A DNA stretch of 64,000 bases from Thiothrix unzii. GTDB lineage: Bacteria > Pseudomonadota > Gammaproteobacteria > Thiotrichales > Thiotrichaceae. Both the position numbers and the translations under genes were made by a program. Numbering within the stretch: position 1 is the first letter of the stretch; the number at the start of each line of letters is the position of its first letter. This document shows, one piece after another, positions 1 to 64,000 of the stretch. The notes below the pieces were generated by a model. The model made no database searches, was not told the DNA's origin, and worked only from the letters and a program-made list of their open reading frames with translations. The stretch lies in NCBI RefSeq assembly GCF_017901175.1, contig NZ_CP072793.1, positions 1,860,001-1,924,000 of the forward strand, written 5' to 3'.

Positions 1-361
1 GCTTGAGACCGTGCGCTCGCACCGGGGCGGTGCATAATGCTTGCGGGTAATGTTCGCGCATGGCTTGCATCAAGGGGCTGGCAACAGTAATCGCACTGCC
101 ATTCAGACCAAGACTGAACGCGGCTTGCATCGGAATCCCCAAACCGTCGATGCCCAGCGTTGCCGCCAAAGGCATGGGGGCAAGCATGTGCGCCGCATCA
201 AGTTCGCCGAATGCCACGCGGTCACGAATATTTGCCCAAGACACTTCGCGCTGCAAGGTGACGTGCAGACCGTATTTTTCAAAGAAACCGCGTTCCAACG
301 CTGCGACTAACACAGCACAATCGGTTAGGGGCAAAAAGCCGATGCGCAAATCTTGTTTCAT
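1..361 (-). CDS. nasS: NasS/NrtA-type nitrate-binding protein, 5' part only
   Basis: The minus strand is open from an ATG at 359-361 to the window edge (about 120 residues) with no stop. The start reads MKQDLRIGFLPLTDCAVLVA, the typical opening of the CmpA/NrtA/NasS periplasmic-binding-protein fold, followed by an LERGFFEKYGL segment. No signal peptide is visible, which favours the cytoplasmic nitrate sensor NasS over the exported transporter subunit NrtA. The ATG overlaps the stop of the ANTAR regulator upstream (TGATG), so the two are translationally coupled, as in nasT-nasS pairs. In known systems NasS sequesters NasT until nitrate binds. The 3' two-thirds lies outside the window. Confidence 0.82.
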   Translation of the reverse strand, partial: MKQDLRIGFLPLTDCAVLVAALERGFFEKYGLHVTLQREVSWANIRDRVAFGELDAAHMLAPMPLAATLGIDGLGIPMQAAFSLGLNGSAITVASPLMQAMREHYPQALCTAPVRAHGLK

Positions 362-945
362 CAGAATTTCCCCCCTAGCAAGGCCATTGCCGCGACGAAA
401 TTGCGGGCAGCTTCACCGATTTTCATATTGCGATCCATCGCCATTTTGCGCAGGAGTTGGTATGCCTCTTCTTCCGTCAGGTTGCGGTGTTGCATAAGAA
501 TGCCCTTGGCTTTATCCACATCTTTGCGGTCTTGCAAGCGGGATTTGTAGTCTTCCAGCTCATCTTTGAGCTTTTGGTGTTCTTGAAAACGGGCAATCGC
601 CACTTCCAACACCGATTTCAGGCGCTTTCCCGGCAAATCATCGACGATATAGGCACTGACTCCGGCACTAATGGCAGCACGGGTGGTTTCAAGGTCGCTT
701 TGTTCGGCAAAAAACACGATGGGCTTGGGCATTTCGCGGCTAACATTGCGCAGCGATTCGAGGGTGTCGCGGTCGGGGCTTTGCATGTCGATGAGGATAA
801 TGTCGGGCTGGTGGGTACGCACCGCAGCGAGCAGGTTTTCACCTTGCCCGACGCGGATAATGTGAGCATAACCAGCCGCGAGGAGCGCAACTTCAAGACT
901 CGCAGAGCGGTCGGGGTCGTGATCGACCAACATCAATTTATGCAT
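361..945 (-). CDS. nasT: NasT-like response regulator with ANTAR RNA-binding domain
   Basis: The protein has 194 residues. Residues 1-120 form a receiver domain, with the acidic pair at D8/D10 and the likely phospho-acceptor D53 in IILIDMQSPD. A coiled linker leads to an ANTAR domain at about 125-185 (DVDKAKGILMQ, then EEEAYQLLRKMAMD). ANTAR proteins bind two-hexaloop hairpins in nascent RNA and prevent termination. NasT does this in leaders of nitrate assimilation operons. The 3' end overlaps the start of the nasS-like gene by one base. No target leader hairpin is in this window. Confidence 0.88.
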   Translation of the reverse strand: MHKLMLVDHDPDRSASLEVALLAAGYAHIIRVGQGENLLAAVRTHQPDIILIDMQSPDRDTLESLRNVSREMPKPIVFFAEQSDLETTRAAISAGVSAYIVDDLPGKRLKSVLEVAIARFQEHQKLKDELEDYKSRLQDRKDVDKAKGILMQHRNLTEEEAYQLLRKMAMDRNMKIGEAARNFVAAMALLGGKF

Positions 946-1015
946 GTGAACCTTGTTATAAGCAAAAGCTAATCACAAGAATATGCAAAAATTACGCCAG
1001 AAAATATCAACCACG

Positions 1016-1636
1016 TCAGTTTTGCGATGCGTGATCATCCTCCAAACGTTTCGCCATCAATGCTGCCACACCGCGTTCACCTTCGCCGCCATTCGCATCC
1101 AAGGCTTGCATAACAAGATGTTGATCCGCAGCACTGCGGTTCTGGCTCAGTTTGTATTTGGCTTGCAACGACTCAATGGTGATTTCAAAACCAACGATGG
1201 CTTCCAGCATTTTGGCGGGGTAGCTGGGAATCCAAGCGTTGGGGGTATCGCCTTCATAGTAATGACTGAGGCGTTCCACCTGCGCTTGCAACCATGCCGT
1301 ATCGTGAATGACACGCACCTTGCCGTGGACATGCACAGCGGTGTAATTCCAAGTGGGCACGCCTGCGCCTTCGTACCATGTGGGTGAAACGTAGGCGTGT
1401 GCGCCTTGGAACATTGCCAACACCTGCGGGTTTGTCGCGAGGTGCTGCCATTGCGGATTGGCTTTGGCAAGATGCCCGGACAACGTGAGTGTGTCGCCCT
1501 GTTCCAACAAAAACGGAATGTGACTGGCGAAGGGAACACCTGCATCAACCGTAACCAGCGTACCAAATGCATTGGCGGCGATGAAGCGCAGGATTTCGGC
1601 TTGGTCGTGTTCGGCAAAGTGTTTTGGGATGTACAT
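1016..1636 (-). CDS. PaiB-type FMN-binding negative transcriptional regulator family protein
   Basis: The protein has 206 residues and matches the PaiB/FMN-binding split-barrel family over its whole length: it starts MYIPKHFAEHD, has the core strand FGTLVTVDAGVPFASHIPF, and carries the family's VSPTWYEGAGVPTWNYTAVH segment near residues 85-105. In Bacillus PaiB affects sporulation and protease genes. The biochemical role in proteobacteria is not established. It stands 70 bp upstream of nasT on the same strand, with tRNA-Leu behind it. Function here is unknown beyond probable flavin binding. Confidence 0.85.
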   Translation of the reverse strand: MYIPKHFAEHDQAEILRFIAANAFGTLVTVDAGVPFASHIPFLLEQGDTLTLSGHLAKANPQWQHLATNPQVLAMFQGAHAYVSPTWYEGAGVPTWNYTAVHVHGKVRVIHDTAWLQAQVERLSHYYEGDTPNAWIPSYPAKMLEAIVGFEITIESLQAKYKLSQNRSAADQHLVMQALDANGGEGERGVAALMAKRLEDDHASQN

Positions 1637-1725
1637 CAGAACTCCAATATCGCTAGAGCAATGTTTTCAACCAAAGCAGTCATTGGCTAAACTACTGATT
1701 TACAAGCATTCATTTGCAACAAAAG

Positions 1726-1812
1726 TGGTGCCCGGAGCCGGACTCGAACCGGCACAGCGTTACCGCCGAGAGATTTTAAGTCTCTTGTGTCTACCGATTT
1801 CACCATCCGGGC
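1726..1812 (-). tRNA. tRNA-Leu (anticodon UAA)
   Basis: The reverse complement folds as a class II tRNA: the acceptor GCCCGGA pairs with TCCGGGC, followed by discriminator A and an encoded CCA (1726-1728). The anticodon loop is CTTAAAA, giving UAA. There is a long variable arm, and GGTTCGAGTCC marks the T arm. It decodes leucine UUA. No clear hairpin-plus-T terminator is seen downstream. Confidence 0.95.
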
Positions 1813-1973
1813 ATGGATGCGGGAGTCGATAAAAGCGAGGGACGGATTATAAGATGCTTCGTCAATCAACGCAATCAACTTGCTACATCAATCGCAATAA
1901 AAATACCGACACACCATACGCCCTTGTAGCATTAGCACGCGGGCGATGGTTAGCTGCATAACAGGCTTAACGT

Positions 1974-2546
1974 TTACTTGCCGGAAGTTTGTCCAGTAGT
2001 AGTGGTATCAGTCGCTGGTGATGCGGGTTTAGCAGCGGCATTGGCTGGTGCAGCCGCCACGCCGGTAGCACTGCTAAACATTTCAGGGCCACACATGCTT
2101 TCAATATTTTTACTGATAGAAGCAATTTTTTCCTGTTTTTCAGCCGCATTTAGGAAGCGTTCGCCCTTTTCATCGGTATATTTTACCAGAGAATTTGTGG
2201 AAATTTGTTGCAGTGCTTGTTTTTGTTGATCGCAATAACTACGGTGCTGTTTTTCGCTGGCTTGCGCCGCTTCTTCTGGCTTTACAGCTTTGTCAGTTGG
2301 TGTTTCGGTTTTAGTTTCCGGTGCTGCTGCATCAGTCTTAGGTGCATCAGAAACCTTGGATTTACCGCTGGATAGGTTAATCTCAGCTTCAATATTTTTG
2401 GCTTTTACATCAGCAGGCGGTGGGGTCGCACTGTAGTGTGTTTTGCCACTGCTATCTGTCCATTTATACATCTCTGCGCTGGCGGAACTTGCCCAACCGA
2501 CGAGGCTTGCCAGTAAAATTGGCATAAATATTGCCTGTTTCATCAT
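1974..2546 (-). CDS. Exported DUF4124-domain protein
   Basis: The protein has 190 residues. A signal peptide (KQAIFMPILLASLVGWASSASA) ends near residue 24, followed at once by a DUF4124 segment (EMYKWTDSSGKTHYSATPPP), a short beta motif common in exported gammaproteobacterial proteins and of unknown function. The middle is Lys/Thr/Glu-rich and low complexity (about 65-100), then a helical stretch with two Cys, then an Ala/Pro/Thr-rich tail. It is transcribed divergently from the efflux operon, sharing about 120 bp of upstream DNA. Confidence 0.8.
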   Translation of the reverse strand: MMKQAIFMPILLASLVGWASSASAEMYKWTDSSGKTHYSATPPPADVKAKNIEAEINLSSGKSKVSDAPKTDAAAPETKTETPTDKAVKPEEAAQASEKQHRSYCDQQKQALQQISTNSLVKYTDEKGERFLNAAEKQEKIASISKNIESMCGPEMFSSATGVAAAPANAAAKPASPATDTTTTGQTSGK

Positions 2547-2669
2547 GTCGTCACCTTATTTTGTTATCTTGACAAGTAATATTAGCATCCTCTAATGTTC
2601 CCTGTTAGGGTAAACAGAGTTTCTATCAGATGTCTGTTAAATTTTATGTTGAATCAGGGTAAGTATGCC

Positions 2670-3755
2670 ATGAAAGTATTACCACAATGGTTACTGGTCG
2701 TCGGATTGTCGTTGTTAGCGGCTTGCGGTGAGCAAGAATCCGTGCCTGTCACGCAAACTCAAACCACTGCGGCAACATTAGCCACCGCACCAGTCAACGC
2801 CGTCACATCACCGGATATGCAGTACTTGGATGGGCATGTGGAAGCCGTTAATAAAAGCACCATGTCGGCGCAAACCAGTGGGGTGATTGAAAAGCTGTAT
2901 TACGATGTGGATGATTTTGTGGAACAAGGCAAAGTCATCGCCCGGATTAAGTCCAAAAACCAGCAAGCAGGTGTGCAACAAGCGCAAGCGTCGTTGGATG
3001 AAGCCCAAGCACGTTACGTGGAAGCGCAAGCCGACTTCAAGCGAATCAGCGAAATTTATGCCAAACGTTTGATTCCCAAAGCCGAATACGATGCGGCGGC
3101 GGCTGGACTGAAAGCGGCTGAAGCGCGTTTAGATGCCTCCAAAGCGCAGACCACGCAAGCCGGGGAACAACTGGGCTATACCACCTTGATTGCGCCTTAC
3201 GGTGGCATTGTGACCCAACGCCACGTGGAATTAGGCGAAACCGTCAACCCCGGCACACCCATTATGAGCGGGATTTCCCTGGATCAATTACGTGTCGTAG
3301 TGGATGTGCCACAACGCTTGATTGTGCCGATTCGCAAGGAAAAAACCGCTATCGTGTTGCAGAATGGCTCAAATAAACCGTTATCAGTCAAAAACTTAAC
3401 CTTCTTTCCTTACGCCGATCCCAAAACCAATACGTTTAAAGTGCGCATTGAGTTAGCCGACAGTACACCTGACCTGTTCCCCGGTATGTTTGTGAAAGTC
3501 GGCTTTGTAACTGGCGCACAACAAAGCATCGTCAGCGTGCCGGAAAGTGCGGTAGTGGTGCGCAGCGAGGTGATTGGGGTATACGTGGTTGACGAACAAG
3601 GCAAGCCCGCGTTACGCCAAATCCGTTTAGGGAGAAAATTGGATGATAACAGCATCAGCGTTTTAGCCGGTTTGGATGCTGGTGAAAAAGTCGCATTAGA
3701 CCCGGTACAAGCCGCGATTTCCCTAAAGCAAGCCGCCGGAGTCAGCCATGAGTGA
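2670..3755 (+). CDS. RND efflux periplasmic adaptor (membrane fusion protein), lipoprotein
   Basis: I start it at ATG 2670 (MKVLPQWLLVVGLSLLAACG), which gives a lipoprotein signal with lipobox LAAC and lipidated Cys19. An upstream in-frame ATG at 2595 would bury that signal. The order is the usual AcrA/HlyD one: biotinyl-lipoyl half (about 60-95), an alpha-hairpin rich in Gln and Ala (about 100-165), the second lipoyl half (IAPYGGIVTQRHVELGETVN), then a beta-barrel and membrane-proximal domain. It overlaps the next gene by 8 bp, so pump and adaptor form one operon. No outer-membrane factor gene is adjacent. The substrate cannot be read from sequence. Confidence 0.9.
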   Translation: MKVLPQWLLVVGLSLLAACGEQESVPVTQTQTTAATLATAPVNAVTSPDMQYLDGHVEAVNKSTMSAQTSGVIEKLYYDVDDFVEQGKVIARIKSKNQQAGVQQAQASLDEAQARYVEAQADFKRISEIYAKRLIPKAEYDAAAAGLKAAEARLDASKAQTTQAGEQLGYTTLIAPYGGIVTQRHVELGETVNPGTPIMSGISLDQLRVVVDVPQRLIVPIRKEKTAIVLQNGSNKPLSVKNLTFFPYADPKTNTFKVRIELADSTPDLFPGMFVKVGFVTGAQQSIVSVPESAVVVRSEVIGVYVVDEQGKPALRQIRLGRKLDDNSISVLAGLDAGEKVALDPVQAAISLKQAAGVSHE

Positions 3756-6700
3756 ACCAAAACTGGGGATTTCTGGGGCGATTGCCAAGAAATTTCTGAT
3801 AACGGAAATCACCCCTTTACTCGCATTAGTGGGGTTGCTGCTGGGGATGTTCGCGGTGATGGTGACACCGCGTGAGGAAGACCCGCAAATCAACGTTACC
3901 TTTGCCAATGTATTCGTGCCTTTCCCCGGTGCGAGCGCGGAACAGGTTGAAAGTTTGGTGAGTACGCCTGCCGAACAGGTACTGTCTGAAATTGAGGGCT
4001 TGGAGCATATTTATTCCACATCAATGCCCGGTATGTCGGTACTCACGGTGCAATACAAGGTGGGCGAAGATCGCACTGCCGCGCTGGTACGCCTTTACAA
4101 TAAAATTGCCTCGAACCAAGACTGGTTGCCGCAAAATCTCGGCGTAGGCACACCTTTAATAAAACCCAAAGGCATTGATGATGTGCCGATTGTGGCTTTA
4201 ACCTTGTGGACGGAAGACCCGAAATACGGGGCTTACGAGCTGAATCAAGTCGCTCATGCGGTGGAGGCGGAGCTAAAGCGCGTCCCCGGTTCGCGTGATA
4301 TTTACACCATTGGCGGCCCTCAACAAGTGGTACACGTCCTCTTGGATGCGGATAAATTAGCTGGTCACGGCATTGATATTGCGGATTTACGGCGTGCGTT
4401 GCAGGCCAGCAATTCAGCCCGTGATGCGGTTTCCTTGGTGAATAATAACGAGGAAATTCAAGTACAGGCAGGCACATTCTTAATGGATGCCGCCGAAGTC
4501 AGTGAGTTAATGGTCGGGGTTTTCAATGGTAAGCCGGTGTTCCTCAGCGATGTCGCGGAAGTAAAACGCACCTCGGATACTCCCAGTGCTTATGTCAGTT
4601 TCGGCACAGGAGTCGCCGCCGATCATAAAGGCTTACCCAACGGCATTCACGCCCCCGCTGTTACTGTTGCTGTTGCTAAGCAACCGGGCACAAATGCGGT
4701 CGACATTGCCAATAATGTGATTGACCGCTTTGAAAAACTCAAAGGCACGTTCGTTCCTGAAGGCGTGAATGTCACGGTGACGCGCAATTACGGCGAAACC
4801 GCACAAGCCAAGTCAGAAAAGCTGATTCACAAACTGATCATTGAAACCATTGCGGTTGCCTTATTAATTTGGTTGGCATTGGGTTGGCGGGAAGCGTTAA
4901 TTGTCGGCGCGGCAGTGGTTATTACCTTGGCGGTAACACTGTTTGCATCTTGGGCATACGGCTTTACCCTGAATCGGGTGTCATTGTTTGCGTTGATTTT
5001 CTCCATCGGTATTTTGGTCGATGATGCCATTGTGGTAGTGGAAAACATTCATCGCCATATGCAACAAGGCGGTAAAAAATTACTCGAAGTCATCCCCGTC
5101 GCTGTCGATGAAGTCGGCGGGCCTACCATCTTGGCGACGTTTACAGTGATTGCCGCATTGTTGCCAATGGCGTTTGTGTCGGGGCTAATGGGGCCGTATA
5201 TGTCCCCTATTCCGATTAATGCCAGCATGGGGATGCTGATTTCCTTAGCAGTTGCGTACATTGTGACCCCGTGGATGACGGGTAAAATGCTCAGTAACGT
5301 TAATTTCCACCACCATGATGCCAACGAACCGAACAAGCTGTTTGGGTTTTTCAGTCGGATTATGTCGCCCTTCCTTGATGATCAAAAAGGCAGTAAACGC
5401 CGTAATATCCTGTTCGCGGTGATTACCTTATTGATCGTGCTGTCTGCGTCGTTAGCGGTGTTTAAGCTGGTGGTGTTAAAAATGCTGCCGTTTGACAATA
5501 AATCGGAGTTTCAGGTGATTTTGGACATGCCGGAAGGCACATCTCTAGAGCAAACTTCCCGCGTTCTCAATGAGATGTCAGCAGCTTTGAAACAAGTGGA
5601 TGAAGTTACCGATTATCAAATTTACGCCGGAACTGCCGCGCCGATTAACTTCAACGGTTTGGTGCGCCAATATTATTTGCGGGAAGGTGCTAACGTCGGT
5701 GATATTCAAGTCAACCTGACCGACTCCCACGGGCGCGAACGTCAAAGCCATCAAATCGCTTTGGCAGTACGCCCGGTGTTGCAAACCATTGCGCAAAAAT
5801 ACCAAGCCAACGTAAAAGTGGTGGAAGTTCCGCCGGGGCCGCCGGTAATGTCACCGATTGTGGCGGAAGTTTACGGTTTGGATTACCCCGGTCAAATTGC
5901 GGTTGCCAAACAAATTCGCAGCACTTTTGAAAAAACTGCTGACATTGTGGACATTGACGACAGCGTGGAAGCCCCGCAAAAACGCCTCGTGGTGCAAGTG
6001 GATCGCAGTAAAGCCGCCCTCATGGGGGTTTCGCAAGACGCAATTACTTCGGCAATTGATACCGTGCTGCATGGCGAAGATGTGGTGTTTTTACACGGTC
6101 AGGGCATTAAATACGCTGTACCAATCCGGGTTGAATTCCCGGTCGCTCTCAAAGACAAAATGGATTCGGTATTAGCGTTGCGAGTACGCAGCCAATCCGG
6201 GGAACTCGTACCGATGTCAGAGCTGGTAAGCGTGCAACAAACCACCCGCGAACATTCCATTTATCACAAAGACTTACTGCCGGTAGTGTATGTGATGGGT
6301 GATATGGCAGGTAATACCGATAGCCCGTTGTACGGTATGTTCAGCATCTTTAGCAGCGTTAAAGAACTGTCGGTTTACGATAATCCGATTAACCAGCATT
6401 TCATTGCACAGCCAGATGACCCGTATTTGTACGGCATCAAATGGGACGGTGAATGGCAAGTCACTTACGAAACCTTCCGCGACATGGGGATTGCTTACGG
6501 CGTGGGTATGATCCTTATTTTCTTGCTGATCGTGGCACAATTCAGGTCGTATATGGTTCCGTTGGTAATAATGTCGCCGATTCCGTTGACCATCATCGGT
6601 GTTATGCCCGGTCATGCCTTACTCGGCGCACAATTTACCGCGACTTCAATGATCGGTATGATTGCGCTGGCGGGGATTATCGTGCGTAACTCCATTTTGC

Positions 6701-6978
6701 TGGTGGACTTCATCAACGAACAGGTACGCGGCGGTATGCCATTGAAACAAGCGGTGATTAATTCCAGTGCGGTACGGGCTAAACCGATTGCACTCACCGC
6801 TTTAGCCGCAATGGTTGGTGCGTTTTTCATCATTGATGACCCCATCTTTGGTGGATTAGCCGTCTCGCTAATCTTTGGAATTCTGGTTTCCACCGTGTTA
6901 ACGCTGGTACTGATTCCTCTGATGTACTATATGTATGCTCGTAACCGCCTCACACTCATTACGGGGCGCGTTGCGTAA
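3748..6978 (+). CDS. RND-family efflux pump, inner-membrane permease
   Basis: The protein has 1076 residues, the size of AcrB/MexB-type RND transporters, with two repeats of six membrane helices and two large periplasmic loops. The helix-4 proton-relay motif GILVDDAIVVVENIHRH (paired Asp near residue 420) is intact, and helices 10-12 carry GIIVRNSILLVDFINE. The N-terminus (FLITEITPLLALVGLLLGM) and the ITPREEDPQI-like loop resemble the MMPL/AcrB group often paired with single adaptors, rather than close E. coli AcrB. The gene overlaps its adaptor and is followed by a strong terminator. Drug, dye or metabolite export is likely, with substrate unknown. Confidence 0.92.
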   Translation: MSEPKLGISGAIAKKFLITEITPLLALVGLLLGMFAVMVTPREEDPQINVTFANVFVPFPGASAEQVESLVSTPAEQVLSEIEGLEHIYSTSMPGMSVLTVQYKVGEDRTAALVRLYNKIASNQDWLPQNLGVGTPLIKPKGIDDVPIVALTLWTEDPKYGAYELNQVAHAVEAELKRVPGSRDIYTIGGPQQVVHVLLDADKLAGHGIDIADLRRALQASNSARDAVSLVNNNEEIQVQAGTFLMDAAEVSELMVGVFNGKPVFLSDVAEVKRTSDTPSAYVSFGTGVAADHKGLPNGIHAPAVTVAVAKQPGTNAVDIANNVIDRFEKLKGTFVPEGVNVTVTRNYGETAQAKSEKLIHKLIIETIAVALLIWLALGWREALIVGAAVVITLAVTLFASWAYGFTLNRVSLFALIFSIGILVDDAIVVVENIHRHMQQGGKKLLEVIPVAVDEVGGPTILATFTVIAALLPMAFVSGLMGPYMSPIPINASMGMLISLAVAYIVTPWMTGKMLSNVNFHHHDANEPNKLFGFFSRIMSPFLDDQKGSKRRNILFAVITLLIVLSASLAVFKLVVLKMLPFDNKSEFQVILDMPEGTSLEQTSRVLNEMSAALKQVDEVTDYQIYAGTAAPINFNGLVRQYYLREGANVGDIQVNLTDSHGRERQSHQIALAVRPVLQTIAQKYQANVKVVEVPPGPPVMSPIVAEVYGLDYPGQIAVAKQIRSTFEKTADIVDIDDSVEAPQKRLVVQVDRSKAALMGVSQDAITSAIDTVLHGEDVVFLHGQGIKYAVPIRVEFPVALKDKMDSVLALRVRSQSGELVPMSELVSVQQTTREHSIYHKDLLPVVYVMGDMAGNTDSPLYGMFSIFSSVKELSVYDNPINQHFIAQPDDPYLYGIKWDGEWQVTYETFRDMGIAYGVGMILIFLLIVAQFRSYMVPLVIMSPIPLTIIGVMPGHALLGAQFTATSMIGMIALAGIIVRNSILLVDFINEQVRGGMPLKQAVINSSAVRAKPIALTALAAMVGAFFIIDDPIFGGLAVSLIFGILVSTVLTLVLIPLMYYMYARNRLTLITGRVA

Positions 6979-7004
6979 CGTTGATTTAAACTGTGTTCAA
7001 TCTG

Positions 7005-7050
7005 ACGAAGCCTCTGGATTTGCATGAGCTAACCAGAGGCTTTCGTTTTT
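7005..7050 (+). terminator. Rho-independent terminator of the RND operon
   Basis: A perfect 8-bp stem GCCTCTGG/CCAGAGGC, extended below by ACGAA/TTCGT with one bulge, is followed by TTTCGTTTTT. It lies 27 bp past the pump stop codon and just before tex. Confidence 0.85.
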
Positions 7051-7062
7051 AATGAGTTCTGT

Positions 7063-9414
7063 ATGCAAAGTATCCTGACCCGAATCGCCACCGAATTAGC
7101 AGTGAATGAAAAACAAGTCGCGGCGACTGTCGAACTATTAGACGAAGGTGCTACCGTCCCGTTTATTGCGCGTTACCGCAAAGAAAAAACCGGCGGGCTG
7201 GATGACACCCAATTACGTTACCTTGAAACCCGCCTGAGCAGCTTACGCGAGTTGGAAAAACGCCGCGAAACCGTGCTGCACAGCATCCGCGAACAAGGTA
7301 AATTAACCCCGGAACTGGAACAGCAAATTCTCGCGTTGAATACGCGCACCGAACTCGAAGACATTTACCTGCCCTACAAGCCTAAACGCCGCACCAAAGC
7401 GCAGATTGCACGCGAAGCCGGAATCGAGCCACTGGCACAAGCGTTACTGACTAATCCGCAACTCAACCCGGAAAGCGAAGCTGCTAACTACCTCAACCCT
7501 GCGATGGAATTTACCGACAACAAAGCGGTGTTAGACGGTGCGCGGCAAATTTTAATGGAAGATTTCGCTGAAAATGCTGAATTATCCGGGCGGTTGCGCG
7601 AATACTTGTGGGAACACGGGCATTTAGCCTCCAGTGTGATTGAAGGCAAAACCCAAGAAGGACAAAAATTTGCCGACTATTTTGACTACAGCGAAGCACT
7701 CCACAAAATCCCTTCACACCGCGCACTGGCACTGTTTCGTGGGCGCAATGAAGGCATTCTCGACTTAAAACTCGATGTCAGTGTCGCCGACGGCATGAGC
7801 CACCCTTGCGAAGACGCGATTGCTACTGCTTTCAATATTCGTGATCAAGGGCGTGCGGCGGATCGCTGGTTATTGGACTGCGTGCGCTGGGCATGGAAGG
7901 TCAAATTACACAGCCGTCTTAGCACCGATTTGAACTTACGCTTACGCGAAACGGCTGAAGCTGAAGCCATCCGCGTGTTTGCTGCTAACCTCAAAGATTT
8001 ATTACTCGCCGCACCTGCGGGCGCACGTACCACCTTAGGTTTAGACCCCGGCTTACGCACCGGTGTCAAAGTAGCCATCGTTGATGCCACCGGTAAATTG
8101 CTGGATTTCGCCACCATTTACCCGCACGTTCCCAAAAAACAATGGGAACAATCCATCGCAGTATTAGCTGAGTTATGCAGCAAATACCAAGTAGGGTTAA
8201 TCAGCATCGGTAACGGCACGGCTTCACGCGAAACTGACCAGTTAGCCAGCGATTTAATCAAACGTCACCCGGAACTCAAACTCGCTAAAATCGTGGTATC
8301 AGAAGCCGGAGCGTCAGTGTATTCCGCATCCGAATTGGCGGCGAAAGAATTCCCACTGCTGGATGTGTCGATTCGTGGGGCGGTATCCATTGCCCGTCGC
8401 TTGCAAGACCCGTTAGCCGAACTGGTTAAAATTGACCCTAAATCCATCGGGGTTGGTCAATACCAGCACGATGTTAATCAACCTGAACTGGCGCGTTCAC
8501 TGGATGCGGTAGTGGAAGACTGCGTTAACGCCGTGGGTGTCGATGTCAATATGGCTTCAGCCGCATTACTGGCACGGGTTTCTGGTTTGAATCAAGGCAT
8601 TGCCGACAATATCGTAGCCTTCCGCGATGATAATGGACCATTCCGCAATCGTAATCAGTTGAAAAAAGTATCGCGTTTAGGGGCAAAAACCTTTGAACAA
8701 GCCGCTGGTTTCTTGCGCATTCGTGACGGCGAACACCCACTGGATGCGTCTGCTGTCCACCCGGAAACCTACACTTTAGTCGAACAAATCGCTGCCGTTA
8801 ATCGCCAACCGTTAGTGGAATTAATCGGCAATAGCAGCTTTATTCACAGCCTCAAACCCAGTGATTACGTCACCGAACAATTCGGTTTGCCGACGATTCG
8901 CGATATTTTGGCGGAACTCGAAAAACCAGGACGTGACCCGCGCCCTGAACTCGTTACCGCCACCTTCCGCGAAGGGGTAAACGCTATCAGCGACTTACAA
9001 GCGGGCATGATCCTCGAAGGTGTAGTCACGAATGTGGCAAATTTTGGTGCCTTCGTTGACATTGGTGTGCATCAGGATGGCTTGGTGCATATTTCCCAAA
9101 TCACCAGCAAATTCATCAAAGACCCGCGTGAAGTGGTGCGTACCGGCGATATTGTCAAAGTGCGTGTGGAAGAAGTCGATGTGCAACGCAAACGCATTTC
9201 CCTCACCATGCGTCTGGAGGATGATGGGCAAAAAGCTCCAGCCCAAAAGCCAGCAGCACGCACAGAACGTCAAACACCCAAGCCGCCATCAGAGCCGCAA
9301 CAAGCACGCGGGCAGTTCAATAACCCGAAAAAGCCAGCTAAAGCCGCTCCACCCGCTGCTAATTCCGCGATGGGTGATGCACTCGCGGCTGCCTTCGGTA
9401 AATTCCGTAAGTAG
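7063..9414 (+). CDS. tex: Tex, S1-domain RNA-binding transcription accessory protein
   Basis: The protein has 783 residues and is collinear with Tex/YhgF. It has an N-terminal helical region ([17 protein letters not shown]), a YqgF/RNase H-like domain beginning near residue 323 ([12 protein letters not shown]), helix-hairpin-helix segments (about 500-560), and a C-terminal S1 domain at about 644-716 ([24 protein letters not shown]). The last 65 residues are Ala/Pro/Lys-rich and probably disordered. Tex binds nucleic acids and influences transcription and stress responses. The start follows the efflux terminator and no strong Shine-Dalgarno is visible. Confidence 0.96.
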
Positions 9415-9460
9415 CTGTAAATTCAAGCTTGTCAATATTAGCTTTTCCTTATAAACTTAC

Positions 9461-9490
9461 CGAAGTGTGTGATTTTCGCCACACACTTCG
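9461..9490. repeat. 11-bp perfect inverted repeat between tex and the Met-rich protein gene
   Basis: CGAAGTGTGTG (9461-9471) and CACACACTTCG (9480-9490) pair perfectly around an 8-base loop. No T-run follows on either strand, so a simple terminator is not obvious. It sits about 27 bp before the start of the next gene and could be a leader hairpin or an operator. Confidence 0.6.
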
Positions 9491-9516
9491 CGCATCACAA
9501 GGGGTCGAGGGAACAC

Positions 9517-10296
9517 ATGATAAAGACATTGAAAACACCAAAAAACCTGTTCAAACCTAAACCAACCACCACCAAAACCATCGACGTAGGCATTGATGTG
9601 TTTGGCAATGCTATTCCTGATAATGTTACTGCCCAAATTGAAGCCAGTGGTAAAGCCTTGCGCGTAGTAAAACGTCAGCAAGTAGCACTCAAACCCAGCC
9701 GCAAAAAATCCACCAAAAAACTGGCTGTCGTCGCCCCCCAATCACCGAGCTTACTCACGCGCTTACTGCCAGCAACATGGACAAAACCTAGCGTAAAAAC
9801 CATTGCTCACGATGGCATTTCCGAACGTCTTGAAGTCGCGTTTAAACGCTTACACCACGAATTCAACGAGCGCGAACAGCAACTTGAAGTGAAAATGCAC
9901 GCGATTCAGCAACAGCATTTAGCACTGGCAAACCTCAAACAGAAAAAGCGCGGTCTATTACTTTCATTGGTCGCAGCGGGCATGTTGGCGGGCGGTTATA
10001 TGCTCTACGTCTTAACCAATATGCAAAACTCAATGACATCCATGTCCGGCAATATCAGCACCATGAATGGTCACATGGGTGCAATGGCGAGTGATACCCA
10101 GAACATGACGCAAAACATTCAGGCGATGAATGAATCCATGTATTACATGAACAATAACGTGGGTTATATGAGCGGCAATGTTGCGCAAATGAACCAAAAA
10201 GTAGGGACGCTGGCACAAGCTGCCGCGCCAATGGGTGAAGCTGCTGCTACCATGAACCCGTTTATGAAGGCGTTTAAATCGTTCATGCCGTTTTAA
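9517..10296 (+). CDS. Unrecognised single-pass membrane protein with Met/Asn-rich helical tail
   Basis: I start it at ATG 9517 (MIKTLKTPKN), behind a GAGGG ribosome site. The product has 259 residues. Residues 1-70 are Lys/Thr/Pro-rich and basic, 100-140 are strongly helical (LEVAFKRLHHEFNEREQQLE), and 145-168 form one membrane helix (GLLLSLVAAGMLAGGYMLYVL). Residues 170-235 repeat Met at 3-4 residue spacing (NMQNSMTSMSGNISTMNGHM), which predicts a helix with a Met face. I know no family for it. Orientation by the positive-inside rule would put the Met-rich tail in the periplasm. It is convergent with the next gene, 4 bp away. Confidence 0.7.
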   Translation: MIKTLKTPKNLFKPKPTTTKTIDVGIDVFGNAIPDNVTAQIEASGKALRVVKRQQVALKPSRKKSTKKLAVVAPQSPSLLTRLLPATWTKPSVKTIAHDGISERLEVAFKRLHHEFNEREQQLEVKMHAIQQQHLALANLKQKKRGLLLSLVAAGMLAGGYMLYVLTNMQNSMTSMSGNISTMNGHMGAMASDTQNMTQNIQAMNESMYYMNNNVGYMSGNVAQMNQKVGTLAQAAAPMGEAAATMNPFMKAFKSFMPF

Positions 10297-10300
10297 ATGC

Positions 10301-10993
10301 TTACGGAAACATCCGCGCATTAATAATTTGGTAGGTTTGCTTGCTAAGTAAAGTATCCCAAAATGCAGCGGATTCCGGCGTAATCGCCCACACTACCAAC
10401 GTAAGACACAGTAATGCGGTCGCTTTCGGACGGTTTTTAGTATCCCAAAACTTTAAAGCCGTACCGAAAGAACGCTTAATCCGGCTGTTCATAAAGTCGA
10501 CGCTATACAACTCATCCAGCACTAAATGCAAAATAAAGCCGCTAAATATAAAAAAACCATTAAGCCATGAAATAAACGGATTTTTACCCATAACATGATG
10601 GCTAAAAATCACGGTTAAAAACATAAACAACGCCCCTGCTACGACCGAATGAATTGACCCGCGATGGTGAGTATATTGATGGAATATCATCCAAATCGGC
10701 CAGCGTATCAACGCAAACGTTATTAAGCCAATCAGCCACAGTTCCACAATCGCCAAGTCGTTCTCAACCGAAAAAATCACCAAGAACGCCGCGATAATGC
10801 CAAAGAGCGCAAACATAATGCGGCTAGGGTAAGCGTGCTCCAAATCCACATCGGGCAAGATTCCGCCGATGGTTCCCATCAAAGCCAGAATCAAGGCTTC
10901 ACGCGGAGCCACCAAACCGACTTGCAGACACAATACCGACAGCAAACCCGCGCCTGCCGCTGCAACCGTAATATGAGTATTAAAGTTTGCCAT
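10301..10993 (-). CDS. YdjM-family membrane-bound metal-dependent hydrolase (DUF457/PF04307 type)
   Basis: I start it at ATG 10993 (MANFNTHITVAAAGAG), giving 230 residues. A longer open frame upstream overlaps no ribosome site. The N-terminal FNTHI and the following GGILPDVDLEHAYPSR, plus HHRGSIHS near residue 110, are the His/Asp positions of the YdjM/inner-membrane metal-dependent hydrolase family. Several hydrophobic helices fill the rest. Members are called hydrolases from weak similarity to phospholipase C-like folds, and the substrate is unknown. It lies 20 bp behind a lipoprotein gene on the same strand and probably shares its transcript. Confidence 0.82.
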   Translation of the reverse strand: MANFNTHITVAAAGAGLLSVLCLQVGLVAPREALILALMGTIGGILPDVDLEHAYPSRIMFALFGIIAAFLVIFSVENDLAIVELWLIGLITFALIRWPIWMIFHQYTHHRGSIHSVVAGALFMFLTVIFSHHVMGKNPFISWLNGFFIFSGFILHLVLDELYSVDFMNSRIKRSFGTALKFWDTKNRPKATALLCLTLVVWAITPESAAFWDTLLSKQTYQIINARMFP

Positions 10994-11012
10994 CAGTACT
11001 GTGCAATCGCGC

Positions 11013-11540
11013 CTATTGGTAAGAATAGTAAGAGGTGTTATTACCACCGGTATACGGCGTATACGGGTGCGTGGTAACACTGCTACTGGTCGTGTTGTTA
11101 TTATTCACGCCACCTGCCGAACAATTGGTACGTTGCGCTCCCGGTAAATCATTTAATAAGAAAAATCCTTGGCTCATTGCGGCTTGCACCGCATCGCTGG
11201 GAATGCTCAGGATATTGATTTTACCATCGGAAGAACCACAAACTGCCGGATACATGCGCCCATCCATACCGCAGGCACTGCTTACCACCGGAATCCGCAT
11301 GGATTGTAATTGACGCTGCATTTCTGCCAATGGCACACCACCGCCTTCACATTGGCGCGAACCTTGGTATTTATACACATCAACGTAGGAAACGGGTGCG
11401 GGTACAGGCGCGGGTGCTGGTGCGGGATACGGTGAAACCCAAGGATTCACTAAACCGCCATTAACCATATTGGGAGGTACACACCCGCTCAATAACACAC
11501 TAGAAAACAGGGCGAAGCCCCCAAGACGAAAAAATGACAT
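11013..11540 (-). CDS. Hypothetical lipoprotein
   Basis: The protein has 175 residues. The N-terminal hydrophobic stretch ends in the lipobox LSGC, giving lipid-modified Cys20. A Pro/Ala-rich linker (about 36-50) follows, then a folded part with three further Cys (RQCEGGG, SSACGM, PAVCGSSDG) and a Thr/Asn/Ser-rich tail. AGGAGC lies upstream of the ATG. The family is not recognised. It is probably the first gene of a two-gene unit with the YdjM-like protein. Confidence 0.75.
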   Translation of the reverse strand: MSFFRLGGFALFSSVLLSGCVPPNMVNGGLVNPWVSPYPAPAPAPVPAPVSYVDVYKYQGSRQCEGGGVPLAEMQRQLQSMRIPVVSSACGMDGRMYPAVCGSSDGKINILSIPSDAVQAAMSQGFFLLNDLPGAQRTNCSAGGVNNNNTTSSSVTTHPYTPYTGGNNTSYYSYQ

Positions 11541-11609
11541 AGACAGCTCCTTATAGCGTTGTTGGTTAGCTGTTTGACTTTAAATCGGTGTTTCGGTTCG
11601 TTCAGGCAC

Positions 11610-11634
11610 AAAAAAACCAGCACTTGGCTGGTTT
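11610..11634 (-). terminator. Rho-independent terminator of tRNA-Leu(CAG)
   Basis: Read on the minus strand, GAAACCAGC, a 5-base loop and GCTGGTTT are followed by a run of T. It lies about 40 bp past the tRNA 3' end. Confidence 0.85.
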
Positions 11635-11671
11635 CAATGTTGTTCTGTAGTAGTCAGAACTTAAATAAGGT

Positions 11672-11756
11672 TGGTGCCGAAAAGAGGACTCGAACCTCCA
11701 CGGGTTGCCCCACTAATACCTGAAACTAGCGCGTCTACCAATTCCGCCATTTCGGC
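11672..11756 (-). tRNA. tRNA-Leu (anticodon CAG)
   Basis: The minus strand folds as a class II tRNA: acceptor GCCGAAA/TTTCGGC, encoded CCA at 11672-11674, anticodon loop TTCAGGT, long variable arm GGGGCAACCC and T arm GGTTCGAGTCC. It decodes leucine CUG. Confidence 0.95.
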
Positions 11757-11897
11757 ACGTTCACTCAGCGTCACCGCGTTGTGAGAGGCGAAATATATAG
11801 AGCCGACGCGATCTTGTCAAACACATAAATGCCTTTTGTGTGGATTTTTTTGATATGCTTCGCCTCATGAAAGCAAACACTACAAAAGGAAGGTTCC

Positions 11898-14159
11898 TTG
11901 AAGTTTAAAGACCCACATCACCAGCGCGAAGCTGAGAAATATGATAACCCGATTCCCAGCCGCGAAGTGATTTTGCAATTGCTGGGTGAACAGGGGCAAC
12001 CGCTAGACTTTATGACGCTGGCAAATGCCCTGCATCTCCATGAGGAGATGGATCTTGATGCCCTCAAAAAACGCTTACGTGCGATGGAACGGGATGGGCA
12101 ATTACTTTACAACCGCCGTCGTCAGTACGTTCCCATTGCCCGCACCGATTTAATCGCAGGGCGCGTTATCGGGCACGCCGACGGGTTTGGTTTCCTGAAA
12201 CCGGACGATGGTAGTTCTGATTTATTTTTACACGCTAAACAAATGCGCACGTTAATGCACGGCGACCGTGCGTTAGTGAGTGTACGCGGGCTTGACCCCA
12301 AAGGGCGGCGTGAAGGTGCGTTGGTTGAAGTCTTAGAACGCGGCACAGTACAAGTGGTCGGGCGTTATTTTGTGGAAGGTGGCATTGGTTTTGTTGCACC
12401 GGACAATGCCCGCTTAAACCAAGATATTTTGATTCCAAGTGATGCTGCCGGTGGCGCAGTGCATGGGCAGATCGTGGTTGCCAGCATCGTGGAACAGCCG
12501 TCCAAACGCGCTCAACCCAGCGGCAAAATTGTCGAAGTATTGGGTGACCACATGGCTCCCGGCATGGAAATCAATGTCGCGATGCGCAGCCATGAACTGC
12601 CATTCGAGTGGCCGGATGAAGTCAGTGAGGAAGCCGACCGTTTTAGCGTAAATGTCGCGGAAACCGATGCTGCAAACCGTTGGGATTTACGCCAATTACC
12701 GTTAGTAACCATTGACGGCGAAGATTCCAAAGACTTTGACGACGCAGTTTATTGCGAACGCGAAGGCAATAACTGGCGTTTGTTGGTAGCCATTGCGGAC
12801 GTGTCGCATTACGTGCGCCCCGGCATGGCGATTGATCGTGAGGCACGCGAACGTGGTACATCGGTGTATTTCCCCGGCAAAGTCATTCCGATGTTGCCGG
12901 AAATCCTCTCCAACGGTTTGTGCTCACTGAATCCGCACGTTGACCGCTTGTGCATGGTGTGTGAAATCCGCATTGGCGCACGCGGCAAGTTACTCAGCTA
13001 TCAATTCGCAGAAGGCATTATGCATTCGGCGGCACGCTTGACCTACACCAAAGTTGCCGACATGGTGGTGCAGCGCAATCCGACTACCCGTGCGGATTAT
13101 CCGGCGGCAGTGCTCGACTGTGTGGATGAAGCCTACGCTTTGTACAAAGTGTTGCGTAAGGCGCGTGATAAACGCGGCGCGATTGATTTTGAAACGGCTG
13201 AAACCCGCATTGTGTTTGATGCTGATCGTAAAATCGAAGCGATTGTTCCCACCGAACGCAATGACGCGCATAAACTGATCGAAGAATGCATGATTCTCGC
13301 CAATGTGTGCGCCGCGAAATTCCTCAGCAAGCACAAAATCCCTGCCTTACACCGGGTACACGATGGCCCAACCGTGGAAAAGCTGGTGGATTTACGCCAA
13401 TTCCTCTCTGGTGTCGGTTTGGCATTGGAAGGCGGCGACGAACCCGATCCGGCGGATTACGCGGAATTAATGGATGAATTGCACGACCGTCCTGACCGTC
13501 ACATGATTCAAACGGTGTTATTGCGCTCTCTGTCGCAAGCGGTTTATAGCCCTGCTGCCAGCGGACATTTCGGGTTGGCGCATTCCTATTACGCGCATTT
13601 CACCTCACCGATTCGGCGTTACCCTGATTTATTGGTGCATCGCGCGATTCGTCACGTGGTACGCGGCGGTACAGCCAAAGATTTCGGCTATAGCTTTAAA
13701 GACATGATGGACTTGGGCGAACATTGCTCAATGACCGAACGCCGTGCCGATGATGCAACGCGCAACGTGACTGCTTGGCTGAAGTGCGAATATATGCAGG
13801 AACACGTTGGGGAAAATTTCGCTGGTATTATTACCGGAGTCACTGGCTTTGGGCTATTCGTGGAACTCAGTGATATTTACGTGGAAGGCTTGGTGCACAT
13901 CACCGCACTGACCAGTGATTACTACCACTTTGACCCGGTACGGCATCAGTTAACCGGTGAAAATTCCGGGCGTATTTACCGTTTGGGCGACAGCATTGCG
14001 ATTACCGTGGCGCGGGTTGATCTTGACGAACGCAAGATTGATTTTGTGTTAGCGCAAACCGAAGAGGCTGCTACTGGCAAGCCACAAGGCAAAAGCGGCA
14101 AAAAATCTGCCCACAAAAAATCATCCAAATCCTCCAGTCAATCGAAAACGAAACGCTAA
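11898..14159 (+). CDS. rnr: Ribonuclease R
   Basis: This is a processive 3'-5' exoribonuclease for structured RNA. I use the TTG at 11898 because AAAGGAAGG stands just upstream and the product opens MKFKDPHHQREAEKYDNP, as RNase R does. The nearby ATG at 11867 is out of frame. Of 753 residues, about 20-80 form a winged helix, 80-240 two cold-shock folds, and 265-600 the RNB core with the catalytic Asp cluster in DGEDSKDFDDAVY. An S1 domain (ITGVTGFGLFVELSDIYVEG) and a Lys/Ser-rich tail follow. Its stop overlaps the rlmB start (TAATG). Confidence 0.97.
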   Translation: MKFKDPHHQREAEKYDNPIPSREVILQLLGEQGQPLDFMTLANALHLHEEMDLDALKKRLRAMERDGQLLYNRRRQYVPIARTDLIAGRVIGHADGFGFLKPDDGSSDLFLHAKQMRTLMHGDRALVSVRGLDPKGRREGALVEVLERGTVQVVGRYFVEGGIGFVAPDNARLNQDILIPSDAAGGAVHGQIVVASIVEQPSKRAQPSGKIVEVLGDHMAPGMEINVAMRSHELPFEWPDEVSEEADRFSVNVAETDAANRWDLRQLPLVTIDGEDSKDFDDAVYCEREGNNWRLLVAIADVSHYVRPGMAIDREARERGTSVYFPGKVIPMLPEILSNGLCSLNPHVDRLCMVCEIRIGARGKLLSYQFAEGIMHSAARLTYTKVADMVVQRNPTTRADYPAAVLDCVDEAYALYKVLRKARDKRGAIDFETAETRIVFDADRKIEAIVPTERNDAHKLIEECMILANVCAAKFLSKHKIPALHRVHDGPTVEKLVDLRQFLSGVGLALEGGDEPDPADYAELMDELHDRPDRHMIQTVLLRSLSQAVYSPAASGHFGLAHSYYAHFTSPIRRYPDLLVHRAIRHVVRGGTAKDFGYSFKDMMDLGEHCSMTERRADDATRNVTAWLKCEYMQEHVGENFAGIITGVTGFGLFVELSDIYVEGLVHITALTSDYYHFDPVRHQLTGENSGRIYRLGDSIAITVARVDLDERKIDFVLAQTEEAATGKPQGKSGKKSAHKKSSKSSSQSKTKR

Positions 14160-14905
14160 TGGCTAAGTCAACCATTTACGGTGTTCACGCCGTCGAAACC
14201 GCGCTGCGCAATGACGCAGAAAATTTGGGTCAAATCTGGTTTGACAAGCGCAGTCGTAATGACCGTTTGAAAAAGCTGGAAAAAATGGCGGAAGACAGCG
14301 GTTTGCGCCTGTTAGCGATGGAGAGCGATAAGCTCGACAAAATCGCAGGCACCAACAAGCATCAAGGGATCGTGGCGGAGTATTACAAGCTCAAAGCATG
14401 GACAGAAAACGATCTTCTTGACCTACTCGATGGGCTGGAAGAACCTGCTTTCTTGTTAGTGCTAGATGGTGTAACCGACCCGCACAACCTTGGGGCGTGT
14501 TTACGCACGGCAGAAGGTGCGGGTATCCATGCAGTGATTGCCCCCAAAGACAATGCCGCAAGCATTACCCCGACGGTGCGTAAAGTCGCCTCAGGTGCGG
14601 CGGAAATCATCCCGTTTGTGCCAGTGACTAACCTTGCCCGCACGCTTGAAACCCTCAAAAGTCGTGGCATTTGGTTAACCGGAACCAGTGATAAAGCCAA
14701 GCAAACCCTTTATCAAGCCGAACTCAAAGGGCCAATGGCATTAGTCATGGGCGCGGAAGGTGCAGGCATCCGGCGTTTAACCGAGGAAGCGTGTGATTAC
14801 CTGATTTCGATTCCGATGGCGGGGCAAGTTTCCAGCCTGAACGTATCGGTCGCTACCGGCGTATGTTTGTACGAAGCAGTGCGTCAACGTCAAGGTGCGG
14901 TGTAG
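14159..14905 (+). CDS. rlmB: 23S rRNA (guanosine-2'-O-)-methyltransferase RlmB
   Basis: The protein has 248 residues and belongs to the SpoU/TrmH class. It has an N-terminal substrate-binding domain (MAKSTIYGVHAVETAL) and a knotted methyltransferase domain with the three SPOUT motifs LDGVTDPHNLGACLRTAEG, MGAEGAGIRRL and IPMAGQVSSLNVSVATGV. RlmB methylates G2251 of 23S rRNA. It is coupled to rnr by a TAATG overlap, the usual gammaproteobacterial arrangement. Its 3' end overlaps the convergent gene by 16 bp. Confidence 0.96.
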   Translation: MAKSTIYGVHAVETALRNDAENLGQIWFDKRSRNDRLKKLEKMAEDSGLRLLAMESDKLDKIAGTNKHQGIVAEYYKLKAWTENDLLDLLDGLEEPAFLLVLDGVTDPHNLGACLRTAEGAGIHAVIAPKDNAASITPTVRKVASGAAEIIPFVPVTNLARTLETLKSRGIWLTGTSDKAKQTLYQAELKGPMALVMGAEGAGIRRLTEEACDYLISIPMAGQVSSLNVSVATGVCLYEAVRQRQGAV

Positions 14906-15774
14906 TAGTCGTATTTAGCCAGCATTTCACTGGTAAATCGCCATGCTTCGTTGTACGACAAACCGCTGTTATCCGGTATCACGACTTTGACGTACAATTC
15001 AGTGCCATGCTGCGCTTTTAACGCACTCAATTCAGCATCCAATGCCGCACGCCCGATATTGCGCAGAGTCGCTTCACCGGGTTTGCGGATATTGTAGCCA
15101 GACTTGCTATACACCACCTCAACCACTTGCTTGCCTTTACTGGAGCGAGCTGGTTTGAGGAGCTTTTGGTATTTTTGATCGAGTTCGGTGTATTCACCCT
15201 GCAAGCTCAGTAATTGCTTTTCGCTTTGATCGGCTTTACTGGTGAGTCCGGCAATTTCGGTATTCTTACTGTTCAATTCCGTTTGCAACATGGCAATGGA
15301 TTGCTCACGTAATTTTAAGGTATTACCGTATTCGCTTTGTTGCGCTTCTAAGCGTGACAATAACGCATCGCGTTCACTGGCAGCACTGGCTGTCGCTTCG
15401 GCGGCAGCACGACTGCGCAATAATTCCATTTCCAAACTACTGCTGCGTTGTTGTAAATATTCCAGTTGTTCTTCCAGACTCGCATTGGCTTTGAGTTGAA
15501 ATTCCGCCAATTGTTCGGCTTTTTGCGCTTGGCGAGAGGCTTGCAACGCTTCTTCAGCCGCTTTTTGTGCGGATTGTTGTGCAGACTGTTCAGCTTTGAC
15601 ACTGTGACGCAAATCATCCAGCAAGCGGGTATTGGTCAAAACCACCGCCACCGTGACAATCAGGAAAATCATGGTAATGACCATCATCACATCGGTAAAT
15701 GACGGCCAAAAACTTTCCTCAAACTCATCGCGCCCGCTGATTAAAGAAGCAAATGAAAAATTACCGTCTTTCAT
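14890..15774 (-). CDS. MotB/TolR-like proton-channel partner with long coiled coil, function unknown
   Basis: I start it at ATG 15774 behind AGAGGT, giving 294 residues. One N-terminal membrane helix contains FWPSFTDVMMVITMIFLIV, with an Asp placed as in MotB, ExbD and TolR, where it carries protons. Residues about 60-215 are coiled coil rich in Gln, Ala and Glu. The C-terminal 80 residues (VEVVYSKSGYNIRKPGEATL) are not a clear OmpA-like peptidoglycan-binding domain. The gene directly follows a MotA/TolQ-like gene, so the pair probably forms a stator-type energy transducer. Zorya-type ZorAB is an analogue, but no other Zorya genes are present. Confidence 0.7.
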   Translation of the reverse strand: MKDGNFSFASLISGRDEFEESFWPSFTDVMMVITMIFLIVTVAVVLTNTRLLDDLRHSVKAEQSAQQSAQKAAEEALQASRQAQKAEQLAEFQLKANASLEEQLEYLQQRSSSLEMELLRSRAAAEATASAASERDALLSRLEAQQSEYGNTLKLREQSIAMLQTELNSKNTEIAGLTSKADQSEKQLLSLQGEYTELDQKYQKLLKPARSSKGKQVVEVVYSKSGYNIRKPGEATLRNIGRAALDAELSALKAQHGTELYVKVVIPDNSGLSYNEAWRFTSEMLAKYDYYTAP

Positions 15775-15777
15775 CAC

Positions 15778-16719
15778 CTACCTCTTAGGCTGTTCATCAA
15801 GCCGGAAACCTTCACGGATCGAGTCACGAATGACGCGGATATTATCACCACTGTGCGCGACGGCACTTTGCAAATCATCCACCGCCACTTGCAACCGATC
15901 ACCAGCTTGCAGGAAACGGTTTTGAATGTGGTTAATGGTTTCAGCGGCAGTGCGCAATTCCGCCACCAGCACCGCCACATCGTGCATCAAACTGTTTTCG
16001 ACATGACGGAAGCGCGGCATGATGTACAGCGTGGTGATGTTTTCGACATTAGCCAATAATTGAGTGCGAGCATCCTGCAAACGCAAATGGAAATAAGCGA
16101 AAAAGACATAGCACACAATCGCAGTCACCGTGGTACTCAGCGCGTTCGACATCCCGCTCACAATCGTGCCCATTTGTTGCAGATTATCCGGTGAACTCAG
16201 TAAGCCCGAAGCCCCCATCAACGCAATCGACAAGGACACTACCGTGCCAAAAACACCCGATAAAATCAGAATGTTATGCACAAAGCGCACCAACGTAAAT
16301 TCGGTGGATTGACTCGCTGCCAAGGTCGACGCTAACGCCGCCTGATTCACATCGGCGTGTTGCCGCGCAATGCTTTGCACCGCCTGATAACGGTCAACAA
16401 TAATCGAGTTGGGGGATAAACCGTAACTGGGGTTCGGCGCATTTTCCTCAATACGCTTCAAAAAACGCTGCAACATATCCTGCTCACGGGTATAGCCCAA
16501 GAACATCAATACCATGCGCACCAAACCTAACAAGAAGATCAGCAGAATGACACCATTCAATACCAAACCCATTTGTCCGGCTTGGGTCGAATGGAAAAAC
16601 TGCGTCACATTGTCTTTATTGAACAGCAACACCGCGCCCAACAGAAACATGACGAACAACATCTGCAACAGTGTCAGGTAATAACGGGTTTTAATCGGTT
16701 TCAACATCAGTCTCAACAT
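15778..16719 (-). CDS. MotA/TolQ/ExbB-like proton-channel protein
   Basis: The protein has 313 residues with four hydrophobic segments: about 15-36, 48-70, 145-172 and 185-210. The last two (NILILSGVFGTVVSLSIALM and a segment around ALSTTVTAIVCYVFFAYFH) have the Gly/Ser/Thr-rich look of the MotA/TolQ channel helices. The C-terminal 90 residues are helical. It overlaps the rmuC 3' end and abuts the MotB-like gene, so it is translated with both. Membership of the superfamily is well supported. The process it powers (cell division, envelope or defence) is not known. Confidence 0.72.
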   Translation of the reverse strand: MLRLMLKPIKTRYYLTLLQMLFVMFLLGAVLLFNKDNVTQFFHSTQAGQMGLVLNGVILLIFLLGLVRMVLMFLGYTREQDMLQRFLKRIEENAPNPSYGLSPNSIIVDRYQAVQSIARQHADVNQAALASTLAASQSTEFTLVRFVHNILILSGVFGTVVSLSIALMGASGLLSSPDNLQQMGTIVSGMSNALSTTVTAIVCYVFFAYFHLRLQDARTQLLANVENITTLYIMPRFRHVENSLMHDVAVLVAELRTAAETINHIQNRFLQAGDRLQVAVDDLQSAVAHSGDNIRVIRDSIREGFRLDEQPKR

Positions 16720-18010
16720 CCTTGGTGTAAGGCTTACGTGGTATCGCTTCGACCGCTACTAATTCAGAAATGTTCCGCTCAGAGGACACTCCCAACTCAG
16801 CCAAGCGACGCACACCGGGTAACACACTGCGTTCTAATGAACCTAACGCCTTGTTGTAGGTATCAACACTCCCCCCCAGATTGCGCCCCAAACGTTCCAT
16901 GTGCTCAATAAAAATAGCCAAGCGTTTGTGTAACTCCTCGCCCACATCCCTGACTTTGGTGGCATTTTCCGCCAATACAGTTTGCTTCCAACCAAACGCA
17001 ACCGAGCGCAACAACGCCATTAACGTGGTAGGAGTCGCCAAAATCACTTTATCGTTAAGCGCGTCTTCCAACAGGGTTTTATCCTGCTCCAATGCCGCTC
17101 CTAAAAACTGTTCGCCGGGAATAAACAACACCACAAAATCGGGCGAATACACAAACTGTTCCCAATAACGCTTTGCCGCCAACACCCGCACATGCTCCCG
17201 AACATGGCGTGCATGACGTTGAAGATGACGTTTACGGCTTTCCTCACTATCCGCCCCCACCGCATCAAGGTAAGCATCCATCGGAGCTTTCGCATCAATG
17301 ATCATTTCACGGCGGTCTGGCATCCGTACCACCATGTCGGGGCGAATCGTGCGTTCGGTATTACTGCGCTGGGTTTGCTCAATAAAATCGCAATGTTCCG
17401 CCATCCCGGATAATTCCGCAATGCGTCGCAAACTCAGCTCACCCCACTGCCCGCGTGTTCCCGGATGACGCATTGCCGCGGCTAACCGCCCGGTTTCATC
17501 ACGCAATGCCGCTTGATCACCCATCATGCCACGAATTTGTTCACTGAGTGTGCCAAATGCAGCTTGGCGTTCTTTCTCGATTTGACGGATTTGCGCTTCG
17601 GTCTTGACCAAAGCTTCCTGAATCGGTTGCACCAAATGCGCAATGGAATGCTGACGTTGTTCCAAATCGGCGCGTGACTCAACGTGAAAACGCCCCATGG
17701 TTTCCTGCGCTAACTGCAAAAACTGGGTATTATTATCACGCAACGCACGTTGTGAAACCGCTGCAAAGGTATTATGCAAACGATCCTGTGCTTCATCCAA
17801 TAAGCGCAACCGCTCTTCGTTGATCTGCTCTTCGGTTTGCCATTGTAGGTTTAAACGCTCCAACTCGCGGCGGGTTTGGCGCAATGCTGGGGCGTAAAAC
17901 AGGTGCGCCAATAACACTCCCAAACCAAACATCAACACCGCAGTGACCAACACAATATGTTGATCAATGAACGCGCCTAATTGAAACGCGGAGCTATCCA
18001 TGACACCCAT
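16691..18010 (-). CDS. rmuC: RmuC-family DNA recombination protein
   Basis: The protein has 439 residues. An N-terminal membrane helix (HIVLVTAVLMFGLGVLLAHLF) is followed by a coiled coil at about 45-190 and the RmuC domain at 200-400 (HPGTRGQWGELSLRRIAELSGM, then PDMVVRMPDRREMIIDAKAPMDAY), a nuclease-like PD-(D/E)XK core. RmuC limits recombination at inverted repeats in E. coli. Here its ATG overlaps the minE stop (TAATG), an unusual linkage to the Min system. Confidence 0.92.
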   Translation of the reverse strand: MGVMDSSAFQLGAFIDQHIVLVTAVLMFGLGVLLAHLFYAPALRQTRRELERLNLQWQTEEQINEERLRLLDEAQDRLHNTFAAVSQRALRDNNTQFLQLAQETMGRFHVESRADLEQRQHSIAHLVQPIQEALVKTEAQIRQIEKERQAAFGTLSEQIRGMMGDQAALRDETGRLAAAMRHPGTRGQWGELSLRRIAELSGMAEHCDFIEQTQRSNTERTIRPDMVVRMPDRREMIIDAKAPMDAYLDAVGADSEESRKRHLQRHARHVREHVRVLAAKRYWEQFVYSPDFVVLFIPGEQFLGAALEQDKTLLEDALNDKVILATPTTLMALLRSVAFGWKQTVLAENATKVRDVGEELHKRLAIFIEHMERLGRNLGGSVDTYNKALGSLERSVLPGVRRLAELGVSSERNISELVAVEAIPRKPYTKDVETDVETD

Positions 18011-18276
18011 TAATTACGCCGATCTCGCTCCGGCAACGCAATGTTTAACTCCAACACGTCGTAATCCGAGCCTTTCTCAAATTGCACATTAACGTGTTCA
18101 TCGGCAATCGGCACATAACGCCGGATCACATCCATAATATCGCGGCGCAATTGGGGTAAGTAATCCGGGCCATTACGGTCTAAACGCTCATGGGCAATCA
18201 CAATTTGCAGACGTTCCTTGGCGATTTTCGCAGTGCTTTGTTTGCCCTGCTTAAAATATTCAAATAGTCCCATCAT
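18010..18276 (-). CDS. minE: Cell division topological specificity factor MinE
   Basis: The protein has 88 residues, with the usual N-terminal membrane-targeting and MinD-binding part (MGLFEYFKQGKQSTAKIAKE) and a C-terminal topological domain (YLPQLRRDIMDVIRRYV). MinE stimulates MinD ATPase and drives pole-to-pole oscillation that places the division site mid-cell. It starts 3 bp after minD. An ATG one codon later is an equally good start. Confidence 0.97.
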   Translation of the reverse strand: MMGLFEYFKQGKQSTAKIAKERLQIVIAHERLDRNGPDYLPQLRRDIMDVIRRYVPIADEHVNVQFEKGSDYDVLELNIALPERDRRN

Positions 18277-18279
18277 AAA

Positions 18280-19086
18280 TCACCCGAACAGTCGCTTGAG
18301 AAAACCCTTTTTCTCCACCTCTAAAAAGCGGTGGGGCACTGTTTCCCCAAGGAAACGCCGTACAAAATCATCGTAAGCCTGTCCTGCATCGCTGGCTTTA
18401 TCCAAAATCACTGGATTACCGCTGTTGGATGCCTGCAAAACGCTCTGTGATTCAGGAATAACCCCGATCAAAGGCACTGCAAGAATTTCGAGAATATCTT
18501 CCATACCCAGCATTTCACCCGCTTCAACCCGCGTTGGTGAATAACGGGTAATCAGCAAATGTTCGCGGACTGTACCGCCCTGCTCTGCTTTTTGGGTTTT
18601 GCTTTGTAACAATCCTAAAATACGGTCGGAATCGCGTACTGAAGACACTTCCGGGTTTGTCACCACCACCGCATCATCGGCGAAATACATAGCCATGTGT
18701 GCGCCGCGCTCGATTCCTGCGGGTGAATCACACACCACAAAATCAAAGCCATCATTGCGCAATTCATCAATAATACGACCCACACCTTCGGGGGTCAGAG
18801 CATCTTTATCGCGTGTTTGGGAAGCTGGTAAAACATACAGATTTTCTGTGTGCTTATCACGAATCAGTGCCTGTTTTAACGACGCTTCGCCGTTAATCAC
18901 ATTCACGAAATCGTAAACCACGCGCCGCTCACACCCCATGATCAAATCAAGATTCCGCAGACCCACATCGAAGTCGATAACAGCGGTCTTGTAGCCGCGC
19001 ATGGCAAGCCCGGTGGCAAATGCCGCACTAGTGGTTGTTTTACCAACCCCTCCTTTACCAGAGGTTACTACAACTATCCTGCTCAA
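18280..19086 (-). CDS. minD: Septum-site determining ATPase MinD
   Basis: The protein has 268 residues and belongs to the ParA/MinD class. The deviant Walker A motif GKGGVGKTT is at residues 10-18, the AVIDFDVGLRNLD segment follows, and the C-terminus ends in the amphipathic membrane-targeting helix KKGFLKRLFG. It recruits MinC to the membrane and cycles with MinE. It lies 106 bp behind minC in the same direction. Confidence 0.98.
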   Translation of the reverse strand: MSRIVVVTSGKGGVGKTTTSAAFATGLAMRGYKTAVIDFDVGLRNLDLIMGCERRVVYDFVNVINGEASLKQALIRDKHTENLYVLPASQTRDKDALTPEGVGRIIDELRNDGFDFVVCDSPAGIERGAHMAMYFADDAVVVTNPEVSSVRDSDRILGLLQSKTQKAEQGGTVREHLLITRYSPTRVEAGEMLGMEDILEILAVPLIGVIPESQSVLQASNSGNPVILDKASDAGQAYDDFVRRFLGETVPHRFLEVEKKGFLKRLFG

Positions 19087-19192
19087 GAAGTGCTCCTTTT
19101 GTATTATGTGGCTCAGCGGCGTTACCCGCCTTGGAACGCCACTGCAATATTAACAGAAACCCACAATATTTGATTGAAAAATGCTAAATTCT

Positions 19193-19900
19193 TCAAAACA
19201 TCGGGGCAATTTTTAATTTTTCACCTTCGAGCCACACCATCGCTGGCTGCCCTTTTAGGTCGGTATCCATTTCATCTAATAAGCGGTAATTCCCCGCAAT
19301 CGCGACTAATTCCGCTTCGAGTTTTTGGCAGAAAATCCGTGCACTGGTATCACCATGAATCCCCGCCAACACCCGCCCACGTAAGGAACCGTACACATGC
19401 ACAGAACCGCCCGCTAAAATTTCCGACCCCGCGCTGGTGTGTTGCAACACCACCACATCACCATCGGGGAAATACACTTGCTGCCCCGAACGCACCGGAC
19501 GATCCACCACTTCCACGCTGGGGTTTTGTGAAGCGATGGGTTCGCGGGCAGTGGCACGTTCAACACGAGGTGGCACAGCACGCGGCGAGCGTAACACCGC
19601 CCAACCCGCTTGCGTAGCGGATTGCAGGCACTCCTCAGGGAGATTCCGCATTCCAACAGGGATAAACCCTAGGTCGAGAACCAGCGCACGTAACGCTTGC
19701 ATATCCAAGTCACGACAGGCGTTTCCCAGTGCCGCACCGTCCAATACCAACGGGCTATTGGCAAACAATTGGGGCAAGCTGTCACGCTTAGATTGCAAGC
19801 CCTGCTTGATTTTCACCGTATCAGGCGAATGCAGATGCAAGACGTTGAGCAACAACATTTCACCTTTAATTTCCACCGCCTCTACCGCCACAATATTCAC
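19193..19900 (-). CDS. minC: Septum-site determining protein MinC
   Basis: The protein has 235 residues. The N-terminal domain (EIKGEMLLLNVLHLHSPDTV) inhibits FtsZ assembly. A Pro/Arg-rich linker of about 25 residues leads to the C-terminal right-handed beta helix (GSEILAGGSVHVYGSLRGRV), which dimerises and binds MinD. It is first in the min-rmuC-stator gene run. A short inverted repeat stands 26 bp upstream. Confidence 0.96.
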   Translation of the reverse strand: MNIVAVEAVEIKGEMLLLNVLHLHSPDTVKIKQGLQSKRDSLPQLFANSPLVLDGAALGNACRDLDMQALRALVLDLGFIPVGMRNLPEECLQSATQAGWAVLRSPRAVPPRVERATAREPIASQNPSVEVVDRPVRSGQQVYFPDGDVVVLQHTSAGSEILAGGSVHVYGSLRGRVLAGIHGDTSARIFCQKLEAELVAIAGNYRLLDEMDTDLKGQPAMVWLEGEKLKIAPMF

Positions 19901-19925
19901 TCCCTAAGACCAAACACGTTGCATC

Positions 19926-19959
19926 ATGCTATAAAATTATCAGACGAATGGTATAGCAT
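19926..19959. promoter_or_regulatory. Inverted repeat in the minC / Sel1-protein divergent region
   Basis: ATGCTATA (19926-19933) and TATAGCAT (19952-19959) are perfect 8-base inverted arms 18 bases apart, in the 163-bp AT-rich divergent intergenic region. This is the size of an operator for a dimeric regulator, though chance cannot be excluded. Confidence 0.35.
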
Positions 19960-20063
19960 CTGTATATTATTCCCCCAAAGCCGTTTTATCTTTCCCTGTT
20001 ATTAATTTATAATCAAGTCAGTGCTAACAACAACAACTCATCTTTATTTCTGGGGCTTAAATC

Positions 20064-21419
20064 ATGTACAAGGGCGCAAACTTGTCACGCACGGCTAGTG
20101 CTGTAGCAGCCATTGCCATACTCACGACGTTTCCCTTTTCCACCAGCTACGCCACACTATCCAGTGTACCTATGCCTGCCACCGCCAGCCAAACGGAACC
20201 GGAAAGCGTTCAGGCTGCTGCTGAACAATTTTCCCTTGCCAGCAAACTATTAAGTAAGCCGAGCAATCCAGACGAGCTAAAAAGCGGTGTCATCTGGATG
20301 GAAAAAGCAGCCAATCAGGCTTACGCGCCAGCACTGTTTGAGCTTGCCAATTTCTATGAAAATGGGGTTCATGTAAAGCAGGATGTCAGTAAAGCGGCTA
20401 AACTTTACGAACAAGCGGCACAACAGGGGCATGTTGACGCACAATTCAACCTCGGCGTTCTGTATTTGCAAGCTCCCGCTGATTTCAAAAAAGCCCGTTA
20501 CTGGTTAGAAAAAGCCGCACAGCAAAAAGACGCTGCCGCGCAATACAACCTCGCACTGATTTATGACACGCCTGAAAGTGGTTTTGCCGATGCCGCTGAA
20601 GCGACGCATTGGTTCACCCAGTCCGCACAAAACGGGCATAAAGATGCGCAGTTCGATCTGGGGGTACGTTACTTAAAAGGTACGGCATTACCGCTGAACT
20701 TATCGCAAGCGGTTTACTGGTTCCGGCGGGCAGCGGAGCAAAACGATGCAGCAGCAGCCTTTAACCTTGCCCTGCTTTACGAAGACGGCAAAGGCATTGA
20801 AAAAAGCCTCGACAAAGCCATTTACTGGTATCGCAAAGCCGCCCAACAAGGCGAAGCCGGAGCGCAGTATAATCTCGGCATCAAATATTTGCTGGGCGAA
20901 GGGGTCACACAAGATGAAACCAAAGCGGTCGAGTGGATTCGCAAGGCCGCAGAAGGTAATAACCCAGCGGCGCAATACACCGTAGGTTTTATGTACGATC
21001 AAGGCGTGGATTTCCCCAAAGATTTAGAAATGGCGTTGTACTGGTATCGTCAATCGGCGGAACAACAGTATCCCGACGGGCAATTCGCGTTGGCACAAAT
21101 GTTGTCTACCGGGCAGGGCGTTCCCCAAGATGCGACCGAAGCAATCCAATGGCTCAAGAAAGCAGCAGAACGCGGGCATATTCCAGCGCAATTCAACCTT
21201 GGCACTTACATGGCGCATGGCATTGGAACAGCTAAAGATTTACCCAAAGCGGCTTTTTGGTTATCGCGGGCAGCAGCTCAAGGTCATGAAAATGCGATTG
21301 CTAACCGCGATTACGTGCTGCAATTACTCACACAAAATGAACGCGATGAGCTAACGCGCGAACTTGAGCTGCTTAACAAGCCTGCTGCGACTCAGGACAA
21401 ACACGCTGCCATCCGCTAG
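20064..21419 (+). CDS. Exported Sel1-like repeat (TPR-type) protein
   Basis: The protein has 451 residues. A signal peptide (AAIAILTTFPFSTSYA) is followed by about nine or ten Sel1-type repeats of 34-36 residues with the typical A..LG..Y..G pattern (for example AAAFNLALLYEDGKGIEKSL, then DKAIYWYRKAA). Sel1 repeats form alpha solenoids that bind other proteins and often work in envelope signalling or assembly. The partner is unknown. The stop codon begins a hairpin that runs up to the mfd start. Confidence 0.88.
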   Translation: MYKGANLSRTASAVAAIAILTTFPFSTSYATLSSVPMPATASQTEPESVQAAAEQFSLASKLLSKPSNPDELKSGVIWMEKAANQAYAPALFELANFYENGVHVKQDVSKAAKLYEQAAQQGHVDAQFNLGVLYLQAPADFKKARYWLEKAAQQKDAAAQYNLALIYDTPESGFADAAEATHWFTQSAQNGHKDAQFDLGVRYLKGTALPLNLSQAVYWFRRAAEQNDAAAAFNLALLYEDGKGIEKSLDKAIYWYRKAAQQGEAGAQYNLGIKYLLGEGVTQDETKAVEWIRKAAEGNNPAAQYTVGFMYDQGVDFPKDLEMALYWYRQSAEQQYPDGQFALAQMLSTGQGVPQDATEAIQWLKKAAERGHIPAQFNLGTYMAHGIGTAKDLPKAAFWLSRAAAQGHENAIANRDYVLQLLTQNERDELTRELELLNKPAATQDKHAAIR

Positions 21420-21452
21420 AATCCGGGCTTTCCAGAATAAAAGCGCGGATTC
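21419..21452 (+). promoter_or_regulatory. Hairpin abutting the mfd start codon
   Basis: GAATCCGGGCTTT (21419-21431) and AAAGCGCGGATTC (21440-21452) pair with one mismatch in 13, loop of eight bases. The stem ends one base before the mfd ATG at 21453, so the whole initiation region would be base-paired in mRNA. No T-run follows, so it is not a standard terminator. Confidence 0.6.
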
Positions 21453-24400
21453 ATGTCTGTATTGCTCAAGCCCCAATTCCCCGCCGCTCCCAACGGTCAC
21501 GTCCGCTGGGGGCAATTGTACGGCGCATCCCTCGACTGGCTGATTGCCCAATCCGCGCAAGGCTTTGATGGCTTGACCCTGCTGGTCGTGCCGGATGTGC
21601 ATACCGCTTACCAGATGGATTCCGCGCTGCAATTTTTCGCCCCGGAAATCCCGCGCCACATTTTCCCCGACTGGGAAACCCTGCCCTACGATGTATTTTC
21701 ACCGCACGAAGACATCATTTCCGAACGCCTGAAAACGCTGGCGACGCTGCAAAACCTAAAGCGCGGCATCCTGATTGTGCCAGCCACCACGTTGTTACAT
21801 CGCCTTGCGCCGACCAGCTATGTGCATGGACATACCTTCGTGGTACGCAAAGGCTCACCGCTCAATATCGACAAATTGCGCAAGCAACTCGAAGAAGCAG
21901 GCTACCGCAACGTCAGTCAGGTGATGGCGCATGGTGAATATGCGACCCGTGGCTCGCTGGTCGATTTGTTCCCGATGGGCAGCCATACGCCGTATCGGAT
22001 TGATTTGTTTGACGAGGAAATTGATTCGATCCGCACCTTCAACCCGGAAACGCAGCGGACAGATGTGGTGGTGGATAGCATCGAATTGCTGCCTGCGCGG
22101 GAGTTTCCGCTGGATGAAGCCGGTATCCGCACTTTCCGCCAAAACTACCGGGCGCAGGTTGAGGGGGATTTGACCCGCAGCCGCATTTACGAAGGCGTGA
22201 GTCAGGGCAAGCCGCCAGCGGGGATTGAGTATTACTTGCCGCTGTTCTTTGAACATACCGCGACGTTGTTTGATTACTTGCCGAAGAAAACGCTGCTAGT
22301 ACTCGCTGAAGGCATGGATGCAGCGGTTAAGACGTTCTGGGAGACGGTGGAGTATCGGTATGAGCAACGGCGGCATGATATTGAGAGGCCGTTGCTTGCA
22401 CCGGAGAAGCTGTTTTTGACGGCAGAGATGTTGGGGAGTTGGATTGGGGATTATCCTCGGGTTGAGGTGCAGCGATTTAAAGAGGTGGAAGAAAATCCCC
22501 CTCAATCCCCCTTTTTCAAAGGGGGAAGCCAAAACGCGCTGAACTACCCCATCGCCGCCCTCCCCTCGCTCCTCATCCACGCCCGCCAAGAACAGCCCCT
22601 ATTCCTGCTGTTCAACTTCCTCAAAGACCTGAAAGGGCGCGTGCTATTCACCGCCGAATCCGCCGGGCGGCGTGAAGCCTTCCTCACCCTGCTGAAAGAC
22701 AATGGCATTGCGGTCAAAACGCTGGAAACTTGGCAGGATTTCCTCGGTAGCAAAGCCGAAATGGCGGTCACGGTCGCGCCGCTGGAAAACGGTTTCTGGC
22801 TGCCCGATGCGAAGATTGCGGTCATTCCCGAAAACCTGCTTCACGGCGTGCAAATCCAGCAGCAACGCCGTCGCCGCAAAGCTACCCGCGATGCTGATGC
22901 GATTATCCGCAACCTGACCGACCTCAACGAAGGCGCACCCGTGGTACACGAGGAACACGGGGTCGGGCGGTATCTGGGGCTGGAAACGGTCACAGCGGGC
23001 GGAGTGACGGCGGAATATTTGCTGATCGAATACGCCAACCACGACAAGCTGTACGTTCCCGTCGCCGCGCTGCATCTGGTCAGCCGTTACACGGGTGCTG
23101 ACCCGGAACACGCGCCGTTGCACCGCCTCGGCAATGAGCAGTGGGACAAGGCGCGGCAAAAAGCAGCGGAAAAAGCGCGGGATGTGGCGGCGGAATTGCT
23201 CGACATCCACGCCCGCCGTGCCGCGCAGCAGGGGCATAGCTTCCCGTTTGACGACAACGATTATCGCCTGTTTGCGGGCGCGTTCCCGTTTGAGGAAACC
23301 CCGGATCAGGCACTGGCGATTGAAAACGTGATCAAGGATATGCGTTCCGCGCAGCCGATGGATCGGGTGGTGTGCGGCGACGTGGGTTTCGGCAAGACCG
23401 AAGTGGCAATGCGGGCGGCGTTCGTGGCGGCGAATGCGGGCAAGCAGGTGGCGATGATTGCGCCGACCACCTTGCTGGCGCAGCAGCATTTGAACAATTT
23501 CCGTGACCGTTTTGCCGACTGGCCGTTCAATATCGAATCGCTGTCGCGCTTCAAGACTGGCAAGGAAACCAGCAAGGCACTGGAGGCACTCGCATCCGGC
23601 AAGATCGACATCGTAATCGGTACGCACAAACTGTTGCAGGACGATGTGCATTTCAAGCAACTGGGGCTGGTGATCATCGACGAGGAACACCGCTTCGGGG
23701 TGCGCGACAAGGAGCAGATGAAAAAGCTGCGTGCCAATGTCGATATGTTGACCATGACCGCCACGCCGATTCCGCGCACGCTGAATATGTCGCTGTCGGG
23801 CTTGCGCGATTTGTCGATCATTGCCACCCCGCCGACGCAACGCCACGCCATCAAAACCTTTGTGTGCGAGTGGAACAAGACCATCATTCAGGAAGCCTGT
23901 GCGCGGGAATTGTCACGCGGCGGGCAGGTGTACGTGCTGCACAACGAGGTCAAAACCATCGACAAGGTGGAGCAGGAATTGAGCGCGATGTTGCCCGGTG
24001 TGACGGTGCGCCATGCCCACGGGCAGATGCGGGCGAATGAGCTGGAAAACATCATGAGCGATTTTTACCACCAGCGTTTCCAGATTCTGATTGCGACTAC
24101 CATCATTGAAAGCGGCATCGACGTGCCGACCGCCAACACGATTTTGATCAACCGTGCCGACAAGCTGGGGCTGGCGCAGTTGCACCAGTTGCGCGGGCGG
24201 GTCGGACGTTCGCACCACCGCGCTTACGCTTATCTGATTGCGCCGCCGAAATCCGCTCTCACGCCGGATGCGGTCAAGCGGCTGGAAGCGATTGAATCGC
24301 TGGAAGAACTGGGGGTCGGTTTCACGCTGGCGACGCACGATCTGGAGATTCGCGGCGCGGGCGAATTGCTCGGCGAAGGCCAAAGCGGGCAGATTCAGGA

Positions 24401-24926
24401 GATCGGTTTCAACCTCTACAACGACTTGCTGGAACGGGCGGTGAAGGCGTTGAAATCGGGCAAAGTGCCGGAACTGAGCGCGACCAGCCGCCGTACCACG
24501 GTGGAATTGGGTGCGCCTGCGCTGATCCCGGACGATTATTTGCCGGATGTCCATGCGCGGCTGATCCTCTACAAACGCATTGCCAGCGCGGAATCGCAGG
24601 CGGCACTGGACGAATTGCGGGTGGAAATGATCGACCGCTTCGGGCTACTGCCAGAGCCGACCAAGACGCTGTTCAGCGTCACGCGGGTCAAGCTGCTGGC
24701 GCAGGAACTGGGCATCCGCAAGCTGGATATGCACGTCAAGGGTGGGCGGATTATCTTCGACGACAAACCGAATATTGACCCGATGAAGGTGATTACGCTG
24801 ATCCAGAAACGCCCGTGGGTGTTTAAGCTGGATGGGCAGGATAAGTTAAGGTTTGAGGTGGAATTGGCGACGGTGGAGGAGCGGGAGGAGTGGGTGGTTA
24901 AGTTGATGGGGGAGATTGGGGGGTAA
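21453..24926 (+). CDS. mfd: Transcription-repair coupling factor Mfd
   Basis: The protein has 1157 residues. Mfd removes RNA polymerase stalled at lesions and recruits UvrA. The UvrB-homology region occupies about 1-340, the RNA-polymerase interaction domain follows (about 480-550, VHEEHGVGRYLGLETV), then the RecG-like translocase with Walker A GDVGFGKTEVA (near 645) and DEEH box IIDEEHRFG (near 742), and the C-terminal D7 domain. Residues about 347-358 (NPPQSPFFKGG) are encoded by a small palindromic repeat inserted in frame. Base composition varies along the gene: AT-rich or purine-rich patches (about 22290-22490 and the last 80 bp) flank a GC-rich core. Confidence 0.97.
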   Translation: MSVLLKPQFPAAPNGHVRWGQLYGASLDWLIAQSAQGFDGLTLLVVPDVHTAYQMDSALQFFAPEIPRHIFPDWETLPYDVFSPHEDIISERLKTLATLQNLKRGILIVPATTLLHRLAPTSYVHGHTFVVRKGSPLNIDKLRKQLEEAGYRNVSQVMAHGEYATRGSLVDLFPMGSHTPYRIDLFDEEIDSIRTFNPETQRTDVVVDSIELLPAREFPLDEAGIRTFRQNYRAQVEGDLTRSRIYEGVSQGKPPAGIEYYLPLFFEHTATLFDYLPKKTLLVLAEGMDAAVKTFWETVEYRYEQRRHDIERPLLAPEKLFLTAEMLGSWIGDYPRVEVQRFKEVEENPPQSPFFKGGSQNALNYPIAALPSLLIHARQEQPLFLLFNFLKDLKGRVLFTAESAGRREAFLTLLKDNGIAVKTLETWQDFLGSKAEMAVTVAPLENGFWLPDAKIAVIPENLLHGVQIQQQRRRRKATRDADAIIRNLTDLNEGAPVVHEEHGVGRYLGLETVTAGGVTAEYLLIEYANHDKLYVPVAALHLVSRYTGADPEHAPLHRLGNEQWDKARQKAAEKARDVAAELLDIHARRAAQQGHSFPFDDNDYRLFAGAFPFEETPDQALAIENVIKDMRSAQPMDRVVCGDVGFGKTEVAMRAAFVAANAGKQVAMIAPTTLLAQQHLNNFRDRFADWPFNIESLSRFKTGKETSKALEALASGKIDIVIGTHKLLQDDVHFKQLGLVIIDEEHRFGVRDKEQMKKLRANVDMLTMTATPIPRTLNMSLSGLRDLSIIATPPTQRHAIKTFVCEWNKTIIQEACARELSRGGQVYVLHNEVKTIDKVEQELSAMLPGVTVRHAHGQMRANELENIMSDFYHQRFQILIATTIIESGIDVPTANTILINRADKLGLAQLHQLRGRVGRSHHRAYAYLIAPPKSALTPDAVKRLEAIESLEELGVGFTLATHDLEIRGAGELLGEGQSGQIQEIGFNLYNDLLERAVKALKSGKVPELSATSRRTTVELGAPALIPDDYLPDVHARLILYKRIASAESQAALDELRVEMIDRFGLLPEPTKTLFSVTRVKLLAQELGIRKLDMHVKGGRIIFDDKPNIDPMKVITLIQKRPWVFKLDGQDKLRFEVELATVEEREEWVVKLMGEIGG
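22493..22530. repeat. Small palindromic repeat inserted in frame in mfd
   Basis: CCCCCTTT (22507-22514) and AAAGGGGG (22518-22525) form a perfect 8-bp stem with a 3-base loop, preceded by a second CCCCTCAA-like C-run. The encoded peptide NPPQSPFFKGG is a familiar by-product of a dispersed palindromic repeat seen in many genomes. E. coli Mfd has no equivalent residues at this point. Confidence 0.75.
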
Positions 24927-25007
24927 CATCCTTTCATTTTTTGATCGTGCAAATACCTCAAACTGTGTCTACAATGGAGGAATGTAGCCACAAATGAGAT
25001 AACCGTT

Positions 25008-25286
25008 ATGCACGTTGCTGTCCGCGAACTCAAAAATCGCTTTTCCGAATACCTGAAATACGCACAAGCAGGCGAAGAAATCATCGTCACCACCCACGGC
25101 AATCCGGTGGCACGCTTGATGCGCTTAGCCCCCAACTTGCAACTTCGCGCTTCACAACCGCTGGATAAATTAGCGTGGGTACGGCGTGGACAAGCTGGCA
25201 AAAAACTGGGGTTGCCTACCGCGCAGCGTATCCGTTTAACCGAAGGTGTGTCGTTGAGTGATTTACTGTTGGAAGACCGTGCATGA
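25008..25286 (+). CDS. Phd/YefM-type antitoxin
   Basis: The protein has 92 residues. The N-terminus MHVAVRELKNRFSEYLKYA with GEEIIVTTHGNPVARL is the Phd/YefM DNA-binding fold, and the C-terminal part (TEGVSLSDLLLEDRA) is the usual toxin-binding tail. It overlaps the PIN toxin by 4 bp (ATGA), the standard antitoxin-first arrangement, and should autorepress from its own promoter in the 81-bp gap after mfd. Confidence 0.9.
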   Translation: MHVAVRELKNRFSEYLKYAQAGEEIIVTTHGNPVARLMRLAPNLQLRASQPLDKLAWVRRGQAGKKLGLPTAQRIRLTEGVSLSDLLLEDRA

Positions 25287-25720
25287 GCATCCCCCTACTC
25301 TATCTCGACACCTCCGCGTGGTTGAAATTGTATGTGGAAGAAGACGGTTCCGAAGCAGTCCATGCGGCGGTTGAACAAGCAGAACAGACTTGCACCCACC
25401 TGATTGCCTATGCCGAATTACGCGCAGCCTTGGCAAAAGCGCAGCGTATGCAACGTCTGGATGCCGCCCAAAAAGCCCAACTGTTGCCCGTCATCGACAA
25501 CGATTGGCAAACGCTGAATGTGATTTTGCCCACTGAAATGCTGGTCAAACGCGCGGGCAATCTGGCGGATCAGTTTGGTTTGCGGGGTTACGACAGCATC
25601 CATCTGGCGGCGGCAGAGGCGATTAGCCTGCAAATCATGCCGCAACCGTTGGTGTTTGCCTGTTTTGACAAGCATTTGAATGAATCTGCTAAGGTTTTGG
25701 GGATGACGGTCTTGAACTAG
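25283..25720 (+). CDS. VapC-type PIN-domain toxin (ribonuclease)
   Basis: The protein has 145 residues. The PIN acidic residues are present: Asp in LYLDTSAWLKLY (about residue 9), Glu in AYAELRAAL (about 46), and Asp in LRGYDSIHLAAAE (about 105). VapC toxins are Mg-dependent endoribonucleases that cut tRNA or rRNA. It is translationally coupled to the antitoxin before it. Confidence 0.9.
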   Translation: MSIPLLYLDTSAWLKLYVEEDGSEAVHAAVEQAEQTCTHLIAYAELRAALAKAQRMQRLDAAQKAQLLPVIDNDWQTLNVILPTEMLVKRAGNLADQFGLRGYDSIHLAAAEAISLQIMPQPLVFACFDKHLNESAKVLGMTVLN

Positions 25721-25819
25721 GATTTATAGGATTCAAAGATGGACAGGATTGAAGAGGAGTCGCTTCCCTATCCTGCTAATTCCTTCTCCTGCAAATCCCA
25801 GTTCAGACAAAAAGCAAAA

Positions 25820-26788
25820 TCACTGACCGGAACGAACTAACCGCACCGCGAGACCATTGCCATGGACGAGCCAATTGCCGTTACCGCTGAGGAAGAAGAC
25901 ATACCAAGCGGCGGACGCATCTTTTTCCGTGGACGACCAGTGCCACTGTGCGGTATTCGGAAAAGCAGTTTGGTTAATTGTTGGGCCTTTATATTCACCT
26001 GCTTTATCGTCTTTGCCATCGCACTCATAATCCCACGCTTCTTCCTGAGGTGTGCCGTTACTGCAATACACCAAGCTACGCAGTTCCTCTTTGGTCGGCA
26101 TCCGCCAGTCGGAATGCCCTGCGAAACTGACATCAGAGCCGAATTTGGACATGGCATCATCCCATTTGTATTCGCTTGCCTCACCGCTGCAACTGTCGCC
26201 GCTTTGCCCTTCGGAACAGCGCTTCCACATCAGCTTGGTTTTGGTATCTGTCACCGTGCCGTCGCCGTTGATGCGGTATTGACCGGATGTACTGGAAGAG
26301 GATTCGCGGTTGCTGGTGCGGAGTGTGTCGTCTGCGCTAGAAGTTGTGGCGGAGGCTTCTTCGCCCTTGGTTGAAAATTGTATTTTTACTGTTTTGCCTT
26401 TGGTGACATCCACGACAACGACGTTATTTTCCGCCTCAATTAAAGTAATGCCATCGGTAACAACGGATAGCTTTTTATTGTTTCTTATTTCATACACATG
26501 CTCCCCTTCTTTATCCCTGATAACAAGCTGGAGGTTATCATTTTGTTTCTTTAGGAGATCATGGGAGTATCCGGCATAAAACACACCCACAGGTGTTGCA
26601 ATACTTTTATCACCAGAAATATCAATGCCATCTGCATCAGCAGTGATCGTAATGGGCAAAAACGGAGGTTTCCAGCCAACACGTAGCCCCTCTGCTTGTG
26701 ACTGACTCGTGAACGCGATAGCAAACAAAAATAAGAACAGCAAAACAGCACGTGTAAGCCGTGGTTTACTTGCGAATTCACTTACCAT
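25820..26788 (-). CDS. Exported DUF1566 (Lcl C-terminal-like) protein
   Basis: The protein has 322 residues. A signal peptide is present (VLLFLFLFAIAFTSQSQA). Residues about 30-150 form an unrecognised beta-rich domain, followed by a Ser/Thr-rich linker. The C-terminal 150 residues match the DUF1566 pattern: GTVTDTKTKLMWKRC, DWRMPTKEELRSLV, HWSSTE and a final AVRLVRSGQ. Related domains occur in surface adhesins such as Lcl of Legionella and in C-type-lectin-like folds. It stands alone between two toxin-antitoxin pairs. Confidence 0.82.
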   Translation of the reverse strand: MVSEFASKPRLTRAVLLFLFLFAIAFTSQSQAEGLRVGWKPPFLPITITADADGIDISGDKSIATPVGVFYAGYSHDLLKKQNDNLQLVIRDKEGEHVYEIRNNKKLSVVTDGITLIEAENNVVVVDVTKGKTVKIQFSTKGEEASATTSSADDTLRTSNRESSSSTSGQYRINGDGTVTDTKTKLMWKRCSEGQSGDSCSGEASEYKWDDAMSKFGSDVSFAGHSDWRMPTKEELRSLVYCSNGTPQEEAWDYECDGKDDKAGEYKGPTINQTAFPNTAQWHWSSTEKDASAAWYVFFLSGNGNWLVHGNGLAVRLVRSGQ

Positions 26789-27093
26789 TTATAATCTCAC
26801 TACTCGTAAAGTCCTACAGCAGAACTCAGATAAAACAGAAGAGGGTTTCTGCCTGCCAGTCTGATACCTTTCGCACAGTCGCCGCATATCGTCATGCGTA
26901 ACCAGCACATTATCACGGTATGTGCCGTGAATATACGCAACTAATCTCCAGAAAGTCTAGCCTTATCGCACTAAAAACACACACTTTCTAAGGTAAATTT
27001 CTGTCGGCTGACAACTCATCAGACTGATAGCGTTACCCGATCAACACCCGCCCTATGCTATCCTACCCCCAACAAGATTTTTGGCGTTGGTTT
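26789..27093. other. Intergenic stretch without an assignable gene
   Basis: About 305 bp. The minus strand has an open run of roughly 55 codons ending about 26791 that reads like coding sequence (WRLVAYIHGTYRDNVLVTH), but it has no convincing start and is preceded by a stop. A short CACGG/CCGTG hairpin is at 26914-26929. Most likely it is the decayed remnant of another accessory gene. Confidence 0.4.
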
Positions 27094-27315
27094 ATGTCCG
27101 CATCGGTAGCACTCAAGGCAAAGAACACCCCATCCCCCGGCACGGTCGGGCGCGGCAAAGCTGTCACCCTCGATAGCCTTCCCACCCACACGCATTGGAC
27201 AGACGGGCAAGTCAGCCCCCACCTCGGCGACAGCCTCCACCACTACGCCCAATGGGACACCCCAACCGTCATCGTTTCCGACGGCGCGTATGGCATCCTC
27301 GCAAACGAAAAATAG
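27094..27315 (+). pseudogene. 5' remnant of a site-specific DNA methyltransferase
   Basis: A 73-codon frame from ATG 27094. The segment GRGKAVTLDSLPTHTHWTDG, followed by SPHLGDSLHHYAQWDTPTVI and VSDGAYGI, looks to me like the N-terminus of a family of N4/N6 DNA methyltransferases in which SDGPYG replaces the usual DPPY catalytic motif. Such proteins run on for some 200 or more residues. Here a stop comes ten codons after that motif, so only the front end survives. The identification rests on remembered motif similarity. Confidence 0.45.
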
Positions 27316-27351
27316 ATTGCCATACATACGCGATCCACGTATATTTTTCAC

Positions 27352-27684
27352 ATGAAAGCTGTCTTCGTCGAGTCAACTATTTTTGAAAAGCATCGCTCGG
27401 CATACCTGCCAGACGATGAGTTTCAGCAGTTCCAGAGCGATTTGCTGGAAAATCCGCTGGTGGGTGACGTTATTCAAGGCACTGGAGGTTTGAGGAAGGT
27501 ACGTGTTGGCATCCAAGGTCGGGGAAAACGCGGCGGGGCGCGAGTCATTTATTACTACTACGACAGTTTCCAGCGTTTTTATCTGCTGACCATCTATGCC
27601 AAAAATGAGATGTCTGACCTGACGGCTGACCAGAAACATCAACTCAAAACATTCATGGAGGTATGGCGTAATGAGCAAGCGTAA
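27352..27684 (+). CDS. RelE/HigB-type toxin
   Basis: The protein has 110 residues with the compact RelE/HigB mRNA-interferase pattern: LPDDEFQQFQSDLLENP, then GGLRKVRVGIQGRGKRGGAR and VIYYYYDSFQRFYLLTIYAK. Toxin-first order with an antitoxin overlapping its 3' end by 14 bp matches the HigBA layout. It probably cleaves ribosome-bound mRNA. Confidence 0.9.
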   Translation: MKAVFVESTIFEKHRSAYLPDDEFQQFQSDLLENPLVGDVIQGTGGLRKVRVGIQGRGKRGGARVIYYYYDSFQRFYLLTIYAKNEMSDLTADQKHQLKTFMEVWRNEQA

Positions 27685-27985
27685 CTTGTTTGAAGAATTA
27701 AGCACAGCCTTGGTGGAAGCTAAGCAACATTCAGAAGGTAAACTCACCTTGCGCACCCATGTTGTGCAACGCGCAGGTGTGCCTGAAATTAAACCACAGG
27801 AAATTTTGACGATTCGGGAAATGTTCAATATGTCGCGTGGTGTGTTTGCCCGTCACCTGCATACCTCTGCCCGAACGCTTGAAAGCTGGGAACAAGGACG
27901 CACTGCCCCGAATGGTCAGGCGGTAACGCTATTACGTTTAGTGCAACGGCATCCTGAAACCCTGTCCTACATTGCCGAGCTTTGA
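27671..27985 (+). CDS. HigA-type helix-turn-helix antitoxin
   Basis: The protein has 104 residues with a C-terminal XRE-like helix-turn-helix (LTIREMFNMSRGVFARHLHT, then SARTLESWEQGR). It overlaps the toxin gene and would neutralise the toxin and autorepress the pair. The next 113 bp to the convergent carbonic anhydrase-like gene hold nothing recognisable. Confidence 0.9.
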   Translation: MSKRNLFEELSTALVEAKQHSEGKLTLRTHVVQRAGVPEIKPQEILTIREMFNMSRGVFARHLHTSARTLESWEQGRTAPNGQAVTLLRLVQRHPETLSYIAEL

Positions 27986-28098
27986 GCCTACCCGACCACA
28001 CTCAAGTAAGGCGGCTTGAAACCCGTTGACCCAACCAGCCTGCTGAAGAGTCGTTGTGCCAAAGTAATAACGTTACCCCTCAAACACACACCAGCAAA

Positions 28099-28644
28099 TC
28101 AATCCCCTACTGCACTAGCCCGCGTGCGTTCCGCTAATTTCCGATAATATTCCGCCGAATAACGCAGATAGGCTTTTTCTTTAGAGGTAAGTTCCCGTGC
28201 TTGTTTGACCGGGCTGCCGACGTATAAATACCCTCTGTGCAGCACTTTTCCGGGGGGAACCAGACTGCCCGCGCCAATCATCACTTCGTCTTCCACCACT
28301 GCCGCGTCCAGCACAATCGCGCCCATCCCGACCAAACAGCGATTGCCAATGGTGCAGGCGTGTAACACCGCGCGGTGTCCGATGGTAACTTCTTCGCCAA
28401 TGATCAGCGGTAAACCGTCAGGGCGGGTATATTCGCCGCCGTGGGTAACATGCAGCACCGCGCCGTCTTGCACATTGGTTAAACGCCCAATCTGAATGCG
28501 ATTAATATCCCCACGCACTACTGCGGTCGGCCAGATTGACACGCCTTCCGCCAACGTGGTTTGCCCGCTAACATACGCCATCGCGTCGACGTAAGCGGTG
28601 GGATGAATTGCCGGAACATGGTCTTCAAAGCGTGTCACTGTCAT
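28099..28644 (-). CDS. Gamma-carbonic anhydrase family hexapeptide-repeat protein
   Basis: The protein has 181 residues and forms a left-handed beta helix from repeated hexapeptides (VSIWPTAVVRGDINRIQIG, then NVQDGAVLHVTHGGEY and IGHRAVLHACTIGNRCLVGM). The three His that bind metal in the gamma-CA/YrdA group are in place. YrdA-like proteins bind Zn but CO2 hydration is often unproven. It is 1 bp from rnhB in the same direction, so it is probably the last gene of the lpx-rnhB transcript. Confidence 0.9.
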   Translation of the reverse strand: MTVTRFEDHVPAIHPTAYVDAMAYVSGQTTLAEGVSIWPTAVVRGDINRIQIGRLTNVQDGAVLHVTHGGEYTRPDGLPLIIGEEVTIGHRAVLHACTIGNRCLVGMGAIVLDAAVVEDEVMIGAGSLVPPGKVLHRGYLYVGSPVKQARELTSKEKAYLRYSAEYYRKLAERTRASAVGD

Positions 28645-28645
28645 G

Positions 28646-29218
28646 TCATTCCCCTGCTTCTAACACTTTGCGCACGGGTGCAAAGCTGGTGCGATGGTGT
28701 GGCGTTGCGCCAAATTCCTGTAAAGCGGCTAAATGTTGTGCGGTTCCGTAGCCTTTGTGTTTCGCAAAACCGTATTGTGGATACGTTTTATCCAGCTCCA
28801 CCAATTCAGCATCGCGCACTACTTTCGCTAAAATCGAAGCCGCGCTAATTTCGGCGACAGTCGCATCGCCCCCGACAATCGCCTGCATGGTGTAAGCAGG
28901 CAATTCCGGGCAACGATTGCCGTCAATTTTCACTAAATCCGGCTGAATCGACAGCCCTTGCAAGGCACGCTGCATTGCTAAAAAGGTGGCTTGCAAAATA
29001 TTGATTTCGTCAATTTCGGCGACTTCCGCACGCCCTAAACTCCACGCCAAAGCTTTGGCACGAATTTCTAACGCGAGTTGTTCGCGACGTTTAGCCGTGA
29101 GTTTTTTCGAGTCATTCAACCCGACAATCGGTTGATTCGGATCAAGAATGACTGCGGCTGCGACCACGGCTCCAGCGAGTGGCCCGCGCCCGACTTCATC
29201 AACACCTGCAATTAACAT
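28646..29218 (-). CDS. rnhB: Ribonuclease HII
   Basis: The protein has 190 residues. The RNase HII signature [19 protein letters not shown] (catalytic Asp6 and Glu7) and the later acidic position in [11 protein letters not shown] are present. It cleaves RNA-DNA hybrids and single ribonucleotides in DNA. As in many gammaproteobacteria it lies downstream of lpxB, here separated by two other genes. Confidence 0.96.
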
Positions 29219-29757
29219 TAGACTTTCCGTAACACAAAAACAGAGGCAGGCGGAATATTGAAAAACACCGTACTTACCCGCTGCACGCTGAAACCTTCAC
29301 GCTGCAAACCGTCAAATAAGCGAATTTGTTTAATAAAGGGGGTGTAGCTCATTTGCACAATGGTTGAGCCGCTGTTAAGCGCGTCACGAAATTGCTCCAC
29401 CAGTTTTTCGGAATAAAACGGCCCGGTCACTGGCATACACGATACGATCAAGCATTGCCCTAAACCTTCCTCGCTGTTATCCACTGGCAGGGTAAAGAAA
29501 TCTTTTGCTAACAGAGGCTTATCATCACCAAAACGGGTATGGAATTGCTGCACAAAAGCCGGGTGCTTTTCCACAAAGCTAAACGGGATCGGCGTATCCA
29601 TAAAGTATTGCGCCACTACACCGCTGCCCGTGCCAATAAAAATGCCGCGTGCATACTGGGAAAAATAACGTTGGGAAACCTCGAACATCTTCGCGCCAAA
29701 CTTATCGCTGGAACTGATGACGGAGCCTGTGTGCTTGAGTTTGGTCAGGTAAACCAT
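29218..29757 (-). CDS. SAM-dependent methyltransferase, phospholipid N-methyltransferase-like
   Basis: I start it at ATG 29757 ([18 protein letters not shown]), since upstream in-frame codons fall inside the preceding aldolase frame. The product has 179 residues with a Rossmann-type SAM site ([13 protein letters not shown]), an acidic VEKHPAF strand end and a [11 protein letters not shown] motif-IV-like segment. The size and the opening resemble PmtA-type phospholipid methyltransferases and rRNA adenine dimethylase relatives. The substrate is not certain. Its 3' end shares a base with rnhB. Confidence 0.65.
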
Positions 29758-29768
29758 GACACGTCCTA

Positions 29769-30385
29769 TTAGAATATGAATGATTGCATGAGTTGCTGCT
29801 CTGCTTCGGCGAGCGTTTGCCCCCACGTTACAATGCCATCGGTGTGCCCTAGCATCGCTAAAATACCGTGCGGTGCGCCTTGTGTTAACACAATATTTGC
29901 ACCGCAGCCGCCATTTGCGGCGTACCGTAGGGAATATCAGCCGCCGTACACGGGAGCTTTAACCGCTGCGCATTCTGCCATAAATCCGCTGAATGCACAT
30001 GGATAATAGCCTGAATTTGCGGTGATATTGGGTAAATAACCGCGTGTGTCATGGCTTCTGATGACGGCGAAATTTCGCCCAAAGCGTGTAATTCATTAGC
30101 CTGCGGGTCACATGCCGTCACCAGCGCGTAATGCTGGCGTTGCAAGCGCGGCAAGTGCCCTGTTTGCGAACCGGTAATCAAAAACGCATTCGGATTATCC
30201 GCCAACGCTGCCCGCACGCTAACATTACCGTAACCCAAACCTTCGTAACGCGCCGGATCTTGCCCAATCAAGTGTTGCGCAAACAAACGCGCACGACATG
30301 CCTCCAACGCATCAACCGCCAATGTCGCTGGCAACACTTGCGTAACCTGCTGTAAACGGTACTGAATAACGCCTTCGTTTAACAC
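29769..30385 (-). pseudogene. Class II aldolase/adducin family gene with a frameshift near 29897
   Basis: From GTG 30385 the frame encodes the class II aldolase fold (GYGNVSVRA, FLITGSQTG, HVHS metal site, PYGTPQMAAAV) but stops at 29885. In the -1 frame the sequence goes on smoothly from about 29897 (ANIVLTQGAPHGILAMLGHT, then DGIVTWGQTLAEAEQQLMQ) to a stop at 29769, which is the expected C-terminus of the family. Joined, it is about 205 residues. No slippery heptamer is visible, so mutation or a sequence error is more likely than programmed shifting. It sits between lpxB (7-bp overlap) and the methyltransferase. Confidence 0.8.
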
Positions 30386-31527
30386 TTCAACACCTTCCCC
30401 ATAATGGCACGGGCAGCACTCCTGCTGGCATCGCGGCGCAACTCACCATGCAACCGTTGAAAGCACTGCAATACATAATCGCGCCGTTGTGTGGGTAACT
30501 GCATCATTTGTGCCACTGCCTGCGCCACCGCATCGGGTGTTACTGCTTCTTGCAGCAATTCCGGCACTAAGGCTTCATTGGCTAAATTATTCGGCAAGGT
30601 CACAAACTGGGTTTTCAACAGTTTAAAGGTGCGCAACAACCACGCAGTTAACGGATGCACCCGATACGCCGCCACCATTAAACGCCCAGCCAACATACCT
30701 TCCAACACCGCCGTACCGGAGGCTAACAGGATGTAATCCGCTGCCTGCATCAAAGTACGCGATTGCCCATCAAGTAAAATAAGCGGTAAATCAGGGGCAT
30801 AGCGTTGCTGGAGCGTCACTAATTCCTCGCGCAAACGGGCGTTAACCACCGGCGTAACACACACTAAATTCGGGTTTTGCTGGCACAATTGTTGCGCAGC
30901 TTGCAAAAAATCGGGGGCAAGGTAACGCACTTCACTGCGGCGACTACCGGGTAAAATCGCTAAAATCGGTGCATCTAACGGCAAACCCAATTGTTGCCGT
31001 GCACTGTCACGACTTGCATCAAAGCTGACTTCATCTGCGAGTGGATGCCCGACAAATTCCGCTGCAATGCCGTGTTCGTGATAAAAACGCGCCTCAAACG
31101 GGAATAAGGTCAGCATTAAATCAATATTACCCTGCATTTTACGCACGCGCTTTTGCCGCCAAGCCCACACCGACGGGCTAACGTAATGCACCGTAGGAAT
31201 GCCGCAAGCATGTAATTTCGCTGCTAAGGGTAAGTTGAAATCGGGTGCATCCACCCCGATAAACACATCGGGCGGATCATTTTGCCAGCGTTGCAATAAC
31301 TGTTTACGGATACTGAGCAGTTCAGGCAGGTGTTTGAGGACTTCAATCAAGCCCATTACGGAAAGCTTTTCAAGGGGAAACAGCGTGTGGCAGCCCGCCG
31401 CTTGCATTTCTGCTCCGGCAATACCTTCAAACTGACAATCGGGACAAGATTCACGCAACGCACGGATTAAACGCGCTGCCAACAAATCCCCCGATGCTTC
31501 ACCGGCGACAATAGCAATACGCTTCAT
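30379..31527 (-). CDS. lpxB: Lipid-A-disaccharide synthase LpxB
   Basis: The protein has 382 residues of the GT19 type. It starts MKRIAIVAGEASGDLLAARL, and GIDAPDFNLPLA-like and YVSPSVWAWRQKR segments are intact. It joins UDP-diacylglucosamine to lipid X to make the lipid A disaccharide at the inner face of the membrane. It is 4 bp behind lpxA in the envelope operon. Confidence 0.97.
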   Translation of the reverse strand: MKRIAIVAGEASGDLLAARLIRALRESCPDCQFEGIAGAEMQAAGCHTLFPLEKLSVMGLIEVLKHLPELLSIRKQLLQRWQNDPPDVFIGVDAPDFNLPLAAKLHACGIPTVHYVSPSVWAWRQKRVRKMQGNIDLMLTLFPFEARFYHEHGIAAEFVGHPLADEVSFDASRDSARQQLGLPLDAPILAILPGSRRSEVRYLAPDFLQAAQQLCQQNPNLVCVTPVVNARLREELVTLQQRYAPDLPLILLDGQSRTLMQAADYILLASGTAVLEGMLAGRLMVAAYRVHPLTAWLLRTFKLLKTQFVTLPNNLANEALVPELLQEAVTPDAVAQAVAQMMQLPTQRRDYVLQCFQRLHGELRRDASRSAARAIMGKVLKC

Positions 31528-31531
31528 GCGC

Positions 31532-32314
31532 TTAACGGATCAATCCCCGTTGGCTGTGGCGGCAAAAGGCCAGTAACAGCGCAATCTCTTCATGTTCACC
31601 GTAAGCCGCTTCGATCTTGGCGAGCGCGTCCTGCACGGGGAGTTGTTGACGATAAAGGATACGGTGGGCTTCTTTGATACGCTGGATGGCTTCCTTACTA
31701 AAACCACGGCGTTTCAGCCCTTCCAAATTGATGCTGTGCGGTTCAGCCGGTGCGCCAGACACCATTGCAAACGGTGGTACATCTTTACTCACCGACGAAC
31801 CCATGCCAGTGAAAGCATGTTCGCCAATTACGCAAAACTGATGCACCAAGGTAAAACCACCCAAAATTACCCAATCACGAATCTCTACATGACCCGCCAA
31901 AGTCGCGTTATTGGCAAAAATCGTGTGATTACCGATGATGCAATCGTGCGCAATATGCACGTAAGCCATGATCCAGTTATCATCGCCGACCACCGTTTTA
32001 CCCTTGTCCTGCACTGTGCCACGGTTAAAGGTGCAGCATTCGCGAATCACATTGCGATCACCAATCAACAATTCGGTGGGTTCACCGCGAAACTTCTTGT
32101 CCTGCGGAGCCGCACCCAATGAGGCAAATGGATAAACCTGATTATCCTCACCTAGTTGCGTCGGCCCTTCAATCACTACATGAGAAGCGATTTTCGAGCC
32201 GCGCCCAATGCGTACATTATCGCCAATGACGCTGTACGCACCGACCTCCACCCCATCATCCAAGTATGCACCGGGGTGGATAATCGCGGTGGGATGGATT
32301 AACCCGTTACTCAA
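31532..32314 (-). CDS. lpxA: UDP-N-acetylglucosamine acyltransferase LpxA
   Basis: I prefer the TTG at 32312-32314 (product MSNGLIHPTAIIHPGAYLDD), whose last bases overlap the fabZ stop (TTGA). An ATG at 32341 would add nine unusual residues (CCEKRESRL) inside fabZ. About 260 residues form a hexapeptide-repeat beta helix with the catalytic His in the MAYVHIAHDCIIGNH region and a C-terminal helical domain. It transfers the first acyl chain in lipid A synthesis. Confidence 0.95.
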   Translation of the reverse strand: MSNGLIHPTAIIHPGAYLDDGVEVGAYSVIGDNVRIGRGSKIASHVVIEGPTQLGEDNQVYPFASLGAAPQDKKFRGEPTELLIGDRNVIRECCTFNRGTVQDKGKTVVGDDNWIMAYVHIAHDCIIGNHTIFANNATLAGHVEIRDWVILGGFTLVHQFCVIGEHAFTGMGSSVSKDVPPFAMVSGAPAEPHSINLEGLKRRGFSKEAIQRIKEAHRILYRQQLPVQDALAKIEAAYGEHEEIALLLAFCRHSQRGLIR

Positions 32315-32763
32315 GCGACTTTCTCTTTTTTCGCAGCACACATCAGTTCGGCAGATACCGCCAACTTACCATCCACCCGTGCTTCGGCTTTGAACACCCA
32401 CATAATGCCTTTGCGCTTTACCAGCTCCACCTGCATTACTAACTGATCACCTGGCACAACGGCCTGCTTGAAACGCGCGTTATCCACCGCCACCAGTAAA
32501 TACAGCGTATCCGTTTGTGGTTCTTCACCCATCGTGCGAAAACCCAGCAAACCCGTAGCTTGCGCCAAGGCTTCAATAATCAGCACACCCGGCATAATGG
32601 GTTGATGCGGGAAATGCCCGTTGACCCACGGCTCATTAACCGTGACATTTTTAATAGCAGTAAGCGATTTACCCACTTCGTATTCGACAACACGGTCTAC
32701 CAGCAAAAACGGATAGCGGTGCGGAAGGTAATTTCTAATCTGCTCAACATTCATCGTGCCCAT
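32311..32763 (-). CDS. fabZ: (3R)-hydroxyacyl-ACP dehydratase FabZ
   Basis: The protein has 150 residues with a hot-dog fold. The catalytic loop NGHFPHQPIMPGV supplies the His, and IIEALAQATG the Glu on the central helix. It dehydrates 3-hydroxyacyl-ACP in fatty acid elongation and competes with LpxA for the same substrate, which explains its place in the lpx operon. MNVEQIRNYLPHRYPFLL at the third codon is an alternative start. Confidence 0.97.
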   Translation of the reverse strand: MGTMNVEQIRNYLPHRYPFLLVDRVVEYEVGKSLTAIKNVTVNEPWVNGHFPHQPIMPGVLIIEALAQATGLLGFRTMGEEPQTDTLYLLVAVDNARFKQAVVPGDQLVMQVELVKRKGIMWVFKAEARVDGKLAVSAELMCAAKKEKVA

Positions 32764-32770
32764 AGTGCCC

Positions 32771-33811
32771 TCAATCTAAATCCTTGTTATGTAAATCTGC
32801 CAATTGCTTTTCCAACGCCACCACACGGCGGGCGAGTTTATCCAATTGATTAAAGCGGGCAGCATTTTTACGCCAAACCGCATTTTCCGTTACCGATGTC
32901 CCGGATGAATACACACCCGCTTCGGTAATGGAATGCGACACCATGCTAGTGCCAGTCACGATTACACGGTCGGCAATACTTAAATGCCCTGCAATCGCAC
33001 ACATGCCTGCGATTTGGCAATGTTTACCGATTTGCACACTGCCAGCAACGGCGGTGCAAGCGGCAATCGCGGTGTAATCACCAATCTGAGTGTTGTGTCC
33101 AATCTGGATTAAATTATCCAATTTAACCCCATTACCAATGCGCGTAGAGCCTAATGCAGCGCGGTCAATGGTGGTATTTGCACCAATTTCCACGTCATCA
33201 CCGACCACGACATTGCCCACTTGAGGAATCTTGTACCACATACCCCGATCAGGCGCAAAGCCAAAGCCATCCGCACCTAACACCGCGCCGGAATGAATAA
33301 TACAACGTTGCCCCACCTGCGTTTGGTACGCCAAGGTCACACGCGGATGAAGTTGGGTTTGCGCACCGACATGGCAATTTTCACCAATCACGCAGCCCGC
33401 ACCGATCATCGCACCCGCATCCAGCACTGCACCGGCTTCAATCACTGCATGAGCACCAACGCTGACACCCTCGCCCAACACTACGTCAGCCGCAATCACC
33501 GCACTGGGGTGAATGCCTGTGGCAGGACGCGGGACGGGGTATAACAATGCCACGATTTTGGCATAGGCGAGGTAAGGATCGGTATTAACCAGACAAGATC
33601 CCGCGTAATTCGTTGCCAGTTCAGGGGGCAAAATCAATGCGCCAGCCGTACTGGTTTCAAGGTAATGACGGTATTTACCGCCGCGCACATAACTTAAATC
33701 ATTAACAGATGCCTGATCAATTGCCGCCACCGACGCAAAACACAAAGCCCCATCCCCTTGCAAAGTGGAGCCGGTATAGTCCGCTAACGCTGCCAGTGAA
33801 TACGTCGCCAT
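32771..33811 (-). CDS. lpxD: UDP-3-O-(3-hydroxyacyl)glucosamine N-acyltransferase LpxD
   Basis: The protein has 346 residues: an N-terminal uridine-binding domain (about 1-100), a long beta helix (GEGVSVGAHAVIEAGAVLDA and many further hexads) with the catalytic His in the LIQIGHNTQIGDYTAIA part, and a C-terminal helix. It adds the second acyl chain to the lipid A precursor. It is 7 bp from fabZ and 5 bp from the skp-like gene. Confidence 0.97.
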   Translation of the reverse strand: MATYSLAALADYTGSTLQGDGALCFASVAAIDQASVNDLSYVRGGKYRHYLETSTAGALILPPELATNYAGSCLVNTDPYLAYAKIVALLYPVPRPATGIHPSAVIAADVVLGEGVSVGAHAVIEAGAVLDAGAMIGAGCVIGENCHVGAQTQLHPRVTLAYQTQVGQRCIIHSGAVLGADGFGFAPDRGMWYKIPQVGNVVVGDDVEIGANTTIDRAALGSTRIGNGVKLDNLIQIGHNTQIGDYTAIAACTAVAGSVQIGKHCQIAGMCAIAGHLSIADRVIVTGTSMVSHSITEAGVYSSGTSVTENAVWRKNAARFNQLDKLARRVVALEKQLADLHNKDLD

Positions 33812-33816
33812 CGGTG

Positions 33817-34422
33817 TTATTCCTTACGGGGCGGTTCTGCGGAAGTCGCTGCGGCTTTATCGGCTTGGAATTTTTGCTCCAAATGCTGCATAACTTTATT
33901 GGTCATATCGACACGGTTGCTGGCAACGATGTAATCACTTTCACGTAATACCACGTCAATCTGCTCACGCTCACGTACTTCGCCAATGGCTAACACGATT
34001 TGGCTTTGCAAATTATCCACGGCAGTGTCGCGGGCAGTCCGCACTTCCTCACGGAAATCTTCTAACGCCCGCACATTTTTACGTTTACGGTCACGTAATT
34101 CACGCTGCTGTTCTAACTTATCAGCCTCGGAAACCGTACCGGCCTCAATACGTACTGCCAGTGCCTCTTCGAGTTGCTGAATCGCTTGCTGCTCTTTATT
34201 TAAGCTTTCTTCGCGCGGCACATAGGCTGATTTGAGTTTTTCATTAGCAGCTTTGGATTGCGGTGAATTTTCCAATAACACCGACACATCCACGATGGCA
34301 ATGCGAAACGGGCTTGTCGACGCATTGTCTTCAGCAATGGCTAAGGCAGGCAACAACAGAGCAGCGAGTAAGCAATGACTCGCTGTCCGTTGAATGAAGG
34401 TGGAGAATCCGTTCAAATGCAT
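33817..34422 (-). CDS. skp: OmpH/Skp-family periplasmic chaperone
   Basis: The protein has 201 residues. A signal peptide ends near ALAIAEDN. The mature part starts with the OmpH strand (FRIAIVDVSVLLENSPQ) and goes into a long coiled coil of charged residues (about 60-160), the tentacles of Skp. It keeps unfolded outer-membrane proteins soluble between Sec and BAM. It sits directly behind bamA. Confidence 0.92.
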   Translation of the reverse strand: MHLNGFSTFIQRTASHCLLAALLLPALAIAEDNASTSPFRIAIVDVSVLLENSPQSKAANEKLKSAYVPREESLNKEQQAIQQLEEALAVRIEAGTVSEADKLEQQRELRDRKRKNVRALEDFREEVRTARDTAVDNLQSQIVLAIGEVREREQIDVVLRESDYIVASNRVDMTNKVMQHLEQKFQADKAAATSAEPPRKE

Positions 34423-34427
34423 AAGAC

Positions 34428-36728
34428 CTAGAAAGAAGCCCCGATGCTAAATTGTACCTTCTGCTCTTCATCACCAGTTTTGGAGTTAATCGGCTTGGCA
34501 TAGCTGATTTCAAACGGCCCAATCGGTGACAACCAAACCGCGCCAATCCCGGCAGAATAACGCATCGCCTTCTCGTCACCGGTACTGGTAGAGCGGTTAT
34601 AGGCATTACCCGCATCCACGAAAGTGCTCATTTTCAAGCCTTTGACATCTTCCGCAAACGGCACAGGGAATTGCAACTCGGCGGTGGCGGAAGCCATTGT
34701 ATCGCCACCTAAAATTTGGTCTCTATGGCTGGCACTACGCGGTGCGAGACTGCTTTGATCATAACCACGCACGGAACCAATACCGCCCGCGTAGTATTTA
34801 TCAAAGAATGGAACTTCGGTAGTTTTACCCGCCGCATTCGATACCCCAACTTTGCCCTTCACTGCAAACGTTACATCATCGGTGACTGGCAGATAAGCCG
34901 CACCTTCGTAACTCAGCTTTTGGTATTCCAAATCGCTGCCCGGTACGTTGGCTTGCAAAGACACGCGATGGCGTTGGCCTTCACTAGGGAAAATGGAACG
35001 GTTACGGGTATCGTGCACGTAACTCACTGTTACCGGCAACTGCGTATATTTACTGCCGTTTTGAGTTACGTAATTTTTGATTTCGTTAGCTGGGTCACTA
35101 CCCAATACAATTTCACGTTGCTCCGCGCCCACGTTGAAACTTACCGAGTCGTGTTCACTCAACGGAATGGCGTAGTTGACGGATGCACCTGTACGGTTAG
35201 ATGCGTAGCTGGAAATATCTTCGGCTGCCGCATCGTATTTATTGTGGAATACGCTAAAGCCACGGCTAATGCCATCCGGGGTGTAATACGGGTTGGTATA
35301 ACTAATGCTGTAATTTTTATTAACCTTGCTGTTATCAACGTTAATATCCATTTGTTTACCCGTACCCATGAAATTTTCTTGGTTCAGGTTAACGTTAAAC
35401 AACACCCCTTGCGATTGTGAATACCCAGCACCCACACGGAATTGGTTGGAAGAACGCTCAGTGACTTTCACAATCAAGTCCACTTGGTCTTCTGTGCCTG
35501 CGACAGGCTCGACTTCAATGCTTGCTTCTTCCACATAAGGCAAACGCTCTAAACGCACTTTAGAACGCTCAATTTGCTCTTTGGAATACTGCGAGCTTTC
35601 TAACTGACGCAATTCACGGCGGAACACTTCATCTTTGGTGCGGTTAGCCCCACGAATGTCGATCCGGCGTACATAAATACGACGACCGGTTTCGACAGCC
35701 AAGGTAATACCAACTTGTTTATTGGCCTGATCGAAATCAGGCACCGCATTGATTTTTGCCGCTGCAAAACCTTGCTCACCCAATTTACCTTCGAGGTTTT
35801 TACGGGTTTCTTCCAACGCTTTTTGGGAAAATACTTGGCCTTGGCGGATTTTAATTAACTCGCCCAACTGCTCTTTTGACAGCCCCAAATCACCAGCTAC
35901 CGTAACATCACGAATGCGGTATTGATCACCTTCTTGTACGCCCACCGTCAGGAAAATATCCTTCTTATCCGGTGACATAGTGACTTCCGTAGAAGTAATT
36001 TCAAAATTCAGATAACCACGGTCACGGTAGAAAGAAGTGAGGTTTTCCAAATCACCAATGAGTTTATCTTTGGAATATTTATCACGGTCACTCAGGAAAG
36101 GAATCGTAAATGCCCCGCGTGGGCCAGATTCCAATTGCTTTAATAAAACCGCTTCAGGGAACGCTTGATTGCCGACGATTTTGACGTTTTTGATGCGGGT
36201 TGTCGCACCTTCCTTCACGTTAATATTGACTGCAACGCGATTACGCAATAACGGTTCAATCGTGGTTTCTACGCTCACCCCGTAGTAACCCATCGCCTTG
36301 TATTGCTCTTCTAATTCTTGTTGGATGCTCAACAACGCAGCTTTATCAAGGGTATCGCCTTTGCCGACATTGCGGGATTTCAGCACTTCCATGAGTTTCG
36401 CGGAAGGAATTTTGCGGTTGCCTTTGAGGTTAATCTCACCGATGGCAGGACGTTCCACCACGTTAACCACTAACACATCGCCACGCCGTCCGACTTTCAC
36501 ATCGTCAAACAAACCTGTGCCAAACAACGCTTTAATGGCATTGCCGGTTTGCTGATCGTCAAAAGCTTGACCAATACGTGCCGGTAAATAGTTGAGCACT
36601 GTACCCGCTGGTACACGCTCCAAACCATTAACCTCAATATCACGCACCACAAAACCGGCTGCCCATGCGGTCTGACTCAAGACCACCAAACAGCTTGCAA
36701 CGGATAAACCAAGTGTCTGTTTTTTCAT
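34428..36728 (-). CDS. bamA: Outer membrane protein assembly factor BamA
   Basis: The protein has 766 residues. A signal peptide (SCLVVLSQTAWAAG) is followed by five POTRA domains (about 23-420) and a 16-strand barrel (about 430-766) ending in the outer-membrane C-terminal Phe (FSIGASF). The barrel loop motif VRGYDQSSL is present. BamA inserts beta-barrel proteins into the outer membrane. It is 2 bp behind rseP. Confidence 0.97.
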   Translation of the reverse strand: MKKQTLGLSVASCLVVLSQTAWAAGFVVRDIEVNGLERVPAGTVLNYLPARIGQAFDDQQTGNAIKALFGTGLFDDVKVGRRGDVLVVNVVERPAIGEINLKGNRKIPSAKLMEVLKSRNVGKGDTLDKAALLSIQQELEEQYKAMGYYGVSVETTIEPLLRNRVAVNINVKEGATTRIKNVKIVGNQAFPEAVLLKQLESGPRGAFTIPFLSDRDKYSKDKLIGDLENLTSFYRDRGYLNFEITSTEVTMSPDKKDIFLTVGVQEGDQYRIRDVTVAGDLGLSKEQLGELIKIRQGQVFSQKALEETRKNLEGKLGEQGFAAAKINAVPDFDQANKQVGITLAVETGRRIYVRRIDIRGANRTKDEVFRRELRQLESSQYSKEQIERSKVRLERLPYVEEASIEVEPVAGTEDQVDLIVKVTERSSNQFRVGAGYSQSQGVLFNVNLNQENFMGTGKQMDINVDNSKVNKNYSISYTNPYYTPDGISRGFSVFHNKYDAAAEDISSYASNRTGASVNYAIPLSEHDSVSFNVGAEQREIVLGSDPANEIKNYVTQNGSKYTQLPVTVSYVHDTRNRSIFPSEGQRHRVSLQANVPGSDLEYQKLSYEGAAYLPVTDDVTFAVKGKVGVSNAAGKTTEVPFFDKYYAGGIGSVRGYDQSSLAPRSASHRDQILGGDTMASATAELQFPVPFAEDVKGLKMSTFVDAGNAYNRSTSTGDEKAMRYSAGIGAVWLSPIGPFEISYAKPINSKTGDEEQKVQFSIGASF

Positions 36729-36730
36729 AA

Positions 36731-38104
36731 TTAATTCATCAACCGCATGAAATCGTTATACAAAGCAAGCACCATCAAACAACCGATGAGTGCCATTCCT
36801 ATCCGAAAGCCAACGGCTTCCACTTCTGCTGAAACTGGACTACCTTTCACCAGCTCAATCAGGTAATACATCAAATGTCCGCCATCCAACATCGGCACGG
36901 GCAACAGATTCAACACACCCAGACTAATGCTTACAATTGCCAAGAATCCTAAAAACGCTCCTAAACCAATCGAAGCACTCGCGCCTGCAAACTGTGCAAT
37001 CGTTACCGGGCCACTGACATTCTTCAAGGCCACTTCGCCCGTGAGCATACGCCCCATCAGTTTCAATGTCACGACAGACATCTGCTTGGTTTTTACCACA
37101 CCGCGCCACAATGCTTCAAACACCCCGTAACGCTGGGTAAAGGCCAATTCTGCGCGTGCCGCATCGGTCATGTAAGCACCCACATTCGCACCAAGACTAC
37201 CCACGGTTTTACCATCAAGCTCTTTGGATTGCGGAGTCACATTGATGCTCACGTCATTATCACCACGCCGGATTTGTAAACTCAGCGTTTGTCCCGCGTG
37301 TTTTTGAATGATTTGAATAAACTCATGAACGCTTTGCGGTGAAGTACCCGCCACTGACAATACCTTATCGCCCGCTTGCAAACCTGCTTGCTCAGCAGCG
37401 GAGCCTGCCAATACACCACTGATGCCAGTACCGCGCGTCCACAATGACAAACCCGCTTTATTCAGAAAGTCAGATTCGTCTTTGAACATGGGCTTATCCC
37501 CCAAATCCAGTACCCGTTGCGCATTATTGCCATCACGAGTGGTAACGCTGACTTCAAGACGCGGAGATTTAAGGTAATCTTCCACCAATAACATGTGCAG
37601 ATCATCCCACGATGCCACCGGTTCGCCATTAATGGCGGTCAAGGTGTCGCCCGTTTGAAAGCCTGCAATCGACGCTGGTGTGTCTGCACGCACTTCCACC
37701 ACCGGGCGAAATGTATCCACACCCAGTACAAAAGTCAGCGCGTAAACCGCAATCGCTAACAGAAAATTGGCCAACGGTCCGGCAAACACAATCGCGGCAC
37801 GCTTCCACAATACCTGACGATTAAAGGCACGCGGCAATTCATGTTCTGGGATTTCACAACCGGCTTCGCATTCGCGCTCGTCCAGCATTTTCACGTAACC
37901 GCCTAATGGCAACGCAGCTACCACGTATTCCACCCGATCAGCGTCTTTTGACACCCGTTTCCACAGCGGTTTGCCAAAACCAATCGAAAAGCGCAATACT
38001 TTCACGCCTAAACGTCGTGCAACCCAGTAATGACCAAATTCGTGTACGGTAACTAAAATACCGATGGTGACAAGAAATGCGGGAATAATAATAAGCAAGC
38101 TCAT
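36731..38104 (-). CDS. rseP: Site-2 protease RseP
   Basis: The protein has 457 residues. The first membrane helix carries the zinc motif VHEFGHYW (HExxH), the last part NLLPVPMLDGGHLMYYLIE supplies the LDG motif, and two periplasmic PDZ domains lie between (about 120-200 and 215-300, AGLQAGDKVLSVAGTSP). RseP cuts RseA within the membrane to release sigma-E, and its target pathway (BAM, Skp) is encoded next to it. Confidence 0.97.
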   Translation of the reverse strand: MSLLIIIPAFLVTIGILVTVHEFGHYWVARRLGVKVLRFSIGFGKPLWKRVSKDADRVEYVVAALPLGGYVKMLDERECEAGCEIPEHELPRAFNRQVLWKRAAIVFAGPLANFLLAIAVYALTFVLGVDTFRPVVEVRADTPASIAGFQTGDTLTAINGEPVASWDDLHMLLVEDYLKSPRLEVSVTTRDGNNAQRVLDLGDKPMFKDESDFLNKAGLSLWTRGTGISGVLAGSAAEQAGLQAGDKVLSVAGTSPQSVHEFIQIIQKHAGQTLSLQIRRGDNDVSINVTPQSKELDGKTVGSLGANVGAYMTDAARAELAFTQRYGVFEALWRGVVKTKQMSVVTLKLMGRMLTGEVALKNVSGPVTIAQFAGASASIGLGAFLGFLAIVSISLGVLNLLPVPMLDGGHLMYYLIELVKGSPVSAEVEAVGFRIGMALIGCLMVLALYNDFMRLMN

Positions 38105-38107
38105 GGT

Positions 38108-39295
38108 TTAATGCATTTTCTTATTTTTGATGAACGATAGTGAATGGCGGCGGCTTTCCCCATCCTGAACAATAATATCTTCAACATTCATGGGTGTACC
38201 CTCGCTCGCCATTTGCATTACCTGTTTCACGATATGTGGAATAGCGGTAAAAGCAATTTCCCGATTTAGAAATGCTTTAACGGCTTCTTCATTCGCGGCA
38301 TTTAACGCAATGGTCGCGTAACCACCGCGCGTATGTGCCTCATACGCCAACGCCAGACACGGAAAACGTTCGGTATCCGGCTGTTCAAAATCCAAACGCG
38401 CCGTGGCAAATAAATCCAACGGAGCCACCCCGGATACCAACCGTTCCGGCCATCCCAAGCCGTAAGCAATCGGAGTACGCATATCCGGGTTGCCTAACTG
38501 CGCCAGGACAGAACCATCATTATAGGACACCATTGAGTGAATGGTACTTTGCGGATGCACAACGACTTGCACACGTTCCGCTGGAAGATCAAATAACCAA
38601 CAGGCTTCAATCACTTCCAAGCCTTTATTCATCAAGGTGGCGGAATCCACAGAAATCTTTTGCCCCATCGACCAGTTGGGGTGCGCCACCGCTTGTTCAG
38701 GAGTGATGTGCGCCAAAGCCTCTTGTGACCAAGTGCGGAACGGGCCGCCGGAAGCCGTCAATAAAATCTTTTCCACGCCGTCTTTGCCGTCACGCGGCAG
38801 ACACTGAAACACTGCATTGTGTTCACTGTCGATGGGCAATAATACGGCTGAATGTTCGCGCACTGCGTCCATGAACAATTGCCCGGACATAACCAACGAT
38901 TCTTTATTCGCCAGCAATACCCGCTTACCGGCACGAGCGGCGGCTAAACTGGGCAATAAACCCGCCGCACCCACAATCGCTGCCATCACATAATCGGTTT
39001 GTGGATGACTCGCTACCATGCTCAAGGCATCGACACCGGCTAATACTTCGGTTTCACTGCCCGCATCACGCAACGCACTTGCCAGCAATTCCGCTGCACG
39101 AGGTTCAACCATGACGGCATAGCGCGGACGAAACTGCAAACATTGCGCCAATAACCGCTCAACGTGGGTGTGCGCAGTCAAGGCAAATACATGAAAACGC
39201 TCAGGATGACGCGCCAATACGTCAAGGGTACTTACCCCAATACTGCCACTGGAACCGAGAACTGTAATGCCTTTAGATACCATCACCGACCTCAT
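38108..39295 (-). CDS. dxr: 1-deoxy-D-xylulose 5-phosphate reductoisomerase
   Basis: I start at ATG 39295, which overlaps the cdsA stop (ATGA), although in-frame ATGs nine bases upstream and twelve downstream are possible. The product is about 395 residues. The NADPH site [17 protein letters not shown] opens the protein, and [11 protein letters not shown] and [19 protein letters not shown] mark the catalytic domain. It makes MEP from DXP, the committed step of isoprenoid synthesis, which feeds UppS in the same operon. Confidence 0.97.
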
Positions 39296-40095
39296 GCCAG
39301 CCACAATAAACCGAGTGCGAAAATCGGTGCGGCTGCCAATAGACTATCCACACGATCTAAAATACCGCCGTGTCCCGGTAAGATTTGACCGCTATCTTTG
39401 ACCCCTGCCTCACGTTTCAGCAAGCTCTCGAACAAATCACCAGCGACTGACATCAGCACCACAAACATCGACAAAATCATGAAATGAATCGACTTATCCG
39501 CAGGCACAGGCAACCACATCGTCGCCAGCGTTGCCCAAGCGGCCGTTACCACGACTGCGCCAGACATGCCTTCGCGGGTTTTACCCGGACTCAAATGCGG
39601 TGCAAGCTTTGTTACCCCCCACTTACGCCCGGTAAAATAAGCAGCAGTATCCGCAAGTGCCACTAACGTGATTAAATACAACACGTAGCGAGGATCCATT
39701 TGATGCAATTTAAACAGCGCGAACCACGCCGGTAACAGCACAAAAATCCCTAAAATGCGCATTACCAACGAATATTTTTTATACATACCTGCGTTTTTGG
39801 GGTAAATCCATAACGCCAGCAAGACCGCCGTCCAAATCGGTACACTTACCCACAACACCGACATCGTAGGCAAGGGTAAAAACACCAAAGGCACGGAAGC
39901 CATCAGAATCATCAACGTGCCCATCATGCGTTTTTCAGGCAGATAACAGCCGGTCAAACCCGCCCATTCCCACGCGCCCAAACCCACGATAAACATCATC
40001 GAAAACAAGGCAAACAGCGGAGTCGGTAAAAAAATCACCCCCGCGAATACTAAGGTGATGAGCACCAGTCCAGTCATAATCCGTTGCTTAAGCAT
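39292..40095 (-). CDS. cdsA: Phosphatidate cytidylyltransferase CdsA
   Basis: The protein has 267 residues with about eight hydrophobic helices. The C-terminal signature of CDP-DAG synthases is present ([20 protein letters not shown], then [18 protein letters not shown]). It forms CDP-diacylglycerol, the precursor of all membrane phospholipids. It overlaps uppS by 8 bp. Confidence 0.97.
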
Positions 40096-40816
40096 TCTTC
40101 ACTCCTGATACCTGATCACCTGTCATTCCGAAACGTCGCTGACGACTGGCAAAATCTGCAAAAGCCGCCTGCAAACTCGCCGCATCAAACTCTGGCCACA
40201 ATGTGTCCGTAAAATACAGTTCCGCATACGCTAATTGCCACATCAGGAAATTACTGATGCGACGTTCGCCACCCGTGCGAATAAACAAATCCGGCTCGGG
40301 TGCGTCACCCGTTGATAATGCTGCCGTAAACCTTGTTTCGTCTATTTCCGCGACGCTTAACTCGCCTTGCAATACCTGCGTGGCCAAGGTCTGCGCCGCT
40401 TGTAAAATATCCCAACGCCCGCCGTAATTCGCCGCAATTAACAACTGCATCCCGTCACAGTTTGCGGTTAAGGCTTCCACTTGAGTGATTTTGGTGCGTA
40501 ATTCACTGGAAAACGCGCTACGGTCGCCGATAAAACGCATCCGTACATTATGCCGTTGTAACGCAGCGGCCTCACGTTCCAATGCCGAAATGAACAACGA
40601 CATTAAGCCGCTCACTTCCTCTTCCGGGCGTTTCCAGTTTTCACTGCTAAAAGCAAACAGTGTCAAGCAACCCACACCTGCATCACTGCAAGCGCGGATC
40701 ACCTTGCGGGCTGCTTCGACACCCCGATGATGTCCCATAAGCCGGGGCAGGAACCGCGCTTTTGCCCAACGCCCATTCCCATCCATGACAATGGCAACAT
40801 GCCGGGGAATCGTCAT
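40088..40816 (-). CDS. uppS: Undecaprenyl diphosphate synthase
   Basis: The protein has 242 residues of the cis-prenyltransferase type: HVAIVMDGNGRWAK with the catalytic Asp12, GHHRGVEAARKVIRAC and the C-terminal DLFIRTGGERRISNFLMWQ. It makes the C55 carrier lipid precursor for peptidoglycan and O-antigen. It abuts frr by one base. Confidence 0.97.
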   Translation of the reverse strand: MTIPRHVAIVMDGNGRWAKARFLPRLMGHHRGVEAARKVIRACSDAGVGCLTLFAFSSENWKRPEEEVSGLMSLFISALEREAAALQRHNVRMRFIGDRSAFSSELRTKITQVEALTANCDGMQLLIAANYGGRWDILQAAQTLATQVLQGELSVAEIDETRFTAALSTGDAPEPDLFIRTGGERRISNFLMWQLAYAELYFTDTLWPEFDAASLQAAFADFASRQRRFGMTGDQVSGVKNA

Positions 40817-41373
40817 TAGACCTCCATCAATTCTTTTTCTTTCTTTTCCATCACGACTTCCACTTCCTTAATGTAGTGGTCAGTCAGTTTTTGAATGTCA
40901 TCGGTAGCGCGACGCTCTTCATCTTCAGAAATTTCTTTCTCTTTCAGCAAGGCTTTGAAATCTGAATTCGCATCGCGACGAATATTACGCACCGCTACCC
41001 GCGCACCTTCGGCTTCACCTTTCACCAGCTTCACCAAATCGCGGCGACGCTCTTCAGTCAACGCCGGTAATGGCACCCGAATCGCATTGCCGTCATTCGC
41101 CGGGTTCAAACCCAGGTTAGAAGTCAAAATCGCCTTCTCAATTTTGGCTGCCATTGGCTTTTCCCACGGAACCACTTTCAGGGTACGTGCGTCTTCGGTG
41201 CTCACGTTAGCCACTTGGCTCAACGGTACTTCAGAACCGTAATAATCAACCATTACCTGATCCAACAGACTCGGATGCGCACGTCCGGTACGAATCTTCG
41301 TCAAATCATTTTTCAGTGCATCGATGCTTTTCTGCATCCGTTGTTCTGCATCTTTCTTGATGTCCGCAATCAT
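40816..41373 (-). CDS. frr: Ribosome recycling factor
   Basis: I start it at ATG 41373 ([20 protein letters not shown]), as in the family. The open frame continues 28 codons further back into pyrH, but that stretch is not RRF-like. About 185 residues form a three-helix bundle plus a small beta domain ([20 protein letters not shown]). It splits post-termination ribosomes together with EF-G. Confidence 0.97.
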
Positions 41374-41377
41374 CACT

Positions 41378-42112
41378 TCAAACCTCAACCAAAGTACCAA
41401 CAGACTCGCCACGTACAATTGCAGCAAGTGCCCCCGGTGCGAACATATCAAACACACCTAAGGGAAGTTTATTATCACGGCACATGACCATTGCCGTTAA
41501 GTCCATTACCCCCAACTGACGTTGAATGGCATCACTGAAGGATAACCGATCAAAACGTTTCGCCGCAGGATTTTTTTTCGGATCAGCATCGTAAATGCCG
41601 TCCACTTTCGTCGCTTTTAGCAACAAATCACATTGCAATTCCACCGCACGTAAACTCGCCGCCGTGTCAGTGGTGAAAAACGGATTGCCAGTGCCTGCTG
41701 CGCAAATCACCACATTGCCGCTTTCCAAATAACGTCGTGCTTGGTGTGCGGCGTAACGCTCACCGATTTGGTCGATACCCAACGCCGTCATAATCCGGCA
41801 TTGACCACCTAACTTTTCGATAGCGTCTTGCATTGCCAGCGAGTTCATCACCGTTGCTAACATGCCCATTTGATCGCCGCGCACCCGATCCATGCCTTTT
41901 TCAGCCAGACCTGCGCCACGGAACAAATTACCACCGCCAATCACTACCGCCACTTGCACGCCGGATTGCTGCACTTCCAAAGCTTCGGCGGCAACACGAA
42001 ACAAAATTTCAGGGTCAATGCCCGAATCTTGATTGCCCAACAAAGCTTCACCGCTAAGTTTCAGCAGAATACGGCGAAAACGAGGTTCAGAATGAGAGGG
42101 TGTAGCTGACAT
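41378..42112 (-). CDS. pyrH: UMP kinase
   Basis: I start it at ATG 42112 ([20 protein letters not shown]), with a further in-frame ATG at 42172 that adds 20 residues of no family character. It has about 244 residues of the amino-acid-kinase fold: [22 protein letters not shown] and the C-terminal [13 protein letters not shown]. It phosphorylates UMP to UDP. In many gammaproteobacteria rpsB-tsf precede pyrH. Here a YqiA-like esterase and hrcA do. Confidence 0.97.
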
Positions 42113-42193
42113 AGATTGGCCTGCGCTGGTTAATGTGGGTGCATTTATACAGGTGATAGCCAGACGGGGCAAGCCGGATAATAAGACCGTTAC

Positions 42194-42751
42194 CTAAAAC
42201 CGATCCACCAATTCCAACAGATCCTGAAAACGGCTGAAGCTGTGATCACCGCCCTGAAACACCGCCTGATGCGCCTGTCGGTAATAGTGCGCGGCTACCT
42301 GCCAATCCAGCACTTCATCACCGGTTTCCAGCAATACCAACAAGTTTTTGGGGAATGTCGGGGTAAATTGTTCCAACGCACTCAACGCATCCAGATGCGC
42401 GGTGGTAAACAGGTAAGTGCTGGCATCGTGCCAGTTTGTTTGCATTTTCCCCACTAACGGGCGTAATAACAGGCTCGGATGCACTGCCGGATTCAGCAGC
42501 ACCGCTTTGAGTTGATAGCGGCTCACCAAATACGTGGCGTAAAAACCACCCAAGGAACTCCCGATCAATTTCGGTGGAGTCGGCGCGGTTTCGATCACGC
42601 GCGACAACAATGCGATGGCTTGGGCGGGATCATGCGGTAACGCCGGAGCCACCCATTCCGCTTCACGCCCTTGTGCGACTAACCACTCGCGTAATTGTTG
42701 GGCTTTGCTCGATAATGGCGAGGAATTAAAACCGTGAATGTATAGCATCAT
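42194..42751 (-). CDS. YqiA/YcfP-family alpha/beta-fold esterase
   Basis: The protein has 185 residues. It starts MLYIHGFNSSPLSSKAQQL, and the nucleophile elbow GSSLGGFYATYL, an acidic residue in LLETGDEVLDW and a late His in QGGDHSFSRF complete the catalytic triad typical of YqiA. Activity is on short acyl esters in vitro and the natural substrate is unknown. It overlaps hrcA by 4 bp. Confidence 0.9.
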   Translation of the reverse strand: MMLYIHGFNSSPLSSKAQQLREWLVAQGREAEWVAPALPHDPAQAIALLSRVIETAPTPPKLIGSSLGGFYATYLVSRYQLKAVLLNPAVHPSLLLRPLVGKMQTNWHDASTYLFTTAHLDALSALEQFTPTFPKNLLVLLETGDEVLDWQVAAHYYRQAHQAVFQGGDHSFSRFQDLLELVDRF

Positions 42752-43806
42752 TGGCGGGACTTCAGGGCAACACTTAATAAACGAGCGGTTAAATCCACCA
42801 CAGGAATGACGCGCTCATAGGCCATGCGTTTGGGGCCGATCACCCCAAGCACACCCAAATGTTCGCCGTCGACTTCATAGGGCGCGGTGACAACGCTGCA
42901 ATCGTCGAATACCGTTTGCCCAGATTCGCGCCCGATAAAGATTTTCACCCCATCGGCTTGCAAGCACTTATCCAGCAAACTCAACACGTCGCGCTTGCGG
43001 GTAAAAGCAGCAAACAGTTCACGTAATTTGTGAATATCCGACAAATCATCGTAACCCATTAAATTGGTTTCACCAGCAATCACACAACCGCCGTCAAGGG
43101 TTTCACCGGGTTGTTCCGCCACGGCTTGTTCACCCAAGGCAATCGCGGAAAGCATCATGCGATTCATATCTTCGCGGTGCTGACGCATTTCTTCGAGTAG
43201 TGCGGTACGGGCTTGCGACAAATCTTTGCCGATTAAACGTTCATTGAGGAAATTCGCGGCTTGCTGCAATTCGGCGGAAGTAATGTCTTCGTCGAGTTGA
43301 ATAATACGATTTTGCACTTCGTTGCGGTTCATGACCAAAATCGCCAGCACTTGCCTTGCGGATAAGCTCAAAAATTCAATCTGGCGAATTGAGGATGCCT
43401 GACGCTTCGGCAAGGCAACAATTCCGGTTAACTGGGTAATGCCCGATAACAAACTAGAAGCCGATTGAATCAATGCATTAGGGTCACGTTCGGCTTTCAA
43501 TTGCCCTTGCAAAATATGAATCGACTGCTGCTCTAACGGGCGAACTGTCACCAGCGTATCCACAAACAAGCGATAACCCTGCGAAGTCGGAATGCGCCCT
43601 GCCGAGGTGTGCGGCGCACGGATGTAACCCATTTCTTCCAAATCCGCCATCACATTGCGGATAGTCGCGGCACTTAAATCCAGCCCACTACTACGCGCAA
43701 GGCTACGTGAACCCACCGGTTGCCCGTCGTGGATATAATTTTCGACCAGCACTTTTAAAATATGCCGGGCGCGTTCGTTTAATTCAGGGGGATTCGTCGC
43801 TGTCAT
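42748..43806 (-). CDS. hrcA: Heat-inducible transcription repressor HrcA
   Basis: The protein has 352 residues. The N-terminal winged helix (ERARHILKVLVENYIHDGQP, then VGSRSLARSSGLDLSAATIRN) is followed by a GAF-like core and inserted dimerisation segment. HrcA represses chaperone operons through CIRCE elements. No CIRCE inverted repeat is seen in the 104-bp gap to nadK, so self-control through CIRCE is not evident. grpE and dnaK are not in the window. Confidence 0.96.
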   Translation of the reverse strand: MTATNPPELNERARHILKVLVENYIHDGQPVGSRSLARSSGLDLSAATIRNVMADLEEMGYIRAPHTSAGRIPTSQGYRLFVDTLVTVRPLEQQSIHILQGQLKAERDPNALIQSASSLLSGITQLTGIVALPKRQASSIRQIEFLSLSARQVLAILVMNRNEVQNRIIQLDEDITSAELQQAANFLNERLIGKDLSQARTALLEEMRQHREDMNRMMLSAIALGEQAVAEQPGETLDGGCVIAGETNLMGYDDLSDIHKLRELFAAFTRKRDVLSLLDKCLQADGVKIFIGRESGQTVFDDCSVVTAPYEVDGEHLGVLGVIGPKRMAYERVIPVVDLTARLLSVALKSRQ

Positions 43807-43910
43807 GTGTCTGTTATAGGGTTAAATCGCCGCAGATACAAGCCCGTTAGTCTTGCAATTTCAGCCCAGCTTTGCCAGCCTTGCATCTTTACTAGCAACT
43901 ACTAAACATT

Positions 43911-44777
43911 ATGAGCTTGTTCTCCACCATTGGCCTGTTCACCAAACCTAACGACACCCGCGTTGATAAGACCTTGCAACAATTGCATGAAGACCTGAAT
44001 CAACAAGGGTTTCAGGTGCTTTGCGACCAAAATGCGGGGCTGATTTTGGGGCTGCCATCAATGGCAACAGGCGAGCTGGCAAGACGGATTGACCTCGCGA
44101 TTGTGGTCGGCGGTGACGGCACACTATTGGGTGCAGGACGCTTACTGGCGGCGTATAACGTGCCGATTATCGGCGTTAATTTAGGCCGCTTGGGTTTTCT
44201 GGTGGATGTTTCGCCGGATGAAATGCAAACCCAACTCGCCGCGATGCTCCAAGGGCAATACCAAGAAGAACAACGCCTGATGCTGCACGCCGAAGCCGAG
44301 CGCGATGGTGAATTACTAGGTAGCGGTGATGCCTTTAATGATGTGGTGCTGCACGTGCGCGGTGAAATTCGCATGATCGAATTTACCACTTGGGTTGACG
44401 GACATTTCGTCAATACCCAGCGGGCGGATGGGCTGATTATTACCACACCGACCGGCTCTACCGCTTACGCCTTGTCGAGTGGTGGGCCAATTATGCACCC
44501 GGCGTTGCAAGCCATTACCTTAGTGCCGATTTGCCCGCATACCCTGAGTGACCGCCCATTGGTATTGAACGGTCACAGCACTGTGGAAATCGAATTGTGT
44601 GAACAACGCGATATTCCCGCACGGGTATCGTTTGACGGGCATAATAACATCGCGCTGGAATCCGGTGATCGGGTGCGGATTCGCGCTCATTCGGAAAAAG
44701 TGCGTTTATTGCACCCACAAGGTTATGATTACTACCGTATTTTGCGTGAAAAACTGCACTGGGGAGTACAGCTTTAA
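43911..44777 (+). CDS. nadK: NAD kinase
   Basis: The protein has 288 residues with the GGDGTLLGAGR phosphate-binding motif (near residue 68) and NLGRLGFLVDV. The TPTGSTAYALSSGGPI loop is also intact. It makes NADP from NAD. It is divergent from hrcA and 3 bp from recN, a common gammaproteobacterial order. Confidence 0.97.
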   Translation: MSLFSTIGLFTKPNDTRVDKTLQQLHEDLNQQGFQVLCDQNAGLILGLPSMATGELARRIDLAIVVGGDGTLLGAGRLLAAYNVPIIGVNLGRLGFLVDVSPDEMQTQLAAMLQGQYQEEQRLMLHAEAERDGELLGSGDAFNDVVLHVRGEIRMIEFTTWVDGHFVNTQRADGLIITTPTGSTAYALSSGGPIMHPALQAITLVPICPHTLSDRPLVLNGHSTVEIELCEQRDIPARVSFDGHNNIALESGDRVRIRAHSEKVRLLHPQGYDYYRILREKLHWGVQL

Positions 44778-44780
44778 GCC

Positions 44781-46442
44781 ATGCTGACACATATCCATAT
44801 CCGCGATTTCGCCATTATTGAAACGCTTGATCTCGAATTACACGCGGGCATGACCGCACTCACCGGGGAAACTGGCGCGGGCAAATCCATTTTGCTGGAC
44901 GCTATCGGTTTGGTGTTAGGCGACAAAGCCGACAGCAATACGGTACGCCACGGAGCGGATAAAGCCGATCTCACCTTGAGCGTTGATATTACCCAAACAC
45001 CGTTTGCCCGCGACTGGCTGGAAACGCAAGGCATGGAACACGAGGATGACACTTGCATCCTACGGCGCGTAATTACCGCACAAGGTAAATCGCGTGCTTG
45101 GATCAACGGTTCCCCGGCAAACTTAACGCAATTACGCGAACTCGGCGAACAATTGGTGGACATTCACGGGCAACACGAACACCAGTCGCTGATGAAAAAA
45201 GACGCGCAACGTCACCTGTTGGACGGTTTTGCAGGCAACGACAACTTGCTGGAGCATACCCGCAATGCTTGGCAAGCTTGGAAGAAATTACACGAGCGCG
45301 TCACTGTTTTAAGCCAACAAAATCAGCAACATCAAGAGCGCGTGGAGTTACTGCGGTTTCAGGCACACGAGCTGGAAGCCCTCGCGTTACAAGCAGACGA
45401 ACCCGAACAATTGGATGAAGAGCTAAATCGCCTCGCCAATGCCGAACAATTACGTGCCACGGCTGAACAAGGTTACGCCCAGTTGTACGATAACGAACCG
45501 TCGTTGTACGCGATTTTGGGGCGGTTAATGCACGATTTAGCCCAGCAAGCACAACTCGATAACCGTTTAGAACCCCCGCTGGAACTGCTTACCAGTGCGC
45601 AAATTCAGGTGCAGGAAGCCTCGGTACAATTGCGCGATTACGCTGAAAGTCTCGATATTGACCCGGCACGCTTGCAAGCGGTGGAAAACCGGATTGCGGA
45701 TATTCGCAGTTTTGCACGTAAATACCGTACTGACCCGCGCTTGCTTCCTGAAAAATTACTGAGCATTCAAACCGAACTGGTGCAACTCGGCGGTGACGAT
45801 TACGACCTTGAAACCTTGGAAAAACAATGCCAAGCAGCAGCGGATCATTACCGTAAACAAGCCAGCAATCTGAGCAAAGCACGCATCAAGGCAGCGCAAC
45901 AGCTCTCCGCCGGAGTCACCAAAGCCATGCAACAATTGGGAATGCAAGGCGGACAATTCACCATTACGGTCAATAGTGAGACACAAACGGCATTTCAGGC
46001 CAGCGGCATGGATAGCATCGAATTCACCGTGAGTGCCAACCCCGGTCAACCGTTAAAATCGTTAATGAAAGTCGCCTCAGGCGGGGAACTATCGCGCATT
46101 AGTTTGGCGATTCAGATGATTGCAGCACAGAAAGTGACCCTGCCCGCACTGATTTTTGACGAAGTAGACACCGGCATCGGCGGCGGTATTGCGGAAGTGG
46201 TCGGCAAACAGTTACGCGCCCTCGGTACAAACCGCCAAGTGCTGTGCGTTACCCATTTACCGCAAGTGGCTTCGCAAGCGCATCAGCATTACAAAGTCAC
46301 CAAAATCAAAGGTAAACAACACACCAGCACGGGCATTGAACAATTAAGCCACGCGCTGCGTATTGAGGAAATTGCCCGCATGATTGGCGGTGTAGAAATT
46401 ACCCCCGCCACCCGTGCATTAGCCGAAGAAATGCTGGGTTAA
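44781..46442 (+). CDS. recN: DNA repair ATPase RecN
   Basis: The protein has 553 residues of the SMC-like type. Walker A GETGAGKSILLDAIG starts near residue 29, a long coiled coil covers about 155-370, and the ABC signature and Walker B are near the end (ASGGELSRISLAIQ, ALIFDEVDTGIGGG). RecN holds DNA ends together during double-strand-break repair and is SOS-induced in many bacteria. I see no clear LexA box in the 3-bp gap, so it probably depends on the nadK promoter or one inside nadK. Confidence 0.97.
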   Translation: MLTHIHIRDFAIIETLDLELHAGMTALTGETGAGKSILLDAIGLVLGDKADSNTVRHGADKADLTLSVDITQTPFARDWLETQGMEHEDDTCILRRVITAQGKSRAWINGSPANLTQLRELGEQLVDIHGQHEHQSLMKKDAQRHLLDGFAGNDNLLEHTRNAWQAWKKLHERVTVLSQQNQQHQERVELLRFQAHELEALALQADEPEQLDEELNRLANAEQLRATAEQGYAQLYDNEPSLYAILGRLMHDLAQQAQLDNRLEPPLELLTSAQIQVQEASVQLRDYAESLDIDPARLQAVENRIADIRSFARKYRTDPRLLPEKLLSIQTELVQLGGDDYDLETLEKQCQAAADHYRKQASNLSKARIKAAQQLSAGVTKAMQQLGMQGGQFTITVNSETQTAFQASGMDSIEFTVSANPGQPLKSLMKVASGGELSRISLAIQMIAAQKVTLPALIFDEVDTGIGGGIAEVVGKQLRALGTNRQVLCVTHLPQVASQAHQHYKVTKIKGKQHTSTGIEQLSHALRIEEIARMIGGVEITPATRALAEEMLG

Positions 46443-46447
46443 CCACT

Positions 46448-46783
46448 TTATTGCGGCTTACGCATCGGCAAAGCGCAAAACGTGGTGCATTGCTTATTGT
46501 CAGCCAACGTGGTTTCAACCGTTGCTGATGCAGGCGGCGCACTCACCAGAATCACCTTGCCGCTTGCTTCTGTTGGTTTCAGGGTTGCCGGAGTAGTACT
46601 CGCTGGGGCGACGGTTTGCGCCTCGTCAGGTTTCGGGCTACTGCTGGCAGCAAACGGGTTTAATTTTGACAAACCCGCTGCTGAACTGGAAGCCGCGTCG
46701 GATAACGTTGAACAGCCAGATAAAGCAACGCCGAGGCAAACCCAAACGGCGCACCAAGCTGGCACTTTGAAATAATGTTGCAT
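46448..46783 (-). CDS. Hypothetical small lipoprotein
   Basis: I start it at ATG 46783 (MQHYFKVPAWCAVWVCLGVA), giving 111 residues with lipobox LSGC and lipidated Cys24. The rest is rich in Ala, Ser, Thr and Pro, with two Cys near the end (KQCTTFCALP). No domain is recognised. It is convergent with recN, 5 bp away. Confidence 0.65.
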   Translation of the reverse strand: MQHYFKVPAWCAVWVCLGVALSGCSTLSDAASSSAAGLSKLNPFAASSSPKPDEAQTVAPASTTPATLKPTEASGKVILVSAPPASATVETTLADNKQCTTFCALPMRKPQ

Positions 46784-46914
46784 AAGAATGTTTCTCCTTG
46801 CCTCAATAACGGGCACTCATCGCCGTGCAAAATTTACACATACCGTTGAGTGTAGCAAAAAAGAAACACTTTGTTAGAAAAAATGCGTATTTACCACAAA
46901 AAGAATCGTGTCGG

Positions 46915-47388
46915 TTAAGCCGCCGGTTTGGTTTGATCCGGGCGCAACGGCGGGTCAAGCTCTTGCTCGGCAAGATCAATGTCCACTTGAACCCCGTCAA
47001 CATCATACAAAGGCAGCTCGTAATCGTTCCAGCCGCGCACCCCGGTTTTCATGGAATATACTTGCTGGAAGCCCATGAGTTGCAATGTTACCGCCGCCAG
47101 CGCGGTACGATTACCGGAACGGCACACCAATACCACGGGCTGATTGCGGGCTTGCACCAAAGCAGGCACGGTGTCGGAATACCCCCAGTCGGAAGCCGCT
47201 TCCAAAATCCCACGCGGCACATGCAAGGAGCCTTGAATGTGACCGCTGGCGAATTCATCCGCTTCACGAATATCCACAATCAACACATTCGGATCCGTTT
47301 GGCGCAAATCATCCACATCCCACGGCATTAATTCGCGGACGTGCGCCAGCGCATCTGCCACCAACGCGGCAAAAGTTTTTTCACTCAT
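46915..47388 (-). CDS. Rhodanese-like sulfurtransferase domain protein
   Basis: The protein has 157 residues with one rhodanese domain: VLIVDIREADEFASGHIQGS and active-site loop CRSGNR with the catalytic Cys. An N-terminal extension of about 35 residues and an acidic C-terminal tail flank it. Rhodaneses carry sulfane sulfur. The gene follows the two-component pair by 12 bp and may be in the same operon. Confidence 0.92.
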   Translation of the reverse strand: MSEKTFAALVADALAHVRELMPWDVDDLRQTDPNVLIVDIREADEFASGHIQGSLHVPRGILEAASDWGYSDTVPALVQARNQPVVLVCRSGNRTALAAVTLQLMGFQQVYSMKTGVRGWNDYELPLYDVDGVQVDIDLAEQELDPPLRPDQTKPAA

Positions 47389-47400
47389 GGATTTTTTACC

Positions 47401-48075
47401 CTATAAAGCTGCGTTAGCCGCTTCGACGCGGATACCGTGTTCCACTGCCATTACCGCGGCGGTAATGCGCGAGCTAACGTTCAATTTACGCAAAATGGCT
47501 TTCACGTGTAATTTGACCGTACCATCGGAAATACCCAAATTACGCGCAATCACTTTATTGCTTTGACCTTCCGCCAACAGGGTAAGGATTTCGTATTCGC
47601 GCGGGGTTAATTCCGAAAACGGATTAGCAATTTTATCTTCCTGCGCACGCCCGTCACCGCCCTGCACTACCCGTGCCAATACCGGCGCGAGTTCCGGGGC
47701 AACTACGGTTTTACCGGAAACGATTTCGCGTAATGCCACCACCAGTTCATCCGGCTCAATATCCTTGAGCAAGTAACCGCGTGCACCACTACGCAACGCT
47801 TCCACCAAATCGCTTTCATTGCTGCTAGTGGTTAACATTGCCACCCGCAGATTGGGGTGATTTTTACGTAACTGACGTAACACGCTCAGGCCGTCCATTA
47901 ACGGCATCCGCATATCTAATAAAACAATATCAGGGTCGTGCTTCACCGCTGCCGCCAAACCCTCTTCACCACTACCAACAGCAGCAACAACGCGAATCCC
48001 GCGCCGGGTCAATAGATCTTCCAAACCTGCGCGAAACAGGGTGTGGTCATCAATCAGCAATACTTTTTCATTCAT
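47401..48075 (-). CDS. NarL/FixJ-family response regulator
   Basis: The protein has 224 residues: a receiver domain with phospho-acceptor Asp54 (IVLLDMRMPLMDG) and a C-terminal LuxR-type helix-turn-helix (LTPREYEILTLLAEGQSNKV). It overlaps the sensor kinase gene by 8 bp and is its probable partner. It is close to NarL in type, but the target genes cannot be inferred. Confidence 0.93.
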   Translation of the reverse strand: MNEKVLLIDDHTLFRAGLEDLLTRRGIRVVAAVGSGEEGLAAAVKHDPDIVLLDMRMPLMDGLSVLRQLRKNHPNLRVAMLTTSSNESDLVEALRSGARGYLLKDIEPDELVVALREIVSGKTVVAPELAPVLARVVQGGDGRAQEDKIANPFSELTPREYEILTLLAEGQSNKVIARNLGISDGTVKLHVKAILRKLNVSSRITAAVMAVEHGIRVEAANAAL

Positions 48076-49789
48076 GTGTGGTCACTTGTGGTGCGTCCGG
48101 TCGGGATACTGGGTGTGCCCCCACCAAATCGGACAATTTTTTAACAAGGGGTGCGTCGAAATTCAGTTGTATCAGTGTACCCTCACCCGGCTCACTTTCA
48201 AAATGTATCTCACCGCCAATACGTTCCGCACGCTCTTGCATAATGCGTAAACCGATGTGTTCGCCGGTTGTTGGGTTCGGTTCCGGCAACGGATCAGGTA
48301 AACCCACCCCGTCATCTTCCACCAAAATGCTGCACCGCCCTTCTTCCGAAGAGTACATTAAAATCCGTACCGTGCTGGCTTGGCTGTGTTTACGGGCGTT
48401 GGTTAACGACTCCTGCACAATCCGAATCACTTCCAATTCCGACTCACGCGATAAATCTTTCAAATGCCAATTGTGGTAAAAGAACACTTCCATGCCAGTG
48501 TCTTGGCGGAAACGTTCAGTCAAACGCTCAACCGCCCGCAACACCCCTTTACCATCAATCGGGGCGCGGAAATGCGTAATCAAACTGCGTAATTCGCCGT
48601 AAGCCTCGTCAATAGTGTTTTCCAGCCCTTCCAATTCCTGCCAGATTACCGACTCATCGCCACGGTTTAAGGAATCATCAAACAAGCGCACTTTGAAACG
48701 TAAACTCGCCAAGGTTTGCGCCAAGGAATCGTGCAATTCGTGCGCCATGCGGGTGCGTTCTTCCATGATCGACAAGGTGCGGGTATCTTCGTCGCTGCTG
48801 GCTTTTTCAATCGCCATGCCCAAATGTTGCCCGATGCTAATCAGCAACTCATCGTCTTCACTGCGCTCGTAACGTCCCACCGGAATAAACAGGTTATACA
48901 CCCCCAAAATCCGCTCGCGATACTGCAATGGAATCGCCAACAGCTCCACCGCCGTCTTACCTTGGCATAATTCCTGACCTAACAAACGATTGCATTGCGA
49001 AATATCACTACGCACTTTAATTTCGCTATCCGTCGCCGCACGCCCGCACAAACAACTCGGCGACGGCAAATAATCTTCCAGCGCGACGGCTTCATCGGTC
49101 AAACCGATACTCGCCACCAGCCGCATCTTGCCGTCTTTATCCAGCAAACGCACCGTTGCCGCTTCCGCATTGACCACTTCTTTCAAGGTCAGTAAAAAAC
49201 GGTTGAGTAAATCTTCCAAACTATCGGCGCGGTTAATGCAGCTCGCCACTTCATATAACACCCCTAAGTGGCGTTTTTTCTCGGCAATGTATTTTTCCTG
49301 ACGGCTTAAACGCTGCTGTTGCACCCGCGAAAGTGCTTGATAATCATCGGTTATCGCATTGATTTGCTCACGAATTTTACGTGACGGACAGCTTTTACCG
49401 AAAATCGGCATCCGCGCACTCAAATCCCCTTTGCGCAAACGCATTGCCCAGCGCGACAACTCCATGCCAAATCGCGAAAACTCACGCCATAACCAATACA
49501 GCAACGCCAATACGCCGCCGCCGGATACCAGCCACAATGCCGTCATTAGCGGGGCTAACCATTCATAACGCACCCCGGAGCTAATTACCCAGAAATACAT
49601 CGCGCCAATGATCGTGAGTAACACCAACAGAAAGAGCAAGCTTATTTGCGCCTGCCAAGGTAAATCAATCACCGGACGACCTTCTTGCGTCGCCCAATAC
49701 GCCTGACGCGCATCCTCAGGTGGCGGGGTCGGTGTTGGCTGAGGCGGGCTGGACTTAGGCGGCGTAAACTGAATAACTTGCTCTTCCAC
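48068..49789 (-). CDS. NarX-like sensor histidine kinase with cysteine-rich GAF domain
   Basis: I start it at GTG 49789 (product MEEQVIQFTPPKSS), 4 bp after the HesB-like stop. A longer frame from 49870 would overlap that gene. It has about 573 residues: a Pro-rich cytoplasmic lead, two membrane helices separated by only about ten residues (no periplasmic sensing domain), a HAMP-like linker, a GAF domain (about 185-330), and a HisKA_3 dimerisation helix (MAHELHDSLAQTLASLRF) with an ATPase domain (EDDGVGLPD). The GAF holds four Cys at about 244-275 (SPSCLCGRA, SQCNR, ELCQGK), possible Fe-S or redox ligands. Confidence 0.9.
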   Translation of the reverse strand: MEEQVIQFTPPKSSPPQPTPTPPPEDARQAYWATQEGRPVIDLPWQAQISLLFLLVLLTIIGAMYFWVISSGVRYEWLAPLMTALWLVSGGGVLALLYWLWREFSRFGMELSRWAMRLRKGDLSARMPIFGKSCPSRKIREQINAITDDYQALSRVQQQRLSRQEKYIAEKKRHLGVLYEVASCINRADSLEDLLNRFLLTLKEVVNAEAATVRLLDKDGKMRLVASIGLTDEAVALEDYLPSPSCLCGRAATDSEIKVRSDISQCNRLLGQELCQGKTAVELLAIPLQYRERILGVYNLFIPVGRYERSEDDELLISIGQHLGMAIEKASSDEDTRTLSIMEERTRMAHELHDSLAQTLASLRFKVRLFDDSLNRGDESVIWQELEGLENTIDEAYGELRSLITHFRAPIDGKGVLRAVERLTERFRQDTGMEVFFYHNWHLKDLSRESELEVIRIVQESLTNARKHSQASTVRILMYSSEEGRCSILVEDDGVGLPDPLPEPNPTTGEHIGLRIMQERAERIGGEIHFESEPGEGTLIQLNFDAPLVKKLSDLVGAHPVSRPDAPQVTTHE

Positions 49790-49793
49790 TGAA

Positions 49794-50105
49794 TTACACC
49801 TGCGGAGCGCGGTAGTTAGGGTCGTTCGGATTGATGAAAATAAATTCCATCTTGCCTTCCAACTCCACAAAATCCAGACTCATACCTTGTGCCAACGGCT
49901 GTGATGCCGCATCCACCACCAGCGTTACACCTTCGGTTTCCACAGTGCTGTCGCCGTCTTTTTGCTGATCGTCAAACCCCATTAAATAATGCAAACCACC
50001 GTCTGGCTTTTGCTGAATGGCAATGCGTAATGGCAAACCAATGGCATTGCCTTGTACAGAAGCGGTGCGTATTTGAGTGGCAGCTTGTGGTGTCACGGTA
50101 ATCAT
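49794..50105 (-). CDS. HesB/IscA-like protein lacking all cysteines
   Basis: The protein has 103 residues with the A-type carrier fold: it opens MITVTPQAATQIRTA, and has VVDAASQPLAQGMSLDF and FIFINPNDPN near the end. Real IscA/ErpA proteins have three Cys that bind Fe-S or iron, the last two in a CGC(G) motif right after the NPN segment. Here there is no Cys in the protein at all. It can hardly be an ordinary cluster carrier. It lies between cobB and the kinase gene with 4-bp gaps. Confidence 0.82.
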   Translation of the reverse strand: MITVTPQAATQIRTASVQGNAIGLPLRIAIQQKPDGGLHYLMGFDDQQKDGDSTVETEGVTLVVDAASQPLAQGMSLDFVELEGKMEFIFINPNDPNYRAPQV

Positions 50106-50109
50106 TGAA

Positions 50110-51519
50110 TCAATTTCCTTGTTGCTTAAGTCGAATAAAAGCGACGAACCGCCGCGCCCAGTGGCATTGGGCAGTATCGCGCATGTGCGTGTAAGAGGCT
50201 AATAAATTACGGTAAATCCAACCGTCATATTGCCCGTCTATCCCCGTACCTCGGCGCATACGGTAGGCGAATCGCCCTTGCGCGGTCAAATTCTCAAGGC
50301 ACGAGTAGTGGAACTCGTGCGCATTAATCACCGCTTGCTCATCCCCACCCGGCCAAGGCATATCAGCGGTTTCCTGTAATTTCACATAACCCCGCCCTTG
50401 CGGTTTCGCGTGCATTACCGCATCGCCGGGAATAATGCCCACCATCGGCACTTGTTCACCATTCCACACCAGCGAGCGCGATAAATACATTAAGCCGCCG
50501 CATTCCGCATAAGTCGGCAACCCATTTTCAATCGCGTTACGGATCGACTCACGCATCGACACATTCGCCGCCAGCGCGTGCATCTGTGTTTCCGGGAAAC
50601 CACCGCCGACAAACAAACCGTCCAGCACGGGCAAGGCCGTATCTTTCAGGGTATTCACCGGCACAAGTTCCGCGCCTGCGGTTTGCAGGGCTTCGAGATC
50701 ACCGGGGTAATAGAAAGCGAAGGCAGGGTCTTGGCAGATGCCGATGCGTAAGGGAGTTCCCCCCATCCCCACCCCGTCCCAGACGCTCGAACGCGTCGCT
50801 TCGCCCCCCGCAAGGGGGGAAGGGAGCAAGAGGGATTCCGCGCCGCGTGCAATCGCCAGCAACGCGCTTAAGTCGACTTGTTCCGCGACCAGATCGCGGA
50901 TGCGGGCGATTTGTGTCGCTGCCGCGCTGCTTTCGTTGCTAGGCATTAAACCTAAATGGCGTTCTTCGATTTCCATTTCGGGGTTATTTTGCACCGCACC
51001 CAACACTTTAATGTCGGTGTAGTGCTCGACCGCTTCGCGTAATTTGCTGGCGTGGCGTGCGCCGCCGACACGGTTAAAGATGATTCCGGCAATCTGTACG
51101 TCAGGGTCAAAAGCCTGATAACCCAGCAGTAACGGCGCAACACCACGGGTCATGCCGCGCGAATCCACCACTAAAATCACCGGGGAACGGGTCAGTTTTG
51201 CCACTGCCGCATTGCTGTCTGAGCCATCCAAAGCCATGCCGTCGTACAAACCTTTATTCGCCTCAATCAAGGCAATGTCTGCGGAGGCCGCGTAATGCTG
51301 CACCGTCTGGATGATTTCATCCGGGGTCATGGTATTAAAATCAAGGTTGTGGCAGGCACGCGCACTCGCCGCCCCCAGCCACAGCGGGTCAATGTAATCC
51401 GGGCCTTTTTTAAACGGCTGGACGCGCAAGCCTTGAGCGTGCAAGGCCGCGCATAAACCAATCGACAGCGTGGTTTTACCGGAGGATTTGTGAGTTGCGG
51501 AAATAAAGATTCGAGCCAT
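50110..51519 (-). CDS. cobB: Cobyrinate a,c-diamide synthase CobB/CbiA
   Basis: The protein has 469 residues. The N-terminal ATP-binding domain of the dethiobiotin-synthase type (FISATHKSSGKTTLSIGLCA) and the C-terminal glutamine amidotransferase domain with nucleophile Cys in YAECGGLMYLS are both intact. It amidates the a and c side chains of cobyrinate in B12 synthesis. Residues about 229-256 (LLPSPLAGGEATRSS, then VWDGVGMGG) come from a small palindromic repeat inserted in frame in the linker between the two domains. No other cobalamin genes are near. Confidence 0.94.
   Translation of the reverse strand: MARIFISATHKSSGKTTLSIGLCAALHAQGLRVQPFKKGPDYIDPLWLGAASARACHNLDFNTMTPDEIIQTVQHYAASADIALIEANKGLYDGMALDGSDSNAAVAKLTRSPVILVVDSRGMTRGVAPLLLGYQAFDPDVQIAGIIFNRVGGARHASKLREAVEHYTDIKVLGAVQNNPEMEIEERHLGLMPSNESSAAATQIARIRDLVAEQVDLSALLAIARGAESLLLPSPLAGGEATRSSVWDGVGMGGTPLRIGICQDPAFAFYYPGDLEALQTAGAELVPVNTLKDTALPVLDGLFVGGGFPETQMHALAANVSMRESIRNAIENGLPTYAECGGLMYLSRSLVWNGEQVPMVGIIPGDAVMHAKPQGRGYVKLQETADMPWPGGDEQAVINAHEFHYSCLENLTAQGRFAYRMRRGTGIDGQYDGWIYRNLLASYTHMRDTAQCHWARRFVAFIRLKQQGN
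50753..50836. repeat. Palindromic repeat inserted in frame in cobB
   Basis: CCCCCC (50804-50809) and GGGGGG (50814-50819) form a stem around GCAA, in an 80-bp C-rich block. Read in the cobB frame it gives the SPLAGGE and VWDGVGMGG peptides typical of a widespread proteobacterial small palindromic repeat. Confidence 0.65.
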
Positions 51520-51611
51520 GCCGCATTCTAACGCAGATGCAGCGCAGTTTCATTTACCCGTAAGGGGGAAGCCTATAAAATGCGCCCGATACAATACAGG
51601 CAGGGCAAACA

Positions 51612-52307
51612 ATGCAAAAACCAACTACCCGCCAAGGGCAAATCGAACTCATCATCCAACAACTATCGCACACGCAATTACGCGAATTTGTGCGTGAAAA
51701 AGCCCTTCAAGACAGCGATTTTCGCGACACCTTGCTGATTTGCTTTGCGGATTTACTCAGCAGCAAAGAACCTGTGGAGGCGAAATATCAGCAAATGCTC
51801 GCCGACATGATTAAACGCCACGCTAATGCTGATGGTTTTATTCACATCGCTAGTGCGCAAAAACTGGTGGATTCCATCCGGCAATTACTCGACGCAGCAC
51901 GCAAAGCCACCACGCCCACCCGTGAAACTACCGACTTGTGCCTCGCAGTGATTACCGCATTACCTGCCCTCGCGGATAAAATGGATGACACCGAAAATCA
52001 CCTGTACGTGCTGATGCGCACCACCTGCACAACCTTGTGGGAATGCTACAGCGTGCTGCCAGAGATGCGCCAAAACGAACTGTTTGAACGCATTTTGCAC
52101 GAATACGCCCAACCCATTTACCTCGATCTTGACCTTGATTCCGCGCTGTTGTCGCTGCTAAAAGACTGGGCAAAAACCAACAAAACCCGCCAAACCGCTT
52201 GCCTGCGTCAGCTCGAACAACTCCTCAAAACCACCCATAACGACCACTGGCGCAAAAACTATTTACTCGAACAAACCAACGCATTGCTGGCGTTTTGGAA
52301 GAATTAA
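51612..52307 (+). CDS. Hypothetical all-helical protein
   Basis: The protein has 231 residues and is almost entirely helical by composition, with no signal peptide or membrane segment. It starts TRQGQIELIIQQLSHTQLRE and has Leu/Gln-rich heptad-like stretches throughout. I do not recognise a family. It is divergent from cobB (92-bp gap) and its last codons overlap the convergent lipoprotein gene by 4 bp. Confidence 0.65.
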   Translation: MQKPTTRQGQIELIIQQLSHTQLREFVREKALQDSDFRDTLLICFADLLSSKEPVEAKYQQMLADMIKRHANADGFIHIASAQKLVDSIRQLLDAARKATTPTRETTDLCLAVITALPALADKMDDTENHLYVLMRTTCTTLWECYSVLPEMRQNELFERILHEYAQPIYLDLDLDSALLSLLKDWAKTNKTRQTACLRQLEQLLKTTHNDHWRKNYLLEQTNALLAFWKN

Positions 52308-53062
52308 AGCGACAAACGCCCCAACTCAGCGGCTGGCACTTGCACCAATAAAGGGTTGGCGTTCGGTTGTAACCAGCGCAATACCTCTAGCAAGTGCGCC
52401 CGATCCATCCCGGTGCAGCCGGAAGTCGGGGTTTGCGGATCTAGCCACACATGCAGGAAAATCGCACTGCCGCGCCCCGGCGTGACCGGCTGGGTGTTGT
52501 GTTCCACCACCATGCCGTATTCGTATTGATGATCATCGCGCCGCATCCGCTCAAACGATGCCCAATGCTGCTTGGGGGTGTTGGGCTGATCCGCGCTGAC
52601 ACTGCGCCACTGGTTGTAATCGGCGGAATCCACCGCATCCACAAAATAATCGCGCTCAGTCGCAGGGCGGTAAGGCATTTGCAAACCTTGCGGGGCAGCG
52701 TCATAACCAAACGCAGTCCCTAAACGGAACACACCCGCTGGGGCTTTGCCATCACCCTCCTGCTTTTGCACACCGGCTGACGGATTCGTGTGCAAACCCG
52801 CACCCCAACCTAAACCGTTACGCCCTACCCTCACCGGGATTGCGTCACCCACCGGATGCCACGCCTCAGCGCGTTTTTCCATACGCTGCAACGTCGCTTC
52901 AGTCGCCTCCCAATCCGGGGTTGTCACCAACAACACTTGCGTAGTGGTCGTTGGCAGATTGATTTCAGCCAATTGCTGTTCCGGGCGTGGCGAACACGCC
53001 GACAATAAACCAACCAACATCATCAAAGGCAATAACTGCCGCAGGTAGAAACGTTTCATCAA
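52304..53062 (-). CDS. L,D-transpeptidase (YkuD-fold) family lipoprotein
   Basis: The protein has 252 residues. The N-terminal signal ends in LLSAC, giving a lipoprotein with Cys23. The C-terminal part has the YkuD catalytic pattern: a His in FLHVWLDP, then TSGCTGMDRAHL with the nucleophile Cys. Such enzymes crosslink peptidoglycan or attach proteins to it. This subgroup with an unusual HVW-SGCTGM spacing is poorly studied. The 132 bp between its start and the IS element hold nothing recognisable. Confidence 0.8.
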   Translation of the reverse strand: MMKRFYLRQLLPLMMLVGLLSACSPRPEQQLAEINLPTTTTQVLLVTTPDWEATEATLQRMEKRAEAWHPVGDAIPVRVGRNGLGWGAGLHTNPSAGVQKQEGDGKAPAGVFRLGTAFGYDAAPQGLQMPYRPATERDYFVDAVDSADYNQWRSVSADQPNTPKQHWASFERMRRDDHQYEYGMVVEHNTQPVTPGRGSAIFLHVWLDPQTPTSGCTGMDRAHLLEVLRWLQPNANPLLVQVPAAELGRLSL

Positions 53063-53194
53063 TTATCCACACCGTCATTTCAATGCAGAAGTTATACCAA
53101 AAACTGCACCAGCAAGCATTGAAATACCGCGTTTGCCCTGCTTACTGACGAATGCACTACCGTACCGAACTTGGCAATTTTGGTGCTTTTTTCT

Positions 53195-54508
53195 GAGTCT
53201 GTCAAATAAACTGTGTAACACGTTTTTCATAGGGCGGAGAGCGGAACCCGCTCTTCACCGAACATAAGTAAAAAAGTCTGCAAAGCGGGTTTCCAGTGGT
53301 GAATGACCGACCACTTTTGCGAGGCTTCGCGTACCGCCAAATACAGGCTTTTGAGGGCTGAACTGTCATTGGGAAAGATGCGCCGGTTGCGGGTAAACTT
53401 GCGCAAACTCATGTTCAGGGATTCAATCGCATTGGTGGTGTAAATCACTTTGCGGATCTCCGGCTGGAACTGGAAAAACGGGATGACATTCGCCCAGTTA
53501 CCGCGCCATAGACGCACGACTGCTTTGTATTTGTTACCCCATTCGGTGTCGAGGGCTTCCAGTTCGTGTTCGGCTTCTTCAGCAGTGCTGGACTGGTAAA
53601 TGCGCTTGAGGGCAGCGACCACACCTTTGGTATCCTTGGCGGTGACGTAGCGCAAGCTGGCGCGAACCATGTGTACCATGCACAACTGGGTCAGCGTTTT
53701 GGGGAAGACCGCGTTGACGGCTTCAGGCAAGCCGTTTAAGCCATCCATGCACGCCACGTAGATGTCTTGTACGCCCCGGTGGCGTAGTTCCGTCAAGACC
53801 GATAACCAGAACTTGGCACCTTCATTTTCTGCCAACCAGATGCCCAACACGTCCTTTTCACCGCGTAAGTTGACCGCCAATACCACATGGGCTGATTTAT
53901 TGATGACCTGCTTATCTTGTTGAACTTTAACGACAATCCCATCGAGCCAGACAATCGGGTAGATATTATCCAGTGCTCGCGTCTGCCACGCTTTAGCTTC
54001 GCCCTGAACGGCTTCGGTTACTTCCGCGATCAGCGTATGCGAGATGTCCACCCCGTACAGGCGTTTGATCGTGTCTTCGATGTCGCGGGTGGTCATGCCT
54101 TTGGCGTACAGCGTCAGGATGTGTTCTTCCATCCCTGCTAACCGTATTTGGCGTTTTTGTATCAACTTCGGCTCAAAGCTGCCATCACGGTCACGCGGTG
54201 TCTCTACCTGCAACTCACCAAATTCGCCTTTGATGGTCTTGTTGCCTTTGCCGTTACGGGTATTGCTGCGCCGTTGCCCGGCTTCGCTACGCTCACCCTT
54301 GTCGTAGTTTAGGTGCACATCCAATTCGGCTTCCAAGCTGCGGTTGATCATCCGCTGCAAGAGCTGGCTGTAAAGGTTTTTGACATCAGCAGGCGTTTTG
54401 CAATCGCTGAGTAAGTCATCCATGAGTTTCGGGTCGAGGCGTTCCATGTTACTGCTCCTTCTTGGGATTCACGTTATATAGCAGTTACACAGTTCAGTTT
54501 ACAGTCTC
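53195..54508 (-). mobile_element. IS256-family insertion sequence, copy 1 (intact)
   Basis: The element is 1314 bp. The ends are imperfect 25-bp inverted repeats (GAGTCTGTCAAATAAACTG at 53195 and the complement of GAGACTGTAAACTGAACTG ending at 54508, 21 of 25 matching). Flanks TTTTTTCT and GAAACGGC differ, so there is no target duplication. This points to later deletion or recombination at one side. Copy 2 at 55751 is in the opposite direction and differs by one missing base. Confidence 0.9.
53227..54447 (-). CDS. IS256-family transposase
   Basis: The protein has 406 residues, typical for IS256/Mutator-type DDE transposases: MERLDPKLMDDLLSDCKT at the start, the first catalytic Asp in PIVWLDGIVVKVQ, the second in YVACMDGLNGLPEAV and the Glu in YTTNAIESLNMSLRK near residue 345. 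It is full length and should be functional. It could supply transposase to the frameshifted second copy. Confidence 0.96.
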   Translation of the reverse strand: MERLDPKLMDDLLSDCKTPADVKNLYSQLLQRMINRSLEAELDVHLNYDKGERSEAGQRRSNTRNGKGNKTIKGEFGELQVETPRDRDGSFEPKLIQKRQIRLAGMEEHILTLYAKGMTTRDIEDTIKRLYGVDISHTLIAEVTEAVQGEAKAWQTRALDNIYPIVWLDGIVVKVQQDKQVINKSAHVVLAVNLRGEKDVLGIWLAENEGAKFWLSVLTELRHRGVQDIYVACMDGLNGLPEAVNAVFPKTLTQLCMVHMVRASLRYVTAKDTKGVVAALKRIYQSSTAEEAEHELEALDTEWGNKYKAVVRLWRGNWANVIPFFQFQPEIRKVIYTTNAIESLNMSLRKFTRNRRIFPNDSSALKSLYLAVREASQKWSVIHHWKPALQTFLLMFGEERVPLSAL

Positions 54509-54582
54509 GAAACGGCATCAGAAAAATCTGACCTAAAGTCGTTTTTAGTTACGACTTTTAGTACTTCCAATTGACGTTAGAA
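54509..54582 (+). other. Partial attC-like site left of cassette A
   Basis: GTTAGAA at 54576-54582 fits an integron R' core (GTTRRRY, last base apart) and marks the start of cassette A. Upstream is an 8-bp perfect hairpin AAAGTCGT (54535-54542)/ACGACTTT (54551-54558), and AACG at 54511-54514 would be the opposite R'' arm. The first bases of R'' are missing because the IS256 end lies at 54508. Confidence 0.55.
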
Positions 54583-54597
54583 AAGAAAGGATAATCT

Positions 54598-55692
54598 TTG
54601 ACTGTTGTTCAAAAACTAGAAAAGCAAACTAGAATTTTTAGAATGCTATCAATACTTGTTCTTGTCATTATTTTTATAATAATGATCGGAGCATACAAAC
54701 TATTCACAACAACATCTCTTGATGTTAGTTCAGTGAAAATAAAAAATCCACAAGAGGAAATTAACAAAGCCAATAAAATAAACGACTCAGATGAAAATAT
54801 TAAATTTATTGAGAACATGAAATTCACAAAAATACAAATGTATGACTTTCAAAACCACCCTTACTATATGGCATATATTAAAGAAATATCCTCATTAAGC
54901 ATTGAAGAATATCTTCAAATTAATAAAGTTTTTGAAAGAATTATCGAAATCTTAAAAAAAGATGATAATGCCGAATATGATTATAAAGATTTATTCAAAC
55001 AAGAAATTGGAAGTGAAATAGATTCATATAGGGCATACTATTTAAATCCCTATGGCACTTACACATATTACAACCAAATATTATTATATACCAAAAAAAT
55101 ACGTGATTACAATAACCACTACCCAAATGACCAATATGATTCAAGTGTATTTGTTTTGTTGAAATCGGTAGATGAAATAAATAAAGAAGTTACTAATTAT
55201 TCATTCATTACAAATATGCAGAATATATTTAATTCTACTTATGCAAACAAAGATTCACTTATAAAATTTAATAATAAAACCATCGCCGATGATGCAGCTA
55301 AATTCAATGAGCTTGTTAATGCAAAAATAAAAAATGAAGAAGTGTTTATAAAGTCAATAGAAAACAAGAAGACAGAATTAAAAAGCGAACTAAATGAAGA
55401 AGAAGACAGAATACAAAAAAATCAATTCTATATTTACAATTCACTTGCCATAAAAGCATTTACCTCTATAATGTTATTTCTTCTTGTTAAAATGTTTATG
55501 GAACTATTTAAATATACATTAAGAATGTCTGTTTTTCACTCGACAAAAGCCAGCTTAATTAGCTTAATGTATGAATTAAAAATCTCAGACCCTGAAAAGC
55601 TAAAAGATATATTCCATTCAGAAGCGATTGATTTTCAATCGCCGGATGCAACTGATTTTATTAAAGCAGTAATTGAAAGCGTTAAAAAGTGA
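54598..55692 (+). CDS. Cassette A protein: unrecognised two-helix membrane protein
   Basis: The product has 364 residues from a TTG start at 54598 with AAAGG upstream. It is very AT-rich and Lys/Ile/Asn-rich, unlike flanking genes. A membrane helix at about 14-35 (LSILVLVIIFIIMIGAYKLF) and another at about 284-304 (FTSIMLFLLVKMFMELFKY) enclose a 245-residue loop with coiled-coil parts. A 55-residue tail follows. No family is recognised. It starts 21 bp after the cassette boundary and stops 7 bp before the attC, the compact layout of integron cassettes. Confidence 0.75.
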   Translation: MTVVQKLEKQTRIFRMLSILVLVIIFIIMIGAYKLFTTTSLDVSSVKIKNPQEEINKANKINDSDENIKFIENMKFTKIQMYDFQNHPYYMAYIKEISSLSIEEYLQINKVFERIIEILKKDDNAEYDYKDLFKQEIGSEIDSYRAYYLNPYGTYTYYNQILLYTKKIRDYNNHYPNDQYDSSVFVLLKSVDEINKEVTNYSFITNMQNIFNSTYANKDSLIKFNNKTIADDAAKFNELVNAKIKNEEVFIKSIENKKTELKSELNEEEDRIQKNQFYIYNSLAIKAFTSIMLFLLVKMFMELFKYTLRMSVFHSTKASLISLMYELKISDPEKLKDIFHSEAIDFQSPDATDFIKAVIESVKK

Positions 55693-55750
55693 ATATATTT
55701 TCTAACGAGAACATCGACGACGGACGCGGTGACAGCCCGTGATTCTTAAT

Positions 55751-57063
55751 GAGACTGTAAACTGAACTGTGTAACTGCTATATAACGTGAATCCCAAGAA
55801 GGAGCAGTAACATGGAACGCCTCGACCCGAAACTCATGGATGACTTACTCAGCGATTGCAAAACGCCTGCTGATGTCAAAAACCTTTACAGCCAGCTCTT
55901 GCAGCGGATGATCAACCGCAGCTTGGAAGCCGAATTGGATGTGCACCTAAACTACGACAAGGGTGAGCGTAGCGAAGCCGGGCAACGGCGCAGCAATACC
56001 CGTAACGGCAAAGGCAACAAGACCATCAAAGGCGAATTTGGTGAGTTGCAGGTAGAGACACCGCGTGACCGTGATGGCAGCTTTGAGCCGAAGTTGATAC
56101 AAAAACGCCAAATACGGTTAGCAGGGATGGAAGAACACATCCTGACGCTGTACGCCAAAGGCATGACCACCCGCGACATCGAAGACACGATCAAACGCCT
56201 GTACGGGGTGGACATCTCGCATACGCTGATCGCGGAAGTAACCGAAGCCGTTCAGGGCGAAGCTAAAGCGTGGCAGACGCGAGCACTGGATAATATCTAC
56301 CCGATTGTCTGGCTCGATGGGATTGTCGTTAAAGTTCAACAAGATAAGCAGGTCATCAATAAATCAGCCCATGTGGTATTGGCGGTCAACTTACGCGGTG
56401 AAAAGGACGTGTTGGGCATCTGGTTGGCAGAAAATGAAGGTGCCAAGTTCTGGTTATCGGTCTTGACGGAACTACGCCACCGGGGCGTACAAGACATCTA
56501 CGTGGCGTGCATGGATGGCTTAAACGGCTTGCCTGAAGCCGTCAACGCGGTCTTCCCAAAACGCTGACCCAGTTGTGCATGGTACACATGGTTCGCGCCA
56601 GCTTGCGCTACGTCACCGCCAAGGATACCAAAGGTGTGGTCGCTGCCCTCAAGCGCATTTACCAGTCCAGCACTGCTGAAGAAGCCGAACACGAACTGGA
56701 AGCCCTCGACACCGAATGGGGTAACAAATACAAAGCAGTCGTGCGTCTATGGCGCGGTAACTGGGCGAATGTCATCCCGTTTTTCCAGTTCCAGCCGGAG
56801 ATCCGCAAAGTGATTTACACCACCAATGCGATTGAATCCCTGAACATGAGTTTGCGCAAGTTTACCCGCAACCGGCGCATCTTTCCCAATGACAGTTCAG
56901 CCCTCAAAAGCCTGTATTTGGCGGTACGCGAAGCCTCGCAAAAGTGGTCGGTCATTCACCACTGGAAACCCGCTTTGCAGACTTTTTTACTTATGTTCGG
57001 TGAAGAGCGGGTTCCGCTCTCCGCCCTATGAAAAACGTGTTACACAGTTTATTTGACAGACTC
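55751..57063 (+). mobile_element. IS256-family insertion sequence, copy 2 (frameshifted), inside an attC site
   Basis: The element is 1313 bp with the same terminal repeats as copy 1, opposite orientation. It is flanked by a perfect 8-bp target duplication TTCTTAAT (55743-55750 and 57064-57071), typical of IS256. It is one base shorter than copy 1 because CCCCAAAACG has become CCCAAAACG near 56560. Confidence 0.95.
55812..57031 (+). pseudogene. IS256-family transposase, disrupted by a 1-base deletion
   Basis: The first part (251 codons) is identical to copy 1 up to VNAVFPK, then goes out of frame and stops at 56567. The rest (152 codons from 56573) continues the copy 1 protein to the end. 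The break falls in a C-run followed by A-run (CCCAAAAC against CCCCAAAAC in copy 1). The C-run is the sort of place where single-base loss occurs. The DDE triad is split, so this copy needs transposase in trans. Confidence 0.92.
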
Positions 57064-57208
57064 TTCTTAATTTCTACTCCCCGCCGCGCCCGTCATGTTG
57101 ACGTTGAACTAAACCGCTAACGCGGTAGCCCACTGATTCCCAACGATTTTCCTCTGATGAGCCACACTTTAAGTGTCCGATAGATGGACATTTACAGGAG
57201 AACCCATC

Positions 57209-58078
57209 ATGAAAGTCAGCCCGTTGCGCCAGCGGATGCTGGATGCCATGCAGATGCGTGGCTATTCCCCCAGAACCCACGACAGTTATGTCCAAGCCGT
57301 CCTTGACCTAAGCCACTATTACCACCGCTCACCAGACAAGATTTCGGCGGATGAGGTGCAGCAATGGTTGCTGTGGCTGTTAAAAGAACGCCACGTTTCA
57401 TCCTCCACCTGTCACCTGTATTTCAACGGGATACGCTTCCTGTTTGTGACGGTGCTGGAAGATGCGGATTTTATGGCTTACCGCTTTGCCTTGCCCAAAC
57501 GCCAGCAACGTTTGCCTGATTTGCTGTCGCGGGCGGAGGTCAGCCAACTGGTGGCAGCCCCCGACAACCCGACCCACCGGCTGCTGTTGCTGAGCTGTTA
57601 TGCCTGCGGGCTGCGGGTCAGTGAGTTGGTGAATATCCGGGTGCAGGACATTGACGGCAGCCGCCGCATCTTGCATGTGGTGCAGGGCAAGGGGCAAAAA
57701 GACCGTTACGTGCCCGTACCCGACACCTTGCTGGCACAATGGCGGGCTTACTGGCAGCGTTGCCACCCCAAACAATGGCTGTTTCCGGGGAAATACTACG
57801 GCTACCAACAGTCGATGACGACACCCCAGAAAATCTACCTGCGCGCCAAGCGGCAAGTGGGTATCCGCAAGGCAGGCGGCATCCATAGCCTGCGCCATGC
57901 GTTTGCCACGCATTCGTTGCAGGCGGGAATGCCGATCCACCAGTTGCAGCAGGTGTTGGGGCATGAGCATGTCAGCAGCACGATGCGCTATGCGCATTGG
58001 TTGCCGGAAACCCAACAAGGCGGGCAAGCCATTGATCTGCTGGCGGGGCTGGATGCCGCCGCCGTATGTTACGCCTAG
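57209..58078 (+). CDS. XerC/D-like tyrosine recombinase of the IS91-type element
   Basis: I start it at ATG 57209 with CAGGAG upstream, giving 289 residues. An N-terminal SAM-like domain (SPRTHDSYVQAVLDLSHYY) precedes the catalytic part: Arg in CGLRVSELVN, Lys in VQGKGQKDRY, HSLRHAFATH, GHEHVSSTM and nucleophile Tyr in MRYAHW. It lacks the extra helix-rich insert between patches II and III that marks integron integrases (IntI). Similar recombinases often travel with IS91-family transposases, where their role is unclear. Confidence 0.88.
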   Translation: MKVSPLRQRMLDAMQMRGYSPRTHDSYVQAVLDLSHYYHRSPDKISADEVQQWLLWLLKERHVSSSTCHLYFNGIRFLFVTVLEDADFMAYRFALPKRQQRLPDLLSRAEVSQLVAAPDNPTHRLLLLSCYACGLRVSELVNIRVQDIDGSRRILHVVQGKGQKDRYVPVPDTLLAQWRAYWQRCHPKQWLFPGKYYGYQQSMTTPQKIYLRAKRQVGIRKAGGIHSLRHAFATHSLQAGMPIHQLQQVLGHEHVSSTMRYAHWLPETQQGGQAIDLLAGLDAAAVCYA

Positions 58079-59184
58079 CCGAGGTGGTGCAGCGGTTTCA
58101 GTCACACTTGCCGCCGCTGCCACCGCCAGTGAACAAGGTGTGCCAACAACTGCTGGCGTGCCGCACCGCTGCCTTGGGTGGTTTCCAACTGCGCTGTGGG
58201 GAATGCGGCGAGGAAGTCCCGCTGTACCATGCCTGCCGCAACCGCCATTGCCCGCGTTGCCAGCAGCAGGCCAGCGAGCAGTGGCAACAGCGTGAACTGG
58301 CGAATGTTGTGCCTGCACCGTACTTCCATCTGGTGTTCACCCTGCCACATGAGTTGAACGGTTGGGTCAGGCTACATCCAGCGGTGGTTTACCATGCCCT
58401 GTTCCGCAGCGTGTGGGACACACTCAACACCTTGGGGCATGACCCCAAACGCCTCAACGGGCAATTGGGGATGACTGCGGTACTGCACACCTGGGGGCAG
58501 AACCTCAGCCAGCATGTCCACCTGCATTGCCTGATCCCCGGCGGGGCATTGGATGCTGCGCAACAGTGGCATCCGGCAAAAAGCACCTACCTGTTCCCGA
58601 TCCGAGTGCTGTCGCGCCTGTTCCGGGGCAAGCTGGTCAGCCGCTTGCGGGAGGCTGCCGAGGATGGGCAATTGCCGCGTGTCACCCACCCCGGTGAGGT
58701 TAAACAATTGCTGGGGCAACTGATGCGTAAAGACTGGGTGGTGTATGCCAAACCCTGCCTGCACAAGGCCGAAACGGTGGTGAAATATCTGGCACGCTAC
58801 ACCCGCAAGATTGCCATCAGTGAGTCGCGCCTGTTGGGTATCACCGATGAAACGGTCAGCTTCCGCTACCACGATTACCGCGATGGGCAGCAGAAAGTGA
58901 TGACCTTGGCGGGTGATGAGTTCCTGCGCCGCTTCCTGCAACACGTATTGCCTGCGGGGTTCCTGCGCATCCGCCATTACGGCTGGTTGGCGAATGCCTG
59001 CCGCAAAACCCGCTTGCCGCAAGTGCGCGAGGCCATTGCCCGTTACGCACCCACGCTGCCAATGGTGGCAGACAAGCCAATGGAAGCCATTGCTCGCTTT
59101 GATGGCATCCCTTGCCCTTGTTGCAAAACCGGGATGATGCGGGTGCGTTACCCGCTGCCGCCGCAACGGTTGGAGTATGGTTGA
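58066..59184 (+). CDS. IS91-family HUH transposase
   Basis: The protein has 372 residues. An N-terminal zinc-binding region (CGECGEEVPLYHACRNRHC, PRC) precedes the HUH motif QHVHLHCLIPGGAL and the two candidate nucleophile tyrosines in VKYLARYTRKIA. C-terminal CPCCKTG adds another zinc knuckle. It nicks and moves single strands by a rolling-circle mechanism. It overlaps the recombinase gene and is complete. Confidence 0.93.
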   Translation: MLRLAEVVQRFQSHLPPLPPPVNKVCQQLLACRTAALGGFQLRCGECGEEVPLYHACRNRHCPRCQQQASEQWQQRELANVVPAPYFHLVFTLPHELNGWVRLHPAVVYHALFRSVWDTLNTLGHDPKRLNGQLGMTAVLHTWGQNLSQHVHLHCLIPGGALDAAQQWHPAKSTYLFPIRVLSRLFRGKLVSRLREAAEDGQLPRVTHPGEVKQLLGQLMRKDWVVYAKPCLHKAETVVKYLARYTRKIAISESRLLGITDETVSFRYHDYRDGQQKVMTLAGDEFLRRFLQHVLPAGFLRIRHYGWLANACRKTRLPQVREAIARYAPTLPMVADKPMEAIARFDGIPCPCCKTGMMRVRYPLPPQRLEYG

Positions 59185-59343
59185 CGGCACAATAGGCAGG
59201 TAGGTTTAGCTTTGGGCAAGGGAAAAACAGGCAGCCCCGGACTGCCCCCCACGGCTGTTGCGTCTGCTGGACAAAAGGCTCGAAACGCCCCTGACCCTGT
59301 GCTATGTTTGACCACAATCAGGGTAGCAGGCGGTGACAAGGCA

Positions 59344-59511
59344 ATGGAAAAGCAGCAGTCGGTGTTAAATAATCGGGCAGCATGGGCTAATGTAGCGAAA
59401 GGCTGGAAAAGCAATCCCCTTATAGATAAAGAGTGGGACTCCGTAGCACGCGGTTCCGTCCAACAAGACATTTATGCCCAGTGCTGCCGCACACGGCATA
59501 AAATGCTTTAA
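59344..59511 (+). CDS. Possible small cassette protein, overlapping attC
   Basis: A 55-codon frame from ATG 59344 (MEKQQSVLNNRAAWANVAKG) ends at TAA 59509-59511, inside the attC. Protein-like composition and the position just before an attC suggest the tail of cassette B or the whole of a small cassette gene. It could instead be chance reading of the IS91-like element's flank. AAGG stands 5 bases upstream. Confidence 0.35.
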   Translation: MEKQQSVLNNRAAWANVAKGWKSNPLIDKEWDSVARGSVQQDIYAQCCRTRHKML

Positions 59512-59519
59512 CGTTATGT
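59458..59519 (+). other. attC site (62 bp), boundary of cassettes B and C
   Basis: R'' GTCCAAC (59458-59464) fits RYYYAAC exactly and R' GTTATGT (59513-59519) begins cassette C. Between them CATTTATGCC pairs with GGCATAAAATG through 10 bp with one bulged A, and an inner GTGC/GCAC stem closes on TGCC. Such an imperfect hairpin with extrahelical bases is what integron integrases recognise. Confidence 0.85.
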
Positions 59520-59532
59520 TTAGGAAAAAAAT

Positions 59533-60387
59533 ATGACCACACAGCAACAAAAAATAGACAACGTTTTTAAGCAAGTTATCTTAGGAATAGAAGATGAACT
59601 TAAAGCAATCTATAAAAAAGAATATGCAATTCCCTATACAAATGCCCTTGAATTAATCATTGAAGTTAAGGTAAAAATCAATGAAATATTAGAGGCCATG
59701 AGAAATGCAAAAAAGAACATTTCCACATCCAAAGCAATAGAAAAAGAATACACTAAAATAAAAGATGACTATGATAAAATAATGCCAAAAATAAAAAAAC
59801 TACTTCAACTTGAAAGTGCGAAAATTAATGAACTAGCCAAATCGCTTCAGATAAGAGAAGCAGCATTTCCTAATGATTTTCTAGGTGACTCACTACTAAT
59901 AAAGTCATTAGAACTAAACAGAGCAACTCTTGAAAGCACAGTTCTTCAAATAGATGACTCAAGAGCTATAACCCAAATATATATAGATTTATGTGATTTG
60001 TGTATTGATCAATATATAAAAAATACACTTGGACTTGAGCATAAGGCAAAAATTAAAAGAGAAGTAAAAGACGCGGGAGTAATCATGACCAATATTTTAG
60101 GAATGGCTCCAATAATTGGTTTACCTTTCAGCTTGATAAACTTATTAATGGCTATTGCCGAACTTAATCAATCAATATTAAAAAAACCTCAAGAGAGAGC
60201 TGATCAGCTAGAATTTTTAACCGAATTATCTAAACTATGGAATAAAGTCTTTACTGAATTAGGTCAACTGGTTGTTGATCATCTTCACATAGTAGATGAT
60301 CAACATATAAATCTTAACGATGCGAAAAACACTTTATTTTCTGATTATCAATATTGGAAAAATCGTTTAAATACAGGCCGCAATTAA
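59533..60387 (+). CDS. Cassette C protein: unrecognised helical protein
   Basis: The protein has 284 residues, starting at ATG 59533 behind TTAGGA, 19 bp after the cassette boundary and ending one base before its attC. It is AT-rich, Lys/Ile/Asn-rich. Two long charged helical segments (about 5-60 and 60-125) are followed by a central hydrophobic stretch (about 183-212, VIMTNILGMAPIIGLPFSLI) and a soluble helical end. The Gly/Pro/Ile-rich stretch could insert in a membrane. The family is unknown. Cassette genes of this type often encode toxins, antitoxins or phage-defence proteins, which is only a possibility here. Confidence 0.78.
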   Translation: MTTQQQKIDNVFKQVILGIEDELKAIYKKEYAIPYTNALELIIEVKVKINEILEAMRNAKKNISTSKAIEKEYTKIKDDYDKIMPKIKKLLQLESAKINELAKSLQIREAAFPNDFLGDSLLIKSLELNRATLESTVLQIDDSRAITQIYIDLCDLCIDQYIKNTLGLEHKAKIKREVKDAGVIMTNILGMAPIIGLPFSLINLLMAIAELNQSILKKPQERADQLEFLTELSKLWNKVFTELGQLVVDHLHIVDDQHINLNDAKNTLFSDYQYWKNRLNTGRN

Positions 60388-60388
60388 A

Positions 60389-60479
60389 ACATAACGAGAA
60401 TATCGACGACGGACGCAGTGACAGCTCGCGACTCTGCCCAATCGACTCCCCGCCGCGCCCGTCAGCCATGACGTTGAGG
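60389..60479 (+). other. attC site (91 bp) of cassette C
   Basis: R'' ACATAAC (60389-60395) is the exact complement of GTTATGT at the start of cassette C (59513-59519). R' is GTTGAGG (60473-60479). The inner arms ATCGACGACGGACGC and CGCCGCGCCCGTCAG can pair imperfectly. It is very like the IS-split attC of cassette A. Confidence 0.88.
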
Positions 60480-60761
60480 CTGTAGAATAACCTCCAAACC
60501 ACTTTTTCGACTTTTGGGGATTGAGCGAAAAATAAACAAATGTGAAGTTCTACGCAAATCTTAGAGGAGTTTTCAGTGAAAAGTGTTCAAAGATTTACGT
60601 ACTTTTGAGATTTTGTTAGAGAAACCTAGGTTTTTCTACGCCCTCGTTAAACGCCAAAAACCTACCGCCCATCAGTTTTCCGAAAATACATTTTACATAA
60701 ATTGCATATTATCCATTAGCTGACAGCTATTTTATAGATTGATAAAATTAGGGAAATTAAC
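60480..60761. other. Non-coding AT-rich leader region
   Basis: About 280 bp without a gene. It holds a 12-bp perfect palindrome AAACCTAGGTTT (60622-60633), GTTAAAC at 60646 and GTTAGAG at 60615 (R'-like but without matching arms), and an AT-rich promoter-like block (TATTTTATAGATTGATAAAAT) just before the next ATG. Confidence 0.5.
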
Positions 60762-61052
60762 ATGGATAGTATTCAACCAAATCGACCAACGCCCCCAATA
60801 AAAAACACTAAAGTTGACACTGCTGCACCATCAGCCCAATCTGTTGCCAAATTTAATGAAGCGTCCAGTGCACCTCAGATAGGTAGTGCTTTCCCTACTA
60901 TCAACGAACAGCAACAGGCAGATGATGTCCTTATAAACAACTCAAATACTCAAGAGTCTTATTGGGTTCCTAATGGTGCTGCTCCAGATGCAGCGAGAGC
61001 AGCAGCAGGCGTTCAATTTTGTCGAGTTGAAGCAAAATGTACTACACCGTAG
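60762..61052 (+). CDS. Hypothetical small protein
   Basis: The protein has 96 residues, starting at ATG 60762 with AGGG upstream. The first 60 residues are Pro/Ser/Thr/Asn/Gln-rich and probably disordered. The end has two Cys (QFCRVEAKCTTP). It has no signal peptide or known domain. It is followed within 15 bp by a small membrane protein gene, so the two may be co-expressed. Confidence 0.55.
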   Translation: MDSIQPNRPTPPIKNTKVDTAAPSAQSVAKFNEASSAPQIGSAFPTINEQQQADDVLINNSNTQESYWVPNGAAPDAARAAAGVQFCRVEAKCTTP

Positions 61053-61066
61053 TGTCATGGTGATTC

Positions 61067-61264
61067 ATGGTTAATAATGCGACATTTTTCAAATACGTTA
61101 AGATCGCCCTATTTGGCTGGGGTATCATGTTGTGTGGCTTTGCAATCGCCCACTTTACTGTACTTGATTTCATTGGCAAAGCCATCATGTGGATTGGTAT
61201 TTTATTGGGATGGTGGGGAGTCGGCAAAGCCACTCAAATTTTTTTTCGCGCTCGATTTAAATAA
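61067..61264 (+). CDS. Hypothetical small two-helix membrane protein
   Basis: The protein has 65 residues with two hydrophobic helices (about 13-30, IALFGWGIMLCGFAIAHF; about 34-52, FIGKAIMWIGILLGWWG) and a basic end. It is very small, like immunity proteins or holin-like proteins, but no family is recognised. It lies 15 bp from the previous gene and 28 bp from a half attC. Confidence 0.6.
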   Translation: MVNNATFFKYVKIALFGWGIMLCGFAIAHFTVLDFIGKAIMWIGILLGWWGVGKATQIFFRARFK

Positions 61265-61291
61265 TCAAAATAATATCAAGTAGTTTCAATA

Positions 61292-61326
61292 GTCTAACTG
61301 ATTTATTCGACGACGGACGCAGCGAC
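61292..61326 (+). other. Half attC-like sequence
   Basis: GTCTAAC (61292-61298) fits R'' (RYYYAAC), and TCGACGACGGACGC at 61307-61320 is identical to the same position in the attC sites of cassettes A and C. No right arm with a GTT core follows, so the site appears truncated and probably inactive. Confidence 0.6.
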
Positions 61327-61466
61327 AAGTCCAGATTGTCATCCTCGAAGCGAAAGAGAAAGGGCTTTACCCTATTATCCCTATGAAGATGGCTGCCTGA
61401 CTCCGGTTTGCAGACTCTACGTGTCAAACAGACCTAAGACCACTAATTTTTTAGCAAGCGTATTTT

Positions 61467-62141
61467 ATGGCTAGATTTAACTTCCCCATACCCATTTGTT
61501 TTGCCACTCAATCAGGTGGAACAACGCTTGATCGTGACCAAGAAGGAGGCAATCCATTTGCGACGGCACTAATCAGGTTTTCATCGCTGTTTGACGCTAA
61601 AATTGATGAGTTTCAGGATAAGCTTGATGAATTGACAGTTGAGATTAGCCATAACCACCAGAAACCGGAATGGATAGGTGCGGAATTAAGCCAAGATTGG
61701 CGAATTCAAAAACCGAAAATTGGATCAAAAGAACGTAGAACGGCTTTAGTTCTTGTCGTATCTGATTATACCGATTCTGCCAGAGGCACGCTCAAAGGAG
61801 CGGCATGGGATGAGTTGAGAATCTCCGCGATGTTAGCAAGACACGGCTTTTCAGTGACTCAAGGCGTAGGTTCATCACGCCAAGCTATTCTTTGCGCATT
61901 GGATGAGTTTAGTAGCGTATCCAGCAATTCGGATATTTCAATTATTTACGCCACTGGTCATGGCTATGAGGCCGGAAATAATGTGTATCTTATTCCGGGT
62001 GATTACCCAATGAATAATGCCTTTGGAGCTATTGAACTGAATCAAGATGCTATAACTATTTCAAAAATCGTTAGTTCTTGTTCTGCTAAAAATATGAACC
62101 TCGTCTTTTTTGCAGGTTGTCGAACGAAGGCAGAAGATTAA
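61467..62141 (+). CDS. Caspase-like (peptidase C14) protein with permuted order
   Basis: The protein has 224 residues. The second half (about 85-224) is a caspase p20-like domain: TALVLVVSDYTDSARGTLKG, the catalytic His in YATGHGYEAGNN and Cys in LVFFAGCRTK, which is close to the C-terminus. The first 40 residues (ICFATQSGGTTLDRDQEGGN, then PFATALIRF) look like the p10 strand that normally follows the catalytic Cys in bacterial caspase homologues. So p10 appears to precede p20, or the gene is a deletion fusion of two caspase genes. No effector or sensor domain is attached. Confidence 0.7.
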   Translation: MARFNFPIPICFATQSGGTTLDRDQEGGNPFATALIRFSSLFDAKIDEFQDKLDELTVEISHNHQKPEWIGAELSQDWRIQKPKIGSKERRTALVLVVSDYTDSARGTLKGAAWDELRISAMLARHGFSVTQGVGSSRQAILCALDEFSSVSSNSDISIIYATGHGYEAGNNVYLIPGDYPMNNAFGAIELNQDAITISKIVSSCSAKNMNLVFFAGCRTKAED

Positions 62142-62208
62142 TCCAGCAAATCTTAGCATTGCACACCTCCCACTTAATCACTAAAACAATATTCATGAGG
62201 TATTCACA

Positions 62209-62598
62209 ATGGAACCATTAGATGCTGCCAAGCTCATTGAAGCAGGATACACCGAAGACCCAGAAGCTCTAAAACAATTTGAACGCCGCTATTTTATACC
62301 AATCGTTTTGCCATTGGCTAACTTTGTTATTATGTCAATCTTGGCACTGTTTGGAATAGTATCTGAAATTCCGGTCATTGCATCCTTTGTTGCATTATTT
62401 TTCATTGGCATTGCGATTGCCGCCTTAATGTATTATTCAAACCCGCTGTCACGCTTTAGTGGTTTACCGTTAAAGAAATACAGATCACTCGTTCCCAAAA
62501 CACCGGGACGCGAACTTTTATACGTTTGCCCAGAGAGTAAAACATTCTTTCGCCGCATTCATGCGAAGCCCAAAATTAAACCGACAGTTTTTTATTAG
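62209..62598 (+). CDS. Hypothetical membrane protein
   Basis: The protein has 129 residues, starting at ATG 62209 with TGAGG upstream. Residues about 30-53 (IVLPLANFVIMSILALFGIV) and 56-78 (VIASFVALFFIGIAIAALMYY) are membrane helices. The short N-terminus (DAAKLIEAGYTEDPEALKQF) and the basic C-terminus are soluble. No family is recognised. It lies 67 bp after the caspase-like gene and may be its partner. Confidence 0.6.
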   Translation: MEPLDAAKLIEAGYTEDPEALKQFERRYFIPIVLPLANFVIMSILALFGIVSEIPVIASFVALFFIGIAIAALMYYSNPLSRFSGLPLKKYRSLVPKTPGRELLYVCPESKTFFRRIHAKPKIKPTVFY

Positions 62599-62607
62599 CC
62601 CAAATCG

Positions 62608-63480
62608 CTAATCCTGCTGCATTCGCCCCGAAAACAAACTCGCGGTCAAAATCATTGCCGCGCCAATCCACTCATTTAACACCATACGTTCGTGGGTCAA
62701 CCAATACGCGGCGATGGCTGCTACCACCAATTCAAACAGAAAAATCACGCTGGATTGACTCGCCGGAATTCGCGCAACCCCGTATTGCACCGCGTAAGTC
62801 ACCAGCGCAATTGCCACCGCCAAGCCTAGCAACAACCACGCCGCATCCCACGAATACACCATGCCCGTGATTTGTTGCGGATAAAACAGCAAACCAACTC
62901 CGGTCAACACCGCCACGCCCAGCCACACTGCCACCGTTTTGACCCAATCACTCACCGCATCGCCCAAATGCCGCCCCGCGACCACGCTCAATGCGAACGT
63001 CATCCCCGCCGACAAACCCAACCATTCCGCCACATTCGCAGGCAACGGCAAACCCGCTTGCGGTTGCCACAACATCACCATTGCCCCGCCGAGTGACAAC
63101 ACAATCACCCACCAACCCAAAGTACTCAAACGCTCCCGCAAAAACACCCAAGCCAGCAACACCGTCCACAACGGCGCGAGATAAAACAGCAACAACACCC
63201 GCATTACTTCGCCTTCCAACACCCCCAACACATAGCCGACATTGCTCCAGCCCGACGCAAACCCCAGCACCGTTAACCACAACCAATGACGGCGCACCTG
63301 CCACAACGCTTTGCCATACCACCAGCCAATGCCCAACAGCGGCAACAAATAAGCGATAAAAATCGCCGCCAAACCGCCGACACCCCAACCCTCCAACAAC
63401 CGGAAGGGATACCAAAACAACCCCCACGAAATCGCCGAATAAAGCAGCGCGGCAATCGCCACCAGCCGTTGCATTTTCAT
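62608..63480 (-). CDS. EamA/DMT-family transporter
   Basis: I start it at ATG 63480 (MKMQRLVAIAALLYSAISWG). A longer open frame reaches into the next gene and is not protein-like. It has about 290 residues with ten hydrophobic helices in two EamA repeats (FYLAPLWTVLLAWVFLRERL in the first, SSVIFLFELVVAAIAAYWLT in the second). It probably exports amino acids or other small metabolites, with substrate unknown. Confidence 0.9.
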   Translation of the reverse strand: MKMQRLVAIAALLYSAISWGLFWYPFRLLEGWGVGGLAAIFIAYLLPLLGIGWWYGKALWQVRRHWLWLTVLGFASGWSNVGYVLGVLEGEVMRVLLLFYLAPLWTVLLAWVFLRERLSTLGWWVIVLSLGGAMVMLWQPQAGLPLPANVAEWLGLSAGMTFALSVVAGRHLGDAVSDWVKTVAVWLGVAVLTGVGLLFYPQQITGMVYSWDAAWLLLGLAVAIALVTYAVQYGVARIPASQSSVIFLFELVVAAIAAYWLTHERMVLNEWIGAAMILTASLFSGRMQQD

Positions 63481-63484
63481 AAGA

Positions 63485-64000
63485 TCAAGCCCACCACATC
63501 GACAACGGCACGGCGAATAACTTTTCGCCAAATGGCACCAGTTCACGCCCGCTATACAACACAATGCCACGCCGGAATAATCCACTTTCCGTTTCTTGCA
63601 AGTGCCGCAATCCTTTGAAATCTTTAGCATCCACGGTTGCGCTGGCTTTGACTTCAATCCCGGTAATCTCGCCCGCACGATTTTCAAGGATAAAATCGAC
63701 TTCGATATTGCTCTGGGTACGGTAGTGCCACAAGGTGAGACGCTGCTGGGAAAATGCCAAGTGTTTAAGCAATTCACCCAACACAAAGGTTTCCACCAAA
63801 CCACCGGGCAAACCACTTTCCACACCCATGCGATCAATCGTCCAGTGGGCAAGATGCGCCAGTAAACCTGCATCAGGCAGGAAAACTTTAGGTGCTTTAA
63901 CCATGCGCTTGCCTAAATTGTGTTCCCATGCAGGCAGGCGATAAACCAAAAACAACGTTTCTAACAAGGTGAAATAACGTTTCAACGTGGTTTGAGTAAG
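63485..64000 (-). CDS. AAA ATPase with DUF4143 domain, 3' part only
   Basis: The minus strand is open from the window edge to 63485. The visible part is a DUF4143 domain: RYFTLLETLFLVYRLPAWE, LPDAGLLAHLAHW and a nuclease-like core (EVDFILENRAGEITGIEVKA) with the D...E.K pattern. In this family an N-terminal AAA domain precedes DUF4143. That part lies outside the window. It is 4 bp upstream of the EamA gene. Confidence 0.88.
   Translation of the reverse strand, partial: LTQTTLKRYFTLLETLFLVYRLPAWEHNLGKRMVKAPKVFLPDAGLLAHLAHWTIDRMGVESGLPGGLVETFVLGELLKHLAFSQQRLTLWHYRTQSNIEVDFILENRAGEITGIEVKASATVDAKDFKGLRHLQETESGLFRRGIVLYSGRELVPFGEKLFAVPLSMWWA

What the first reader, a model, noticed from the sequence alone, without database searches (positions are those of the whole stretch)
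59533..60387. Cassette C encodes an unknown helical protein with a membrane-active-looking core
The hydrophobic Gly/Pro/Ile-rich stretch at about 183-212 lies in an otherwise charged helical protein, like some abortive-infection or pore-forming proteins. The cassette is complete and its attC intact, so it may still be mobile.
Basis: partly seen in the sequence, partly recalled or inferred. Interest (0 to 1): 0.55.

Follow-up and report, generated by a model that had tools for sequence, protein, structure and literature searches.

The report
Orphan gene in a stored integron cassette
This is an intact, probably silent integron gene cassette that codes for a helical protein with no detectable relatives and one water-avoiding stretch; whether that stretch enters a membrane cannot be decided from the sequence, and orphan cassettes like this are common.

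Summary
A 284-codon ORF at 59533-60387 fills a complete gene cassette (59514-60473) with a 19-nt leader and an intact attC. Its R'' box is the exact reverse complement of the cassette's own start, and its inner boxes match 11 other attC sites of the same genome. Residues 181-209 carry no charge (64 of 20,000 shuffles do as well). The cassette sits in a small array about 248 kb from the genome's single clear integron integrase, behind a cassette carrying an IS91-family transposase and in front of a 170-bp MITE inserted at its attC. The protein has no relative in any collection searched, no family match and no usable fold model (mean pLDDT 42.7). Hydropathy places the stretch between clear membrane proteins and soluble ones. 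'Unknown helical protein' and 'possibly mobile' stand. 'Membrane-active, like abortive-infection or pore-forming proteins' is neither shown nor excluded. My best reading is a silent, lineage-restricted accessory gene whose product probably associates with the membrane through a kinked hydrophobic hairpin: an ordinary orphan cassette, low interest. The neighbourhood is more notable: an IS1182-family element and its MITEs repeatedly sit at the attC GTT.

The parts
59533..60387 (+). Cassette C gene, 284 aa, no relatives found
   Evidence: negative searches
60073..60159 (+). Codons 181-209: 29-residue uncharged Gly/Pro/Ile-containing hydrophobic run
59514..60473 (+). Cassette C, from the G^TT crossover of the preceding attC to the crossover G of its own attC (960 bp)
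   Evidence: read; boxes printed
59514..59532 (+). 19-nt leader with ribosome-binding site; no room for a promoter
   Evidence: promoter scan of 59000-60800 no better than shuffles (5 found, mean 4.7, sd 2.2)
60389..60479 (+). attC of cassette C (R'' ACATAAC to R' GTTGAGG)
   Evidence: 18 other places in the genome match it
57104..59513 (+). Cassette B: tyrosine recombinase (57173-58078) and IS91-family transposase (58066-59184), with its own short attC at 59458-59519
60476..60645 (+). 170-bp MITE with IS1182-type ends inserted at the attC of cassette C; GTT on both sides
54598..55692 (+). Cassette A gene (364 aa, unknown, hydrophobic segments)
55703..57109 (+). attC of cassette A, split by an IS256-family element (55751-57063) with 8-bp target repeats TTCTTAAT

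Best explanation
Cassette C is a single-gene, promoterless integron cassette parked in a small integrase-less array and probably silent where it stands. Its product is a lineage-restricted, all-helical accessory protein without a signal peptide (by eye). An N-terminal part of about 180 charged, coiled-coil-like residues is followed by one uncharged Gly/Pro-kinked segment (181-209), flanked on both sides by basic residues, and a 75-residue helical tail. Most likely the segment acts as a short membrane-associating hairpin or anchor that holds the helical part at the inner face of the inner membrane. The gene would be expressed only after IntI moves the cassette behind a promoter. Shown: ORF, cassette boundaries, attC, lack of relatives in what was searched. 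Inferred: silence, helical fold, membrane association. Not shown: any activity.
For: Cassette anatomy. Integrase elsewhere in the genome. No promoter signal above chance in 59000-60800. Uncharged run rare in shuffles (64 of 20,000). Low helical moment across the stretch (0.07-0.17 for windows starting at 182-198), so it is not an amphipathic surface helix. Hydropathy above most ORFs of the window: 11th of 44 by Kyte-Doolittle, 12th of 44 by octanol scale. Promoterless single-gene cassettes are the norm (PMC11014356, passages read).
Against: The 19-residue hydropathy maximum is reached by 652 of 5000 shuffles. On a biological insertion scale (values recalled) the stretch scores +0.17 per residue, 15th of 44, while the ten ORFs of the window with the highest Kyte-Doolittle maxima all score below zero. 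Two Pro, three Gly and two Asn disfavour an ordinary transmembrane helix. The fold models are unusable. With no homologues, conservation of the segment cannot be tested.
Confidence: 0.45

Rival explanations
1. A soluble helical protein (enzyme, binding protein or regulator) in which residues 181-209 form the buried central helix or helix-turn-helix of a bundle.
For: Borderline hydropathy and a positive insertion score; Pro, Gly and Asn inside the segment; shuffles reach the 19-residue maximum often.
Against: 29 residues without any charge is long for one buried helix and rare in shuffles (64 of 20,000).
Confidence: 0.37
2. A conditional toxin: an abortive-infection or pore-forming-like protein whose hairpin inserts into the membrane and kills or arrests the host cell on a trigger such as phage infection.
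For: A helical protein with a single hydrophobic stretch at about 65% of its length resembles the layout of some alpha-helical pore formers (recalled). Integron cassettes are known stores of anti-phage genes: DefenseFinder assigned 1.8% of cassette gene groups in Xanthomonas (PMC12444791, section 13 read).
Against: No PADLOC, Pfam, NCBIfam or PHROGs match above noise. The one pore former noticed in the fold search, MakA, is rank 45 of 45 at E 9.8 on a poor model. No partner gene in the cassette and no promoter signal above chance. The base rate is low.
Confidence: 0.12
3. A decaying or neutral open frame without function, carried passively in a stranded array.
For: No relatives; stranded array broken by insertion elements.
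Against: Intact 284-codon frame with codon-position composition, ribosome-binding site and stop placed 1 nt before attC.
Confidence: 0.06

Closest known systems
Integron gene cassette of unknown function in an integrase-less array (CALIN)
   Same: Single promoterless gene, attC with R''/L''/L'/R' boxes, array far from intI; unknown single-copy cassettes are common (43.8% of 1,087 cassette gene groups were singletons in Xanthomonas; PMC12444791).
   Different: Nothing essential; the array is small and full of insertion elements.
Abortive-infection or pore-forming proteins with a hydrophobic hairpin (for example ClyA-type helical toxins)
   Same: Only the layout: a helical protein with one hydrophobic stretch in its second half (recalled).
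   Different: No sequence match in Pfam or PDB and no significant fold match.
ISShvi3-type IS91-like elements beside attC in Shewanella (for cassette B)
   Same: An IS91-like element next to an attC site yields a new cassette structure (PMC9229058, passage read).
   Different: Here five identical copies, all with the same ends at G^TT points, the one in L033 beside intI.

Membership tests
Integron gene cassette | Bounded by G^TT crossover points and ending in an attC whose R'' pairs with the cassette's own start | tested here: met
   ACATAAC against GTTATGT, 7 of 7 pairs
Integron gene cassette | attC related to the other attC sites of the genome | tested here: met
   12 rows aligned, 83% mean column identity
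Integron gene cassette | attC folds as a hairpin on the bottom strand | tested here: inconclusive
   Bottom strand -14.9 kcal/mol, z -0.05 against shuffles; the L''/L' arm pairs but not better than chance by energy
Integron gene cassette | Excised and inserted by IntI | not testable with these tools
   An intI gene is present on the same contig; activity unknown
Known abortive-infection or defence protein | Match to a defence family model | tested here: not met
   PADLOC best E 0.032, 11.8 bits, over 50 residues only; Pfam best E 0.11
Alpha-helical pore-forming toxin | Sequence match to a family model or a solved member | tested here: not met
   hmmscan against Pfam and phmmer against PDB: none
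Alpha-helical pore-forming toxin | Fold match to a solved member | tested here: inconclusive
   Foldseek: none at E <= 0.001, on models too poor to be decisive
Alpha-helical pore-forming toxin | Membrane insertion and pore formation | not testable with these tools
   Needs expression and permeability assays
Integral membrane protein | Segment with favourable insertion energy | tested here: inconclusive
   11th, 12th and 15th of 44 ORFs on three scales

The most novel reading that the evidence does not exclude
The protein is the first known member of a family of cassette-borne membrane-acting defence proteins: a cytoplasmic coiled-coil sensor joined to a membrane-inserting hairpin, stored silently and switched on by cassette shuffling.
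Probability: 0.1. Interest if true: 0.5.

Novelty: new member of a known kind. Interest (0 to 1): 0.2.

Why it matters
As it stands it is one more orphan cassette gene, a class in which function could be assigned to only 6.8% of proteins in one genus-wide study (PMC12444791). If the membrane-acting reading were true, it would add a new defence family to the integron reservoir. The neighbourhood matters more: integron recombination sites in this genus seem to be a preferred target for an IS1182-family element and its MITEs.

Tried and rejected
Homology: eight-residue pattern scans of genome contigs and of viral contigs with the whole protein, and of viral contigs with three overlapping thirds; tblastn against plasmids and phages; six-frame searches of 1, 95, 369, 398 and 394 genomes, with overlaps. 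The two weak hits were examined by their ORFs. One lies in a 591-aa ORF that I recognise from memory as AceK-like (G207). The other overlaps a 233-aa PhoU-like ORF (recognised from memory; G746). Both are rejected as helical-composition matches of under 20 bits covering about a third of the query; neither ORF was run against a family library.

Structure: AlphaFold2 from the single sequence gave mean pLDDT 42.7, and codons 150-284 alone gave 51.7. Both Foldseek searches gave only helical-protein noise. I did not use the third Foldseek job or the VIA aligner, because the models do not deserve it.

Paralogy with the protein of cassette A was rejected: best local match 28% over 58 residues, E 0.16. 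A scan of genome contigs with the tyrosine recombinase of cassette B, meant to find named carriers, found none.

Organism: not named by the tools. I guessed Thiothrix from memory and searched papers with that name; the ten papers listed looked like environmental surveys by title and abstract start. The guess was not tested and nothing rests on it.

Full report
What was checked. The frame is there as stated: 284 codons, ATG to TAA, plus strand. It is 30.2% GC in a window of 50.3%, with codon-position GC of 44, 25 and 21%. A first-order Markov model of the same DNA gave no ORF of that length in 2000 trials (longest 153).

Cassette anatomy. The sequence ...TTTAACG^TTATGTTTAGGAAAAAAATATG... opens the cassette at 59514 with a 19-nt leader. 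The stop codon ends at 60387 and the R'' box ACATAAC follows at 60389-60395. In the circular form R' would be G plus TTATGT, the exact reverse complement of R''. The attC body matches 18 other places in the genome. Twelve sites, this one included, align at 83% mean column identity. Folded alone as DNA, the bottom strand is not more stable than shuffles (z -0.05), so the box pattern and the relatives carry the attC call, not the energy.

Surroundings. Upstream, cassette A (gene 54598-55692) has its attC split by an IS256-family element with 8-bp target repeats. Then comes cassette B, 57104-59513, with a tyrosine recombinase and an IS91-family transposase. It ends in a short attC with a hairpin (bottom strand z -2.20). 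It is present in five identical copies in the genome, all with the same ends at G^TT. Downstream, a 170-bp MITE with IS1182-type ends sits directly on the GTT of cassette C's attC. A cut attC-like stretch lies at about 61296-61339. The genome's one integron integrase over the model's cut-off lies at C2:2168931-2169869, about 248 kb from this cassette. The place is therefore a small integrase-less array. A promoter scan of 59000-60800 found no more sites than shuffles, so the cassette is probably silent here; that is inference.

The protein. Residues 181-209 form a 29-residue run without charged residues. Runs that long occur in 64 of 20,000 shuffles; plain 19-residue hydropathy is reached in 652 of 5000. 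The helical hydrophobic moment is low across the stretch. The ten ORFs with the highest Kyte-Doolittle maxima all have negative insertion scores; this one is +0.17. The octanol scale is not very specific: the IS256 transposase ORF at 53227-54447 reaches -7.3 against -9.4 here. The segment is thus intermediate: a kinked membrane hairpin and a buried helix both fit. Basic residues on both sides (KAKIKREVK before, LKKPQER after) fit a hairpin with both ends inside slightly better than a single crossing; that is inference.

Relatives. None. Family libraries gave only noise: Pfam best E 0.11, PADLOC 0.032, PHROGs 0.071, NCBIfam 0.037. PDB sequences gave best E 0.29. Plasmids, phages, viral contigs and genome contigs gave none. 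Whole genomes gave 1 of 95 (itself), 2 of 369 (itself and one composition match), 3 of 398 at a looser limit (itself and two) and 0 of 394. No genome of the same genus other than its own has it (0 of 15). Divergent relatives, and anything outside these samples, could be missed.

Structure. The full model has mean pLDDT 42.7 and pTM 0.30, all helix. The C-terminal 135 residues give 51.7. Foldseek against the PDB found nothing at E <= 0.001 for either.

Comparison. Orphan cassettes are common. In 706 Xanthomonas genomes, 43.8% of cassette gene groups were singletons, a function could be assigned to 6.8%, and 1.8% were called phage defence (PMC12444791, section 13 read). Promoterless single-gene cassettes are typical (PMC11014356, passages). 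That integrons store anti-phage genes is in print: the titles of three 2025 papers were seen in that paper's reference list; the papers themselves were not read.

Verdict. Interest is low for the cassette itself.

Side finding. The IS1182-family transposase (507 aa, 264.2 bits against a cut-off of 270, so just below it) and the MITEs share ends GAGGNTGTAGAANAACC. In this genome, 15 pattern matches with up to three mismatches comprise 8 ends preceded by GTT (7 of them directly behind an attC inner box), 4 preceded by AAC (the far end), and 3 with neither. In 57 genomes, this one included, there are 74 exact matches in 16 genomes (0 for the reversed control pattern). Of the 30 loci read, 10 matches sit at an attC GTT, 12 are AAC ends, 3 are preceded by GTT without attC, and 5 by neither (sorted by eye). 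Two of the 30 loci are from the window's own genome. The insertion favours attC strongly but not exclusively. IS1111-group elements that target attC are known (PMC11187229, passages). My paper searches showed no IS1182 case by title and abstract start, but they cover open-licence papers only and I did not open every paper listed.

Noticed in passing
window 60476-60645; also L060-L072 and L079-L104: An IS1182-family element and short MITEs with the same ends sit at the GTT of attC sites, apparently in one orientation, with GTT on both sides where both ends are visible. Seen in this genome (7 of 15 pattern matches directly behind an attC box) and in relatives (10 of 30 loci read, the window's own included).
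   Followed up: partly
window 57104-59513; L030-L033: A cassette carrying an IS91-family transposase plus a tyrosine recombinase, with its own short attC, in five identical copies all with the same ends at G^TT points. The one in L033 lies beside intI. A 93% copy exists in relative G015.
   Followed up: partly
L030, L031, L032, left flanks of the cassette B copies: The left flanks of these three copies resemble the flank beside intI in L033 (attI-like) by eye, yet no further integron integrase over the cut-off was found in the genome: possible solo attI-like sites.
   Followed up: no
L033 8458-9876 (+): The integron integrase is 472 aa, about 157 residues longer at the N terminus than the 315-position model; two stretches match the SAM-like N-terminal domain.
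   Followed up: no
window 61467-62141 (+): Caspase-domain ORF (Peptidase_C14, E 9.3e-10) covering only the first 129 of 233 profile positions, just beyond the broken array; possibly truncated.
   Followed up: no
window 54598-55692 (+) and right flank of the cassette B copy in L032: The cassette A protein (364 aa, strongly hydrophobic segments, no family match) appears by eye to have a paralogue beside another cassette B copy in L032.
   Followed up: no
window 53195-54508 and 55751-57063: Two IS256-family copies in opposite orientation flank the cassette A gene; the second copy is split into two frames (251 and 152 aa).
   Followed up: no
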